Assembly (NCBI GenBank): GCA_003142475.1
Contig: PLMK01000048.1
Coordinates: forward strand, 31,784 to 76,364
DNA length: 44,581 nt
Source of the DNA: Ignavibacteriota bacterium
Lineage (GTDB): Bacteria > Bacteroidota > Ignavibacteria > UBA10030
Reading direction: 5' to 3'
Of this stretch, positions 1 to 44,581 are shown piece after piece. Numbering within the stretch: position 1 is the stretch's first letter; each line of letters opens with the position of its first letter. A program made the position numbers and the translations under genes. The notes under the pieces were generated by a model, which ran no database searches, was not told the origin of the DNA, and saw only the letters and a program-made list of their open reading frames with translations.

Positions 1-744
1 CGGGGAGATTATAACCCGCATATCATCATTCCCAAACCATCCTATATTGCCAAAGTGCGAAGAGCCGATCTTCTTGTTATTAACGGAGGACAACTGGAAA
101 TCGGATGGCTGCCGCAAATTATTAAGCAGGCAAACAACGGTGTCGTGCAACCGGGGGAACGGGGATTTCTCGACCTCTCCATGCATGTGCATCTGATCGA
201 TGTGCCGACGAGCGTTTCCCGTGAACTCGGCGATGTGCATCCGGAAGGGAACCCTCACTTTTTCATGAATCCTGATAATATTCCGGTCGTCGCAAAAGCT
301 ATAACCGAGCGATTGAGCGAACTCGATCCTGATAATCAAGCCTTTTATGAAGCGAACAATAAAGAGTTATACGCTCTCTGGCAGAAAAATATGAAAGTGT
401 GGGAAGAAAAATTGAAACCGTTCAAAGGAGAAAAGGTCATCGAATATCACAAGATCTTCGATTACTTCTTAAACCGGTTCGGATTTATCATTGCAGGCAC
501 CATCGAGCCACTGCCTGGAATTCCGCCGACGACAAAACATATTGCCGATGTTGAGAAATTAATCGAGCGGGAAAAGGTGAAGTTCATATTTCAGGATGTA
601 TACAATCCGCAAGATGCGTCATCATATTTATCAAAACGGCTCAATGTAAAACTTATTGTTCTGCCGCATGATGTCGGAGCGGTAAAGGAGGCCGACAATG
701 TGTTCAGCGTGTTTGATGAGATAATAAGGAGAATAACACAATGA
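1..744 (+). CDS. Metal ABC transporter substrate-binding protein (ZnuA/TroA family), 5' end cut by window
   Basis: Periplasmic or lipid-anchored binding protein that delivers zinc or manganese to an ABC permease. The reading frame is open from base 1, so the N-terminus including any signal peptide lies outside the window; the first visible GTG (55) is internal to the protein. Family hallmarks are visible: the NPH near the start, the LxINGGQLEIGWLP segment, then HPEGNPHFFMNPDN, which carries family metal-ligand histidines, and later FQDVYNPQDASSYLSKRL near the C-terminal acidic ligand region. The stop overlaps the start of the permease gene (ATGA), so the two are translationally coupled. The ATPase subunit is probably just upstream, outside the window. 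Zn versus Mn cannot be decided from this fragment. Confidence 0.9.
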   Translation, partial: RGDYNPHIIIPKPSYIAKVRRADLLVINGGQLEIGWLPQIIKQANNGVVQPGERGFLDLSMHVHLIDVPTSVSRELGDVHPEGNPHFFMNPDNIPVVAKAITERLSELDPDNQAFYEANNKELYALWQKNMKVWEEKLKPFKGEKVIEYHKIFDYFLNRFGFIIAGTIEPLPGIPPTTKHIADVEKLIEREKVKFIFQDVYNPQDASSYLSKRLNVKLIVLPHDVGAVKEADNVFSVFDEIIRRITQ

Positions 745-1499
745 TCGACATACTTCTTTCGGCATTTCTTCTCTCAGTCGTTTTACTTGGAATTCATTCT
801 TACTTTGGCCTTGAGATTATTAAGAGAGGAATAATCTTCACCGATCTTGCCATCGGCCAGATGTCGGCATTGGGCGCCGCACTTTCGATTCTTTTCTTCG
901 ACGGGCTCTTTATCTACCCGCTTTCTCTTGCGTTTGCTTTACTTGCAGGCCTCGGCATTGCGATCGCATCCAAACGCACTATATCGCACGAAGCATTCAT
1001 TGGACTTCTTTATGCATTTGGAATTTCAGGCGTGTTTATCATTCTTTCCAAGTCGGCACATGGAACGGAGATGTTCGATAAGCTGATGGCATCCGATATC
1101 CTCTTTACACCATGGCCGGATATTATCGAGACTGCGATCATTTATGCGCTGCTGGGATTGATACTTGTCTTCGTGTATCCCCGTATGAAAGGATTCTGGA
1201 AAGATACGCTCTTCTTTGTTTCTTTCGCTGCTACAGTTACAAGCTCTGTGCGATTGGCCGGAGTGCTCATCGTTTTTGCACTCCTCGTCGCGCCAGCATA
1301 TGTTGCTCTGAGGATCAATAAAGGAAAATTGCTCCTCACTGCCTGGATCATCGGAACGGGTGTGAATATAATCTCGATTCTTGTTTCATACAATCTAGAT
1401 CTGCCAACGGGATATACGCTTGTGTTTTTTCATGCACTGCTGGCATTGAGCGTCTCGATTTTATTTCCGATCAAACAAAAGGTAGAAACATCCAATTGA
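741..1499 (+). CDS. Metal ABC transporter permease (ABC-3 family, ZnuB-like)
   Basis: Inner-membrane permease of a zinc/manganese ABC importer, 252 residues, the usual family length. It is almost entirely hydrophobic with about seven to eight membrane segments. The N-terminal GIHSYFGLEIIKRGIIFTDLAIGQMSALGAA segment matches the first conserved family region (xxGxxxVxRxxxFxxxAxxxxxxxG), and VTSSVRLAGVLIVFALLVAPA is the typical C-terminal transmembrane signature. The start overlaps the stop of the binding-protein gene by four bases, and its own stop overlaps a possible TTG start of the next gene, so the three genes look like one transcript. Confidence 0.92.
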   Translation: MIDILLSAFLLSVVLLGIHSYFGLEIIKRGIIFTDLAIGQMSALGAALSILFFDGLFIYPLSLAFALLAGLGIAIASKRTISHEAFIGLLYAFGISGVFIILSKSAHGTEMFDKLMASDILFTPWPDIIETAIIYALLGLILVFVYPRMKGFWKDTLFFVSFAATVTSSVRLAGVLIVFALLVAPAYVALRINKGKLLLTAWIIGTGVNIISILVSYNLDLPTGYTLVFFHALLALSVSILFPIKQKVETSN

Positions 1500-1546
1500 A
1501 TATCGCTAAACCATTTAAAAAAAGGATAACTATCACGAGTACTTCA

Positions 1547-1948
1547 ATGAAAATCGCAGTCGTTACTGATGACGGAACAATCATCAGTCAACATTTTGGA
1601 AGAGCACAGTTTTATGAAGTTCTTTCAGTAGAAAACGGAGCTATCGTAAAACGGGAACGGCGTCCTAAGGCGGGACATCACACATTTGCAACCGGTGATC
1701 ACGATCATGGCCATGAACATGGCGCTTCTCACGGTTTCGATACCGCATCGGTCAGCAAACACAATCAAATGGCTGAGACAATCAAGGATTGTCAGGTTGT
1801 TTTAGCCCGCGGCATGGGAAACGGTGCATATCAAGGAATGCTGCAAAATAATATTAGGCCCATTGTGACAGATATTCGAACAATCGATGAAGCTGCTCAG
1901 GCAGTAATCAATGGTACGATTATCGACCATACTGAGAAATTACACTGA
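1547..1948 (+). CDS. NifX/NifB-type (dinitrogenase iron-molybdenum cofactor) domain protein with His-rich insert
   Basis: Small protein of the NifX/NafY/NifB C-terminal domain family (PF02579 type), whose members bind metal clusters or cofactors. From the ATG at 1547 it has 133 residues starting MKIAVVTDDGTIISQHFGRAQFYEV, the canonical opening of this family. An in-frame TTG at 1496 would add 17 residues and overlap the permease gene; I prefer 1547 because the family homology begins exactly there, although no ideal ribosome binding site is seen close to it. Residues about 44-72 form an insertion rich in histidine (HH, HDHGHEH, H, H), a plausible metal-binding patch. The position behind a Zn/Mn importer suggests metal sensing or buffering rather than nitrogenase assembly; no nif genes are in the window. 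Confidence 0.85.
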   Translation: MKIAVVTDDGTIISQHFGRAQFYEVLSVENGAIVKRERRPKAGHHTFATGDHDHGHEHGASHGFDTASVSKHNQMAETIKDCQVVLARGMGNGAYQGMLQNNIRPIVTDIRTIDEAAQAVINGTIIDHTEKLH

Positions 1949-2001
1949 GTGGCTTGTATAGCCTGAAGACTTTTTTAAATAGAATGTATTGAAGTATAAT
2001 A

Positions 2002-2763
2002 TCAATTCGATAGCACGGCTCCGCCATTTGTGCTAATAATTGAACCGATAAGATTGTCGGAGAGTTCCGACGCGAGGAAAAGGACGGACCCGGCAATCTC
2101 ATCCGCTGTCGCAACGTGACCGCGTGGAATGATTCTCCGAATTTCTTCGTTGATATTTGGATCGCGAAGTTCTCTCGCAGTCATATCGGTCGCTACCCAT
2201 CCGGGAGAGACACAATTAACAATGATATTATGAGGCGCCAATTCCGCAGCAATAGATTTTGTAAAAGCAATCATCCCACCTTTTGATGCCGCATAATGAG
2301 AATGGAACCGTTCTCCGCGCTGGCCTGCCGTGCTTGCGATGTTGATAATTTTTCCGCTTCCCTGTTTCTTCATCACCGGCACCACTTCGTTAGAAAATAA
2401 GAACATACCTTTTAAATTAATGTCGAGCATTTCGTCCCATTGCTGCTCGGTCATTTTTCCTATGGCGCCGTATTTCCAAATGCCAGCATTGTTCACCAAT
2501 ATATCAATGCGCCCAAATTCATGCACAATTTTTCGTGCCGCATTACGCACTTGTTTTTGATTGCTTACTAACGTCTTCAATACCAAGCATCGTCGTCCAA
2601 ATTTCTTCACTGCCATTTCTACTTGTTTGGCACTCGCCTTGTCGGCTATATATGTGAACGCAATATCTGCCCCGGCATCCGCACACACTTTGACAATTGC
2701 CGCACCGATACCCCGTGAACCGCCGCTCACAAGCACAACTTTTTGCTTCAAGTCAATTTTCAT
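2002..2763 (-). CDS. Short-chain dehydrogenase/reductase (FabG-like SDR)
   Basis: NAD(P)-dependent oxidoreductase of the classical SDR family, 253 residues, cytosolic. The cofactor-binding motif SGGSRGIG is at residues 13-20 (TG replaced by SG), the NNAG motif at 91-94, and the catalytic residues Asn116, Ser144, Tyr157 and Lys161 (YAASK) are all present. The C-terminal VNCVSPGWVATDM segment and GSIISTNGG are typical of FabG-like enzymes. It stands alone, divergent from feoA and convergent with the NifX-like gene, so it is probably not the fatty-acid-synthesis FabG; the substrate cannot be predicted. Start ATG at 2763. Confidence 0.88.
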   Translation of the reverse strand: MKIDLKQKVVLVSGGSRGIGAAIVKVCADAGADIAFTYIADKASAKQVEMAVKKFGRRCLVLKTLVSNQKQVRNAARKIVHEFGRIDILVNNAGIWKYGAIGKMTEQQWDEMLDINLKGMFLFSNEVVPVMKKQGSGKIINIASTAGQRGERFHSHYAASKGGMIAFTKSIAAELAPHNIIVNCVSPGWVATDMTARELRDPNINEEIRRIIPRGHVATADEIAGSVLFLASELSDNLIGSIISTNGGAVLSN

Positions 2764-2902
2764 GCAACCAAATTCCTTCGTACATTGTTAAAGAATATAG
2801 ATACCGCATAACGACCAACAAAGGTACGTGAACTTTTACTGTGATTCCAATGGCACTCGTGCTATGGTATCATGAATAAAATGACAACGAAAGAAATAAA
2901 TA

Positions 2903-3181
2903 ATGACAAGAGACAGGACAGTACCGCTTCACACAATTCCCAAAGGCAGCCGCGTTTTAATTATGGAAGTGCCGGAGGGAAAAGGAAAAAGCCAACTCAT
3001 TCGGCTTGGAATTTTAAAAGGTGAATTTATTCGATGTCTGGAACGATTGCCGGGCGGAACGATGGTGATCGAAAAAAACCGGCGGGAAATTGCTATCGGA
3101 ATGACATTGGCAAAATCGATCTTCGTTGCATATACTAAAAACAACGGTGCCGAAGAGACAGCGAAGAAGAAACATGCCTGA
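2903..3181 (+). CDS. feoA: FeoA-domain protein, ferrous iron transport accessory protein
   Basis: Small cytosolic SH3-like protein, 92 residues, that accompanies and is thought to regulate the FeoB permease. The conserved FeoA pattern is visible: LHTIPKGSRVLIMEVPEG, then LIRLGILKGEFIRCLERLPGGTMVIEKNRREIAIGMTLAKSIFV (hydrophobic beta-barrel strands with the GxxxG/R..IG core). The stop TGA (3179-3181) overlaps the likely feoB start at 3174, indicating coupled translation. No strong ribosome binding site is visible before the ATG. A basic tail of about 17 residues (ending KKKHA) extends past the domain. Confidence 0.88.
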   Translation: MTRDRTVPLHTIPKGSRVLIMEVPEGKGKSQLIRLGILKGEFIRCLERLPGGTMVIEKNRREIAIGMTLAKSIFVAYTKNNGAEETAKKKHA

Positions 3182-5036
3182 GCACATAGATCATCACAAA
3201 CATCCTACTGCCATTCCTATAGTTGCCGAAACATTACACCCTAAAGTTGCACTGGTTGGAAATCCGAACGTCGGTAAATCCGTTATCTTCAATTTTCTCT
3301 CGGGACTTTACGTCGATGTATCGAATTATCCCGGCACGACAGTTGAATTTTCCAAAGGACGATTTGGCGAGTACGAAATTTATGATACACCGGGTGTGTA
3401 TGGTATTTCGGCATTTAGTGCGGAAGAAAATGTCACGCGGGATGTCGTCCTTGAGGCAGATGCGGTTCTCAATGTTGTCGATTCTGTGCATATCGAGCGC
3501 GATCTATTCCTCACTCAACAGTTAATCGACATGGGCAAGCGTGTGTCCGTCATTTTGAATTTTAACGATGAACTGGAACGGCAAGGCATTGTCATAGATA
3601 CAGAACAATTATCTTTATCGCTTGGTGCGCCGGTATTTCAAACATCAGCTGTACGAAAAACCGGATTCGACAAATTGGAAACTGCAATTGTTGATGCGCG
3701 CCGCGGTAGAATAGATCCGGCACTTCATACAAAACTGCACTCGATGCTGACAGAAGTCGGCTCAGAGGCAGAAGCTCTGCTCATTCTCGAAGGCGATGAA
3801 TCATTAGCGCAAAAACATGGAGTTCATGCAGGAAACGAACGAGAGAATTTGTACATTGAGCGGCGCAATCGTGTCAATCTGATTGTAAGCTCTGTGTTTT
3901 CAGAAACAAAAACGCGCGCACGCATTTCTACACTGCTTGGCCGCTGGGCAGTTAACATTTGGACCGGCGTTCCGATGTTGCTCTTAGCGCTCTACATCAT
4001 TTATCTTTTCGTCGGAAAACTGGTTGCTGTCGATGTCGTCAACATCACAGAAAAACACCTTGGCAATGAAATTTGGGAACCGTGGATTCGCAGCGTGGTG
4101 ACACATTTCATTCCGCTGAACTCTTGGCTTGGAACTCTACTCGTTGGTGAGTTCGGCGTCATCTCAATGACTGTTACATATCTTTTATTCCTCCTCCTTC
4201 CACTCGTTGTCGCGTTCTATCTTGCACTTTCGTTTATGGAAGATAGCGGCTACTTACCGCGGTTAGCGACTTTGGTGGATAGGAGTCTCAATGCCATCGG
4301 TTTAAACGGAAGCGCAATCATTCCAATTATTCTCGGTTTCGGTTGTGTCACGATGGCTACAATCACTACGCGTATCCTCGGCAGCGAACGGGAGAAAACT
4401 ATTGCAACGACGATTCTCCAATTTGCAATTCCATGCTCAGCACAGATTGCAGTTGTTGCAGCTTTATTAGCAGGAGCCGGATTTGGCGCGATGATTATTT
4501 ATTCCGTTACTATTTTCGCTGTTTTTGTTGCAATCGGGACAATTTTGCATCATACCTTACCTGGAGAATCAAGTCCTCTGCTCATTGATCTTCCTCCGAT
4601 GCGAATACCAAGACTTGACAATATTGTTCGAAAGACAACTTTTCGTTCATATGGATTTATGAAAGAAGCAACGCCATGGTTCTTTGCCGGTGCATTCGCC
4701 ATTGGCATTATGCAGATAACCGGAATGTTAGTCGTATGGCAAAACTTACTGGCGCCGATTGTCACCGGATGGCTTCAGCTTCCGCGCGAAGCTGCAACTG
4801 CATTTGTAATGGGATTAGTACGACGTGATTTTGGCGCTGCAGGTTTATACGCTTTAGCGTTGACACCGTATCAAGTGGTCGTTGCACTTGTCACCATTAC
4901 GCTTTTCGTTCCATGCGTTGCATCGTTGATGGTGATGCTGAAGGAACGCGGAGTTAAGGAAGCACTCATTATCTGGTTCAGCACGTGGATCGGTGCGTTT
5001 GCGGTTGGCGGAATTGTTTCACAAATACTTATCTGA
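3174..5036 (+). CDS. feoB: FeoB-type GTPase/metal permease with a variant gate motif
   Basis: Inner-membrane protein with an N-terminal G domain and a C-terminal transport domain, 620 residues from the ATG at 3174 (chosen because it overlaps the feoA stop; an in-frame upstream ATG at 3126 would lie deep inside feoA). G1 is GNPNVGKS at 29-36, the switch region YPGTTVE at 51-57, G3 DTPG at 70-73 and G4 NFND at 128-131. The two gate domains with about eight to ten membrane segments follow. The first gate reads GFGCVTMA at 387-394 and the second IPCSAQ at 418-423: both membrane cysteines (390 and 420) are kept, but the usual CNVP sequence of Escherichia-type FeoB is replaced by CVTM, placing the protein in a divergent subgroup. 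Its metal may be Fe2+ or another divalent ion. It is followed by a small Cys-rich gene. Confidence 0.93.
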   Translation: MPEHIDHHKHPTAIPIVAETLHPKVALVGNPNVGKSVIFNFLSGLYVDVSNYPGTTVEFSKGRFGEYEIYDTPGVYGISAFSAEENVTRDVVLEADAVLNVVDSVHIERDLFLTQQLIDMGKRVSVILNFNDELERQGIVIDTEQLSLSLGAPVFQTSAVRKTGFDKLETAIVDARRGRIDPALHTKLHSMLTEVGSEAEALLILEGDESLAQKHGVHAGNERENLYIERRNRVNLIVSSVFSETKTRARISTLLGRWAVNIWTGVPMLLLALYIIYLFVGKLVAVDVVNITEKHLGNEIWEPWIRSVVTHFIPLNSWLGTLLVGEFGVISMTVTYLLFLLLPLVVAFYLALSFMEDSGYLPRLATLVDRSLNAIGLNGSAIIPIILGFGCVTMATITTRILGSEREKTIATTILQFAIPCSAQIAVVAALLAGAGFGAMIIYSVTIFAVFVAIGTILHHTLPGESSPLLIDLPPMRIPRLDNIVRKTTFRSYGFMKEATPWFFAGAFAIGIMQITGMLVVWQNLLAPIVTGWLQLPREAATAFVMGLVRRDFGAAGLYALALTPYQVVVALVTITLFVPCVASLMVMLKERGVKEALIIWFSTWIGAFAVGGIVSQILI

Positions 5037-5103
5037 TATTTGGGATTGGAATTTAGGAGTTCGAGATTTGTGATTTGAAATTGGAGATTTAGGATTTAAA
5101 ACG
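5037..5103. repeat. Degenerate GGATTTGGAATTT-type low-complexity spacer
   Basis: The 67 bases between the feoB stop and the next gene consist almost wholly of variants of a short T/G/A unit (tttgggattggaattt, gagatttgtgatttgaaa, ggagatttaggattt). A similar stretch occurs just above rdgB (about 9067-9096: gggaattgggaactgaaaattaggaattt). It looks like a dispersed intergenic low-complexity repeat family with no strict period. Seen directly; function unknown. Confidence 0.5.
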
Positions 5104-5295
5104 ATGTCTATTACACTTGAACAACAACGAAAGCTTGAAGTTCGTAATTGTCCGCGATGCCGGATAGAAATTACCAATCCATTTATTACTCGTTGTCCGC
5201 GCTGTCTTGCGATTGTGCCGACACAAGAAACTGGATGCGATTTGTGCATTCATCGAATGAGTTGTCCAGCTATTCCCTCTTCCGTTACGAAATAG
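5104..5295 (+). CDS. Small Cys-rich zinc-ribbon-like protein downstream of feoB
   Basis: A 63-residue protein with a regular Cys pattern: CPRC at about 17-20, CPRC at 31-34, then CDLC at 45-48 and a last Cys at 54. The paired CPxC knuckles suggest a zinc ribbon or a small metal-binding protein. It lies 67 bases after feoB on the same strand, a position often taken by small accessory proteins (FeoC or FeoB-associated Cys-rich proteins), but I see no sequence feature that ties it to either family. Start ATG at 5104. It could be an Fe/redox sensor or simply an unrelated small zinc-binding protein; only the Cys pattern and location are solid. Confidence 0.6.
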   Translation: MSITLEQQRKLEVRNCPRCRIEITNPFITRCPRCLAIVPTQETGCDLCIHRMSCPAIPSSVTK

Positions 5296-5444
5296 TCATA
5301 ACACACACATATCCGTTTCTATCGATTCTAATTTCTACATTACTATTCCGATAAATTATAGACAGATTTGCTTTCACAATAATATTCAGTATAATCCTAT
5401 TAATCCACTCTGCAGTTATCTATTAACAACCTAACGGAGTAACT

Positions 5445-6194
5445 ATGGAAGAACAGCAACATTTGCCACCAGCGCCATCGCTTGGAACAACTTTTACAGA
5501 TGTATTCACTTCGCCCTCGGAGGTTTTTCAAAACTTAAAAGGCACTCCTTCTTCGCCAATGCTTTGGGTTATACCATTGATCGTTTCTATTGTTATAGGT
5601 ATCGGCATAACCATAACAATGTTTACCAATGAGACACTGCACTCACAGATTATCGATAAGCAACATCAAGCAATTGAAAAGCGCGTTGAAGAAGGTACGA
5701 TGCCACGGGAAACTGCTGATAAAGCAATCGAACGAATGGAATCCGGTGGAAGCACATTGTTTATGGTGATTGGTTCCATAACAGTCATTATTATGATTGC
5801 TTTATCTTATTTTCTTGGAACACTCTTCCTTTGGCTTGCAAATAAAACGATCCTTAAATCATCAGCCAGGTATGGAAAACATCTTGAGATGTATGGCATT
5901 TCATCATGGATCGGAATACTCGGCGGAATTATTACGATCTTCATGATGGTAGGTTTAGGTTCAATGTATGCAAACCCAAGCGTTTCACTTCTCGTTATAT
6001 CCAATTTTGATACAACGAATCACCTGCATAAACTTTTTAGCGCATTGAACATTTTTTCAATCTGGCAAACAGCCGTTATCGGTTTTGGCATTGCCAAGCT
6101 TTCAGAAAAATCTAATAATTCAGGATTGGGTGTAGCATTTGCGCTCTGGGCAATCTGGGTAGCAATACAAGTATTTATTGGATTTGGAATGTAA
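5445..6194 (+). CDS. Yip1-domain integral membrane protein
   Basis: Membrane protein of 249 residues with five predicted membrane segments (about 45-65, 105-130, 150-172, 183-210 and 225-247). The cytosolic N-terminus TFTDVFTSPSEVFQNLKGTPSSPMLWVIPLIVS is typical of bacterial Yip1-family (PF04893-like) proteins, which have no assigned biochemical function. The start is preceded by an AACGGAG ribosome binding site at a good distance. It is a single-gene unit closed by a strong hairpin terminator. Confidence 0.8.
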   Translation: MEEQQHLPPAPSLGTTFTDVFTSPSEVFQNLKGTPSSPMLWVIPLIVSIVIGIGITITMFTNETLHSQIIDKQHQAIEKRVEEGTMPRETADKAIERMESGGSTLFMVIGSITVIIMIALSYFLGTLFLWLANKTILKSSARYGKHLEMYGISSWIGILGGIITIFMMVGLGSMYANPSVSLLVISNFDTTNHLHKLFSALNIFSIWQTAVIGFGIAKLSEKSNNSGLGVAFALWAIWVAIQVFIGFGM

Positions 6195-6215
6195 TAATAA
6201 CAAAATTATGTTTAA

Positions 6216-6259
6216 CAGAGATCTTCCAGATATGTTATCTGGAAGATCTCTGCTTTTTT
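6216..6259 (+). terminator. Rho-independent terminator after the Yip1 gene
   Basis: A perfect 17-bp stem (6216-6232 with 6236-6252) and three-base loop, followed by a run of T (ctttttt). It ends the plus-strand Yip1 gene and lies directly next to the 3' end of the minus-strand gene at 6258, so it may act in both directions. Confidence 0.9.
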
Positions 6260-6653
6260 AAACGTTTTGTTTTGCCAACAATTCTTTCAATTCTTTGATC
6301 TGTTGTTCCATGCGATCCATCTGACCATTGTGATGGTGCCAGACTTCACTTCTTTTCACAGATTGACGTTCTGCCATTTGTCCTGCCCGGACAATTTTAT
6401 CCATGAAGAATCCAAACAACCACACACCTAAGAAGCCGAGTGGAATGATCACAACCATCAACTCGCGCAGTCGCGGGATGCCGAAGAATATCATCAACTT
6501 ATCACTTGCTGTGATGATGAGAAGCGTAAAGTTGAGAATAACAAGGAACGATTGACCGAGATCGAACCGATACTTTTGAGAAAAGAATATTTCACGCCAG
6601 CGAGCTACACGCACACGCAACCGTGAGGATTCATGTTCCAATTGGGATTTCAT
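6258..6653 (-). CDS. Small two-transmembrane-segment protein of unknown function
   Basis: Protein of 131 residues from the ATG at 6653, chosen because AGGAG precedes it at a good spacing; an upstream in-frame start at 6713 would add 20 residues and lacks such a site. After a basic N-terminal region (RVRVARWREIFFSQKYRFDLGQ) there are two membrane segments (about 35-55 and 65-88), then a cytosolic tail with a short coiled coil ending EQQIKELKELLAKQ. It sits downstream of the sensor kinase gene on the same strand with 84 bases between them and may be cotranscribed. No family recognised. Confidence 0.65.
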   Translation of the reverse strand: MKSQLEHESSRLRVRVARWREIFFSQKYRFDLGQSFLVILNFTLLIITASDKLMIFFGIPRLRELMVVIIPLGFLGVWLFGFFMDKIVRAGQMAERQSVKRSEVWHHHNGQMDRMEQQIKELKELLAKQNV

Positions 6654-6737
6654 AATAAACGCTCCTGAAATAAAATGTATAAAAAAGAAACGGCGCACAT
6701 AGCGCCGTATCATGGAAAATGATTATAAAAACTTTTG

Positions 6738-8375
6738 CTATGATTTCTGAATGGGGAGGTAAATAGTAACGGTTGTGCCTTTTCCCATCACACTATTGAT
6801 TTCAATCTTACCATTGTGATCGTCTATTACTTTTTTCACAATAGACATGCCGAGACCGGTACCGTGCTTCTTGCCATAAGTCATAAATGGTTCAAAGATA
6901 CGCTTCTTCACTTCTTCCGGCATGCCGGTTCCGGTATCTGTGAAATCGATGCGTACAAAATCGTTCTCTTTGATAGTCGTAATGGTTAATGAACCACCTT
7001 GCGGCATTGCATCGCGTGCATTGCTCGCGATGTTGTAAAACATGCGCACTATTTTATCTTGATCTAAATTTACTATTCCTCTAAATTGGGCAAATTTTTT
7101 CAGTTTAACATTATTCTTCTCCAAATCTTTTCCAATGAAATCCAATACTCCATTCATCAAATCGAAGAATTCTAGTTCTTGGAAATTCGATGCGCTTACC
7201 CCACGCGTGAAATCCAAAATCTCCTGCGTCATATTCACGAATCGGTCTACTTGATGAATCATTTCATCGGCAAGTTTATTTGCTTCTTCATTGCCGGATT
7301 TTCTCTTCATCACCTGTGCGTACACACGCAGTGTGCCCATTGGATTCTTAATATCATGAATTATAACACTTGCCATCTTGCCGACAGCAGACAAGCGTTC
7401 GTTTGCAACCATTTCCTGCGCCATATGTGCGTTCTCAATCGCGACAGAGGCGTGTGCAGAAAGCGCATCGATAAAAGAGACGTCGTCATCATCAAAAGAT
7501 CCTTGATTTTTATTCAAGAGTTGGAATACACCTATGATCTTTCCGTCCTTATTTTTCATCGGCATGCAAAGCATATTACGTGTACGATATCCACTTTGTT
7601 TATCTATTTCAGGATTAAACCGAGGATCAGCATATGCGTCGGGAATGAGAATTGTCTCTCCTGTTTCTGCAACATAACCTGAAAAACCTTTTCCAATCGG
7701 CAATCGGATTTCTATCATATCACTGCCCTGGAGGATCTTTGACCATATTTCTTTCTTAACGTCATCAACAAGATAGAGCGTACCGCGATCTGCGTTAACA
7801 CTCTGTGTAGCTGAGTCGAGAATCAATCCAAGCAATTTATTAAGGTCAAGTGTAGAGTTGATAATCTTACTTGCTTCAATAAGTCGTTGAAGCTTGTTGT
7901 AGCGAATTTCAATTGCTTTACGTTGCTCTTCAAGCTGCATGACGATATTATCATCTGCCTTACGAATGCGGGCGCTTAATTCACCAAGAAGATTGAATGC
8001 AATTTTGTGATTGGTGAGCAGTAATTTTTCAAACTCGGATTTCTCAATCGAAAGAAGAATTGAATCTTCAACACATGTTACGCGTGCTGAGCGCGATCGA
8101 TCATCGAGCGAGGCAAGCTCACCGACAACTTCTCCACACTTTAAAACATCTAGCGTAGTCTCTTCGCCAAATGTAGTTACACGAGAAATTCGGATAATCC
8201 CTTTTCCAATAATATAAACTTTTTTGCCGGATGATTTCGCATCGAAGAGAATTGATCCTGCCGGGTAATGCTCCTCTTTAAACTTTTCCAGAAAATTTGC
8301 TGCTTCGCCGCTCGATAATTCATGAAAGAGCATTGTAGATTGAAGATTGCGAATTCTTTCATCTTGTGTGGGCAT
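6738..8375 (-). CDS. Sensor histidine kinase with cyclic-nucleotide-binding and GAF domains
   Basis: Cytosolic two-component sensor kinase, 545 residues, no membrane segment. Domains in order: a cNMP-binding/CRP-like beta barrel (about 10-130, with GKGIIRI and GEVVGELASLDDRSRSARV), a coiled linker, a GAF domain (about 175-315), a dimerisation/phosphoacceptor helix with H340 in VIIHDIKNPMG, and a HATPase_c domain (N box N448/N452, DTGTG 480-484, GTGLGM 505-510). It would integrate a small-ligand signal and phosphorylate an unlinked response regulator, since none is adjacent. The cNMP domain keeps the GELA and R-S-A-R phosphate-binding-cassette-like residues, so nucleotide binding is plausible but not certain. 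Start ATG at 8375. Confidence 0.92.
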   Translation of the reverse strand: MPTQDERIRNLQSTMLFHELSSGEAANFLEKFKEEHYPAGSILFDAKSSGKKVYIIGKGIIRISRVTTFGEETTLDVLKCGEVVGELASLDDRSRSARVTCVEDSILLSIEKSEFEKLLLTNHKIAFNLLGELSARIRKADDNIVMQLEEQRKAIEIRYNKLQRLIEASKIINSTLDLNKLLGLILDSATQSVNADRGTLYLVDDVKKEIWSKILQGSDMIEIRLPIGKGFSGYVAETGETILIPDAYADPRFNPEIDKQSGYRTRNMLCMPMKNKDGKIIGVFQLLNKNQGSFDDDDVSFIDALSAHASVAIENAHMAQEMVANERLSAVGKMASVIIHDIKNPMGTLRVYAQVMKRKSGNEEANKLADEMIHQVDRFVNMTQEILDFTRGVSASNFQELEFFDLMNGVLDFIGKDLEKNNVKLKKFAQFRGIVNLDQDKIVRMFYNIASNARDAMPQGGSLTITTIKENDFVRIDFTDTGTGMPEEVKKRIFEPFMTYGKKHGTGLGMSIVKKVIDDHNGKIEINSVMGKGTTVTIYLPIQKS

Positions 8376-8473
8376 TCAAAGTACCTTTGTACATGGGTTA
8401 TACCAATAATGTAGATAATAACAAGAATCGTTCACTTAATCAAGAAAGCAGTATTGTGTTTATCTGTAGTAAA

Positions 8474-9067
8474 TTAACCGAATTTTGATTTTAAAATTCC
8501 TTTCATCTTCGCAAATGATCTAGCACGATGACTGATAAGATTCTTTTCCTCGGCTGTGAGTTCTGCATATGTTATGGCAAAACCCTCCGGAATAAAAATC
8601 GGATCGTACCCAAAACCATTTGTTCCGTGCGGGACTTCACCAAGCACACCAGGGCAAATTCCCTCCGTCACATCTTCTATTCCATTGCCGACAAGCGCTA
8701 GCACTGAACGAAATTGCGCACGCCGCCGACGCGGTGCTACACTGCGCATCTCGTCCAGCAGCTTTTGGTTGTTCATCTCATCTGTTGCTTCTATACCGGC
8801 GTAACGTGCAGAAAATACTCCGGGACGGCCATTAAGATAGAACACTTCCAAACCTGAGTCATCAGCGAGTGATATTAGTTTTGTATGATTATGTACGATG
8901 CGAGCTTTTTGGAACGCATTCGCTTCGAACGTGTTGCCATCCTCTCTCAAATTAATTTTAGCGGAAATATCGTCAAGTGTGAGCACGTCAATATTGAGAT
9001 CGCTGAGCAGAGCCTTTAATTCCCGCGCTTTATGAATGTTGTGTGTAGCGAGTATAATTTTGATCAT
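8474..9067 (-). CDS. rdgB: XTP/dITP diphosphatase (RdgB/HAM1 family)
   Basis: House-cleaning nucleotide pyrophosphatase that hydrolyses non-canonical purine triphosphates (XTP, dITP, ITP) to monophosphates. At 197 residues it has the usual length. Conserved family motifs: LATHNIHKARELKALL at 6-21, SLADDSGLEVFYLNGRPGVFSARYAG at 66-91 (catalytic Asp of LADDSG), GFGYDPIFIPEG and SHRARSF near the C-terminus. It lies between the kinase gene and radA, all on the minus strand, but the 98-124-base gaps suggest separate or loose transcription. Confidence 0.95.
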   Translation of the reverse strand: MIKIILATHNIHKARELKALLSDLNIDVLTLDDISAKINLREDGNTFEANAFQKARIVHNHTKLISLADDSGLEVFYLNGRPGVFSARYAGIEATDEMNNQKLLDEMRSVAPRRRRAQFRSVLALVGNGIEDVTEGICPGVLGEVPHGTNGFGYDPIFIPEGFAITYAELTAEEKNLISHRARSFAKMKGILKSKFG

Positions 9068-9191
9068 TGGGAATTGGGAACTGAAAATTAGGAATTTATT
9101 AAAGTGTAAAATTCTAAATATGAATAGAAAAAAGATTCTTTCTCTTTATTTGCTTTCTACTTGTACCTTTTTTTTACATTTTCATTTGACA

Positions 9192-10550
9192 TCAACCCAA
9201 CAACACTTCAATTGCTTGTTCAATGCGATCGATACCGATAATTTCAATGTCGCCATTTGGTTTGAAGGTTTTCAGATTATGTTGAGGAACGATGATACGT
9301 TTGAATCCAAGCTTTGCAGCTTCATGCACACGCTTTTCAATTTGTCCTATGGTTCGAATCTCTCCGCCCAAGCCAATTTCACCAACCGCTACTGACGAGG
9401 AATCGACCGGAATGTCACGCAAGCTCGATGTAATAGATGTTGCAATTCCCAAATCCACCGCCGGTTCATCTATGCGAATGCCACCTGCCACATTCACAAA
9501 CACATCTTGCTGTCCAAGATTAAGTCCAACACGTTTCTCCAATACCGCAAGCAAAAGCGCGAGACGCCGATAGTCAAAACCGGTGCTTGTGCGCTGCGGC
9601 ATGCCATAGTTCGTTGGCGTCACTAATGCCTGCACTTCAACGAGAATCGGACGCGAGCCTTCAATACTGGCTACTACAGTCGAACCAGATGTGCCGTAAT
9701 GACGTTCAGAAAGAAATATTTCCGACGGATTAAGAACTTCGCGCAATCCGGTATCATGCATCTCAAAGATACCAATCTCATTTGTCGAGCCAAATCTATT
9801 CTTCAATGCTCGCAAAATGCGATAAGCATAATGCGCTTCACCTTCAAATTGTAGAACCGTATCAACCATATGTTCAATTACTTTCGGTCCGGCAATCATA
9901 CCGTCTTTAGTAACGTGACCAACAACGAAGATAGGAATACCGCGAGTCTTAGCAAGACGCAGCAACAGAGCGGCGGATTCCCGCACTTGGCTTACAGTGC
10001 CCGGTGCACTTTCTAAGCCGGGTCGGTACATCGTTTGGATGGAATCTACAATTATCAAATCAGGAGTACCGGCATCAATCACATCAAGAATTAAATCAAG
10101 GTTAGTTTCTGCAAGAAGTAAAATATTTTTTGCTGAACTTACATTCAGTCGTTCAGCGCGTAGTTTGATCTGCCGCACTGATTCTTCACCTGTTACGTAA
10201 AGGACAAGTTGATCTTTCAGTGCGATCGCCATCTGCATCATTAATGTGGATTTGCCAATACCGGGATCCCCGCCGAGTAAAATGAGCGAGCCTGGAACTA
10301 GTCCACCGCCGAGTACACGATCAAATTCATTCAATGTGGTTTTAATACGTGGAACGTCTTCCTTCTCAATTTGATCAAAAGAAACCGGTTCGATCTTTGA
10401 GGAAACACCAATCTTGCGTGATACTTTCACAGGTGTGGTTGCTTCTTCGACAAATGAATTCCATTCAGAACAGTTGGGACATTTACCAATCCATCGCGGC
10501 GATACATATCCGCACGACTGGCATACATATTTTGTGAAATATTTTGACAT
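9192..10550 (-). CDS. radA: DNA repair protein RadA (Sms)
   Basis: RecA-like ATPase that drives branch migration and processing of recombination intermediates. The 452 residues have the standard architecture: N-terminal zinc finger with Cys10, 13, 24 and 27 (CxSCG...CPNC), Walker A GDPGIGKS at 94-101, the RadA-specific KNRFG motif at 250-254, and a C-terminal Lon-protease-like domain (VNVAGGIRIDEPAVDLGIA) without protease function. Start ATG at 10550. The 124-base gap to rdgB contains only AT-rich sequence. Confidence 0.97.
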   Translation of the reverse strand: MSKYFTKYVCQSCGYVSPRWIGKCPNCSEWNSFVEEATTPVKVSRKIGVSSKIEPVSFDQIEKEDVPRIKTTLNEFDRVLGGGLVPGSLILLGGDPGIGKSTLMMQMAIALKDQLVLYVTGEESVRQIKLRAERLNVSSAKNILLLAETNLDLILDVIDAGTPDLIIVDSIQTMYRPGLESAPGTVSQVRESAALLLRLAKTRGIPIFVVGHVTKDGMIAGPKVIEHMVDTVLQFEGEAHYAYRILRALKNRFGSTNEIGIFEMHDTGLREVLNPSEIFLSERHYGTSGSTVVASIEGSRPILVEVQALVTPTNYGMPQRTSTGFDYRRLALLLAVLEKRVGLNLGQQDVFVNVAGGIRIDEPAVDLGIATSITSSLRDIPVDSSSVAVGEIGLGGEIRTIGQIEKRVHEAAKLGFKRIIVPQHNLKTFKPNGDIEIIGIDRIEQAIEVLLG

Positions 10551-10683
10551 GGTTTTGTCCTATTGCGATGGCAATATACCAAGGCGTGTGAAGAGAATCA
10601 ATCTATTGCTCACATAATAAGGAACGGATTTATTAGCAAATCTTAGATGTGGTTGGATGAAAAATAGAAGTGAGGAAATAAAA

Positions 10684-10709
10684 AACCCTGATGATTGCTC
10701 CTCAGGGTT
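10684..10709 (-). terminator. Terminator of the CpoB/YbgF-like lipoprotein gene
   Basis: Read on the minus strand, an eight-base stem AACCCTGA/TCAGGGTT with a ten-base loop is followed by T6-7. It lies just past the stop of the gene at 10737. Confidence 0.8.
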
Positions 10710-10736
10710 CACCAATAAGTACATTAAAAATAACTG

Positions 10737-11591
10737 TTATAACTTTGCCCAGCGTGCTTTCGCACGTTTCACATTTTTGCTCATTGGATAATTTTTTACA
10801 ACTTTTTCATATGCCGCCTTCGCCTTAGCTTTGCTACCAAGACGTTCGTACGTTTGGGCGATCATAAATTGAGCATCAGCTTTCTTCTCGGAATTCTTTA
10901 GACTAACACATTCTTGAAATAGCGGAAGCGCAGCATTATATTTTCTTTGTGCAAAGTAAGTTTCCCCCAGCCAGTATTTTGCGCGACAAGTAAGCTCAGC
11001 ATCGGAACCACCTTCAATAATAGCTTTGAATCCCTTACCCGCAGCGTCATATTTTCGCAAGTTAAATGCTTTTCTGGCCTCATCGTAAGTGGATGATGTA
11101 ACAGGAGCAGCTTTTTCTTCTCCTACTTTCAGACCATTCTTTGCCGATTCCTCTGCGCTATCTGCCCGTAATTTTTCAGCGGAATATTTTGCATCAACTT
11201 CGTTTATGCGTGCATTGATTTCCCTGTTTTCCTGCTCTAGTTTTATACTTTTTTGTTTTAAACCTGTATTTTCTGTACGAAGGTCTTCAATTTCTTTCTC
11301 GTATTGTGAAAGCTGAGCTGGTGTTATACCAGCAAGTTTTGGCGCCTCAACGACCTTTTCGGTATCAGCACCGATAAAGTTCGTAAGCGCTTGTTCCATC
11401 GGCTTAACTTCTTTTGACTTTTCTTGTTCAATTGTCCCTGTTGGCTTTGCAGGTTCTTGCGGGTTCTGCGTTTCCTTCATGGTCTCTTCGCTTCCTCCGC
11501 AGCCAATCAGTAAAAATGCAACAAGAGATAAAAAGACAAACCAAGAATGTCTCAAACTAAAATTAAGACTACCTACATTTTTGAGACTCAT
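10737..11591 (-). CDS. TPR lipoprotein similar to the Tol-Pal accessory protein CpoB/YbgF
   Basis: Lipoprotein of 284 residues. I chose the ATG at 11591 because it is preceded by GGAGG and opens a signal peptide ending in a lipobox (LIGC, then GGSEE); the frame is open a further 75 codons upstream but that part overlaps the ATP-grasp gene and has no coding character. After a low-complexity acidic linker comes a coiled coil (about 100-160, with LRTENTGLKQKSIKLEQENREI) and then tandem TPR units (about 175-284: YDEARKAFNLRKYDAA, AKYWLGETYFAQRKYNAAL, AQFMIAQTYERLGSKAKA). Coiled coil plus TPR is the layout of CpoB/YbgF, which coordinates Tol and murein synthesis; no tol genes are nearby, so the link is only structural. 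Confidence 0.8.
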   Translation of the reverse strand: MSLKNVGSLNFSLRHSWFVFLSLVAFLLIGCGGSEETMKETQNPQEPAKPTGTIEQEKSKEVKPMEQALTNFIGADTEKVVEAPKLAGITPAQLSQYEKEIEDLRTENTGLKQKSIKLEQENREINARINEVDAKYSAEKLRADSAEESAKNGLKVGEEKAAPVTSSTYDEARKAFNLRKYDAAGKGFKAIIEGGSDAELTCRAKYWLGETYFAQRKYNAALPLFQECVSLKNSEKKADAQFMIAQTYERLGSKAKAKAAYEKVVKNYPMSKNVKRAKARWAKL

Positions 11592-11719
11592 AAAGCCTCC
11601 AGACAATGACGAAAGGAATAGTGGATTTTTTACAACAGCTTGACATAAGTTATTGATACACTTTCTGAAAGTCAAGTGCTTTTCCCCAAATACATCAATG
11701 AATTCGATTTTATGGTTTT

Positions 11720-12646
11720 CTATATTTTGATATATTCCATCATTCGGAAAACGATCCGCTGAACTATTGCATCCGGCACTCCATCCACAAATTGGGATTG
11801 CAGCCGCATATCGCACATTTCATTCACGTAATCCACGGTAACACACCTTCCATCTGCGGTATAAACTAATTCCGTTGAAAAGAATTCAAGCTGGCAGACC
11901 GTGTGAATGCGCTCTGTGATTTTCTTAAGCCGTTTTACATCCAATTGCCGTTCTTCATCCTCAGTAAATATTGAATAAATGTGAGTGACATCGTCCCACC
12001 AAGAAGGAATGATATCGCCAAATGCATAGAATACACGAAACCATGCCCGCCGTCCAGCACATTCAATCGGTCTGATAGTCTCCTGCAACAGATACTTATC
12101 ATTTTTATGGAATTGACGTGCCTCTATAATTTCCTTCAGCGTTTCAGCTCCCATCACGACACCAATCCCTCCACCAGTGGTATTTGCTGGTTTTATGATA
12201 AACGGCCGACCGAGTTTAGCCAACTCGGTAATTGTAAGCTCTATATCTTTCTTGTGATTATATGGAGAAATGATGATAGTATAGGGAACCTCAATATTAT
12301 GAGTAAGAAATTCAAGGTGCATTGTCGCTTTATCGGCGGCGAGGATTTGGAAATCATACAGATTGATAGGACGAATTAACGTTTCATTACCTGTACGAAA
12401 TCGTTTAAGAATAAAACGAGCCAACGGCTGGAATACATCATCTTCATCAGAAGCTCGATCTAGAAAATAACGGAATTGAATTTTTCCTTTCTTGAGTAAG
12501 TCAAAAATCTCTTCAACATTTTCTGCACGAATTTCCAAAACAGACATATTATTCAGGAGAAAAACTTCTTGTACAAGCCGAACAAACTCGCGATCATACT
12601 CCCAATTCCATGCAACAGCCAAATCGTATATTTTGAGCGGTTCCAT
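11720..12646 (-). CDS. ATP-grasp ligase-fold protein (RimK-like), substrate unknown
   Basis: Protein of 308 residues with an ATP-grasp fold, probably forming an amide or peptide bond with ATP. The core is visible: LGRPFIIKPANTTGGGIGVVMG (lysine plus Gly-rich ATP loop, about 140-160), LLQETI (adenine-contacting hinge), an arginine-rich substrate region (GRRAWFRVFYAF) and the C-terminal metal-site segment VTVDYVNEMCDMR. The N-terminal part (FRYFLDRASDEDDVFQPL) resembles a pre-ATP-grasp domain. It is divergent from the TPR lipoprotein operon (83 bases apart) and upstream of the CpoB-like gene on the same strand. No peptide substrate gene is seen next to it. Confidence 0.75.
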   Translation of the reverse strand: MEPLKIYDLAVAWNWEYDREFVRLVQEVFLLNNMSVLEIRAENVEEIFDLLKKGKIQFRYFLDRASDEDDVFQPLARFILKRFRTGNETLIRPINLYDFQILAADKATMHLEFLTHNIEVPYTIIISPYNHKKDIELTITELAKLGRPFIIKPANTTGGGIGVVMGAETLKEIIEARQFHKNDKYLLQETIRPIECAGRRAWFRVFYAFGDIIPSWWDDVTHIYSIFTEDEERQLDVKRLKKITERIHTVCQLEFFSTELVYTADGRCVTVDYVNEMCDMRLQSQFVDGVPDAIVQRIVFRMMEYIKI

Positions 12647-12692
12647 TTTTTCAAAATAATCGTTTTATAACTGCAAAACAAGCAATCCATGC

Positions 12693-12721
12693 TTGAATGT
12701 AGCGCTCTGTTTCAATATATT
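12693..12721 (+). promoter_or_regulatory. Candidate promoter of the TPR lipoprotein operon
   Basis: TTGAAT (12693-12698), a 17-base spacer and TATATT (12716-12721) fit a sigma-70-type promoter. The -10 ends only eight bases before the ATG at 12730 and no Shine-Dalgarno sequence precedes that ATG, so if real the transcript would be leaderless or nearly so. A second TATAAT overlaps the start codon itself. Pattern match only. Confidence 0.35.
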
Positions 12722-12729
12722 TATGTATA

Positions 12730-14469
12730 ATGAATAACAACTTAAAGTCTCTTTCGTCCCTCACCTGCATTGTGGGGATTTTTTTTCTCGCCGGCTGTAG
12801 CAGTTCGCAGCAAACATTTCAGTCTTCAGGTTTTGATCGCCTTGATAAACAACTACAAGATAAGACTCAGGAGTTACGGCATGACCGCGCACTTCAACAT
12901 TTTATCGAAGGCACCGCATTGGACGCAAAAGGTTCATTTGCCGAAGCCATTCTCGAATATCAAGAAGCATTGCAATCAGATCAAAATGCTTCCATCTACT
13001 ATGCTATCTCCAGAGATTATTTACTCTTGAACAAGTTTGATCGTGCCGTTGAAACAGCGAGTAAAGCTGTTCAATTAGAACCACAAAACATTTCTTTCCA
13101 CGAAAATCTTGGTACAATTTATTTTAATGCCTCACGAGCAGATTTAGCTATTCATGAATATGAAGAAATCATTAAGATTGATTCCAATAACGTTGCCGCA
13201 TGGATCGCATTAGCGCATCTCTACCAACCGGTTCAACCGCAAAAGGCATTAGAGATTTATGAGAAGATGCTTGAGCGTAACGGTGAACAGTTGGACATTC
13301 TATTCCAAAGTGCGCAGCTTTACACGGCCCTCGGACAATTTAATGAAGCCGCGGTAAAGTACAAACGAATGCTTGAGCTTGATCCAGACAATAAACCTTT
13401 AAAAAAACAACTTGCCGAGACATACGCAAAAGGTGGAAAATTAGATCAAGCGTGCTTGATATTAGAGACAATGATTGAATCCGACTCTTCGGATGCAGAA
13501 GTTGTTGCCGCACTCGCTGATGTTTATTTAGATCAGAAACAATTTCAAAAAGCGATTAATCTCTATGAGAATTTATTGACTCGTGGTATAAAAAATACGG
13601 AAATCAAATTACGAATTGGCGTGGGATTTTTTGGATTAACAGAACACGACTCAACTTTGATTCAAAAAACACGGGGATTGTTTGAAGATCTGCACAAGGA
13701 AGTTCCCAATGATTGGCGGCCGTGCTGGTATCTTGGCGCCCTTGCTGCTAATCAACACAAAGATTCGCTCGCCGGTACATACTTCGAGCAAGTAACAAAA
13801 TTGGAAGAACATCATGCTGATGCATGGTGGTTTTTCGGTTCTTCATTATTCGAACAAGGAAAATACGATAAACTGCTCGAAGAGATGGAAAAAGCGCAGA
13901 AGGCCATTCCTAACGATTTTCGTTTATACCTACTTCAAGGGCTAGCGCTTACGCGAATGGAGAAACAGGAAGATGCAGTGCAGCCATTACAGAAAGCGCA
14001 TAAACTGAATCCAAAAGATCTCAACACAATCAGTACGCTTGCCCTGACGTTAGATGGACTGCATCGCTATCAGGATAGCGATAGTTTGTACGAAGAGGGA
14101 TTGAAATTGGATCCCAAGTATGCATTGCTTCTCAACAATTATGGATACAGTCTTGCTGAACGCGGACTTCAACTTCAGCGTGCGCTGGAAATGTCAAAGC
14201 AAGCAGTAACCGCTGAACCCGATAATTCTGCTTACCTCGATACCTATGGCTGGATTTTCTTCCGGCTGGAAAATTACAACGATGCTGCTGTGTATATAGA
14301 AAAATCTATCTCAACCGGCAAAGCAAGTGCCGTTGTTCACGAACATCTTGGCGATGTGTATTTCAAACTCGGGCGGAAAGAACAGGCACTTGATTCATGG
14401 AAAAAAGCTCTGGAAATGGATTCTAAAAACGAGGCAGTAAAAGAAAAAATTCTACATGGGGCTAACTGA
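12730..14469 (+). CDS. Outer-membrane-type lipoprotein with many TPR repeats
   Basis: Lipoprotein of 579 residues: signal peptide with a lipobox (FLAGC at about 19-23, then SSSQQ), followed by roughly 13-15 tetratricopeptide units that fill the rest of the protein (for example IYYAISRDYLLLNKFDRAVE, NNYGYSLAERGLQLQRALEM, VHEHLGDVYFKLGRKEQALD). TPR superhelices bind protein partners. Its stop overlaps the start of the DUF4292 gene by one base (TGATG), and that gene overlaps the LytM gene, making a compact operon. The pairing with a LolA/LolB-fold lipoprotein and an EnvC-like protein suggests envelope biogenesis or cell-separation work at the outer membrane; this is inference. Confidence 0.85.
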   Translation: MNNNLKSLSSLTCIVGIFFLAGCSSSQQTFQSSGFDRLDKQLQDKTQELRHDRALQHFIEGTALDAKGSFAEAILEYQEALQSDQNASIYYAISRDYLLLNKFDRAVETASKAVQLEPQNISFHENLGTIYFNASRADLAIHEYEEIIKIDSNNVAAWIALAHLYQPVQPQKALEIYEKMLERNGEQLDILFQSAQLYTALGQFNEAAVKYKRMLELDPDNKPLKKQLAETYAKGGKLDQACLILETMIESDSSDAEVVAALADVYLDQKQFQKAINLYENLLTRGIKNTEIKLRIGVGFFGLTEHDSTLIQKTRGLFEDLHKEVPNDWRPCWYLGALAANQHKDSLAGTYFEQVTKLEEHHADAWWFFGSSLFEQGKYDKLLEEMEKAQKAIPNDFRLYLLQGLALTRMEKQEDAVQPLQKAHKLNPKDLNTISTLALTLDGLHRYQDSDSLYEEGLKLDPKYALLLNNYGYSLAERGLQLQRALEMSKQAVTAEPDNSAYLDTYGWIFFRLENYNDAAVYIEKSISTGKASAVVHEHLGDVYFKLGRKEQALDSWKKALEMDSKNEAVKEKILHGAN

Positions 14470-15242
14470 TGAACCGATTTTTTTTCTTCGCACTTTACAT
14501 TTCTATCATTACATTCGTTGGATGCCGGACACCAAGTCCATTGAACCTCGGCAATCGATCTATCTCCTATTCAGAAGTTCAAGAAGTCACGCGCAAGCAT
14601 CATACATACATTCACTCGATGTCGGGCGAAGGACGAATTTCTATTGAGACACCAGAAATAGCGCAAAGCGGTTCATTTATCTTAACACTTCAAAAACCAG
14701 ATTCTATACTTATTAATCTCCAAGGACCATTCGGCATTAAAGTTGGATCAGCATTGGTAACGAGAACGGAATTCTTTTTCTATAATAGTCTTGAAAATAA
14801 ACTCATCACCGGTTTGTCCAGTACAGAAAACTTGAATCGCATTCTTCACGTTCAGCTAAGTTTTGATGATTTGCTGAATTTATTTGCGGGTGGAACATTC
14901 CTCGAAAGCGATCTTCACGCACCTGACGAAACACACGTTGAAAACGATCAGTTTGTACTTGTCTTTACTTCCCCTAAGACTAGTCGGAGGTATTGGATTG
15001 ATCCAACAACATTGTATATTCAGAAAGTTCAAATTCTGGATCAAAGCGGAAAGCTGACACTTGAGCAAACGTTCAGCGACTTCGAGGACGTCAATGGATT
15101 TGCGATGCCATACACAATCCGCGTAATTCAACCAAAGGAGCGGCAGAGACTTACTTTCACTTATTCTGAAATTCTGGTGAACACAGAAAAACTTCACTTT
15201 ACTTTTACAATTCCACCTAACGCTGAACGAATTCATTGGTAA
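14469..15242 (+). CDS. DUF4292-type lipoprotein with LolA/LolB-like fold
   Basis: Lipoprotein of 257 residues, signal peptide with lipobox around VGC (residue 19). The rest is beta-rich without membrane segments: SMSGEGRISIETPEIAQSGSFILTLQKPDSILINLQGPFGIKVGSALVTRTEFFFYNSLENK resembles the strand pattern of LolA/LolB/LppX-like lipid or lipoprotein-binding half-barrels and of DUF4292 proteins of Bacteroidota, including the C-terminal FSDFEDVNGFAMPYTIRV and FTIPPNA. It probably binds a lipid or lipoprotein at the outer membrane. Overlaps by one base with the genes on both sides (TGATG and TAATG), so expression is coupled. Confidence 0.75.
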   Translation: MNRFFFFALYISIITFVGCRTPSPLNLGNRSISYSEVQEVTRKHHTYIHSMSGEGRISIETPEIAQSGSFILTLQKPDSILINLQGPFGIKVGSALVTRTEFFFYNSLENKLITGLSSTENLNRILHVQLSFDDLLNLFAGGTFLESDLHAPDETHVENDQFVLVFTSPKTSRRYWIDPTTLYIQKVQILDQSGKLTLEQTFSDFEDVNGFAMPYTIRVIQPKERQRLTFTYSEILVNTEKLHFTFTIPPNAERIHW

Positions 15243-16504
15243 TGCGCATCCTTTCCCGTATCCTTATCCCTTTACTGTTCATTCTTTTCGCACTTCCTGC
15301 GATTGCACAACGAACCAATAAGGAAATTAGGCAGAGGGAAAATGAGTTGCAGAAACTTCGTGACGATATTCAGTCATATGAAAAGAAGTTAAATGAAAGC
15401 GAAAAAAAAGAGAAGGTAACGCTAGATCGGCTCGATGACCTTGAACACCATTCTATTCTCATCCGACAATTGATTCAGAAACTTCGGGAGGAAGAACTTG
15501 GCATGACAATAGAGATCGACACTGCCAAGGGTGCTATTGCTAATTTAGAAGGACAACTTCAGTTTTTAAAATCTCATTACGCCAACTATATTCGATCGGT
15601 ATATAAAAATGGACGTGTGTATGATATCGAACTTCTCTTTTCATCAAAATCTATTAATCAGCTTTCTATCCGCATTCAATATTTAAAAAAATTCTCCGAA
15701 CAGCGCACAAAAGAACTGCAAGATATAAGCGAAAATAAGACTATTTTAGAGCAGAAAAATGAGCAACTCCAGGTAAAACTACTAAGTGAACGGCAGTTGC
15801 TTTCCGAGAAAACACGCGAAGAAGGAAACTTGAAGCGAACATTTTCTCAGCGGCAAATAGTGCTGAAGAAAATACGCAAGAACAAACAGATCTATCAAAA
15901 AGAGTTAACACGTAAAACAGAAGCATCAAAAAAAATCGAGAATCTCATTGCAGAATTAATTGAGAAAGAGCGAGTACGGAAGGAACGCGAAGACACCGAA
16001 AAACGGGAACGATTAGCAGCAGAAGCTCGGGAGCGCGAACTGAATAAAACGGCACCACCGCCCACACAGCAACCAGTCGATACAAAAGCAATACTGGCAT
16101 TTGATCTACGGCGAGGAAAGCTCCGTTGGCCCGTGGCGCATGGCACAGTTCAAACTCCTTTCGGGAATCAAACTCATCCGGTTTTAAAAACAATTACACA
16201 AAACACTGGTATCGACATCGCAACGCCATCTGGTTCGGATGTCTATGCCGTTGCTGATGGTGAAGTGGCTGTGTTGTCATTTATTCCGGGATTTGGTAAT
16301 GTACTTATTCTTAATCATAGCAACGGCTTCCGCACTGTGTACGCACATCTCTCGGATGTTATGGTTTCGGAATCTCAGCGTGTTACAGAAGGAACAATCA
16401 TAGCAAAAAGCGGCGATACTGTGGCCGGCGCAATTCTTCATTTTGAAATTTGGAAGGAACGGGAAAAACAAAATCCTGAATGGTGGTTAGCGAGCCGTCA
16501 GTAA
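15242..16504 (+). CDS. EnvC-like coiled-coil protein with degenerate LytM (M23) domain
   Basis: Secreted protein of 420 residues: signal peptide (cleavage near ALPAIAQ), a long coiled coil (about 25-265) and a C-terminal LytM/peptidase M23 domain (about 295-410). The ATG at 15242 overlaps the previous stop as TAATG; a TTG six bases upstream is less likely. In the LytM domain the first zinc-site motif HxxxD reads NTGID (His to Asn at 321, Asp325 kept) and the HxH motif reads ILH (first His to Ile at 398, His400 kept), while the YAHLS histidine is present. Loss of these residues is the hallmark of EnvC-type proteins that activate amidases rather than cut murein. So this is probably an amidase activator in cell division; residual hydrolase activity is unlikely. 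Confidence 0.87.
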   Translation: MRILSRILIPLLFILFALPAIAQRTNKEIRQRENELQKLRDDIQSYEKKLNESEKKEKVTLDRLDDLEHHSILIRQLIQKLREEELGMTIEIDTAKGAIANLEGQLQFLKSHYANYIRSVYKNGRVYDIELLFSSKSINQLSIRIQYLKKFSEQRTKELQDISENKTILEQKNEQLQVKLLSERQLLSEKTREEGNLKRTFSQRQIVLKKIRKNKQIYQKELTRKTEASKKIENLIAELIEKERVRKEREDTEKRERLAAEARERELNKTAPPPTQQPVDTKAILAFDLRRGKLRWPVAHGTVQTPFGNQTHPVLKTITQNTGIDIATPSGSDVYAVADGEVAVLSFIPGFGNVLILNHSNGFRTVYAHLSDVMVSESQRVTEGTIIAKSGDTVAGAILHFEIWKEREKQNPEWWLASRQ

Positions 16505-16676
16505 GTTAATAATATGATATTTATGCAATAATGATTGATAGACTATTCCGAATATCGAAAAATAGATTTTTACGTCGATTTGAATTTAAAACTTCATTTC
16601 ACTCTATCACATTTAGGGAAATGTTGATTTACCTGCAAATTTTCATTACATTATATTGATTTTGTGAATGCATGTT

Positions 16677-16751
16677 CGGGGTGTGGCTCAGCCCGGTTAG
16701 AGCGCCTGCCTTGGGCGCAGGAGGCCGGAAGTTCGAATCTTCTCACCCCGA
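16677..16751 (+). tRNA. tRNA-Pro (anticodon TGG)
   Basis: Cloverleaf readable by eye: acceptor CGGGGTG/CACCCCG, D arm with GCTCAG..GGTTAGAGC, anticodon stem CCTGC/GCAGG with loop CTTGGGC giving anticodon TGG, T arm with GTTCGAATC. Discriminator A at 16751; the CCA end is not encoded. A terminator follows directly. Confidence 0.97.
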
Positions 16752-16756
16752 CAATT

Positions 16757-16784
16757 AAAGCCCTGTCTTTACAGGGCTTTTTTA
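16757..16784 (+). terminator. Terminator after tRNA-Pro
   Basis: Ten-base stem AAAGCCCTGT/ACAGGGCTTT with loop cttt, continuing into a T run (six T in total) a few bases after the tRNA 3' end. Confidence 0.88.
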
Positions 16785-16874
16785 ATTTTAGAGGTGGCTT
16801 ACCTGTGATTTGCATGTCAATTTGAGAAAATGGTAACAGAAATACTACTAACTTTCAAGGAAGGTTACTATGAA

Positions 16875-17102
16875 ATGCTGCGCCTCATATTCCACGAACG
16901 ATTAAAGAAAAGAATAGATAAAATGGAAACAATTAACGATCCGCAATCGTTTGAAGAACCACTTAATCAATATAAAGCGCTATATCAGAAATTAGATGAC
17001 ATTCATGAAAGAATTAAGTTTTCATTAAATAGTATAAATCTTCTTTTATTAATTCTTGTCATTCTAAATCTGATAAAATTTTTCTATTTTTGGGGTCTCT
17101 AA
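16875..17102 (+). CDS. Small single-TM membrane protein of unknown function
   Basis: A 75-residue protein from the ATG at 16875, which has a strong AAGGAAGG site ten bases upstream; an in-frame ATG at 16830 would give 90 residues but has no visible site. The N-terminal half is a charged, probably helical segment (LIFHERLKKRIDKMETINDPQSFEEPLNQY..KLDDIHERIKF) and the C-terminus is one hydrophobic helix (LLLLILVILNLIKFFYFWGL). It stands alone between tRNA-Pro and the big repeat-protein gene. No family recognised. Confidence 0.55.
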   Translation: MLRLIFHERLKKRIDKMETINDPQSFEEPLNQYKALYQKLDDIHERIKFSLNSINLLLLILVILNLIKFFYFWGL

Positions 17103-17414
17103 TAATTGAGCCGTTATGATTATGACAAAGGATAGGCTTATGAACGACGCATTGACAACAAACGATGTTGTGATTTCTACAAATATTCAATGAAACAAGT
17201 AGGTTGTGCCTAGTGAGAATCCTCTTCCTCAACTCATTCATTTTATTCGAAAATAGAGCTATAGGTCTGCTGATATAATGGCATTTCTAAGACATTCTCC
17301 TATATACAATTAAGAATTTGGCTTATTGACAATAACTTGGAAATTATCTACCATGAATCGCCAAAGTAGGTCTTATTAGGCAAATAATTAAGTCTCCTTA
17401 GTAAGGAATGGGTA
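17103..17414. other. 312-base non-coding stretch upstream of the repeat-protein gene
   Basis: No convincing gene. It carries a promoter-like element near its right end (see 17326) and otherwise AT-rich sequence without clear repeats or hairpins. Confidence 0.5.
17326..17354 (+). promoter_or_regulatory. Candidate sigma-70-type promoter of the repeat-protein/TonB operon
   Basis: TTGACA (17326-17331), exactly 17 bases of spacer, then TACCAT (17349-17354), 60 bases before the start codon at 17415. AAGGAATGGG just ahead of that start serves as ribosome binding site. Pattern match only. Confidence 0.5.
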
Positions 17415-20117
17415 ATGGCAAAAGCTTCAGATTCCCCAAGAAGTGCGGAGCAATTAAAAGAAGTTGCGATATTCCTAAAGCAAGCTGACAAACTTGTTAG
17501 GGAAGGAGACTATACCACTGCACTCGAAGAAATTGCCAAGGCACGTGGAAGAGATCCAAGAAATCTGTATGCTTTAGCATACGAAGAACGTGTACGTTCA
17601 CTTGTAGCAGCGCATAAAGAGAAAAAGGCAGAGCTCGGTGGTGACGTTCCTAAACAGCCAGCAGAACCGCAGCCAATGTCCTCTACACTCGAACACATTT
17701 CTAATCTTGCCATTGTAGAGGCACAACGATCTGCCGCTGTAGCTGCTAAACAAGAACAAGATGTTGCTCTCCGTAAAAAGGAAGAAGAAGAACGCCGAAA
17801 GAACGAAGAACTTCGTAGCCAAGCCATTGGATCGAAAATTTCAGCATTTCTTGAGCGTTCAAGGGATTATTTAGCAAAAGGAGATTTTAACCGCGCTCTA
17901 GATGAAGTAGCGCGCGCGTACCTGTTGGATCCTGCCAATGATAAAATTCATGCAGCGGAAGACCTCATTCGGAAATCGCAAGAAGAATCGCGCTTACGTG
18001 TTGAACAAGAACGGCTAAAAAAACAGGAAGAAGATAACCAGAAACGCCAAGAACTTCTCAAAGCTCAAGTGGCGCGTATGCAACAGGAGAAAGAAGAAAA
18101 GCGTCGCAAAGAAGAAGAAGCCCGTAATAAAGCACAACAACAGAAGATTTCCCAATATCTAAACCGTGCCCAAGAATTCTTGAGCAACGGCAGGCTTGAT
18201 GAGGCGCTAAGCGAATTGGCATTTGTCGTTGTGGTGGATCCGCTGAACGACGAAGTTCTCAGTTTGGAACGGAAAATCCGTGACGCGCAAGAGCAGGAAC
18301 AAGCCGAACAATTAGAACAATATCACCGCCGCGAAGAGGAACAGCGGAAAAAGCGTGAAGCGATTATAACTGCTATTCAGAAACATATAGAAAACGCCGA
18401 GCGTCTTGCCGGTCTGCAAAAATGGTCAGAGGCGTTACGAGTTATAACACGAGCGTACGTGTTGGATCCGGTGAACGACGCTCTGCAGGCATGTGAGAAA
18501 CGCATACAGACAGCACAGGAAGAAGCGTTGAGCATTGCCGAAGAACAACGCCGCCTTTCTGAAGAAACCGTGCATCGTCAGCAGGAGGAAGAACTTCGGC
18601 AGCTTGAACAAGCGGAACGCGAACGTGTTATGCTTGGCGAGAGCGCAGAAACAGAGGCAAAACGCCGTGCCGACAAAGAGAAGGTTTTCCTTTATCTTAC
18701 AAAAGCCCGCGGGTATATGTCCGACGGAAGGTACGAAGACGCTCTTGGCGAAGTTGCCCTTGCTTTCATTATTAATCCGTTTGATGATGATGTGAAACGG
18801 ATGGAACAGGAAATTATTTCATCGCAGAACCAGAAAAAAGCGCAAGAGATAGCAACAGCAGAAGAAGATGCGGCAGCAATGCCAGCCGATGAAACCGGCG
18901 AACAGATTTCCAATCACCTTGCAGAAGCATCACAGTACGCATCTGAACATGAATATAGCAAAGCACTTGACGAAGTCGCTAAAGCATTTATTCTGGATCC
19001 ATTGAGTGAGGCGGTGCAAAAATTTGAGTTTCAACTTCAAAATGAATTTCACGAGTACCAGGAAGAACAACACAAGAAGCAAGAAGAAGAATCTCGGCAA
19101 AACGCAATCAACAAACATAAAACGCGTGCAAAGGAATTTCTCGATCGCGAAGCTTTCGATGAAGCACTTACCGAAGTCATAGATGGATATACGTACGATC
19201 CGGACAGCGCAGAACTCAGGGCGCTTGAACAGCAGATACAAGATGCACATCAACAGTGGCAGGAGAAGCAAGCCGAAGATGAAAAGAATACAAAAATTGA
19301 AGACCTCGTCTTAAAAGCAAAAGAGCACCTCAACAAAGAATTATTTGAAGATGCTCTCAAGACCATTACCGAAGCGATTGTGCTCGATCCAGAGCGCAAG
19401 ACACTGAAAGCAATGGAAATGGAGATTGAAAAAGCTCAACAAGCATTTGAAAAACGGAAACAAACTGAAGAAAATAATAAGGTCATTCAAAAGCATCTTT
19501 TCCGTGCAAAGGAATGCAGAGTCCTCCGGAGCTATGAAGAAGCTATTTCGGAAATCGATCAAGCACTAACTATCGACCCTTCACGCGAAGATCTGCTCAA
19601 TCTCAAAAAACAAACACAGCAAGAGTTAGCCGATTGGCAAAAACAGAAAGATCAGAACGCTAATAAGACATCTCTCAAACAGCATCTGCATCAAGCGCGT
19701 GAATATCTTGCCAAGAAAGTATACGATGAAGCGCTAATGGAAATTGCTCTTGGAATGACGATCGATCTAGAGAATGCTGATTTAAAAACTCTTGAAGAAG
19801 ACATCGTGAAAGCACAGGCGGATGCTGAGATCGCCGAGTTGGAAGTCGCACAAGGAACAACAGAGTCAAATATAAAGAGTGAAGAACGAGATCAGTTAAT
19901 ATGGATACATCTGAGGGCAGCTGATGAGCTCCAGAAACAAAAAGAGTTTGCACATGCGCTTGATGAGTTGGCGAAAGCTTATGTGATCGACCCATTGAAT
20001 AAAGAAGTTAAAAAAGCAGAAATTCGAGTACGGCAAAACGAGATTCGTCATGCACAGCAGACTGGTCAAACTCTGAAATTAGTCTACCCGAATGATAAAG
20101 CAATGGGTGGAAACTGA
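17415..20117 (+). CDS. Large cytosolic TPR-like/coiled-coil repeat protein, about eleven repeats
   Basis: Protein of 900 residues without signal peptide or membrane segment, made almost entirely of one repeated unit. Each unit has a core of about 45 residues, two amphipathic helices with the pattern A..YL..G.Y.EAL.EVA.AY.LDP.N..V...E..I, followed by a charged linker of 15-60 residues rich in E, K, Q and R that should form coiled coil. Cores begin near residues 20, 140, 245, 325, 425, 500, 565, 630, 695, 760 and 830. Units 2-6 are most alike, and their LDP codons recur as ggatcc in the DNA, pointing to expansion by duplication. The family is not one I can name. The next gene, 27 bases on, encodes a TonB-type protein carrying related units in its cytoplasmic part, so the two products may assemble together. 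Confidence 0.85.
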   Translation: MAKASDSPRSAEQLKEVAIFLKQADKLVREGDYTTALEEIAKARGRDPRNLYALAYEERVRSLVAAHKEKKAELGGDVPKQPAEPQPMSSTLEHISNLAIVEAQRSAAVAAKQEQDVALRKKEEEERRKNEELRSQAIGSKISAFLERSRDYLAKGDFNRALDEVARAYLLDPANDKIHAAEDLIRKSQEESRLRVEQERLKKQEEDNQKRQELLKAQVARMQQEKEEKRRKEEEARNKAQQQKISQYLNRAQEFLSNGRLDEALSELAFVVVVDPLNDEVLSLERKIRDAQEQEQAEQLEQYHRREEEQRKKREAIITAIQKHIENAERLAGLQKWSEALRVITRAYVLDPVNDALQACEKRIQTAQEEALSIAEEQRRLSEETVHRQQEEELRQLEQAERERVMLGESAETEAKRRADKEKVFLYLTKARGYMSDGRYEDALGEVALAFIINPFDDDVKRMEQEIISSQNQKKAQEIATAEEDAAAMPADETGEQISNHLAEASQYASEHEYSKALDEVAKAFILDPLSEAVQKFEFQLQNEFHEYQEEQHKKQEEESRQNAINKHKTRAKEFLDREAFDEALTEVIDGYTYDPDSAELRALEQQIQDAHQQWQEKQAEDEKNTKIEDLVLKAKEHLNKELFEDALKTITEAIVLDPERKTLKAMEMEIEKAQQAFEKRKQTEENNKVIQKHLFRAKECRVLRSYEEAISEIDQALTIDPSREDLLNLKKQTQQELADWQKQKDQNANKTSLKQHLHQAREYLAKKVYDEALMEIALGMTIDLENADLKTLEEDIVKAQADAEIAELEVAQGTTESNIKSEERDQLIWIHLRAADELQKQKEFAHALDELAKAYVIDPLNKEVKKAEIRVRQNEIRHAQQTGQTLKLVYPNDKAMGGN

Positions 20118-20144
20118 TAAAAGCACTCGCAAGGGGACGGCAGT

Positions 20145-21455
20145 ATGGAACCACAAGAAAAAATGGATACACAGCAGTTTATCATCGATCGACTGCAAGA
20201 CGTTCATAGGAAAGCTGAAGCAAATAATTTCGCTGACGCTTTAGCTACTATGAAAGAAGTAAAAGCGGCAGATGCAAAGAACATTTATCTCATCGCCATT
20301 GAAAAACAAATTGCTAAATTAAACGATCCTACAATCCAAGCGGAAAACCGCGCTGCAATCATCAAATCGCTTCCTCCTATGATTGATCGCGCTATCAGTG
20401 ATGTCCAACGCCGAACAACTGTTCCAAAGGCGGAAGATTCACAAAAGGTACAAAAAGAAGCGGCACTTGAAAAATTGAAGAGTCAGTACTTTCAGCGTTC
20501 CGATGATTATGTAGAGAAAAAGGAATACCAGCGTGCGCTTGAAGAGATACGGCGCATTTATATCATCGAACCGGGAAGCGTTGTCGCAAAAGAATATGAG
20601 AAAAAAATTGAACAACTCGCCGCACTGCATGCACGTGGAGATTCACCAGCACCGCAGGCAGAAGCAGTGAAGGAAATCAAAAAGGTCGCTCCGATCGCAG
20701 AATCACCAGAAGAAAAACCCAATATTGCTGAAAAATCTAATAAACCAAAGATACTCATCATTGCGGCAGCGGCAATCATAATTCTCTGTGTTGGAGCATG
20801 GTTCATTTTTTCGAAAGGTTCCGCAAACAAACCCAGTAACCAAACGTCGTTGCAGCAACCTACTCTCTTGCAAGATAGTATGAGTCTAGCATCATCCACA
20901 ACGACGACTTCCGCTCCTCCATCTGGAAAAGGACCTGCATCAATCGCTGAGACATCGAAACAGCCTGCGAAAAATCAAAAGACAACACCTGAGGTAAAGC
21001 CACCTGCTACATCAGAAAAAAAACCTGTTCAGACGCCCACGCCGACACAACCAGTACGCACACAAACACAAACGGCGCAACAGCCATCTTCGCAACCTGT
21101 TGTTAACACTCCACCATCGCAACCGGTTCAACAACAGACAAATGCGGCATCAAGCTCACCGGCACCAATGCCATTTGTTGCTATTGAATCTCAGCCTGAG
21201 TTTATCCATCGGGAACCAGCCGTATATCCAGAAATTGCAAGGAAAATTGGACTCCAGGGCAGAGTAACAGTTGAAGTAACTGTCGACGCACAAGGCAAAC
21301 CAATTCAGGCGAAGATTGTAAAGAGTGCTAGCGATGTTTTTAACGAAGCCGCGATTGAAGCTGTTATGAAGTACACTTTCAAACCAGCAATGATGTCCAC
21401 AGGCCCAGTGACTGCAAAAGTCTATATACCGATCGATTTTCGCTTAACGCGTTGA
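20145..21455 (+). CDS. TonB-family protein with cytoplasmic TPR-like domain
   Basis: Inner-membrane protein of 436 residues. N-terminal cytosolic region (1-200) with two units akin to those of the upstream protein (ANNFADALATMKEVKAADAKN at 26-46; VEKKEYQRALEEIRRIYIIEP at 123-143). One membrane helix at about 203-223, a periplasmic Pro/Gln/Thr-rich spacer (225-350) and a C-terminal TonB domain (about 355-436: PEIARKIGLQGRVTVEVTVD, VMKYTFKPAM). TonB proteins transmit inner-membrane energy to outer-membrane receptors, normally with an N-terminal TM helix; a 200-residue cytosolic extension is unusual. No exbB/exbD lie next to it. AAGGGGA precedes the ATG at 20145, and a terminator follows. Confidence 0.88.
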   Translation: MEPQEKMDTQQFIIDRLQDVHRKAEANNFADALATMKEVKAADAKNIYLIAIEKQIAKLNDPTIQAENRAAIIKSLPPMIDRAISDVQRRTTVPKAEDSQKVQKEAALEKLKSQYFQRSDDYVEKKEYQRALEEIRRIYIIEPGSVVAKEYEKKIEQLAALHARGDSPAPQAEAVKEIKKVAPIAESPEEKPNIAEKSNKPKILIIAAAAIIILCVGAWFIFSKGSANKPSNQTSLQQPTLLQDSMSLASSTTTTSAPPSGKGPASIAETSKQPAKNQKTTPEVKPPATSEKKPVQTPTPTQPVRTQTQTAQQPSSQPVVNTPPSQPVQQQTNAASSSPAPMPFVAIESQPEFIHREPAVYPEIARKIGLQGRVTVEVTVDAQGKPIQAKIVKSASDVFNEAAIEAVMKYTFKPAMMSTGPVTAKVYIPIDFRLTR

Positions 21456-21480
21456 ACTTACATAATTGAAGTTAAATCCA

Positions 21481-21518
21481 AAAAGGATTCTTTTCAAAAT
21501 TGAAAAGAATCCTTTTTA
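21481..21518 (+). terminator. Terminator of the repeat-protein/TonB operon
   Basis: Perfect 16-bp stem (21481-21496 with 21501-21516), loop aaat, ending in TTTTT. It closes the plus-strand pair of genes. Confidence 0.9.
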
Positions 21519-21584
21519 ATTGTACCTATAAACTCACAGTGATTTGATAGTAATTGTAACCTCGCTCCTATCTTTCCTCCCTGG

Positions 21585-21622
21585 TATATAAAATAAAGAA
21601 GGCACGAACGGTTGTCCGTGCC
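21585..21622 (-). terminator. Probable terminator of the RND efflux operon
   Basis: On the minus strand a GGCACG/CGTGCC stem (21601-21622) with a ten-base loop is followed by a T-rich stretch (ttctttatttta). It lies about 47 bases after the stop of the RND pump gene. Confidence 0.65.
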
Positions 21623-21668
21623 CTGAATTTTATCTGTACCTCTATTTCACTGCCTCATTATTTTTTTA

Positions 21669-24600
21669 TTAGGCTGCCTTGCTTGCTTCTAAAAGTTTTC
21701 CATTACGTGATCGCTTGAACATAGACGATGGCTTTTTAAAGAACGCCGGGACCTTTTCTTTCCATTCATCTACTTTCATATAGACGACAGGTACAATAAT
21801 TAATGTTAGGAACAATGAGCTTGTTAAACCACCGATGATTGCCCATGCCAGACCAGATTTAAATTCTGAACCAGAAGAAACCGACAATGCAATTGGCATC
21901 ATACCAAAAATCATGGTAAACGTCGTCATTAAAATTGGTCGCAATCGGGATTTAGCAGCTTCTAATAAGGCGTCATGAACTGACAAGCCTTGTTCCGACC
22001 TGGTTTGAATGGTCCTATCAACAAGCAAAATTGCATTCTTGGTCACCAGTCCAACCAACATAATAATACCGAGGATGGTAAAGATACTAAGCGATTTCCC
22101 AGTAACTGCCAGTGCAATCATTGCACCGACTATTGCCATTGGAATTGCAAATAGAACAACGAAAGGATAGACATACGAATCATACAAGGCGACCATAATC
22201 AAATAGACAAACAAAATACCAGTTAGCAAAGCAAGCAAGAGATTGATAAAACTGTCACCACGCATCTTTTCCATACCAAGGTACGAGAGAGTGATTCCAG
22301 TCGGAAGTCGCACACTTGCAATTTTGGCTTTAAAATCTTGCATAATCGTACCCGTCGGCCTGCCTAATGTTTGAGCATACACATTCACCATGCTCATGCG
22401 GTCTCTTCGTTCCAATTTCGTCGGTCCAGAAGACATAAACACATCGGCAAATTGTTTCAGCTCAATCAATTGGCCGCGATTATTCATAAAGGTAATACTA
22501 CCGATACTTTCAGTGCGTGAACGATTGTATTCATCGAACTGAATGCGAATATCATATTCGTTGGCACCATCACGGTACTTCGACTCATCGTCTCCTGTCA
22601 ATGCCACACGCAGCGTTGTGCCGACTTCTGCAACAGATAAGCCAAGCTGTGCCAACTTTGCGCGATCAATCAAAATCTGCATTTCAGGTTTTCCCGATTC
22701 CGAAGAAAGACGAACATCTGTTGTTCCTTCTACAGAACTTAAAACATTCTTGACCTGATCTGCAGCTTGTGCAATAAGTTTATAATCAGTCCCATTAACT
22801 CCTATCTGAATTGCGGATTGATCTGACGAACCAAATATACCGATTGGATTTACATATACTTTTGCTCCCGGAATCTGACGCACTTTTGCTTTGATTTCTT
22901 CACCTACTTGCATGGTGGTTTTTTTACGATTTTCTTTCGGGATAAGCGCTACATTAAACTGTACCAGGTTGTTAGAGGATAAAGTAAGAGATCCGCTTTC
23001 TTGTGCCCCAACTCCCGTAAAGACCTTTTTTATTTCCGGCATTTGAGACAGCATTTTTTCTATCTGTAATCCTGTCTGGTTAGTCTGTTCTACAGAATAA
23101 CCGGGCATAAACTCGACAGATACACCAAATTCACCACGATCCGTCTGCGGCATGAATTCATTCCCTATAAGTCCCAAGGCAGGAATAAGCAACGCTAAAA
23201 GAAAAATGACTGTTGCCCCGATTCCAACCTTTCCTTTGTTCACAAGAGCCCATTTTAGCATCTTTTGATAGAAATCAGAAAACCTATGATAGAGCTTTTC
23301 AAATGCAAGCGCGAATCTTCCCAGCAATGTTCGTTCCGTCAAGCGTTCCAATTTTGCGAAACGCGATGCAAGCGTCGGTGTGACAGTAAATGATACAAAG
23401 AGGCTCATTAATGTCGCACCTACAACAACAAGTGCATATTGTCGCATAATTTGTCCCACGATGCCGGAAACTAATGACAACGGCAAGAACACCACCACAT
23501 CCACCATAGTGATAGAAAGTGCTGCTAACCCGATTTCATTTCTTCCGCGTAATGCAGCAGTACGAGATTCTTCTCCTTTTTCTATGTGATGATAAATATT
23601 TTCCAGGACTACTATTGAATCGTCTACAAGAATACCAATCACCAGCGACAAACCAAGCAGTGTCATCATATTCATAGAAAAACCTAATGCATACATGAAT
23701 ATGAATGTCGCAATTAGGGAACAAGGAATCGCGACGAGGACAATAAGCGAATTCCGAATGCTGTGTAAAAAGAGCAGCATCACGATTGCTACCATCAGAA
23801 CTGCCAGCAAGAGATCTTTTTTCACGGCATTTGCAGATTCTATTGTAAAAGTAGAGCTGTCCTGAGCAATATCAAAAATAATTCCTTGCTCTTTGTACTC
23901 CGCCTGAATTTTCTGCAATTCTGCACGCACTAATTCGCTGACACTCACTGCATTTGCATCGGATTGCTTGACAACTTGAATTCCTACGGAAGTTTTTCCG
24001 TTGACACGGTTCATTTGTTCATACTCTTTAATTCCATCCTGGACTTCTGCAATATCCCGCAAGCGGATATCACCACCTTGGCGAGAACGTCCTACAACAA
24101 GATCCCTGAGATCCTCAATAGATTTAAACTTCCCTGCGATACGTACTACAAATTGTGCATCCTCATCTTTTATTGTTCCTGTTGGAAAATCCATATTTGC
24201 TGAACGCACCGCTTGAACAATCTGCATAATAGACATGCCATAGGCACGTACCTTATTGGCGTCCATGTTCACTTTGATCTCGCGTTCTTCTCCCCCTGTG
24301 AGAGAAACTTGGGCGACGCCGGCAATCTTGGATATTCGCGGCTGTACACGGTCTTTTAAGAATTGAAAGAATTCCCTGGAGTCCATTTGACTGGTAACTC
24401 CCATTTTTAGAACGGGAATTTCATCGAATGCGATCTTTGATACAACAGGCGTTTTTACGTCTGTTGGAAGATTGGCAAGAATCGCATTTACTTTACGAGA
24501 GGCATCTTGTACTGCAAAGTCGATGTTTGCATCCTGTTTAAATTCGATAATAACGAGAGACATACTCTCATACGACCTGGAACTTACGGCATCAATTTTA

Positions 24601-24824
24601 TCTATTCCGGATACGGCATCCTCAATAACTTTCGAAACATTATTTTCTACCTCATAGGGAGATGCGCCGGGGTAAATCGTTTGCACCACGACTACAGGGA
24701 TAGACATCTTCGGAAGTAACTCATAATTCAGCTGGAAGTAGCTAAATAATCCTAGCACGGCTATCACCGTAAAAACTACTACCACCAGCGTGGGGCGTTT
24801 TATAGATAATTCAGTAATCGTCAT
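21669..24824 (-). CDS. RND efflux pump inner-membrane transporter (HAE1/AcrB-like)
   Basis: Proton-driven multidrug exporter of 1051 residues, the usual RND length, with twelve membrane segments and two large periplasmic loops. Evidence: N-terminus SIKRPTLVVVVFTVIAVLGLFSY, porter-domain YPGASPYEVENNVSKVIEDA, proton-relay Asp401-Asp402 in TM4 (VIGILVDDSIVVLENI), and the C-terminal half GIIMLVGLVTKNAILLVD. The AA-rich DDSIVVLEN/KNAILLVD pair marks hydrophobic/amphiphilic-drug (HAE1) rather than heavy-metal RND members. It is the last gene of a four-gene minus-strand operon with tetR, tolC and the adaptor, so it forms a complete tripartite pump; substrate unknown. Confidence 0.96.
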   Translation of the reverse strand: MTITELSIKRPTLVVVVFTVIAVLGLFSYFQLNYELLPKMSIPVVVVQTIYPGASPYEVENNVSKVIEDAVSGIDKIDAVSSRSYESMSLVIIEFKQDANIDFAVQDASRKVNAILANLPTDVKTPVVSKIAFDEIPVLKMGVTSQMDSREFFQFLKDRVQPRISKIAGVAQVSLTGGEEREIKVNMDANKVRAYGMSIMQIVQAVRSANMDFPTGTIKDEDAQFVVRIAGKFKSIEDLRDLVVGRSRQGGDIRLRDIAEVQDGIKEYEQMNRVNGKTSVGIQVVKQSDANAVSVSELVRAELQKIQAEYKEQGIIFDIAQDSSTFTIESANAVKKDLLLAVLMVAIVMLLFLHSIRNSLIVLVAIPCSLIATFIFMYALGFSMNMMTLLGLSLVIGILVDDSIVVLENIYHHIEKGEESRTAALRGRNEIGLAALSITMVDVVVFLPLSLVSGIVGQIMRQYALVVVGATLMSLFVSFTVTPTLASRFAKLERLTERTLLGRFALAFEKLYHRFSDFYQKMLKWALVNKGKVGIGATVIFLLALLIPALGLIGNEFMPQTDRGEFGVSVEFMPGYSVEQTNQTGLQIEKMLSQMPEIKKVFTGVGAQESGSLTLSSNNLVQFNVALIPKENRKKTTMQVGEEIKAKVRQIPGAKVYVNPIGIFGSSDQSAIQIGVNGTDYKLIAQAADQVKNVLSSVEGTTDVRLSSESGKPEMQILIDRAKLAQLGLSVAEVGTTLRVALTGDDESKYRDGANEYDIRIQFDEYNRSRTESIGSITFMNNRGQLIELKQFADVFMSSGPTKLERRDRMSMVNVYAQTLGRPTGTIMQDFKAKIASVRLPTGITLSYLGMEKMRGDSFINLLLALLTGILFVYLIMVALYDSYVYPFVVLFAIPMAIVGAMIALAVTGKSLSIFTILGIIMLVGLVTKNAILLVDRTIQTRSEQGLSVHDALLEAAKSRLRPILMTTFTMIFGMMPIALSVSSGSEFKSGLAWAIIGGLTSSLFLTLIIVPVVYMKVDEWKEKVPAFFKKPSSMFKRSRNGKLLEASKAA

Positions 24825-24846
24825 TGTTCTTTTCCTTTATCTCACA

Positions 24847-25911
24847 TTACTTTCGGATAATAACCGGAGCGTTATCGCTTAAATTGTTTTGACCATTCAC
24901 AACGACCTGCTCGCCTTCCTGCAAACCATTGAGAATTTCGATATCTGTCCCCAAATCTTTTCCCGTGACAACAGGACGAAGCTTGGCTATATTATTATTG
25001 ATGATATAGAGCTTTGCGTCCTTGACACTTCCAACAACACATTCACGGGGAATCACAATTGCTGCACCGGATATTTTCGGCGTAAACATTACCCTGCCAA
25101 ACATACCGGCTTTTATCTGCTGCTTCGAATTGTTCAACACCACTTCGACGGGATACGTGTGGCCTTCATCGCCTTTTGAAGAAATACTGAATATAGAGCC
25201 TGTAAACACATTCCCCGGGAAAACATCGGTTGTCACTTCAACTTTTTCACCGACTTTCAAACGGATAACATCTTTTTCTGCAACGTTCACTTTGACTTTC
25301 AGACGTGTGATATCAACCACATTGGCAATTTGAGTTGCTTGCGGCGCACCCATAACCATAGTACCGACATTCACATATCTCGCCGTAACGATACCAGAGA
25401 TTGGTGTCGTAATTTTCGTATCGCTTAATTGGCGGCGAGCTACAATAAATTGTGCTTCCGCTGATTGGTAACTCCAGCGGGCTTGTTCAATTTGAGTATC
25501 AGAAATTGATCCTTCTTTATAGAGAGCTTCATATCGTTCGAGATCCTTTTTTGCTTTTTCATACGATACATCCGCCGTTTTGAATGCTGCCTCCTTTAAC
25601 TCGCTATCTACTTCGACGAGCACCGATCCTGCTTCTTTATAGTCGCCAATCTCTGCACGGACCTTCACGACACGTCCTGATGTTTCAGAGACTACCGCAA
25701 CATCATTGTACGCAACAATGGTGCCGACCTGAGAAAAGTTGTCCGTCATATCTTTCTTGGCTGCTGTTATCACCGAAACAGAATACGAAGTTGCAATCGT
25801 CGCTGTCGCACTATTTTGCCCGTCACTTTTAGCTTTGTTACACGAATAGAAGCCAAATACGAGAGCAACCAGCACCAATCCTAATGTGATATATTTCGTT
25901 GTAGTATTCAT
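24847..25911 (-). CDS. RND efflux periplasmic adaptor (membrane fusion protein)
   Basis: Adaptor of 354 residues linking the RND pump to its outer-membrane channel. The N-terminal hydrophobic segment ends at Cys24 (GFYSC), a plausible lipid attachment site. Typical order: barrel-sandwich/lipoyl half (VAVVSETSGRVVKVRAEIGDYKEAGSVLVEVD), alpha hairpin (about 100-165, SISDTQIEQARWSYQSAEAQ), second lipoyl half (DTKITTPISGIVTARYVNVG), beta barrel and membrane-proximal domain (GLQEGEQVVVNGQNNLSDN). The gap to the pump gene is 22 bases and to tolC 30 bases. Confidence 0.95.
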   Translation of the reverse strand: MNTTTKYITLGLVLVALVFGFYSCNKAKSDGQNSATATIATSYSVSVITAAKKDMTDNFSQVGTIVAYNDVAVVSETSGRVVKVRAEIGDYKEAGSVLVEVDSELKEAAFKTADVSYEKAKKDLERYEALYKEGSISDTQIEQARWSYQSAEAQFIVARRQLSDTKITTPISGIVTARYVNVGTMVMGAPQATQIANVVDITRLKVKVNVAEKDVIRLKVGEKVEVTTDVFPGNVFTGSIFSISSKGDEGHTYPVEVVLNNSKQQIKAGMFGRVMFTPKISGAAIVIPRECVVGSVKDAKLYIINNNIAKLRPVVTGKDLGTDIEILNGLQEGEQVVVNGQNNLSDNAPVIIRK

Positions 25912-25941
25912 TGTTCTTTTCCTTTTAGTAATAATTTTGAA

Positions 25942-27300
25942 TTACTCGCCTATTGCTTTCGAAAGCTGGGCAATGGCAAGTTCGTATTCAACTAATGATT
26001 GTGTCAAATTTAATTTTGCCTGAAGTAATGCCACTTCAGCATCGAGGAGCTCGGAATTTGCTACAAGGCCTTGTTTGTATATCCCGTCTGTCATACGGTA
26101 ATTCTCTTCTGCTTGACTGACGCCCTGTTCCGAAACAATCCTTCGTTCTTTCGCTTTTTGAATATTCAGATAACTCTGCGTCACTTCTAACGTAATGCCG
26201 TCCTTCGTCATCGAAAGCCCTTCTTGCGCCTGTGCCAATTGTGCCTGCGCTTGCGTTGTTTGATGTCCGGTCTGGTTCCAGTTCCAGAGATCAAAGGAAA
26301 CCGCTACCGACACATCCCATGAATCTTTAAAATCATCGGTGGCTGGGAAATAACGCTGATTCGGCCTATTGTAATTATAATTTCCAACTAAATAAATTTG
26401 CGGCCACCAACCACCGCGGGCAGAAGTCAAGCCTGCTTCGCTTGCTTTCACACGGGCATTCATCCCCAACATTTCCGGACGTTTTTCAAATGCAGACGTA
26501 ATTAATTGATCTGCCGGCGCCCAATCTCGATCTGTAATGGTAATAGTGGAAGCGAGTTCTATTTCCGTTTGCAACGGAAGACCCAGTGTATTATTCAACA
26601 TATACATCGCCAGTTGTACATTATTTTTTGCGTCGATCTGACGCACCAACGCATCAGAGAGTTGAACACGAACCTTCATGACATCGTTTTTTGTCAACAG
26701 TCCCTGTTTAAAAAGATTTTCAGCATCACCAGCATGCGATTTTATTTGATCGACATTTTCATCAACAAACCTCTTAAACTCATTTGCACGATACAAATTC
26801 CAATATGCTGCTTTGATATTGTAGAGAACCTCTGCCTGGTCTTTTTTGTGATCTTCCTGTGTCGCTTGTGCAGCGTATTCAGCCGCATCAATAGCGCCCG
26901 ATATTTTACCGCCAGTGAACAACGGCTGCTGCAACGTTGCTTTCAAGCCATAATTATTAACGATGTCTGACGTTAATGGATAATTCATGGTCTGAAATTG
27001 GACGATGTTGGTGGAAGGATCGTTGATTCCATATACCGGGAACGGAAGCGTCAATGCCGGAACAGGGCTCAATCTTGTGTATGTCCCGCTAAATTTTAAC
27101 GATGGTAATCCAAGTGTATTTGTTTCGCTTGCTTTTGCGTCAGCGGCTTGCACTTTATATTGTGACGTGCGAAGCGCCTTGCTGTTCTCCATCCCAATTT
27201 GAATGGCCTGCTCGATCGTCAATGTTTGCTTTTGCTGCGCGGGAAGCGACAGCGCAAAAGCAACTAGTAACAGTATAGTTTTTATAAATCGTGTTTTCAT
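25942..27300 (-). CDS. TolC-family outer-membrane efflux protein
   Basis: Outer-membrane channel of 452 residues from the ATG at 27300, preferred over an upstream in-frame ATG at 27321 because GAGGAAATA precedes it and the signal peptide (MKTRFIKTILLLVAFALSLPAQ) begins there. Two internally homologous helical halves typical of TolC are present (LTIEQAIQIGMENSKALR, and VKASEAGLTSARGGWWPQIYLVGNYNYNRPNQRYF; then AQAQLAQAQEGLSMTKDGITLEVTQSYLNIQKAKE). Second gene of the operon after tetR. Confidence 0.94.
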   Translation of the reverse strand: MKTRFIKTILLLVAFALSLPAQQKQTLTIEQAIQIGMENSKALRTSQYKVQAADAKASETNTLGLPSLKFSGTYTRLSPVPALTLPFPVYGINDPSTNIVQFQTMNYPLTSDIVNNYGLKATLQQPLFTGGKISGAIDAAEYAAQATQEDHKKDQAEVLYNIKAAYWNLYRANEFKRFVDENVDQIKSHAGDAENLFKQGLLTKNDVMKVRVQLSDALVRQIDAKNNVQLAMYMLNNTLGLPLQTEIELASTITITDRDWAPADQLITSAFEKRPEMLGMNARVKASEAGLTSARGGWWPQIYLVGNYNYNRPNQRYFPATDDFKDSWDVSVAVSFDLWNWNQTGHQTTQAQAQLAQAQEGLSMTKDGITLEVTQSYLNIQKAKERRIVSEQGVSQAEENYRMTDGIYKQGLVANSELLDAEVALLQAKLNLTQSLVEYELAIAQLSKAIGE

Positions 27301-27344
27301 TATTTCCTCGTTATAGATCATCCCTTTATTTTATTTATTCTACT

Positions 27345-28013
27345 CTATCGCAAAGCAGTAAACTCTTTCCGTCCTTTATCCGTTAGGATAGCATTCAAAA
27401 ACAATCGATTGGAAACTTCGAGCGTGTGAGACAAATCGATATTAAACCGTTCCTTCCAGCGGTCTCCTTCGGTATCGCCGCGCATCATTAATGCGGACGA
27501 ACTGGACCAGAGAATAATCCCGATCTCGATTGGATCGAGATCGGAGCGAAGGATACCGGATTCTATCCCTTTTTTCATAATCCCAATTACCAAGTCCCAT
27601 AGTCTTCTCGTCTCAATACCGCAGTACTGCTGCATTTCATCAGAAACCTGTTTATGAAATTGAGGCATCTGTAAAAAATGAAACATCCTGAAAAATTTCC
27701 GGTTCGAAACAAAAAAGTCTATATACAAATCACTCAGCTTTATAATTTTTTGAAGCGGCGAATCGAGTGACGCTGCAAGACCTTCATATTCATTAAAAAG
27801 CACCTGCATCCCCCGCATCATCACACCAAGATATAAATCCTCTTTGCTTTTATAATAGAGATACAATGTTCCCTTGCTCAATTCAGCGGCTTCGGCTATT
27901 TCATCCATTGTTGCCGTTGGAAGGCCCTTATCAAAAAATACTTTCTGAGCTGCATCCAGAATTTCTTCTTTTCTATGCTCTTTTTCGCGTTCTTTTCGTT
28001 CTTCTATACCCAT
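27345..28013 (-). CDS. TetR-family transcriptional regulator of the RND operon
   Basis: Repressor-type protein of 222 residues. The N-terminal helix-turn-helix domain reads ILDAAQKVFFDKGLPTATMDEIAEAAELSKGTLYLYYKSKEDLY (about 17-60), the classic TetR signature; the C-terminal part is the all-helical ligand/dimer domain. It is the first gene of the pump operon, 44 bases before tolC, so it most likely controls its own operon through the palindrome at 28049-28061. The inducer is unknown. Confidence 0.93.
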   Translation of the reverse strand: MGIEERKEREKEHRKEEILDAAQKVFFDKGLPTATMDEIAEAAELSKGTLYLYYKSKEDLYLGVMMRGMQVLFNEYEGLAASLDSPLQKIIKLSDLYIDFFVSNRKFFRMFHFLQMPQFHKQVSDEMQQYCGIETRRLWDLVIGIMKKGIESGILRSDLDPIEIGIILWSSSSALMMRGDTEGDRWKERFNIDLSHTLEVSNRLFLNAILTDKGRKEFTALR

Positions 28014-28048
28014 TTTATTATACTCATTTTATAATGCCTTTTATATAC

Positions 28049-28061
28049 TGACTATTAGTCA
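28049..28061. promoter_or_regulatory. Candidate TetR operator (13-bp palindrome)
   Basis: TGACTATTAGTCA is a perfect inverted repeat with one central base, 35 bases upstream of the tetR start. On the minus strand it overlaps or abuts AT-rich -10-like sequence (TATATAAAAG), the right place for an autorepressor. Many TetR-type operators are TGACN-type inverted repeats, but binding is inferred only. Confidence 0.6.
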
Positions 28062-28242
28062 TTTATTACTCTACAGTATAATAAAAGTTTCAGTATCAAT
28101 CAACTGTTTACCGTTAAAACTTTGTAATGAATGCGAGGTAATAATCGATCTTCAAGCTAACATCTAGTAGTAAAATACTGTTGTATTCACTAAATGTTGC
28201 AATAATATCGGCGATTGGATAAAATTTGTCGGTAGGTATAAG

Positions 28243-28272
28243 AAAAGGACACGAAAGAATTCATGTCCTTTT
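28243..28272 (-). terminator. Terminator of the nfnAB operon
   Basis: Nine-base stem AAAAGGACA/TGTCCTTTT around a twelve-base loop, 24 bases after the stop of the gene at 28296. On the minus strand the stem ends in four T. The same hairpin has a longer T run in the plus direction, where no gene needs it. The bases between here and the tetR operator hold nothing I recognise. Confidence 0.65.
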
Positions 28273-28295
28273 TTACATTGAATGGGTATCAGATG

Positions 28296-29723
28296 TTAAT
28301 GTGCTTTTTGCTGCAAGTACTTGTGTATATTCTCCGCTGCGATTTTTCCATCATGCATCGCAAGGATAACAGTTGCGCCGCCGCGGGAGAGATCACCTCC
28401 GGCAAAAACTCCATCCCTGCTCGTGCGTTGTAATTCATCCGCAATGACAACTCCCTTGCGTCCCGTTTTCAAACCCGGTGTCGTTGATTGAATAATCGGA
28501 TTGGGAGATTGTCCGACCGCCTCAATAACGGTCTGAACTTCAATGATAAATTTTGTCTCGTTCGAAGGTACCGGTTTCCTGCGACCCGACTCATCGGGTT
28601 CACCAAGTTCCATCTTCTGGCATTCGATGCCGGAAACACGTCCATTCGTATCACCGATAATGCGAGTCGGATTTGTCAGCATCATAAATTCAATGCCTTC
28701 TTCCTCCGCGTGATGGACCTCTTCCAATCGTGCAGGCATTTCCGTACGGGAACGGCGATAGATCAGATATGCGTGTTCAGCGCCGAGACGTTTTGAAGTA
28801 CGCACTCCATCCATCGCAGTATTACCACCTCCAATAACCGCTACACTTTTTCCAATTTTGATCGGTGTATCGTACTCGGGAAATTTATATGCTTTCATCA
28901 GATTCACCCGGGTCAGGAATTCGTTGGCAGAGTATACGCCATTCAGATTCTCACCCGGAATATCCATAAACTGAGGCGTGCCGGCGCCTGTTCCAAGAAA
29001 GATTGCACTAAAGCCCCACTCCTTGAAAAATTCATCAATCGTTTCTGTCCGACCGACGAGAAAGTTTGTTTCTATCTTCACACCCAACGCTTTAATACGT
29101 TCGGCTTCCAGATCGAGAATCGTGCGCGGGAGCCGAAATTCCGGGATACCATATCTCAGTACACCGCCGACGGCATGCAGCGCCTCAAAAATTGTTACTT
29201 GATAACCGAGCTTTGCCAGTTCGGCAGCACACGTTAATCCGGAAGGTCCGGAACCGACGATTGCTACTTTTTCAGGCCGTTTCTCTTGAATACTCGGCGG
29301 AGTGAAAAGGTTATTCTTTAATTCATAGTCAGCGACAAAGCGTTCTAATTTTCCTATTGCAACAGGTTCATGTTTTTTTCCAAGTGTGCAGACCTGTTCA
29401 CATTGTTCTTCCTGCGGGCATACGCGCCCACAAATAGCAGGGAGATAATTTGATTCTCGAATTTTATTCACAGCACCTGAAAAATCTTTTTGGTAAACTA
29501 ATTGAATGAATGAACGAATATCAATATTGACAGGGCATCCTTCCCGGCAAACCGGGTTTTGGCATTCAAGACAACGTGCCGCCTCGATCAATGCGCGTTC
29601 TTCATCTACACCAAATGAGACTTCCTTGAAATTATGGCTTCGCTCATCCGGTTTTTGTTCAATAGAAACTTGGCGTGGAATTTTCATCCGCTCGGAGGGT
29701 TTCATCTTGTTCACTGTGATCAT
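28296..29723 (-). CDS. nfnB: NADPH-binding large subunit of NfnAB-type transhydrogenase / glutamate-synthase-small-subunit-like
   Basis: Flavoprotein of 475 residues from the ATG at 29723, which overlaps the stop of the preceding gene as ATGA; an upstream in-frame ATG (29747) is less likely. The N-terminus carries a double [4Fe-4S] domain (Cys51, 54, 59, 63, then CGRVCPQEEQCEQVC), followed by an FAD-binding motif (VAIVGSGPSGLTCAAELAKLGY) and an NADPH-binding motif (VAVIGGGNTAMDGVRTSKRLGA). Alone this could be the small subunit of glutamate synthase, but the preceding partner and absence of a large gltB point to NfnB, which couples NADPH to ferredoxin and NAD+ by flavin-based bifurcation. Confidence 0.88.
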   Translation of the reverse strand: MITVNKMKPSERMKIPRQVSIEQKPDERSHNFKEVSFGVDEERALIEAARCLECQNPVCREGCPVNIDIRSFIQLVYQKDFSGAVNKIRESNYLPAICGRVCPQEEQCEQVCTLGKKHEPVAIGKLERFVADYELKNNLFTPPSIQEKRPEKVAIVGSGPSGLTCAAELAKLGYQVTIFEALHAVGGVLRYGIPEFRLPRTILDLEAERIKALGVKIETNFLVGRTETIDEFFKEWGFSAIFLGTGAGTPQFMDIPGENLNGVYSANEFLTRVNLMKAYKFPEYDTPIKIGKSVAVIGGGNTAMDGVRTSKRLGAEHAYLIYRRSRTEMPARLEEVHHAEEEGIEFMMLTNPTRIIGDTNGRVSGIECQKMELGEPDESGRRKPVPSNETKFIIEVQTVIEAVGQSPNPIIQSTTPGLKTGRKGVVIADELQRTSRDGVFAGGDLSRGGATVILAMHDGKIAAENIHKYLQQKAH

Positions 29724-30577
29724 GATGCCATCCCCTCTCTTCTGCATACGTGCGGTTCTTCAAGGAAACGATCAATTGAAATCTTTTCCATATCGGTGTA
29801 GCTGTGGTTGCGCAGCAACATTTCATCAAAATCTACTTCGTGCCCTTCAAATTCCGGACCATCCACACATGCAAATTTCATTTTTCCGTTCACCGTTACA
29901 CGACATCCGCCGCACATGCCGGTACCATCCACCATCACGGCATTCAGACTTACCAGTGTGCGGACATTGTAAGGCTTCGTAAGATTCGATACCGCCCTCA
30001 TCATCGGCAGCGGCCCGATCGCATAAACCATATTAATACCAAGGTTGGCATCGAGCAATTCTTTGAGTTGATCGGTGACAAATCCTTTTCGCTTATAAGA
30101 ACCATCATCGGTAGTGATATAAAATTTATCTGAGACTTGCTCCATTTCCTTTTCGAGAATCACCAGCTCTTTCGAGCGTGCACCAACAATTGTATAAATT
30201 GTGTTACCAGCATCCTTTAACGCTTTTGTAATGGGATATAATTCTGCAGTCCCGACACCGCCGCCGATACAAGCGATTGTTTTTCCTGATTCAATCGGGG
30301 TAGGGTTGCCCAGTGGTCCCATAACATCCAAGATAAAATCGCCTTCGTTCTTCAAGGCTAAAGCTTTTGTTGTCTTCCCGAGCGCCTGGACGATCAGCGT
30401 AATAGTACCAGTGTCGGTATTACTATCCACAAGTGTAAGTGGAATACGTTCACCAGTTTCATCCACTCGGATGATAACAAAATTGCCGGCTTTCCGTTTT
30501 CGAGCAACGTACGGCGCTTCAATGAGATATTTCGTAATAGTAGGTGCCAGTACTTTTTTTTCAATGATGCAATACAC
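29720..30577 (-). CDS. nfnA: NfnA-type ferredoxin-NAD(P) oxidoreductase subunit
   Basis: FAD/NAD-binding protein of 285 residues with the dihydroorotate-dehydrogenase-electron-transfer-subunit (PyrK-like) layout: FAD domain (1-95, with RIPLTLVD), NAD domain (IACIGGGVGTAELYPITKAL at 101-120) and a C-terminal [2Fe-2S] site with Cys222, Cys225 and Cys237 in VDGTGMCGGCRV...FACVDGPEF. Known NfnA proteins use an Asp plus three Cys as ligands and Asp217 is in the right place. It is the NADH-side subunit and precedes nfnB with a four-base overlap. The pair implies ferredoxin-linked, probably anaerobic or facultative metabolism. Confidence 0.88.
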   Translation of the reverse strand: MYCIIEKKVLAPTITKYLIEAPYVARKRKAGNFVIIRVDETGERIPLTLVDSNTDTGTITLIVQALGKTTKALALKNEGDFILDVMGPLGNPTPIESGKTIACIGGGVGTAELYPITKALKDAGNTIYTIVGARSKELVILEKEMEQVSDKFYITTDDGSYKRKGFVTDQLKELLDANLGINMVYAIGPLPMMRAVSNLTKPYNVRTLVSLNAVMVDGTGMCGGCRVTVNGKMKFACVDGPEFEGHEVDFDEMLLRNHSYTDMEKISIDRFLEEPHVCRREGMAS

Positions 30578-30906
30578 AAATGCTCCTTTATAAAGCGAGT
30601 TAATATTTCACACTACTTTTAATACCTCTCCTAGCACAATCACAACAGGCTACTCATTAAGAGAAGTATGTAAGAACATCAAGCTCTATGCCGAAATTCA
30701 CTATGGAATTATATCGGAAAATTTGCAGGATGAACCAATAACTTTTGTAAGTTACGTGTTGATGTTCGCAATTCCTATACATCGAGTCTAACAATTGAGA
30801 AAGTGAGCAAGGAAAATAATCTTGCCTTTACAGACACATTTCGGTATCTTTGGTTTGCTTCAGGCGGGCCTGTTATGCAAATAACGGGCTTTGCTGTCTA
30901 TGACAT
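30578..30906. other. 329-base stretch between nfnA and tRNA-His
   Basis: Must contain the nfnAB promoter (minus) and a tRNA promoter (plus). A 64-codon open frame beginning at 30803 runs through the tRNA and is not considered a gene. I see no repeat, hairpin terminator or riboswitch fold that I can name. Confidence 0.4.
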
Positions 30907-30981
30907 GGTGGCCATAGTTCAGTTGGTTAGAACGCCAGGTTGTGGCCCTGGAGGTCGAGGGTTCAAATCCCTCTGGTCACC
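30907..30981 (+). tRNA. tRNA-His (anticodon GTG)
   Basis: Acceptor GTGGCCA/TGGTCAC, D arm GTTCAGTTGGTTAGAAC, anticodon loop giving GTG within CCAGG..CCTGG, T arm GGTTCAAATCC. G at 30907 opposite C at 30981 supplies the G(-1):C73 pair typical of tRNA-His. CCA is not encoded in full. Confidence 0.96.
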
Positions 30982-31090
30982 CAAAGAAATTGAGTGATTC
31001 ACGATTTGATGGTTTTGTGATTGAATAAATAGATTGTTTTTCTTTTTCTTCCAATCATTAAATCGTCAATCGAACAATCATCAATCATTC
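30982..31090. repeat. GATTG/CAATC-rich spacer between two tRNA genes
   Basis: The left half repeats GATTT/GATTG-like words (gatttgatggttttgtgattga) and the right half the complementary words (caatcattaaatcgtcaatcgaacaatcatcaatc), so the transcript could fold into a long imperfect hairpin around an AT-rich middle. Might aid processing of a tRNA-His/tRNA-Glu precursor or be a dispersed repeat. Confidence 0.4.
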
Positions 31091-31163
31091 GCCCCTATCG
31101 TCTAGAGGCCTAGGACACGGGCTTTTCAAGCCTGGAACACGAGTTCGAATCTCGTTGGGGGCA
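31091..31163 (+). tRNA. tRNA-Glu (anticodon TTC)
   Basis: Acceptor GCCCCTA/TGGGGGC, D arm GTCTAGAGGCCTAGGAC, anticodon loop TTTTCAA flanked by CGGGC/GCCTG, T arm GAGTTCGAATCTC. A73 at 31163. The 3' half overlaps, on the opposite strand, the end of the recombinase remnant. Confidence 0.96.
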
Positions 31164-31812
31164 CTGCAACTAGAGATGACCTAAGTTGTTGTGCATCAAT
31201 AGGTTGATTTTCTGAGACAAGTATTTTTTGCTGTCCAAACTGCCTTCCTGCAATAAATTGTCCACATCGTAACTTTTCAAAAATAGAATTCTGTTTTGCT
31301 TGGCCGAGCGGATTAATAATACACCGAGCAATTCTTTTTTCTCGATCTACAATGATTTGTTTCACTAGTTTTTTCATCCTTTCTTTTCGTTCCTGTAGAG
31401 TTAGAATATTGAACTCTTCAATAAAGTTTTCAAGAAATTCTTTCGACTCTTTTACGATATTTACAAAAGAATTTATTCCATAATTTTGGCTTTGCATTTC
31501 CCGTAGGGATTTATTGAGCCTCGATTTTTCATCTTCTAACATTTTAATTCTGCCTATAATTGTATCAACTTTTACTCCTTTTTCCACAAGGATAAGCAAA
31601 GAGGACATCTTGTGTTCACATTCTTTAAGATTATTCTTTATTTCTTTGTGCTGTTCTTCCATGTTAGGAAAAGCAGAGCTTAACACCTTCCCTACCATTT
31701 TTTGCAATCGTTGCTGAAAACTATCAGGAAGAATCTGTTCACGAATAAAGTCTAAAATGAATTGTTCCAATCTGTTCTTATCGATATTTAACGTTGAATC
31801 ATATCCGATCAT
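31126..31812 (-). pseudogene. C-terminal fragment of a serine recombinase, abutting tRNA-Glu
   Basis: An open frame of 228 residues resembling the C-terminal part of large serine recombinases: after RLEQFILDFIREQILPDSF comes a long coiled coil (about 55-120, EIKNNLKECEHKM, IKMLEDEKSRLNKSLREM), then LTLQERKERMKKLVKQIIVDREKRIARCIINPLG, the beta-strand segment that usually follows it. The catalytic resolvase domain and zinc ribbon are missing; the frame meets unrelated type IX tail sequence at about 31815. Its last codons (PPTRFEL..) are simply the antisense of tRNA-Glu, and the stop falls in the anticodon loop. The ATG at 31812 may be fortuitous. It is best read as the remains of a mobile element that used tRNA-Glu as its site. 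Confidence 0.65.
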
Positions 31813-31815
31813 GAT

Positions 31816-32143
31816 AACAATTCCACTTTCAACAACTTCAGTTACACCGGAGAATGCTCCGCTTCATTTCCAACTTTCAAACAACTATCCGAATCCATTT
31901 AATCCGTCAACAACAATCCAATATGGATTACCGTCACGAAGCACCGTGCGGATTGTCATCTATAATGTGCTCGGTCAAGCAGTGAAAGAACTAATCAACA
32001 CTGAGCATCAAGCTGGCATTCAATCTGTAACTTGGAATGCAAAAGTAGCATCAGGAATATATTTTTATCGGTTCGAAGCCACATCACTAGACAATTCAAG
32101 CAATCGATTTATCGAGACGAAGAAGATGCTCTTGATCAGATAG
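31816..32143 (+). pseudogene. Severed type IX secretion (Por) C-terminal sorting tail
   Basis: The plus-strand frame reads a textbook sorting domain: FQLSNNYPNPFNPSTTIQYGLP, then VRIVIYNVLGQAVKELINTEHQAGIQSVTWNAK, ASGIYFYRFEA, ending TKKMLLIR. Such domains sit at the end of large secreted proteins in Bacteroidota-related phyla and are removed on export. Here nothing in frame precedes it except about 60 bases antisense to the recombinase fragment and no signal peptide exists, so the body of the protein has been lost. It ends at a good terminator. Confidence 0.8.
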
Positions 32144-32173
32144 TATCTATTAATACTCGGTGTAGCTTTTCAG

Positions 32174-32202
32174 CCCCCCAGCATCACTGGTGGGGTTTTT
32201 TA
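32174..32202 (+). terminator. Terminator behind the type IX tail
   Basis: CCCCCCAG (32174-32181), five-base loop, CTGGTGGGG (32187-32195, one bulged T), then TTTTTTAT. It follows the sorting-tail stop by 31 bases. Confidence 0.8.
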
Positions 32203-32411
32203 TTGTCTTGACCTGTAATCACCCTTTATGCGGTTCGAATAATATTATAGCAATAATCAGAGTAGGGTTTTTCCTACCTATTAATCCTCCTTTTCCTGAT
32301 ATTTTTGTTCAAATAAAATAGCAATTTTATATAGAGAGATTGGATAAACCTATAGAAAGAGTAAAATAATTTAGCAGCAACGGTCAGCATCGTATTATGT
32401 TAGGAGATACT

Positions 32412-32969
32412 ATGAAATATCAGATACGCTACTTATTAACTTTCCTGATAATGTTTACGTTTCATTTAGATACTTCAACTGCTCAAACGTCTCTTAACGG
32501 TTTCCTTAATATTCCATTTGGGACAAAAATGGAAACTGCAAAAAAGTTGCTTTTACAAAAACCCGGGGTGAAATTTATTCGCCAAAGCGATTGTCACAAT
32601 CTTTATTTTACGGGTTTTTCAATGGGAGCATATAAAGCCGACACGTGTATTCTTATGGAATCTCTGCCGAATGGAAGGTTTGAATCAAGTAACTTAGTGT
32701 TCCATTCTAAAGTAGAACTTCTCGAGGAAATTTATCAATTGCTCCGTGCCCAATATGGTAATCCGACCATAATTTATTCAGAAAATAATGATATATCTTA
32801 TAGGTGGGAGTTTCCTGTTAAAGGCAGTAAATACAAGAATTCAATTATACTACAGAACGTTTCGGCAACAGATTATTTTATGCTTAGTTATAATGGAATG
32901 GGCATGCTTTGTCCTGGATGGCTAGAATATTGCTCTAAAAAAACAAGAAATAATACAAAAGACTTCTGA
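32412..32969 (+). CDS. Secreted protein of unknown function, 185 residues
   Basis: From the ATG at 32412 (AGGAG seven bases before it; an in-frame ATG at 32397 is less likely) the product starts with a signal peptide (IRYLLTFLIMFTFHLDTSTAQ). The mature part, about 160 residues, begins TSLNGFLNIPFGTKMETAKKLLLQKPG and has four cysteines (DCHNLYF, DTCILME, GMLCPGW, EYCSKK) that could form two disulfides. The pattern IPFGTKMETAKKLL..G and the later YGNP..I resemble a family of small periplasmic proteins of unknown role, but I cannot name it. Its stop directly precedes a second sorting-tail remnant. The AT-rich composition fits the accessory setting. Confidence 0.65.
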   Translation: MKYQIRYLLTFLIMFTFHLDTSTAQTSLNGFLNIPFGTKMETAKKLLLQKPGVKFIRQSDCHNLYFTGFSMGAYKADTCILMESLPNGRFESSNLVFHSKVELLEEIYQLLRAQYGNPTIIYSENNDISYRWEFPVKGSKYKNSIILQNVSATDYFMLSYNGMGMLCPGWLEYCSKKTRNNTKDF

Positions 32970-33041
32970 TCAGTGGCTGCAGATATAGGTAATCCAAACA
33001 ATCGGTTCGTTGAAACAAAGAAGATGTTGCTGCCGCGTTAG
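32970..33041 (+). pseudogene. Remnant of a second type IX sorting tail
   Basis: Starting one base after the previous stop, 23 codons read VAADIGNPNNRFVETKKMLLPR and then TAG. This closely matches the last residues of the first tail (NSSNRFIETKKMLLIR). The upstream four-fifths of the domain is absent. The downstream bases also resemble those after the first tail (see findings). Confidence 0.65.
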
Positions 33042-33218
33042 CATCCCACAATCATCATAGATAGGACAAGCCTCATCATCGCTGTTGGTTTTTTTGTCTT
33101 GCTCAAACCTCTTCGAGCAATATTATATAGGGTATATCCTAATAACAAATCATCCCTCTGCTGATATCTTTTGCACAATTTAAATAGCACTTTGTTTTAA
33201 AATTTAACGGAGGTTCCA

Positions 33219-33707
33219 ATGAAAGGAAGTATACTTTATTTTTTGTTGTCTGCCCTTTTATTTTCAGTTGTCTATACTCAGGTTAATAAACAAAAGACCA
33301 AACCCGACGAGCTTTTTATTTAGAAATGGTGACTCCAATTCCGTCATTACCGGAAGGGGATTTTTATTGGCATAAGAGTATAAAGGGAGGATACTCTTAT
33401 AGCCAATACAATTTATGCATTAATCAACAGTGAAGAAGCAGATAACCACGTCCTCTTTTCTTTCCCTTTCTTCTTTCACTTTCAGGAACTCGGATCGACC
33501 TATCAGTCTAATAGATGAAAATCGTCTCATAATAGCAGTTTCGTTAACGGAATCAATACTCCGGATGAATATTTGGTGGACAGAACGGAAACCATTCGAC
33601 ATCTCTCAAACGAGGTCCGCTTAATTTTCAAGTTGAGCGATTTAGATTTCCAAAAGAAACTACCGCTTAATATAGCAACGTGGAGAGCTATAATAGATAT
33701 GAATTAA
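33219..33707 (+). pseudogene. Frameshifted gene for a small secreted protein
   Basis: AACGGAGG precedes an ATG at 33219 that opens a clear signal peptide (MKGSILYFLLSALLFSVVYTQ) but stops after 34 codons. Coding-like sequence resumes in other frames: from about 33323 a stretch with VTPIPSLPEGDFYWHKSI and KGGYSYSQYNLCINQQ, and from about 33535 SSFVNGINTPDEYLVDRTET, IRHLSNEVRLIFKLSDLDFQ and LPLNIATWRAIIDMN, ending at TAA 33705-33707. At least two frameshifts separate these pieces. I do not recognise the family. The pieces could be sequencing errors rather than true decay, but the neighbouring gene is broken too. Confidence 0.5.
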
Positions 33708-33720
33708 TAGAAAGGAACAC

Positions 33721-33960
33721 ATGCAAAAGATTATAAATATGTTAGCAACAACCGCAGCTAGAATCGAAGCACGCAAACATCCAAACGCAATTATCCTTCA
33801 AAACCTTCCTCGAAGTATTCAATTAGGCGGTTTTACGTGTGGAGCATAATCCGTTTATTGTATTCTGAGATACTATGGAATACAAATATCTGTTAAGAAT
33901 GTCGAAATAATACTTCGAACAGACGAAGACGTCCCTCGCTCCAATAAATCATGGACATAA
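33721..33960 (+). pseudogene. Broken C39-peptidase-like cysteine protease gene
   Basis: ATG at 33721 starts a frame reading ...ILQNLPRSIQLGGFTCGA, then TAA at 33847, then in the same frame SVYCILRYYGIQISVKNVEIILRTDED. The composite GGFTCGAxSVYxILRYYG is the active-site cysteine region of papain-like C39-type peptidases, where x is normally Gln, and a single C to T change (CAA to TAA) would explain the stop. After about 80 codons the frame ends at 33960 and the catalytic His part is missing. No ABC exporter or bacteriocin gene is adjacent, so the original role is unknown. Confidence 0.6.
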
Positions 33961-34018
33961 AGAAAAAGAGGGGCCTGCTTTCGCAAACACCTTTGAAAAG
34001 AAAGAAAAGTATCTATGG

Positions 34019-34513
34019 CTATGCAGCCTCTGTATCGCATATGGACTTAACATCTTCATTCTTTACAACAAATATATTCTGCAAATAATCTTTGATCCAA
34101 TGTATTGAGTGTTGATTAATATCTATTAATGGATCAAGAAGATCCGTGCTACTTCTATGTTCCGTAATTTTACTATCAATGACTCTGTCTATATTGACTC
34201 CCCGAACTTCCACAGTTTTTCCTGTCGGTCTGATACCCATCCAGCTACCGTGTTGCGTTCCATTCATGATATAGCTCGTGATAACCCAGTCGCCTTCGGT
34301 AATTTGTGAATCGATGGATAATTTCAAATCGGGATATATCTTATGGATTCCCGAGATTTTTTTCTTGATTCCTTTAATCCCCAGACGATATCGCTTATTA
34401 TTAAAGACCTCGGTATAGTGGGGTGAAATGAACGTCGATAGATCTTCAGCATTTCCAGTATTCAAGATGTTTTCAATATACTGTTTTACAATCTCCTTAT
34501 TCTCGTTCTTCAT
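34019..34513 (-). CDS. SnoaL-like (NTF2-fold) polyketide-cyclase-type protein
   Basis: A 164-residue cytosolic protein from the ATG at 34513, which has AAGGAAAG upstream; a longer in-frame start (34579) would add a basic stretch with no support. The first 120 residues match the ester-cyclase/SnoaL pattern: NKEIVKQYIENILNTGNAEDLSTFISPHYTE, GIKGIKKKISGIHKIYPDLKLSI, GDWVITSYIMNGTQHGSWMGIRPTGKTVEVRGVNIDRVIDSKI. The family includes cyclases and many proteins with no known substrate. The C-terminal 45 residues are not part of the domain and may be a frameshifted or extended end (the usual E.W...D motif is replaced by EHRSSTDLLD). Confidence 0.75.
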   Translation of the reverse strand: MKNENKEIVKQYIENILNTGNAEDLSTFISPHYTEVFNNKRYRLGIKGIKKKISGIHKIYPDLKLSIDSQITEGDWVITSYIMNGTQHGSWMGIRPTGKTVEVRGVNIDRVIDSKITEHRSSTDLLDPLIDINQHSIHWIKDYLQNIFVVKNEDVKSICDTEAA

Positions 34514-35173
34514 TATTATTCTTTCCTTTCTTTCTGTCAAACAATGTGAGTGGCGTCTTTCTCTTTTATATTTCTCCATCCGTCGATAAACATAATCTTT
34601 GCTTTTTCATTTGATAGATTTTTGTGAGTTTTATATTCCTTCTCTGTCTCTATTTTATCTTGTCGCTTCATTCCGCACCGCACGGTATCCCTCCCGATTG
34701 TCTATTCAAATTTGAAAAATCTCGAGAACACTATCTGTCGTGATTTCACCAACCTCTTGTCACTATTATCGCGTCAGTACTTTCCTATTTCGTTTCCCGG
34801 TTTTTTGATAGCCGACCATTATGTGACGGATTTGTCTCCATTTGCCAACTTGCATCGGTTTCGTCAATGTTTACAGGCAAATAATGCATTATATTAACGT
34901 GGTCTAAAATCATTTTGACCTCACTTAACGTTCTAATAAATAACGGGATTTTGTATCTTTGCGGAATTTTGAAAGTGCATAATTCTACAATAAAACCATA
35001 TTATAGAACAAAGGAAAAATCATTACAACAAAATCGGGTCACATAGTGCTTAAGGATATCATCCTCCGGCATCAGAAACTTGCTTCCCTCATCTGTGGCC
35101 AATACTTGATAATGAAAATATGCTAACTTATCATTGGCACATTATTCGGGGGCAGTTTATCATAACAGGATTC
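34514..35173. other. 660-base stretch without a clear gene, possible coding remnant
   Basis: Mostly AT-rich. On the minus strand, about 35030-35135, an open stretch reads DKLAYFHYQVLATDEGSKF followed by LMPEDDILKHYVTRFCC; it is more GC-rich than its surroundings and may be a scrap of an old gene, without start codon or partner. A 61-codon plus frame at 34712 looks random. No repeats or hairpins stand out. Confidence 0.4.
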
Positions 35174-37225
35174 TTATCTTTGAGTCAGGTTATAGAGTGA
35201 AGTTGGCTTTTTCTCTATTTCCTCGCCAAGAAGATGAATAAGGAATCGAAAACCATGTACGCATTCGAACAGCCACACTTCGACCCACTTAAGAGGATTC
35301 CATATATAAAGATACCAACGCTGCCATATACGCTGTACATATAATCTTGTAAACGCGCCGGCAAATGGATTTCGTTTCTTGAACCAAAGACGCACAATAG
35401 ACGGAACTTTAATCTCCGGCATTTCAATAGAAAGTTTCGCATAGAAACTTGCGAGTTCTTTCGTACTCAGATCCCGCCAATCAACAATATCTTGCTTCGT
35501 CTTTGAAATGAGATCATGAAGCGCCTCTTCGATATTGCTCTTTGGTCGGCTCCGAAGCCAGACCTCTTCAAGCTGTAAAAAAAGTTTCACCATTCCTACT
35601 AAACGGAAGGTAAGAACCTCTAATCGGTTCCACCAAAAAGGAATGAATGCTTCTTGCGGAAGACCCGACCGGCGATCATTTCTGCGCCGTACAGTCCAGA
35701 AGCCGCAGTTCATCGGATGCAGATGTTCGATCCTAGATGCATAGAGGTACCACATGAAAAAAGACAGTCTCTCTCTATAATAGTAGCGATCGCTTCTCCA
35801 GAGCCTAAGAACATTGACCATATGCTCGGTGGAATAAAATTGTTCCCACGCGTTATGATACGCTTCCATAAGTTCATCAGGAGACATGCGTTCCGGCTTT
35901 ACGGCGACGTGTGCTGAATCATATTTGTTGAAATCTTCATCGAGCCACCGCCCCTCGCGCCACCATCGCTGGTGATCCTTTGAACCGGGAAGCGGTGAGA
36001 GAATGTAGAATGAAGCAGAATCGAACATCATTCGTTGTAGTTCGGCAACATCCTGTTTGATACTCGCCGTCGTATCGAATGGCAATCCGAGAATATATCC
36101 TGCGTGGCAGGTTATGCCGAGTGAGTGGCAATGATCGATAAGATCTTTATACTCGGAAACTTGGTTCTGAAACTTTTCCTTAGAGCGGAGATTTTCTCGG
36201 TTTACACTTTCTACACCGAAAAACACTTGGTTGCAACCCGCTCGTGATGCGAGTTCGAAGAAATCTCCGCCGGGCATTTTCCGGGCTGCGAGATCGCTTT
36301 GCATCATAAATGTAAACGGAATTTTTTCTTCTTCGCGCATGCAGATGAGTTCTGAAAAAAGTTCTCGCCATCGCGGATTGCGCGCAGTGTTGTCGTCTGT
36401 AAAGAAAGAGTGTGAAACGCCTGCCTCGTGATAACTTTGCCTTACAAATTCGACAACTTGCTTCGGTTCCCGATACCGCATTGTTCGACCCTGCACATTG
36501 ATAATAGTGCAAAAGTCACAATTAAAAACACAACCACGACCCGTATCAATTGTGGTAAATCGTGATGCGAAATTATCAAATTCATCTTTTGTGATATGAG
36601 GAATAGGTACGTTAAGCAAGCTTGGTGTGGGATTTAAAAAATTATAGAGTGGTCGCGCCCTATCCTTGAGAACATCTTCTACAATCGCAGATAACCGTCC
36701 TCCTTCAACCTCTCCGGCAACAAGTGTGATTCCTTTCGATATTGCATTTTTAAGGTCGCGCGTAACACCAATCATAGCGAGCATACCGCTCACGTGGAAA
36801 CCGCCGATCAAGACAGGGATTCCATACGGTAGAAACTTCGATGCAATATCCAAAGCACGAGGAAACTGATTTGTTTGTACACCGACGAGCATAACGATCG
36901 ACTTAACTCCGGATACCTTTGAATGATTAATAATTTCCTTCAAAGGTATCCACTCAATGGCTTCATCAATCTTTCGGATGTTGAGTGAGATTCCTCTAAG
37001 GAAAGGCTCGTTGACAAGATCGTGTACAAGCGTTCCAATTTGTGTTAACGTATTGCTGCGGATAACACCTATACGTGTTTTAATCGGGTATCCGTCGTCC
37101 GTGTAATTTGTGGGACGGATGAGTGTCACGTCAAGTTCGCGTAATCCGTATTCTCGCACTGTCTGGTGATACATTTGAATACCTTCACGCCGTTTCACTT
37201 CGTCCCTTGCAATAAGTCTTTTCAT
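35174..37225 (-). CDS. Radical SAM protein with N-terminal B12-binding-like domain
   Basis: Iron-sulfur enzyme of 683 residues. An N-terminal Rossmann-like domain (about 30-200, with GIPVLIGGFHVSGM) has the fold order of cobalamin-binding domains but I do not see the DxHxxG histidine motif, so B12 binding is doubtful. The radical SAM domain carries Cys232, Cys236 and Cys239 (TGRGCVFNCDFCTI), the GGE-like acidic region and VFFGVESVNRENL, and LGITCHAGYILGLPFD. A C-terminal 200-residue helical extension (about 470-683, many Trp, Tyr and Arg) is unusual. AAGGAAG precedes the ATG at 37225. Members of this class act in lipid, tetrapyrrole or hopanoid modification; the substrate here is unknown. Confidence 0.85.
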   Translation of the reverse strand: MKRLIARDEVKRREGIQMYHQTVREYGLRELDVTLIRPTNYTDDGYPIKTRIGVIRSNTLTQIGTLVHDLVNEPFLRGISLNIRKIDEAIEWIPLKEIINHSKVSGVKSIVMLVGVQTNQFPRALDIASKFLPYGIPVLIGGFHVSGMLAMIGVTRDLKNAISKGITLVAGEVEGGRLSAIVEDVLKDRARPLYNFLNPTPSLLNVPIPHITKDEFDNFASRFTTIDTGRGCVFNCDFCTIINVQGRTMRYREPKQVVEFVRQSYHEAGVSHSFFTDDNTARNPRWRELFSELICMREEEKIPFTFMMQSDLAARKMPGGDFFELASRAGCNQVFFGVESVNRENLRSKEKFQNQVSEYKDLIDHCHSLGITCHAGYILGLPFDTTASIKQDVAELQRMMFDSASFYILSPLPGSKDHQRWWREGRWLDEDFNKYDSAHVAVKPERMSPDELMEAYHNAWEQFYSTEHMVNVLRLWRSDRYYYRERLSFFMWYLYASRIEHLHPMNCGFWTVRRRNDRRSGLPQEAFIPFWWNRLEVLTFRLVGMVKLFLQLEEVWLRSRPKSNIEEALHDLISKTKQDIVDWRDLSTKELASFYAKLSIEMPEIKVPSIVRLWFKKRNPFAGAFTRLYVQRIWQRWYLYIWNPLKWVEVWLFECVHGFRFLIHLLGEEIEKKPTSLYNLTQR

Positions 37226-37311
37226 ATTTCTTCCTTCTGAGAGTTATAGAGGGCACTGCAATTTTACAATCCTTCTCATATCGCTGTTCCGGATTTCTTG
37301 TATCAATAATC

Positions 37312-37569
37312 TTATTGAGGTATGTGGTCGAGTGTTTTCGATGCTGAAATTGATATCGCACTTTTGCTGCTTTGTGCATCTGTCACTTGAAATGCTGAAT
37401 CATTTTCGAGAATTTCGCCCTTCGGTCCGTAATGAACAAGTCGGCCTGTTGAATCGTATCGATACAACGAAATGTTTATGATTTTTACATTTTGGCCGAT
37501 TGTTTTTTTCGCGGCAGTTGTTCCCTTGCGAATAAAAGACCAAATATTTGATTGAGGAATAAAGTCCAT
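37312..37569 (-). CDS. Small hypothetical protein, 85 residues
   Basis: An 85-residue frame with a basic, beta-rich middle (KKTIGQNVKIINISLYRYDSTGRLVHYGPKGEILE) and a Ser-rich end. No signal peptide, cysteine pattern or recognised domain. It lies upstream of the radical SAM gene on the same strand, 86 bases away, and downstream of two other small unknown genes. Codon use is ordinary for the window. It could be a real small protein or an eroded piece. Confidence 0.45.
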   Translation of the reverse strand: MDFIPQSNIWSFIRKGTTAAKKTIGQNVKIINISLYRYDSTGRLVHYGPKGEILENDSAFQVTDAQSSKSAISISASKTLDHIPQ

Positions 37570-37677
37570 TTGAAGATTTTATTGAGTATACATACGTGAT
37601 GGGTGGAAACCCGATAGTCTGATCAGTTAGAATTGCAGCAAAGATACAACATTACGGTCATTCTTTGCGTCCTCCTA

Positions 37678-37989
37678 TCATCCGCTTTCTCCTCCGTCAT
37701 CCTGCCAACGATTCTCGTCATCCTGATTTCGTGGAAACTCGGTCTCGTCAAACGAATCCTGTCCAGTCCGCATGCCCTTGCGCTGGCGAGCATCAGATTC
37801 TTGATCATCCGATTCTTTTTCTTGATCTGCTTGTTGATCAAAAAATTGAAGATAGGGCGATTCATCGGAGTGTTGGTTCATTGAGTTGAGTCCTGTTTCC
37901 CATTCATGAAGTCCCTGCTCAGTTTCTTGAAAGGGTGGCAAGCTTCCGTTATGCCGCTTTGTCTTATGGTTGTTATTTTTCAGCATCAA
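37678..37989 (-). CDS. Small, highly charged, probably disordered protein
   Basis: A 103-residue frame of very polar composition, rich in Asp, Glu, Gln, Asn and Arg, with stretches such as FFDQQADQEKESDDQESDA and FPRNQDDENRWQDDGGES. It is likely intrinsically disordered. Its start overlaps the end of the next gene upstream by 17 bases, which argues that it is translated, but its complementary strand is also open (83 codons, very hydrophobic), which is the expected mirror of such a charged sequence. No family recognised. Confidence 0.4.
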   Translation of the reverse strand: MMLKNNNHKTKRHNGSLPPFQETEQGLHEWETGLNSMNQHSDESPYLQFFDQQADQEKESDDQESDARQRKGMRTGQDSFDETEFPRNQDDENRWQDDGGESG

Positions 37990-38338
37990 ACCTTTTCATG
38001 TTTATTTGAAAGGGCGGTGTTTGAGGAATTTTTATGTTCTGTTCGCGTAAGGTTTGATCCGAGACGGTAGAAAGATACAACGGATGTTTTTTTGCTGTTA
38101 CATTATAGAGTGGAATGACTTCTTCTGAGGGTGCTAATTGCCACCCAATGAAGACGGCATCTGAATTCGCAGCTCCAGGATTGTTTGATCTTTGGTTTTG
38201 ATTTCTGTATTCGGAGATATCAGAATCCTGCCTATTGGGTAGCAGCCTCCCTACCCAATCATTAAATACCTGGCGGATTTCTCTTAATGCGGATGAATTT
38301 TTGCCATCGTGATTTATTTGATAACTTTTATTATCCAT
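37973..38338 (-). CDS. Hypothetical protein with a conserved-looking C-terminal block, 121 residues
   Basis: A 121-residue protein starting MDNKSYQINHDGKN. The N-terminal half is polar with a short helix (SSALREIRQVFNDWVGRLLP); residues about 59-115 (AVFIGWQLAPSEEVIPLYNV, then KKHPLYLSTVSDQTLREQN and IKIPQTPP) look like a compact structured unit with a PSxExIPLYxxT..xHPLYxSTVS rhythm that resembles a family of short uncharacterised proteins, but I cannot name it. It opens the three-gene cluster that runs toward the radical SAM gene. Start ATG at 38338. Confidence 0.55.
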   Translation of the reverse strand: MDNKSYQINHDGKNSSALREIRQVFNDWVGRLLPNRQDSDISEYRNQNQRSNNPGAANSDAVFIGWQLAPSEEVIPLYNVTAKKHPLYLSTVSDQTLREQNIKIPQTPPFQINMKRFDAEK

Positions 38339-38846
38339 ATAGAATTGTCGCGAATTATATAAAAATGATAATTACTTCTGTTTATGATAAAAAGTATACT
38401 GATGGTTTTGTTTAATGGGAATAACCCAAAAGTATGAAAAAGGAATTAATCCCTCGGAGAAAGGATATTGCCGTTTTTTGAGGGAGATGTGCCTACAAAA
38501 AAGCTTTACCCTGCTGACTTTTTTTAAGATATATACATTCTCCCTGGCATATGCGAAGAGTTTTCGACATTGAAGTACGCCATTTAATGTGTTACGTATG
38601 TGCGAATATGTTACCAGGCAATCGATAACGACACGCTCGTTGACTCAACGGATGACATTTCCAACACACCCCCGGAACAACTTCCATTGAGCGTATTGTA
38701 CACTGTGCATCACACGTAACATTGCTAGGTAGAGTTTTCTTTCAGCCGGTTTTCACTGCTATGACCTCTCCGTCTGTAAGCCACAGCCACCTTGCCACAA
38801 AGCAACGGCTCCATCCTAGTGTACCAATCATCTCAGTCCAGCCCTC
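38339..38846. other. 508-base non-coding stretch
   Basis: Holds one copy of the short MKKELI-type element (38425-38451, see findings). From about 38589 to 38719 the plus strand is open for 44 codons (ending NDTLVDSTDDISNTPPEQLP then LSVLYTVHHT) without a good start; I do not call it a gene. No terminator with a clean T run was found. Confidence 0.4.
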
Positions 38847-39683
38847 TCATTTTTTAGAGTAGACGCGCATGAAAACCGCTCCAAAGAAGAATATCTGGAC
38901 GGACGTATACACCCAGATCATAATCACGATTAAAGACCCCGTCGTCCCATAGAGGGAATCGAAGGAAAACCAGCGAAAATAAAGCGTCAGGACATATTTG
39001 GTGAGCGCAAAGAGTCCCGACGTGAGAGCCGCTCCCGACCAGACATCCCGCCAACGTAGTTTACGAGATGGGACTAATTTGAATATGCCTCCGAAAAAGA
39101 GCGTGAAAAGGGCTAGAGAGCAAGTTATGCTTGCGGTTTTCCAGAATGCGGCGCGGCCTAATCCAGGGAGAACCCTCCCGAAATTTCGGCTGGCGATTTC
39201 GATCCCCGTATCGAGTAGTACAAAGGCAAGAACAAAAAGGCCGGTGGAGACGATCATGAGCAATGGCGCCGCCGTAGTTTTGAAAAATCCATGCCAACTC
39301 GGTCGGGTTTTAACGGGCACGTCCCAAATGACATCGAGTGAAACCCGGAGTTGAATAAAAACTTGCGCGGCACCGTACAGAAGCACAAGCACGCTGAATA
39401 CGGTCAAGGTTGCCAAACCCGAACCGTCAGCAGGCATCAACCATTCCCGAACTAGGCCTCCAATGTGCGGACTAAGAACGGCATCCAGCTGCGCCATCAC
39501 TTGGGCTTTGGCGATGACAAGTCGCAGGAGTCCGATCAGAATGACCAACAATGGCGTCGCCGAGAGAATCGCGAAAAAGGCCAGTCCTCCCGCTAAAAGC
39601 TCCGGTCGGATATCCCTCCATCGCCGATATGTATCTCTTAGGAGCGTGGCGTAGTCTTCGATCTTGATGAGGGGAGTTTTCAT
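38847..39683 (-). CDS. YihY/BrkB-family membrane protein
   Basis: Inner-membrane protein of 278 residues with six membrane segments, the usual form of the YihY/virulence factor BrkB family (once misnamed ribonuclease BN). Typical features: LLAGGLAFFAILSATPLLVILIGLL near the start, GAAQVFIQLRVSLDVIWDVP, and the C-terminal SFDSLYGTTGSLIVIMIWVYTSVQIFFFGAVF with conserved YGTxGS. Function unknown; transport has been proposed. GC content is well above the rest of the window (about 58% in sampled parts versus about 35% in the neighbouring mla genes), with GC-ending codons, so it was probably acquired from another lineage. Confidence 0.9.
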   Translation of the reverse strand: MKTPLIKIEDYATLLRDTYRRWRDIRPELLAGGLAFFAILSATPLLVILIGLLRLVIAKAQVMAQLDAVLSPHIGGLVREWLMPADGSGLATLTVFSVLVLLYGAAQVFIQLRVSLDVIWDVPVKTRPSWHGFFKTTAAPLLMIVSTGLFVLAFVLLDTGIEIASRNFGRVLPGLGRAAFWKTASITCSLALFTLFFGGIFKLVPSRKLRWRDVWSGAALTSGLFALTKYVLTLYFRWFSFDSLYGTTGSLIVIMIWVYTSVQIFFFGAVFMRVYSKK

Positions 39684-39908
39684 ATTGATTACAGCTCAGT
39701 CACCTTTGCGGGAGACAGCTTCCATCGACGATCAGATTCAAAATCTTAAGAAAATGTACTTACGATCCCCGCTTCGATTCGAAAGCCTTAGTTGGAGTTC
39801 TACTTGGAAGCGTTTTTTACTCTGTTTCACATTACAATATTGAGATCGAAATATAGCTGAAATATATTCCGAAACAGAATTTGGGAACAAGATAAAATAT
39901 TTCGCATT

Positions 39909-40646
39909 TTAAAACCCCCACAGCAACCAACTTTTCTTTGCCTTATCTACAAGTATTTTAAATCCGGCTGAACCTTCCTTCAAATTAACGAAAGTAGAAT
40001 CAAAATTTTGTGTGAAGCTGCTTTTCGCACTATCCATAAGATTTCTTAATCCTTCTGAACCATGTTTTAAATTAACAATGGAAGAATCAAAATTTTGAGC
40101 CAGGGATTGATCCATTAACAGCCTTCCTATTGTTCCTTTTCCTGATTGTACGTTACCTGTAATTTTAGATAAATAACTTGTCATATTAGAGGTATTATCA
40201 ATAGTTGTTTTGAATGATACCAGAATATCGTCCAAATTAATTGGTTGGATTGTTTGGACAATATCGTTGTTTTCTATTTCCATTTTCCCGCCTGTTCCAG
40301 GATTGATAATTATTATTTTATTTCCCATAAGTCCCTCTGAGCCAATACTTGCAACCGCATCCTTCTTTATAAACTTTCGAATACTTTCATCAACGAGTAT
40401 TTCTACTCTAATGGAAGAATCGCTCACTATACTAATATCTTCTACTGTTCCTACATTTATTCCTGAGAGTCGAACATTATTTCCTGCTTGAAGTCCGGCA
40501 ACATCTCTAAATACTCCGCTCAGGTGAAAGGTACTTCTGAACAACTGTTGCTTCTCACCGATAAAATATATTCCCGCAATGAATAACGCAATTCCAAAGG
40601 AAACGAATATTCCCAGTTTGATTTTATAGCTTGTGTCTTTTTTCAT
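39909..40646 (-). CDS. mlaD: MlaD-type MCE-domain lipid transport protein
   Basis: Periplasmic-facing, membrane-anchored MCE protein of 245 residues: one N-terminal helix (about 10-29) and an MCE domain (about 36-118, GVFRDVAGLQAGNNVRLSGINVGTVEDI, GLMGNKIIIINPG). It would collect phospholipids for the Mla ABC transporter in inner/outer-membrane lipid traffic. After a helical region (GTIGRLLMDQSLAQNFDSS) the C-terminus holds two copies of a 27-residue unit (about 185-211 and 214-240: NFDSSIVNLKHGSEGLRNLM / NFDSTFVNLKEGSAGFKILV). Third gene of mlaE-mlaF-mlaD; no mlaC or mlaB is seen. Confidence 0.9.
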   Translation of the reverse strand: MKKDTSYKIKLGIFVSFGIALFIAGIYFIGEKQQLFRSTFHLSGVFRDVAGLQAGNNVRLSGINVGTVEDISIVSDSSIRVEILVDESIRKFIKKDAVASIGSEGLMGNKIIIINPGTGGKMEIENNDIVQTIQPINLDDILVSFKTTIDNTSNMTSYLSKITGNVQSGKGTIGRLLMDQSLAQNFDSSIVNLKHGSEGLRNLMDSAKSSFTQNFDSTFVNLKEGSAGFKILVDKAKKSWLLWGF

Positions 40647-40676
40647 TTGATCTGCTCTTATAATATGTCTGATGTA

Positions 40677-41465
40677 TTATTCAAAAAATGACCGTATCCA
40701 TGCATCATCCGAATTCTTGAGATCGGTATACGACCCTTCTGCGGCGCACATTCCATTTTTCATTACGATAATTCGATTTCCAGTGAGCTTAGCACATTCA
40801 ATGTCGTGCGTAATGACGATGGAAGAAGTATTGTATTTTTTTTGTACTTCCAGGATGAGGTTGCTTATTTCTTTTGATGTTATAGGATCCAGCCCGGTTG
40901 TAGGTTCATCATACAGCATAATCTCAGGTTTGAGAATCAACGTTCGGGCTAAGCCCAATCTTTTTCGCATACCGCCGGAAAGTTCTGAAGGTTTCAATTC
41001 AATTGTTTCAGAAAGTCCTACATTTTCCAACGCTTCTTTTACGAGCGAGTTCAATTCTTCTTTCGGTATTAAATGTAATTGTCTTCTCAGTGGGAATTCA
41101 AGATTTTCTCTCACTGTCATGGAATCATAGAGGGCGGCACTCTGAAAAAGGAAACCTATTTTTTTGCGTAATTCCACGAGCTCCTTATCCTTAAGTTCTG
41201 AAGTATTTTGCCCAAGTATAACAAGCGTACCCTCATCAAGGTCAATCAATCCCACAATACATTTTATGAGTACTGATTTACCGGTTCCAGACTGCCCTAA
41301 GATAACGACGTTTTCTCCTTTATGAATCACTAAATTAATATCCCGCAACACATGATTATTCCCAAAAGATTTCTTTAAATGTTCCATATCAACAGCAACA
41401 CGAACATTTTGCTTATTATCATGTTCGTTTTTCATGGAGGTTGCTTGAGTTGTCATTGTTCTCAT
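40677..41465 (-). CDS. mlaF: MlaF-type ABC transporter ATP-binding protein
   Basis: Cytosolic ATPase of 262 residues driving phospholipid transport with MlaE and MlaD. Walker A GQSGTGKS at 57-64, Q loop FLFQSAALYDSMTV (about 106-118), ABC signature LSGGMRKR at 162-169, Walker B IMLYDEP with catalytic Glu187, and the H-loop VITHD. The LSGGMRKRLGLART sequence is typical of the Mla/Ttg2A subgroup. The first 22 residues are a polar extension. Gaps to mlaE (8 bases) and mlaD (30 bases) show one operon. Confidence 0.95.
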   Translation of the reverse strand: MRTMTTQATSMKNEHDNKQNVRVAVDMEHLKKSFGNNHVLRDINLVIHKGENVVILGQSGTGKSVLIKCIVGLIDLDEGTLVILGQNTSELKDKELVELRKKIGFLFQSAALYDSMTVRENLEFPLRRQLHLIPKEELNSLVKEALENVGLSETIELKPSELSGGMRKRLGLARTLILKPEIMLYDEPTTGLDPITSKEISNLILEVQKKYNTSSIVITHDIECAKLTGNRIIVMKNGMCAAEGSYTDLKNSDDAWIRSFFE

Positions 41466-41473
41466 TTCTCTTT

Positions 41474-42316
41474 TTAGTTTTGAAACAAACTTGTAATTTG
41501 TACCGCTATCATATCTATAAGAAAAACCATTAACGATGCGAATACCACGGCTGAGTTAGCCGCTTTCCCAACTCCTTCAGTTCCCTTATTTGAATTATAT
41601 CCTTTATAGCAGCCTATAACTCCGATAGCAAATCCGAAAAAGAAGGTTTTGATAACAGCCGGAAATAGATCTTTAAATACAAGGCTTTGAAATACTTGCG
41701 AAAAAAACAAGTGGGTGCTTACACTTCCTCTTAAGTTAACACCAACAAGTGATCCAAACAGACCAATCACATCTGCGAAAATCACCAAGAGCGGAAGCAT
41801 CAATGTTGCAGAAAGCACCCTCGTCACAACAAGGTATTTAAACGGATTGGTGCCCGATACCTGCATCGCGTCAATTTGTTCGGTTACATTCATTGACGCC
41901 AGCTCCGCACCGATTCCTGATCCGACTTTTCCAGCAAAAATGAGCGCAGTTATCGCCGGACCCATTTCCCTTACAATTGAAATTGCTACCATCGCAGGCA
42001 ACCACGATTCCGCTCCAAAGTTTGCCAACGTGGGCCTTGACTCAATAGTAAGCACAAGCCCCACGATAAAGGCTGTAATACCTGTCAAAGGAAGGGACTT
42101 GTAACCAATCAAATAAGATTGTTTCATCAATTCATTAAACTCATAAGGCGGCTTAAATACTTCTTTGAAAAATCGCAGAGTAAAAAATATGAGCGAAGAT
42201 ACTTCTAAAAAGAATCTTTTAAACACTGAGTCAGAAATTGTCTCCGAAAAATTTTCAGGGATGATTTCTGCTTCCTGGTGTTGATCTTGGGATTGCTGCA
42301 AAATTGTGTTTTCCAT
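41474..42316 (-). CDS. mlaE: MlaE-type permease
   Basis: Inner-membrane permease of 280 residues, MlaE/YrbE family. Conserved segments: GYKSLPLTGITAFIVGLVLTIES, VAISIVREMGPAITALIFAGKVGSGIGAELASMNVTEQIDAMQVSG (the family signature) and FAIGVIGCYKGYNSNKGTEGVGKAANSAVVFASLMVFLIDMIA. The N-terminal 35 residues are polar and longer than usual. First gene of the mla operon on the minus strand. Confidence 0.95.
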   Translation of the reverse strand: MENTILQQSQDQHQEAEIIPENFSETISDSVFKRFFLEVSSLIFFTLRFFKEVFKPPYEFNELMKQSYLIGYKSLPLTGITAFIVGLVLTIESRPTLANFGAESWLPAMVAISIVREMGPAITALIFAGKVGSGIGAELASMNVTEQIDAMQVSGTNPFKYLVVTRVLSATLMLPLLVIFADVIGLFGSLVGVNLRGSVSTHLFFSQVFQSLVFKDLFPAVIKTFFFGFAIGVIGCYKGYNSNKGTEGVGKAANSAVVFASLMVFLIDMIAVQITSLFQN

Positions 42317-42405
42317 GATAGTGATGTCATTAATCCATAGTTATCGTGCAACGGTTCTCTATATGGCGTTCATTATGTTCCATATATTTCTAATTGTTTT
42401 AATTT

Positions 42406-42597
42406 TCACTTGTTGGCGTCAGGTTTTTCTTTCTGCTGGGTCTTTGATACAGCAGCCATAATTCCTATTCCAATGATAATAATAACACCTATGCTGATCC
42501 ATATGAGCGAAACGCCTAATTGATTGGCTGCCCAACCTAATCCACCGGCTATAAATACAGTCCCTATTAAATATTTTGCAAAATTAGACATACACAT
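42406..42597 (-). CDS. Small two-TM membrane protein, 63 residues
   Basis: A 63-residue protein with two hydrophobic helices (YLIGTVFIAGGLGWAANQLG and LIWISIGVIIIIGIGIMAAV) and a lysine-rich tail. Start is either the ATG at 42597 or the in-frame ATG at 42591; AAAGGAA lies upstream of both. It resembles small inner-membrane proteins of unknown role that often accompany transporters; here it lies between mlaE and the NRAMP gene, on the same strand as both. No family recognised. Confidence 0.6.
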   Translation of the reverse strand: MCMSNFAKYLIGTVFIAGGLGWAANQLGVSLIWISIGVIIIIGIGIMAAVSKTQQKEKPDANK

Positions 42598-43026
42598 TTT
42601 TCCTTTTGTTGTCAGTCCGTTTTTAAAATCATCTGAATATTTGCGAATGTAAATTTTGCCTCATATGAATCGTTTTCACCCAAGATTGTGCTTCTTTTTT
42701 CTTGATGATATTTTATCTCCAGCTATGTTTTTGTTTTTCTTACATGTAATGAAATCTGCCATTACTCATTCTCGCTTGATACAAATATCCATCTATCAAA
42801 AAAACAGTACAACTTCCTAGCATAGGTTTTGCTATATTGTCTTTATGTCTGAGTGAATTATAGAAACATCTGTAACACAAAACTATAGCCCGAAGGTATG
42901 AAAAAAGAATTAATCCTTTTAGGACAACTAAACCGCTGTGTGATCAGATGGAAGGTTGATTGTGAGCTACCAAATATGGAGAAGCATTTGAAAGAGTGCA
43001 TTCAACAGTGAAATTAAGTTATTCTA
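42598..43026. other. 429-base stretch between the small membrane protein and the NRAMP gene
   Basis: AT-rich and without a long gene on either strand. It contains the second MKKELI-type element with a 37-codon plus-strand frame (42898-43011) listed separately. No convincing terminator for the NRAMP gene was found here. Confidence 0.4.
42898..43011 (+). CDS. Possible 37-residue micro-protein (MKKELI...)
   Basis: Open frame MKKELILLGQLNRCVIRW..KHLKECIQQ with a stop at 43009-43011. The first six codons and surrounding bases match a second site at 38425-38451. CCCGAAGG lies immediately before the ATG, too close for an ideal ribosome binding site. It runs opposite to all nearby genes. It may be a short peptide, a fragment, or chance; listed because of the repeat match. 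Confidence 0.25.
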   Translation: MKKELILLGQLNRCVIRWKVDCELPNMEKHLKECIQQ

Positions 43027-44292
43027 CTACTTGAATTGAAAATATATCAATGCAATAGCAGCAGCGCTCATCAGCATGAGCGCTATTGAACCGAGAACAT
43101 TTGACAATCTCTTATTAGTAAATTCCCCCATTACTTTTTTGTTGTTACCAATGTGCATAATGACAGCAATCATGACTGGCGCTGTTAATCCATACAAAAC
43201 AGCAGTGTAAATAAGCGCCTGTATTGGACTTATACCGAGAAACTCTAGTAACAATCCAACAATGAGCGACACAATAAGTGTAATGTAAAACCCTTTGGCT
43301 TCGTGAAATTTTTTGTCTAACCCTTCCTTCCAATGAAAAGTCTCAGCTAAAATATATGAAAGTGAACCAGCCAAAACAGGTATTGCTAAAAAACCTGTGC
43401 CGATGACACCGACAGCGAAGAGTAAATACGTAAGTTTACCTGTCAATGGTTCTAATGCTTTTGCGGCTTGCCCTACCGTATCGATTTGTCTGATACCCGC
43501 CTTATACAATACTGCGCCCGTCGTAAGGATGATGAAGAACATAACAAGGTTTGAAAATAGCATTCCGAAATCGATGTCCATTTTCATGTTATCTAAAATT
43601 CGTTTATTGATGATGATTTTTTTATGGTTATGGGAAATGTCTTCCGCTTCCATCGTGGCTTGCCAAAAAAACAGGTAAGGAGAAATAGTGGTACCGAGAA
43701 TAGCGACAAGTATCTCAAAAAAAGCTTTGTTGAAATGAATAGTTGGGATAAAAGTACTTTTCAGTACTTCCACCCAATCCGCATGCACCAAGAACGGAAC
43801 TACGATATACAATAATAATGAAAGGCAAAGCCATTTTAATACCGCAGCAAGTTTTTGATATGGGAATTTGATAATACAGGAAACAAGCAAAACCGTAAAT
43901 AATATGCTGAACGCAAAAGATGGAATTTGAGGTATAAGTAAATTGGCAACGGCTCCCATTGCCTGTATGTCTGCGCCTATATTGAGTGTAATGGCAGGAA
44001 AACTAAACAACGCCATGAGATAGAGAATACTTTTTGGATATTTCTTTTTTAGTGTTGCTGTCAATCCCTCTTGAGTTACCATACCGATTCGTGCACACAT
44101 CTCCTGCACAGCAGCCATGAGAGGGAACGTGATTATTGCAATCCAAAGAGTCGCAAAACCAAAACCAGCGCCTGCCTGGGAATATGTTGCAATCCCCGAA
44201 GGATCATCATCGCTTGCGCCTGTAATAACTCCAGGACCAAGCATGCGCCAGGTTTTTTTAATTCTTGCCGAAATTTTTGCGGCTCTATTCAT
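43027..44292 (-). CDS. NRAMP-family divalent metal transporter with non-canonical metal-site motifs
   Basis: Inner-membrane transporter of 421 residues with about eleven helices. The N-terminal LGPGVITGASDDDPSGIATYSQAG and TM6 region GTTISPYLFFWQATMEAEDI place it in the NRAMP/SLC11 family. In canonical Mn2+/Fe2+ carriers TM1 has DPGN and TM6 has MPH; here these read DPSG (30-33) and SPY (204-206), so the metal-selecting Asn and Met are lost. Such changes occur in NRAMP relatives that move other ions (for example Mg2+), so Mn2+ transport should not be assumed. Start ATG at 44292; the gene upstream (the truncated permease) is on the same strand, 53 bases away. Confidence 0.9.
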   Translation of the reverse strand: MNRAAKISARIKKTWRMLGPGVITGASDDDPSGIATYSQAGAGFGFATLWIAIITFPLMAAVQEMCARIGMVTQEGLTATLKKKYPKSILYLMALFSFPAITLNIGADIQAMGAVANLLIPQIPSFAFSILFTVLLVSCIIKFPYQKLAAVLKWLCLSLLLYIVVPFLVHADWVEVLKSTFIPTIHFNKAFFEILVAILGTTISPYLFFWQATMEAEDISHNHKKIIINKRILDNMKMDIDFGMLFSNLVMFFIILTTGAVLYKAGIRQIDTVGQAAKALEPLTGKLTYLLFAVGVIGTGFLAIPVLAGSLSYILAETFHWKEGLDKKFHEAKGFYITLIVSLIVGLLLEFLGISPIQALIYTAVLYGLTAPVMIAVIMHIGNNKKVMGEFTNKRLSNVLGSIALMLMSAAAIALIYFQFK

Positions 44293-44345
44293 TACGTAAA
44301 ATAATTTTGATTAAAATGCGGCGAGCATGATACTTAATAGCATTT

Positions 44346-44581
44346 CTATTCCCGAGCCAGCGCCTCGATGGGGTCGAGTTGTGCTGCTTTTCTGGCCGGA
44401 AGATAGCCAAAGATGATACCCGTCAGAGAAGCACACGCGAATGCAATGATGATCGGTGCAACAGTGAATATCACGCGCCAACCTGCAATAGCGGAGGTAG
44501 CTAAGCCGCCGCCAATGCCGACGAAGATACCCAAGAGGCCTCCAATAAAACAGACCATCACGGCTTCGGTAAGAAATTGAA
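44346..44581 (-). CDS. ABC transporter permease of the MacB/FtsX type, 5' part outside the window
   Basis: The frame is open to the end of the window, so only the last 77 residues are seen: QFLTEAVMVCFIGGLLGIFVGIG, then two membrane segments and GIIFGYLPARKAAQLDPIEALARE. This is the characteristic C-terminus of MacB-like permeases (QFLxEA, GYxPARKAAxLDPIEALR), which export lipoproteins, peptides or drugs with an ATPase partner and an adaptor. The rest of the gene and its partners lie outside the window. Confidence 0.92.
   Translation of the reverse strand, partial: QFLTEAVMVCFIGGLLGIFVGIGGGLATSAIAGWRVIFTVAPIIIAFACASLTGIIFGYLPARKAAQLDPIEALARE

Follow-up and report, generated by a model that had tools for sequence, protein, structure and literature searches.

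A gene for a large repeat protein directly precedes a gene for a TonB-domain protein in an Ignavibacteriota genome (GCA_003142475.1), which raises the question of what such a pair does. A preliminary description proposed that the repeats let the soluble protein dock on the TonB protein, connecting a cytosolic assembly with energy transfer or with the outer membrane. TonB typically has a short cytosolic N-terminus, and a conserved His in the TM helix of E. coli TonB has a role. We followed up the locus in a 44,581-nt stretch of contig PLMK01000048.1 (the window) and across genomes of the class Ignavibacteria.

The scaffold and anchor genes

The two ORFs, whose limits are exact, are separated by a 27-base gap. 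The features of the locus are as follows.

17326-17354 (+), candidate promoter of the two-gene unit, TTGACA-17-TACCAT (consensus scan)
17415-20117 (+), cytosolic scaffold, 900 aa, eleven TPR-like units with long charged helices between them (sequence; AlphaFold2 model)
17463-17603 (+), scaffold unit 1, first-position type, ...DPRNLYALAYEERV... (sequence)
17838-20039 (+), scaffold units 2-11 (17838-17978, 18147-18287, 18375-18515, 18684-18824, 18906-19046, 19107-19247, 19296-19436, 19485-19625, 19674-19814, 19899-20039; sequence)
20064-20114 (+), disordered scaffold tail, residues 884-900, with an LKLVY peptide at 20073-20087 (pLDDT <50 at 884-900, AlphaFold2; motif counts)
20145-21455 (+), TonB-domain anchor protein, 436 aa (sequence, Pfam)
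20181-20321 (+), anchor unit 1, predicted cytosolic, about residues 13-59 (first-position unit profile; predicted helices 3-25, 29-42, 47-59)
20481-20615 (+), anchor unit 2, predicted cytosolic, residues 113-157 (scaffold-unit HMM, E=1e-8; predicted helices 96-124, 128-141, 146-163)
20751-20807 (+), single TM helix without His, about residues 203-221 (hydropathy)
20814-21212 (+), predicted periplasmic Pro-rich spacer, about 133 residues, 17% Pro (sequence)
21219-21446 (+), TonB_C domain, residues 359-434 (PF03544, E=1.3e-20)

The consensus scan behind the candidate promoter returned 13 sites compared with a mean of 8.8 in shuffles, and two blocks of the promoter region, TTATTGACAATA and TTGGAAATTATCTA(C/A)C, are kept across 4 aligned genomes.

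The scaffold had been described as a 900-residue protein of about eleven units without a signal peptide. This held: the units were located as eleven 47-residue stretches (starting at residues 17, 142, 245, 321, 424, 498, 565, 628, 691, 754 and 829), and hydropathy over the whole protein gave no 19-residue hydrophobic stretch fit for a TM helix or signal peptide. The AlphaFold2 model consists of 11 short helices alternating with longer ones (pLDDT 80.1, pTM 0.29). Pfam recognises the 34-residue TPR motif (TPR_2, PF07719, E=3.7e-10; TPR_14, E=8.6e-10). With the units spaced 63-125 residues start to start and long modelled helices running between them, this is not a contiguous TPR superhelix. The PDB sequence search gave a single weak TPR match.

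Coordinates, hydropathy and Pfam likewise agreed with the description of the second protein (the anchor) as a TonB-domain protein with one TM helix and a Pro-rich spacer, 27 bases downstream. Its TonB_C domain, which also matches TIGR01352 (E=6.5e-17), is the sole Pfam domain at E<=0.01, and no Pfam TPR model matches at that threshold. The anchor is predicted to place its units in the cytosol and its spacer and TonB_C domain outside; about 200 residues precede the TM helix, so the short N-terminus of TonB transducers is lacking. The two-unit module had no PDB match at E<=0.001 in Foldseek, where the best rows were mostly TPR proteins, and the PDB sequence search returned designed TPRs and weak Fis1 matches. 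A structural aligner placed four-helix bundles at the top for residues 1-92 (Z up to 11.7, a level often reached among helical bundles) and, for residues 104-167, Fis1 (Z 9.3 over 64 aligned residues, rmsd 3.5). No function was therefore drawn from the bundle or Fis1 matches.

Common ancestry of the units and retention of the gene pair

The preliminary description saw two related units in the anchor N-terminus. In a preset check of the scaffold repeat profile against this N-terminus, the match was far above shuffles, and unit 2 was clear: the scaffold-unit HMM gave E=1e-8 in the window copy and as low as 4.5e-15 in an orthologue, compared with a best E of 0.18 among 2000 shuffles. Unit 1 of the window copy was not significant with this general HMM and was recovered only by other routes, namely the first-position scaffold-unit profile (15.0 bits over anchor residues 1-105, reached by 0 of 5000 shuffles) and the orthologue L042 (E=0.005 with the scaffold-unit HMM). 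In cross-scoring, anchor unit-2 sequences averaged 42.7 bits with the internal scaffold-unit profile versus 17.0 with a generic TPR profile, and generic TPRs encoded in the same genome were clearly distinguished by the unit profiles. As judged from these profile comparisons, the similarity of the units shows common ancestry, not binding.

Conservation of the pair was surveyed by profile searches of 391 genomes of the class, capped at 2 scored candidates per genome with the scaffold profile, 8 with the anchor profile and 6 with the receiver profile (see below). As anticipated, homologues were usually adjacent: among the matches listed, for 32 of the 53 relatives of the anchor N-terminus, a scaffold gene comes immediately before, its match ending <=150 bases upstream, and 31 of the 39 genomes with a partner have a same-strand scaffold no more than 1.5 kb away. 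No scaffold was detected among the at most 2 candidates scored in 6 of the 39 genomes with the anchor module. Gene order is kept though module identity to the window copy falls to 26-85%, and it is kept across three protein forms. From the profile match together with the usual adjacency, we infer on good grounds that the scaffold docks on the TonB protein.

In one clade, the partner is a soluble two-unit module with neither TM helix nor TonB domain, still encoded directly 3′ of the scaffold gene, and in other lineages the two-unit partner retains the TM helix and has no TonB domain. Judging by this distribution, the TonB domain of the partner is dispensable. Since scaffold and two-unit partner persist where the TonB domain, and in one lineage also the TM helix, is missing, the proposed outer-membrane link cannot be the core job of the pair.

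The disordered scaffold tail carries a short motif, L[KT][LM][IV]Y, in 23 of 25 partner-adjacent scaffolds (missing from L123_3946 and L132) versus 0 of 6 others, a comparison made after viewing the tails and ignoring relatedness. In the 23 sequences, the motif ends 9-36 bases ahead of the stop codon and all five of its codons vary, which suggests that the peptide is under selection. Translational coupling was considered as the cause of tail conservation; the same distance and codon variation speak otherwise.

A putative envelope-anchored hub

The unit is not confined to the pair. In the source genome, the unit profile matched seven further proteins, five of them with a receiver domain, and the receiver proteins are laid out as unit(s), a TerB-like region and REC. 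The receiver N-terminal profile (at most 6 candidates per genome) matched 94 of the 391 genomes, among them every one of the 32 family genomes, and some hits fall on the scaffold itself or on the TerB-like part only; a clear partner is present in 9 of the 32 family genomes. Receiver proteins are common in genomes that lack the pair and so have no need of this scaffold. In clade f3, scaffold genes come after receiver, histidine-kinase and double-receiver genes, and in family f2 related, very long coiled-coil proteins carry the unit. A type IV pilus link was also considered, and proved uninformative: PilT-family proteins (E<=1e-50) occur in 28 of the 32 family genomes and are missing from one with the pair and three without.

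We give roughly an even chance to the reading that the pair forms a cytosolic multi-bead hub that is tied to the envelope by a two-unit anchor and recruits receiver proteins, and does not serve nutrient uptake. The scaffold would line up eleven TPR-like beads in the cytosol, linked by long charged helices, with the units located in the sequence and the helices predicted. Most likely, the two-bead module of the anchor binds the scaffold. Some TPRs bind C-terminal peptides, and the module may grip the L[KT][LM][IV]Y peptide in the disordered C-terminal tail. Through a peptidoglycan or outer-membrane partner, TonB_C would keep the complex fixed in the envelope. The remaining beads may gather unit-bearing proteins, chiefly the unit(s)-TerB-like-REC receivers, and as output the hub would position or regulate a process in signalling or in the envelope. 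More tentatively, and at somewhat short of an even chance, we propose a modular and previously undescribed Ignavibacteria hub in which one adaptor bead would serve scaffold, anchor, receivers and very long coiled-coil proteins, the tail peptide would act as a plug and the TonB domain would have been reused as a passive envelope tether, open to loss or replacement.

The claim that no described system has this arrangement was too strong. In our literature search, only one paper, seen in excerpt, bears on it: in the Myxococcus glt cluster, GltI is a large TPR protein that lacks both signal peptide and TM helix, GltG combines a cytosolic adaptor (FHA), a TM helix and a TonB domain, and GltJ has a TM helix (PMC3169522). 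As excerpted, Glt is comparable in its gene arrangement, in which a cytosolic TPR protein neighbours a bitopic protein that combines a TonB domain with a cytosolic adaptor. Unlike GltG, the anchor has no FHA domain, and unlike the window pair, GltI and GltG/GltJ are not mentioned as sharing a matching repeat in the excerpted text (PMC3169522). Against the AgmX/PglI tail model, the anchor TonB_C scores weakly, with 16.9 bits (E=0.0052) where the cut-off is 40. Glt also has the AglRQS motor and the MglA/MglB polarity switch; the source genome gave no Roadblock (MglB-type) match, so that an MglB-like switch found no support, and no second ExbB/TolQ-type gene was found in it. FimV, according to extracts of the paper, recruits DgcP and connects to PilG through FimL (PMC7033161). 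Like FimV/HubP in such extracts, the anchor has a single TM helix with cytosolic TPR-type repeats and a putative envelope domain, where FimV/HubP pair a periplasmic envelope-binding domain with cytosolic TPRs that recruit signalling proteins. It differs in that the envelope domain is TonB_C, with no LysM found (Pfam, E<=0.01), the repeats are distributed between two proteins and the cytosolic part is N-terminal. TonB-like proteins can serve more than uptake, as excerpts describe for TonB3 of Pseudomonas PocAB-TonB3, needed to produce type IV pili and/or place them at the pole (PMC5285504), and as is putative for the anchor; PocAB are ExbBD-like partners, whereas no dedicated partner of this kind was found for the anchor. 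SjdR (TonB1) of Anabaena, also TonB-like, has a non-transport, peptidoglycan-related role; unlike the anchor it is exceptionally short, and the excerpted text mentions neither a scaffold nor cytosolic repeats for it (PMC8597729). On the best reading, the pair would work like FimV/HubP or GltI and GltG, yet belongs to neither.

Alternative readings and significance

The reported absence of ExbB/ExbD holds for the window; elsewhere in the source genome, contig C35 carries an ExbB-ExbD-ExbD-TonB set whose TonB is separate and ordinary. The anchor might then be a working energy transducer driven by ExbB/ExbD encoded elsewhere, with the scaffold clustering or regulating it and coupling cytosolic state to outer-membrane transport or envelope force, as in AglRQS with GltG. 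Consistent with this are the good TonB_C domain of the anchor, as in ExbB/ExbD-driven transducers, and a positive two-hybrid interaction of GltG with the motor protein AglR, reported in the excerpted Glt paper (PMC3169522). However, the TonB-type His is missing from the TM helix in 32 of the 33 anchor proteins examined, the window's included, and present in the genome's ordinary TonB. The sole ExbB-family gene found in the source genome adjoins its own TonB, with no second ExbB/TolQ-type gene found, and ExbB-family copies are not raised in genomes with the pair (mean 1.4 in 9 genomes, one of which had no ExbB-family gene found, possibly a gap, versus 2.3 in 23 without it). Several lineages with the pair have no TonB domain. 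An ExbB-driven motor was rejected as the leading reading because the TM His and an extra ExbB are lacking; energy transfer by the anchor is not supported by the sequences, and we regard the transducer as decidedly unlikely.

Unlikely, in our view, is a cytoskeleton-like structural rod that the anchor attaches to the envelope and that serves cell shape or division but not signalling. The long continuous helices between beads in the AlphaFold2 model and the very long coiled-coil proteins of family f2 would suit a rod, as would the M23 peptidase gene upstream in close relatives; yet this gene is set apart by about 0.5-0.9 kb that include a tRNA, in L041 it lies about 3 kb away with another ORF intervening, and no relative of it was found in the L040 and L042 stretches examined. 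The unit's other carriers in the source genome are, moreover, mainly receiver proteins. That the units are ordinary TPRs which drifted alike, in non-interacting proteins that are neighbours by chance of descent, appears very improbable: the scaffold's PF07719 match and the mostly TPR Foldseek rows agree with it, but the unit profiles are well set off from the genome's generic TPRs, and gene order has been retained despite divergence of the module and in all three protein forms.

For the envelope-anchored hub, extracts of the literature searched gave no description of TonB domains tethering cytosolic hubs in Ignavibacteria. The hub would draw on a small set of parts, namely the two-bead module, the five-residue tail peptide and the receiver-protein family, and suggests that TonB domains serve as envelope tethers for cytosolic hubs in Ignavibacteria. 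If the hub recruits receivers, it would show spatial organisation of two-component signals in these bacteria.

Organisation of the gene pair and its shared repeat unit

The genes for the scaffold, a cytosolic protein of TPR-like units, and the anchor, a single-TM TonB-domain protein, lie together, with a tRNA, a terminator-like hairpin and a promoter-like site 5′ of them:

16677–16751, tRNA, 5′ of the pair
16757–16780, terminator-like hairpin accompanying the tRNA, 5′ of the pair
17326–17354, promoter-like site 5′ of the scaffold gene, its sequence kept in four aligned genomes
17415–20117, + strand, scaffold gene (ORF, 900 aa)
20145–21455, + strand, anchor gene (ORF, 436 aa), starting 27 bases after the scaffold gene

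Because of the tRNA, hairpin and conserved promoter-like site, the two genes appear to be transcribed as a unit by themselves, separate from the TPR, DUF4292 and M23-peptidase genes on the 5′ side; RND efflux genes are convergent on the other. A stretch of ∼0.45 kb separating the tRNA from the scaffold promoter (∼16815–17260) is present in the window and missing from three aligned relatives; a 90-aa ORF within it (16830–17102) gave no Pfam match.

The eleven scaffold units, of 47 residues each, align without gaps. An HMM of these units matched the second of the two units in the anchor N-terminus at E = 1e-8 (31.9 bits), the best of 2000 shuffles of this N-terminus reaching E = 0.18, and matched unit 2 in eight examined anchor orthologues at E = 1.1e-8 to 4.5e-15. 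The signal from unit 1 was weaker: the window copy had no significant score with the eleven-unit HMM, and anchor residues 1–105 scored 15.0 bits against a profile of first-position scaffold units (equalled by 0 of 5000 shuffles) and 9.4 bits against a generic TPR profile (9 of 5000 shuffles as high). In the anchor, Pfam at E ≤ 0.01 returned TonB_C alone and no TPR model; the resemblance is therefore particular to this family of units. In cross-scoring, where units from related genomes were chosen by the scaffold-unit HMM and the generic TPR set was small (n = 13) and in part poor, anchor unit 2 averaged 42.7 bits with internal scaffold units, 37.1 with second units of receiver-domain proteins and 17.0 with generic TPRs; first units of the receiver proteins and the scaffold scored 47.8–50.6 bits either way.

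AlphaFold2, run on alignments of 13 sequences for the anchor N-terminus and 12 for the scaffold, predicted two three-helix beads with an intervening helix in the first 190 anchor residues (mean pLDDT 82.5, pTM 0.48). For the scaffold, it gave eleven short helices (12–14 residues) spaced by longer ones and a disordered tail at 884–900 (mean pLDDT 80.1); since pTM was low (0.29), the model fixes no spatial arrangement of the beads.

Conservation of the pair and forms of the partner

Strong relatives of the two-unit module (E < 1e-29) occur in nine of the 32 family genomes, including that of the window. The scaffold is directly 5′ of the module gene in eight; in the ninth the contig ends at the scaffold position, with the last ∼51 scaffold residues still there. 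Across the class (391 genomes), there were 53 module matches at E ≤ 1e-14 in 39 genomes, and scaffold-profile matches at E ≤ 1e-15 in 41. Both occurred in 33 genomes, the module alone in six and the scaffold profile alone in eight, at least one of which (G243) has a coiled-coil protein as its match and no scaffold. A scaffold match ended within 150 bases 5′ of the module in 32 of the 53 cases, and was no more than 1.5 kb away, in the same orientation, in 38. All 16 named loci come from metagenome-assembled genomes, labelled as Ignavibacteriae, Ignavibacteria, Ignavibacteriales or Bacteroidetes/Bacteroidota.

The partner, i.e. the protein carrying the module, varies. In one clade (loci L077, L078, L080, L086 and relatives) it is a soluble two-unit protein of 155–160 aa without TM or TonB_C, still encoded immediately 3′ of the scaffold; L077, L078 and L080 have a second scaffold gene 5′ of it. 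At L125 and L130, the partner lacks TonB_C and ends in a short tail after its two units and TM. At L122 and L124, the scaffold gene is preceded by a TM-only copy and followed by a TonB copy. A tree of 45 module rows required five changes among the three forms, of which we count at least three as real separations, since the TM-only row L136 is cut at a contig end and the soluble row L137 is doubtful. The TonB part is optional, and the common core is the scaffold and a two-unit partner, with membrane and TonB parts added in some lineages. At L118 (392–2398), a scaffold relative has its own C-terminal TM, and its gene is 3′, not 5′, of the TonB-domain partner gene.

In E. coli, a His in the TonB TM is important for ExbB coupling. 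The ordinary TonB of the window's genome has it; of 33 anchor proteins, 32 lack it in their TM, the sole exception being L085. The nine family genomes with the pair have 1, 1, 0, 1, 1, 1, 1, 5 and 2 ExbB-family copies (mean 1.4), and the 23 without it a mean of 2.3. For the genome of the window, the search found a single ExbB-family gene (L005/L050; contig C35, 199–201 kb), which lies beside two ExbD genes and a separate ordinary TonB.

The scaffold tail may also relate to the partner. Among 24 listed partner-adjacent scaffolds, 22 carry the peptide L[KT][LM][IV]Y no more than 40 residues from the C-terminus (23 of 25 counting L079, likewise adjacent; strict form LKL[IV]Y, 20 of 24), and none of six scaffolds without a partner behind does so. 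The peptide occurs in 13 of 401 ORF entries >150 aa, all scaffold orthologues under other names, and its codons vary at all five positions. The comparison was made post hoc on related sequences, so we treat this association as a lead, not a test.

Other carriers of the unit

The unit profile had 21 matches at E ≤ 0.01 in the genome of the window: 11 in the scaffold, one in the anchor and nine in seven further proteins. Five of the seven, encoded on contigs C30 (two), C43, C35 and C72 (unit match E = 0.0097), have the order unit(s), TerB-like region, receiver domain, the TerB-like label resting on a single Pfam match below the cut-off (E = 0.00046), alignment, and sequence reading for three of the five. 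The other two are a class III cyclase on C35 (L067, 1–2715), one of whose TPR-type repeats matches the scaffold-unit profile at E = 2.6e-6, and a generic-looking TPR protein. The receiver family is far wider than the pair: its N-terminal profile matched in 94 of 391 class and 32 of 32 family genomes, many weaker matches being the TerB-like part alone and some being the scaffold (e.g. G020, G004).

The tandem C30 receiver proteins (L043, 5681–6859 and 7128–8423) have two N-terminal units and Glu (ILSE) at the phospho-acceptor Asp position, as do their relatives L048 and L049 for the Glu; these may be permanently 'on' pseudo-receivers. The Asp is retained in L045 and L071 and, by eye, in L065 and L069. 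A third kind of carrier (L138–L143; open frames of ∼780–1320 aa) has two units and a long coiled coil, is TerB-like at its C-terminus and lacks the receiver domain. The very long coiled-coil protein of L143 (1932–4265), with one unit near its N-terminus and two more near its C-terminus, suggests a bead-rod-bead architecture.

Signalling neighbours and related systems

In one clade (L078, 135–8993; L077, L080, L081), receiver, HAMP histidine kinase and double-receiver genes are 5′ of the scaffold genes and a SpoIIE-type phosphatase gene is 3′, with domains identified by Pfam in L078 and assigned by likeness in the others. In working principle, the two nearest systems are FimV/HubP (PMC7033161) and Myxococcus GltI-GltG (PMC3169522). 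Their defining domains, LysM and FHA respectively, are both missing here, and the pair therefore belongs to neither. The core of scaffold and two-unit partner, to which membrane and TonB parts are attached in some lineages, thus points to a putative hub, spatial or signalling in role, with a tie to the envelope, when it is taken with the receiver-domain proteins and with the kinase and receiver genes 5′ of the scaffold in one clade.
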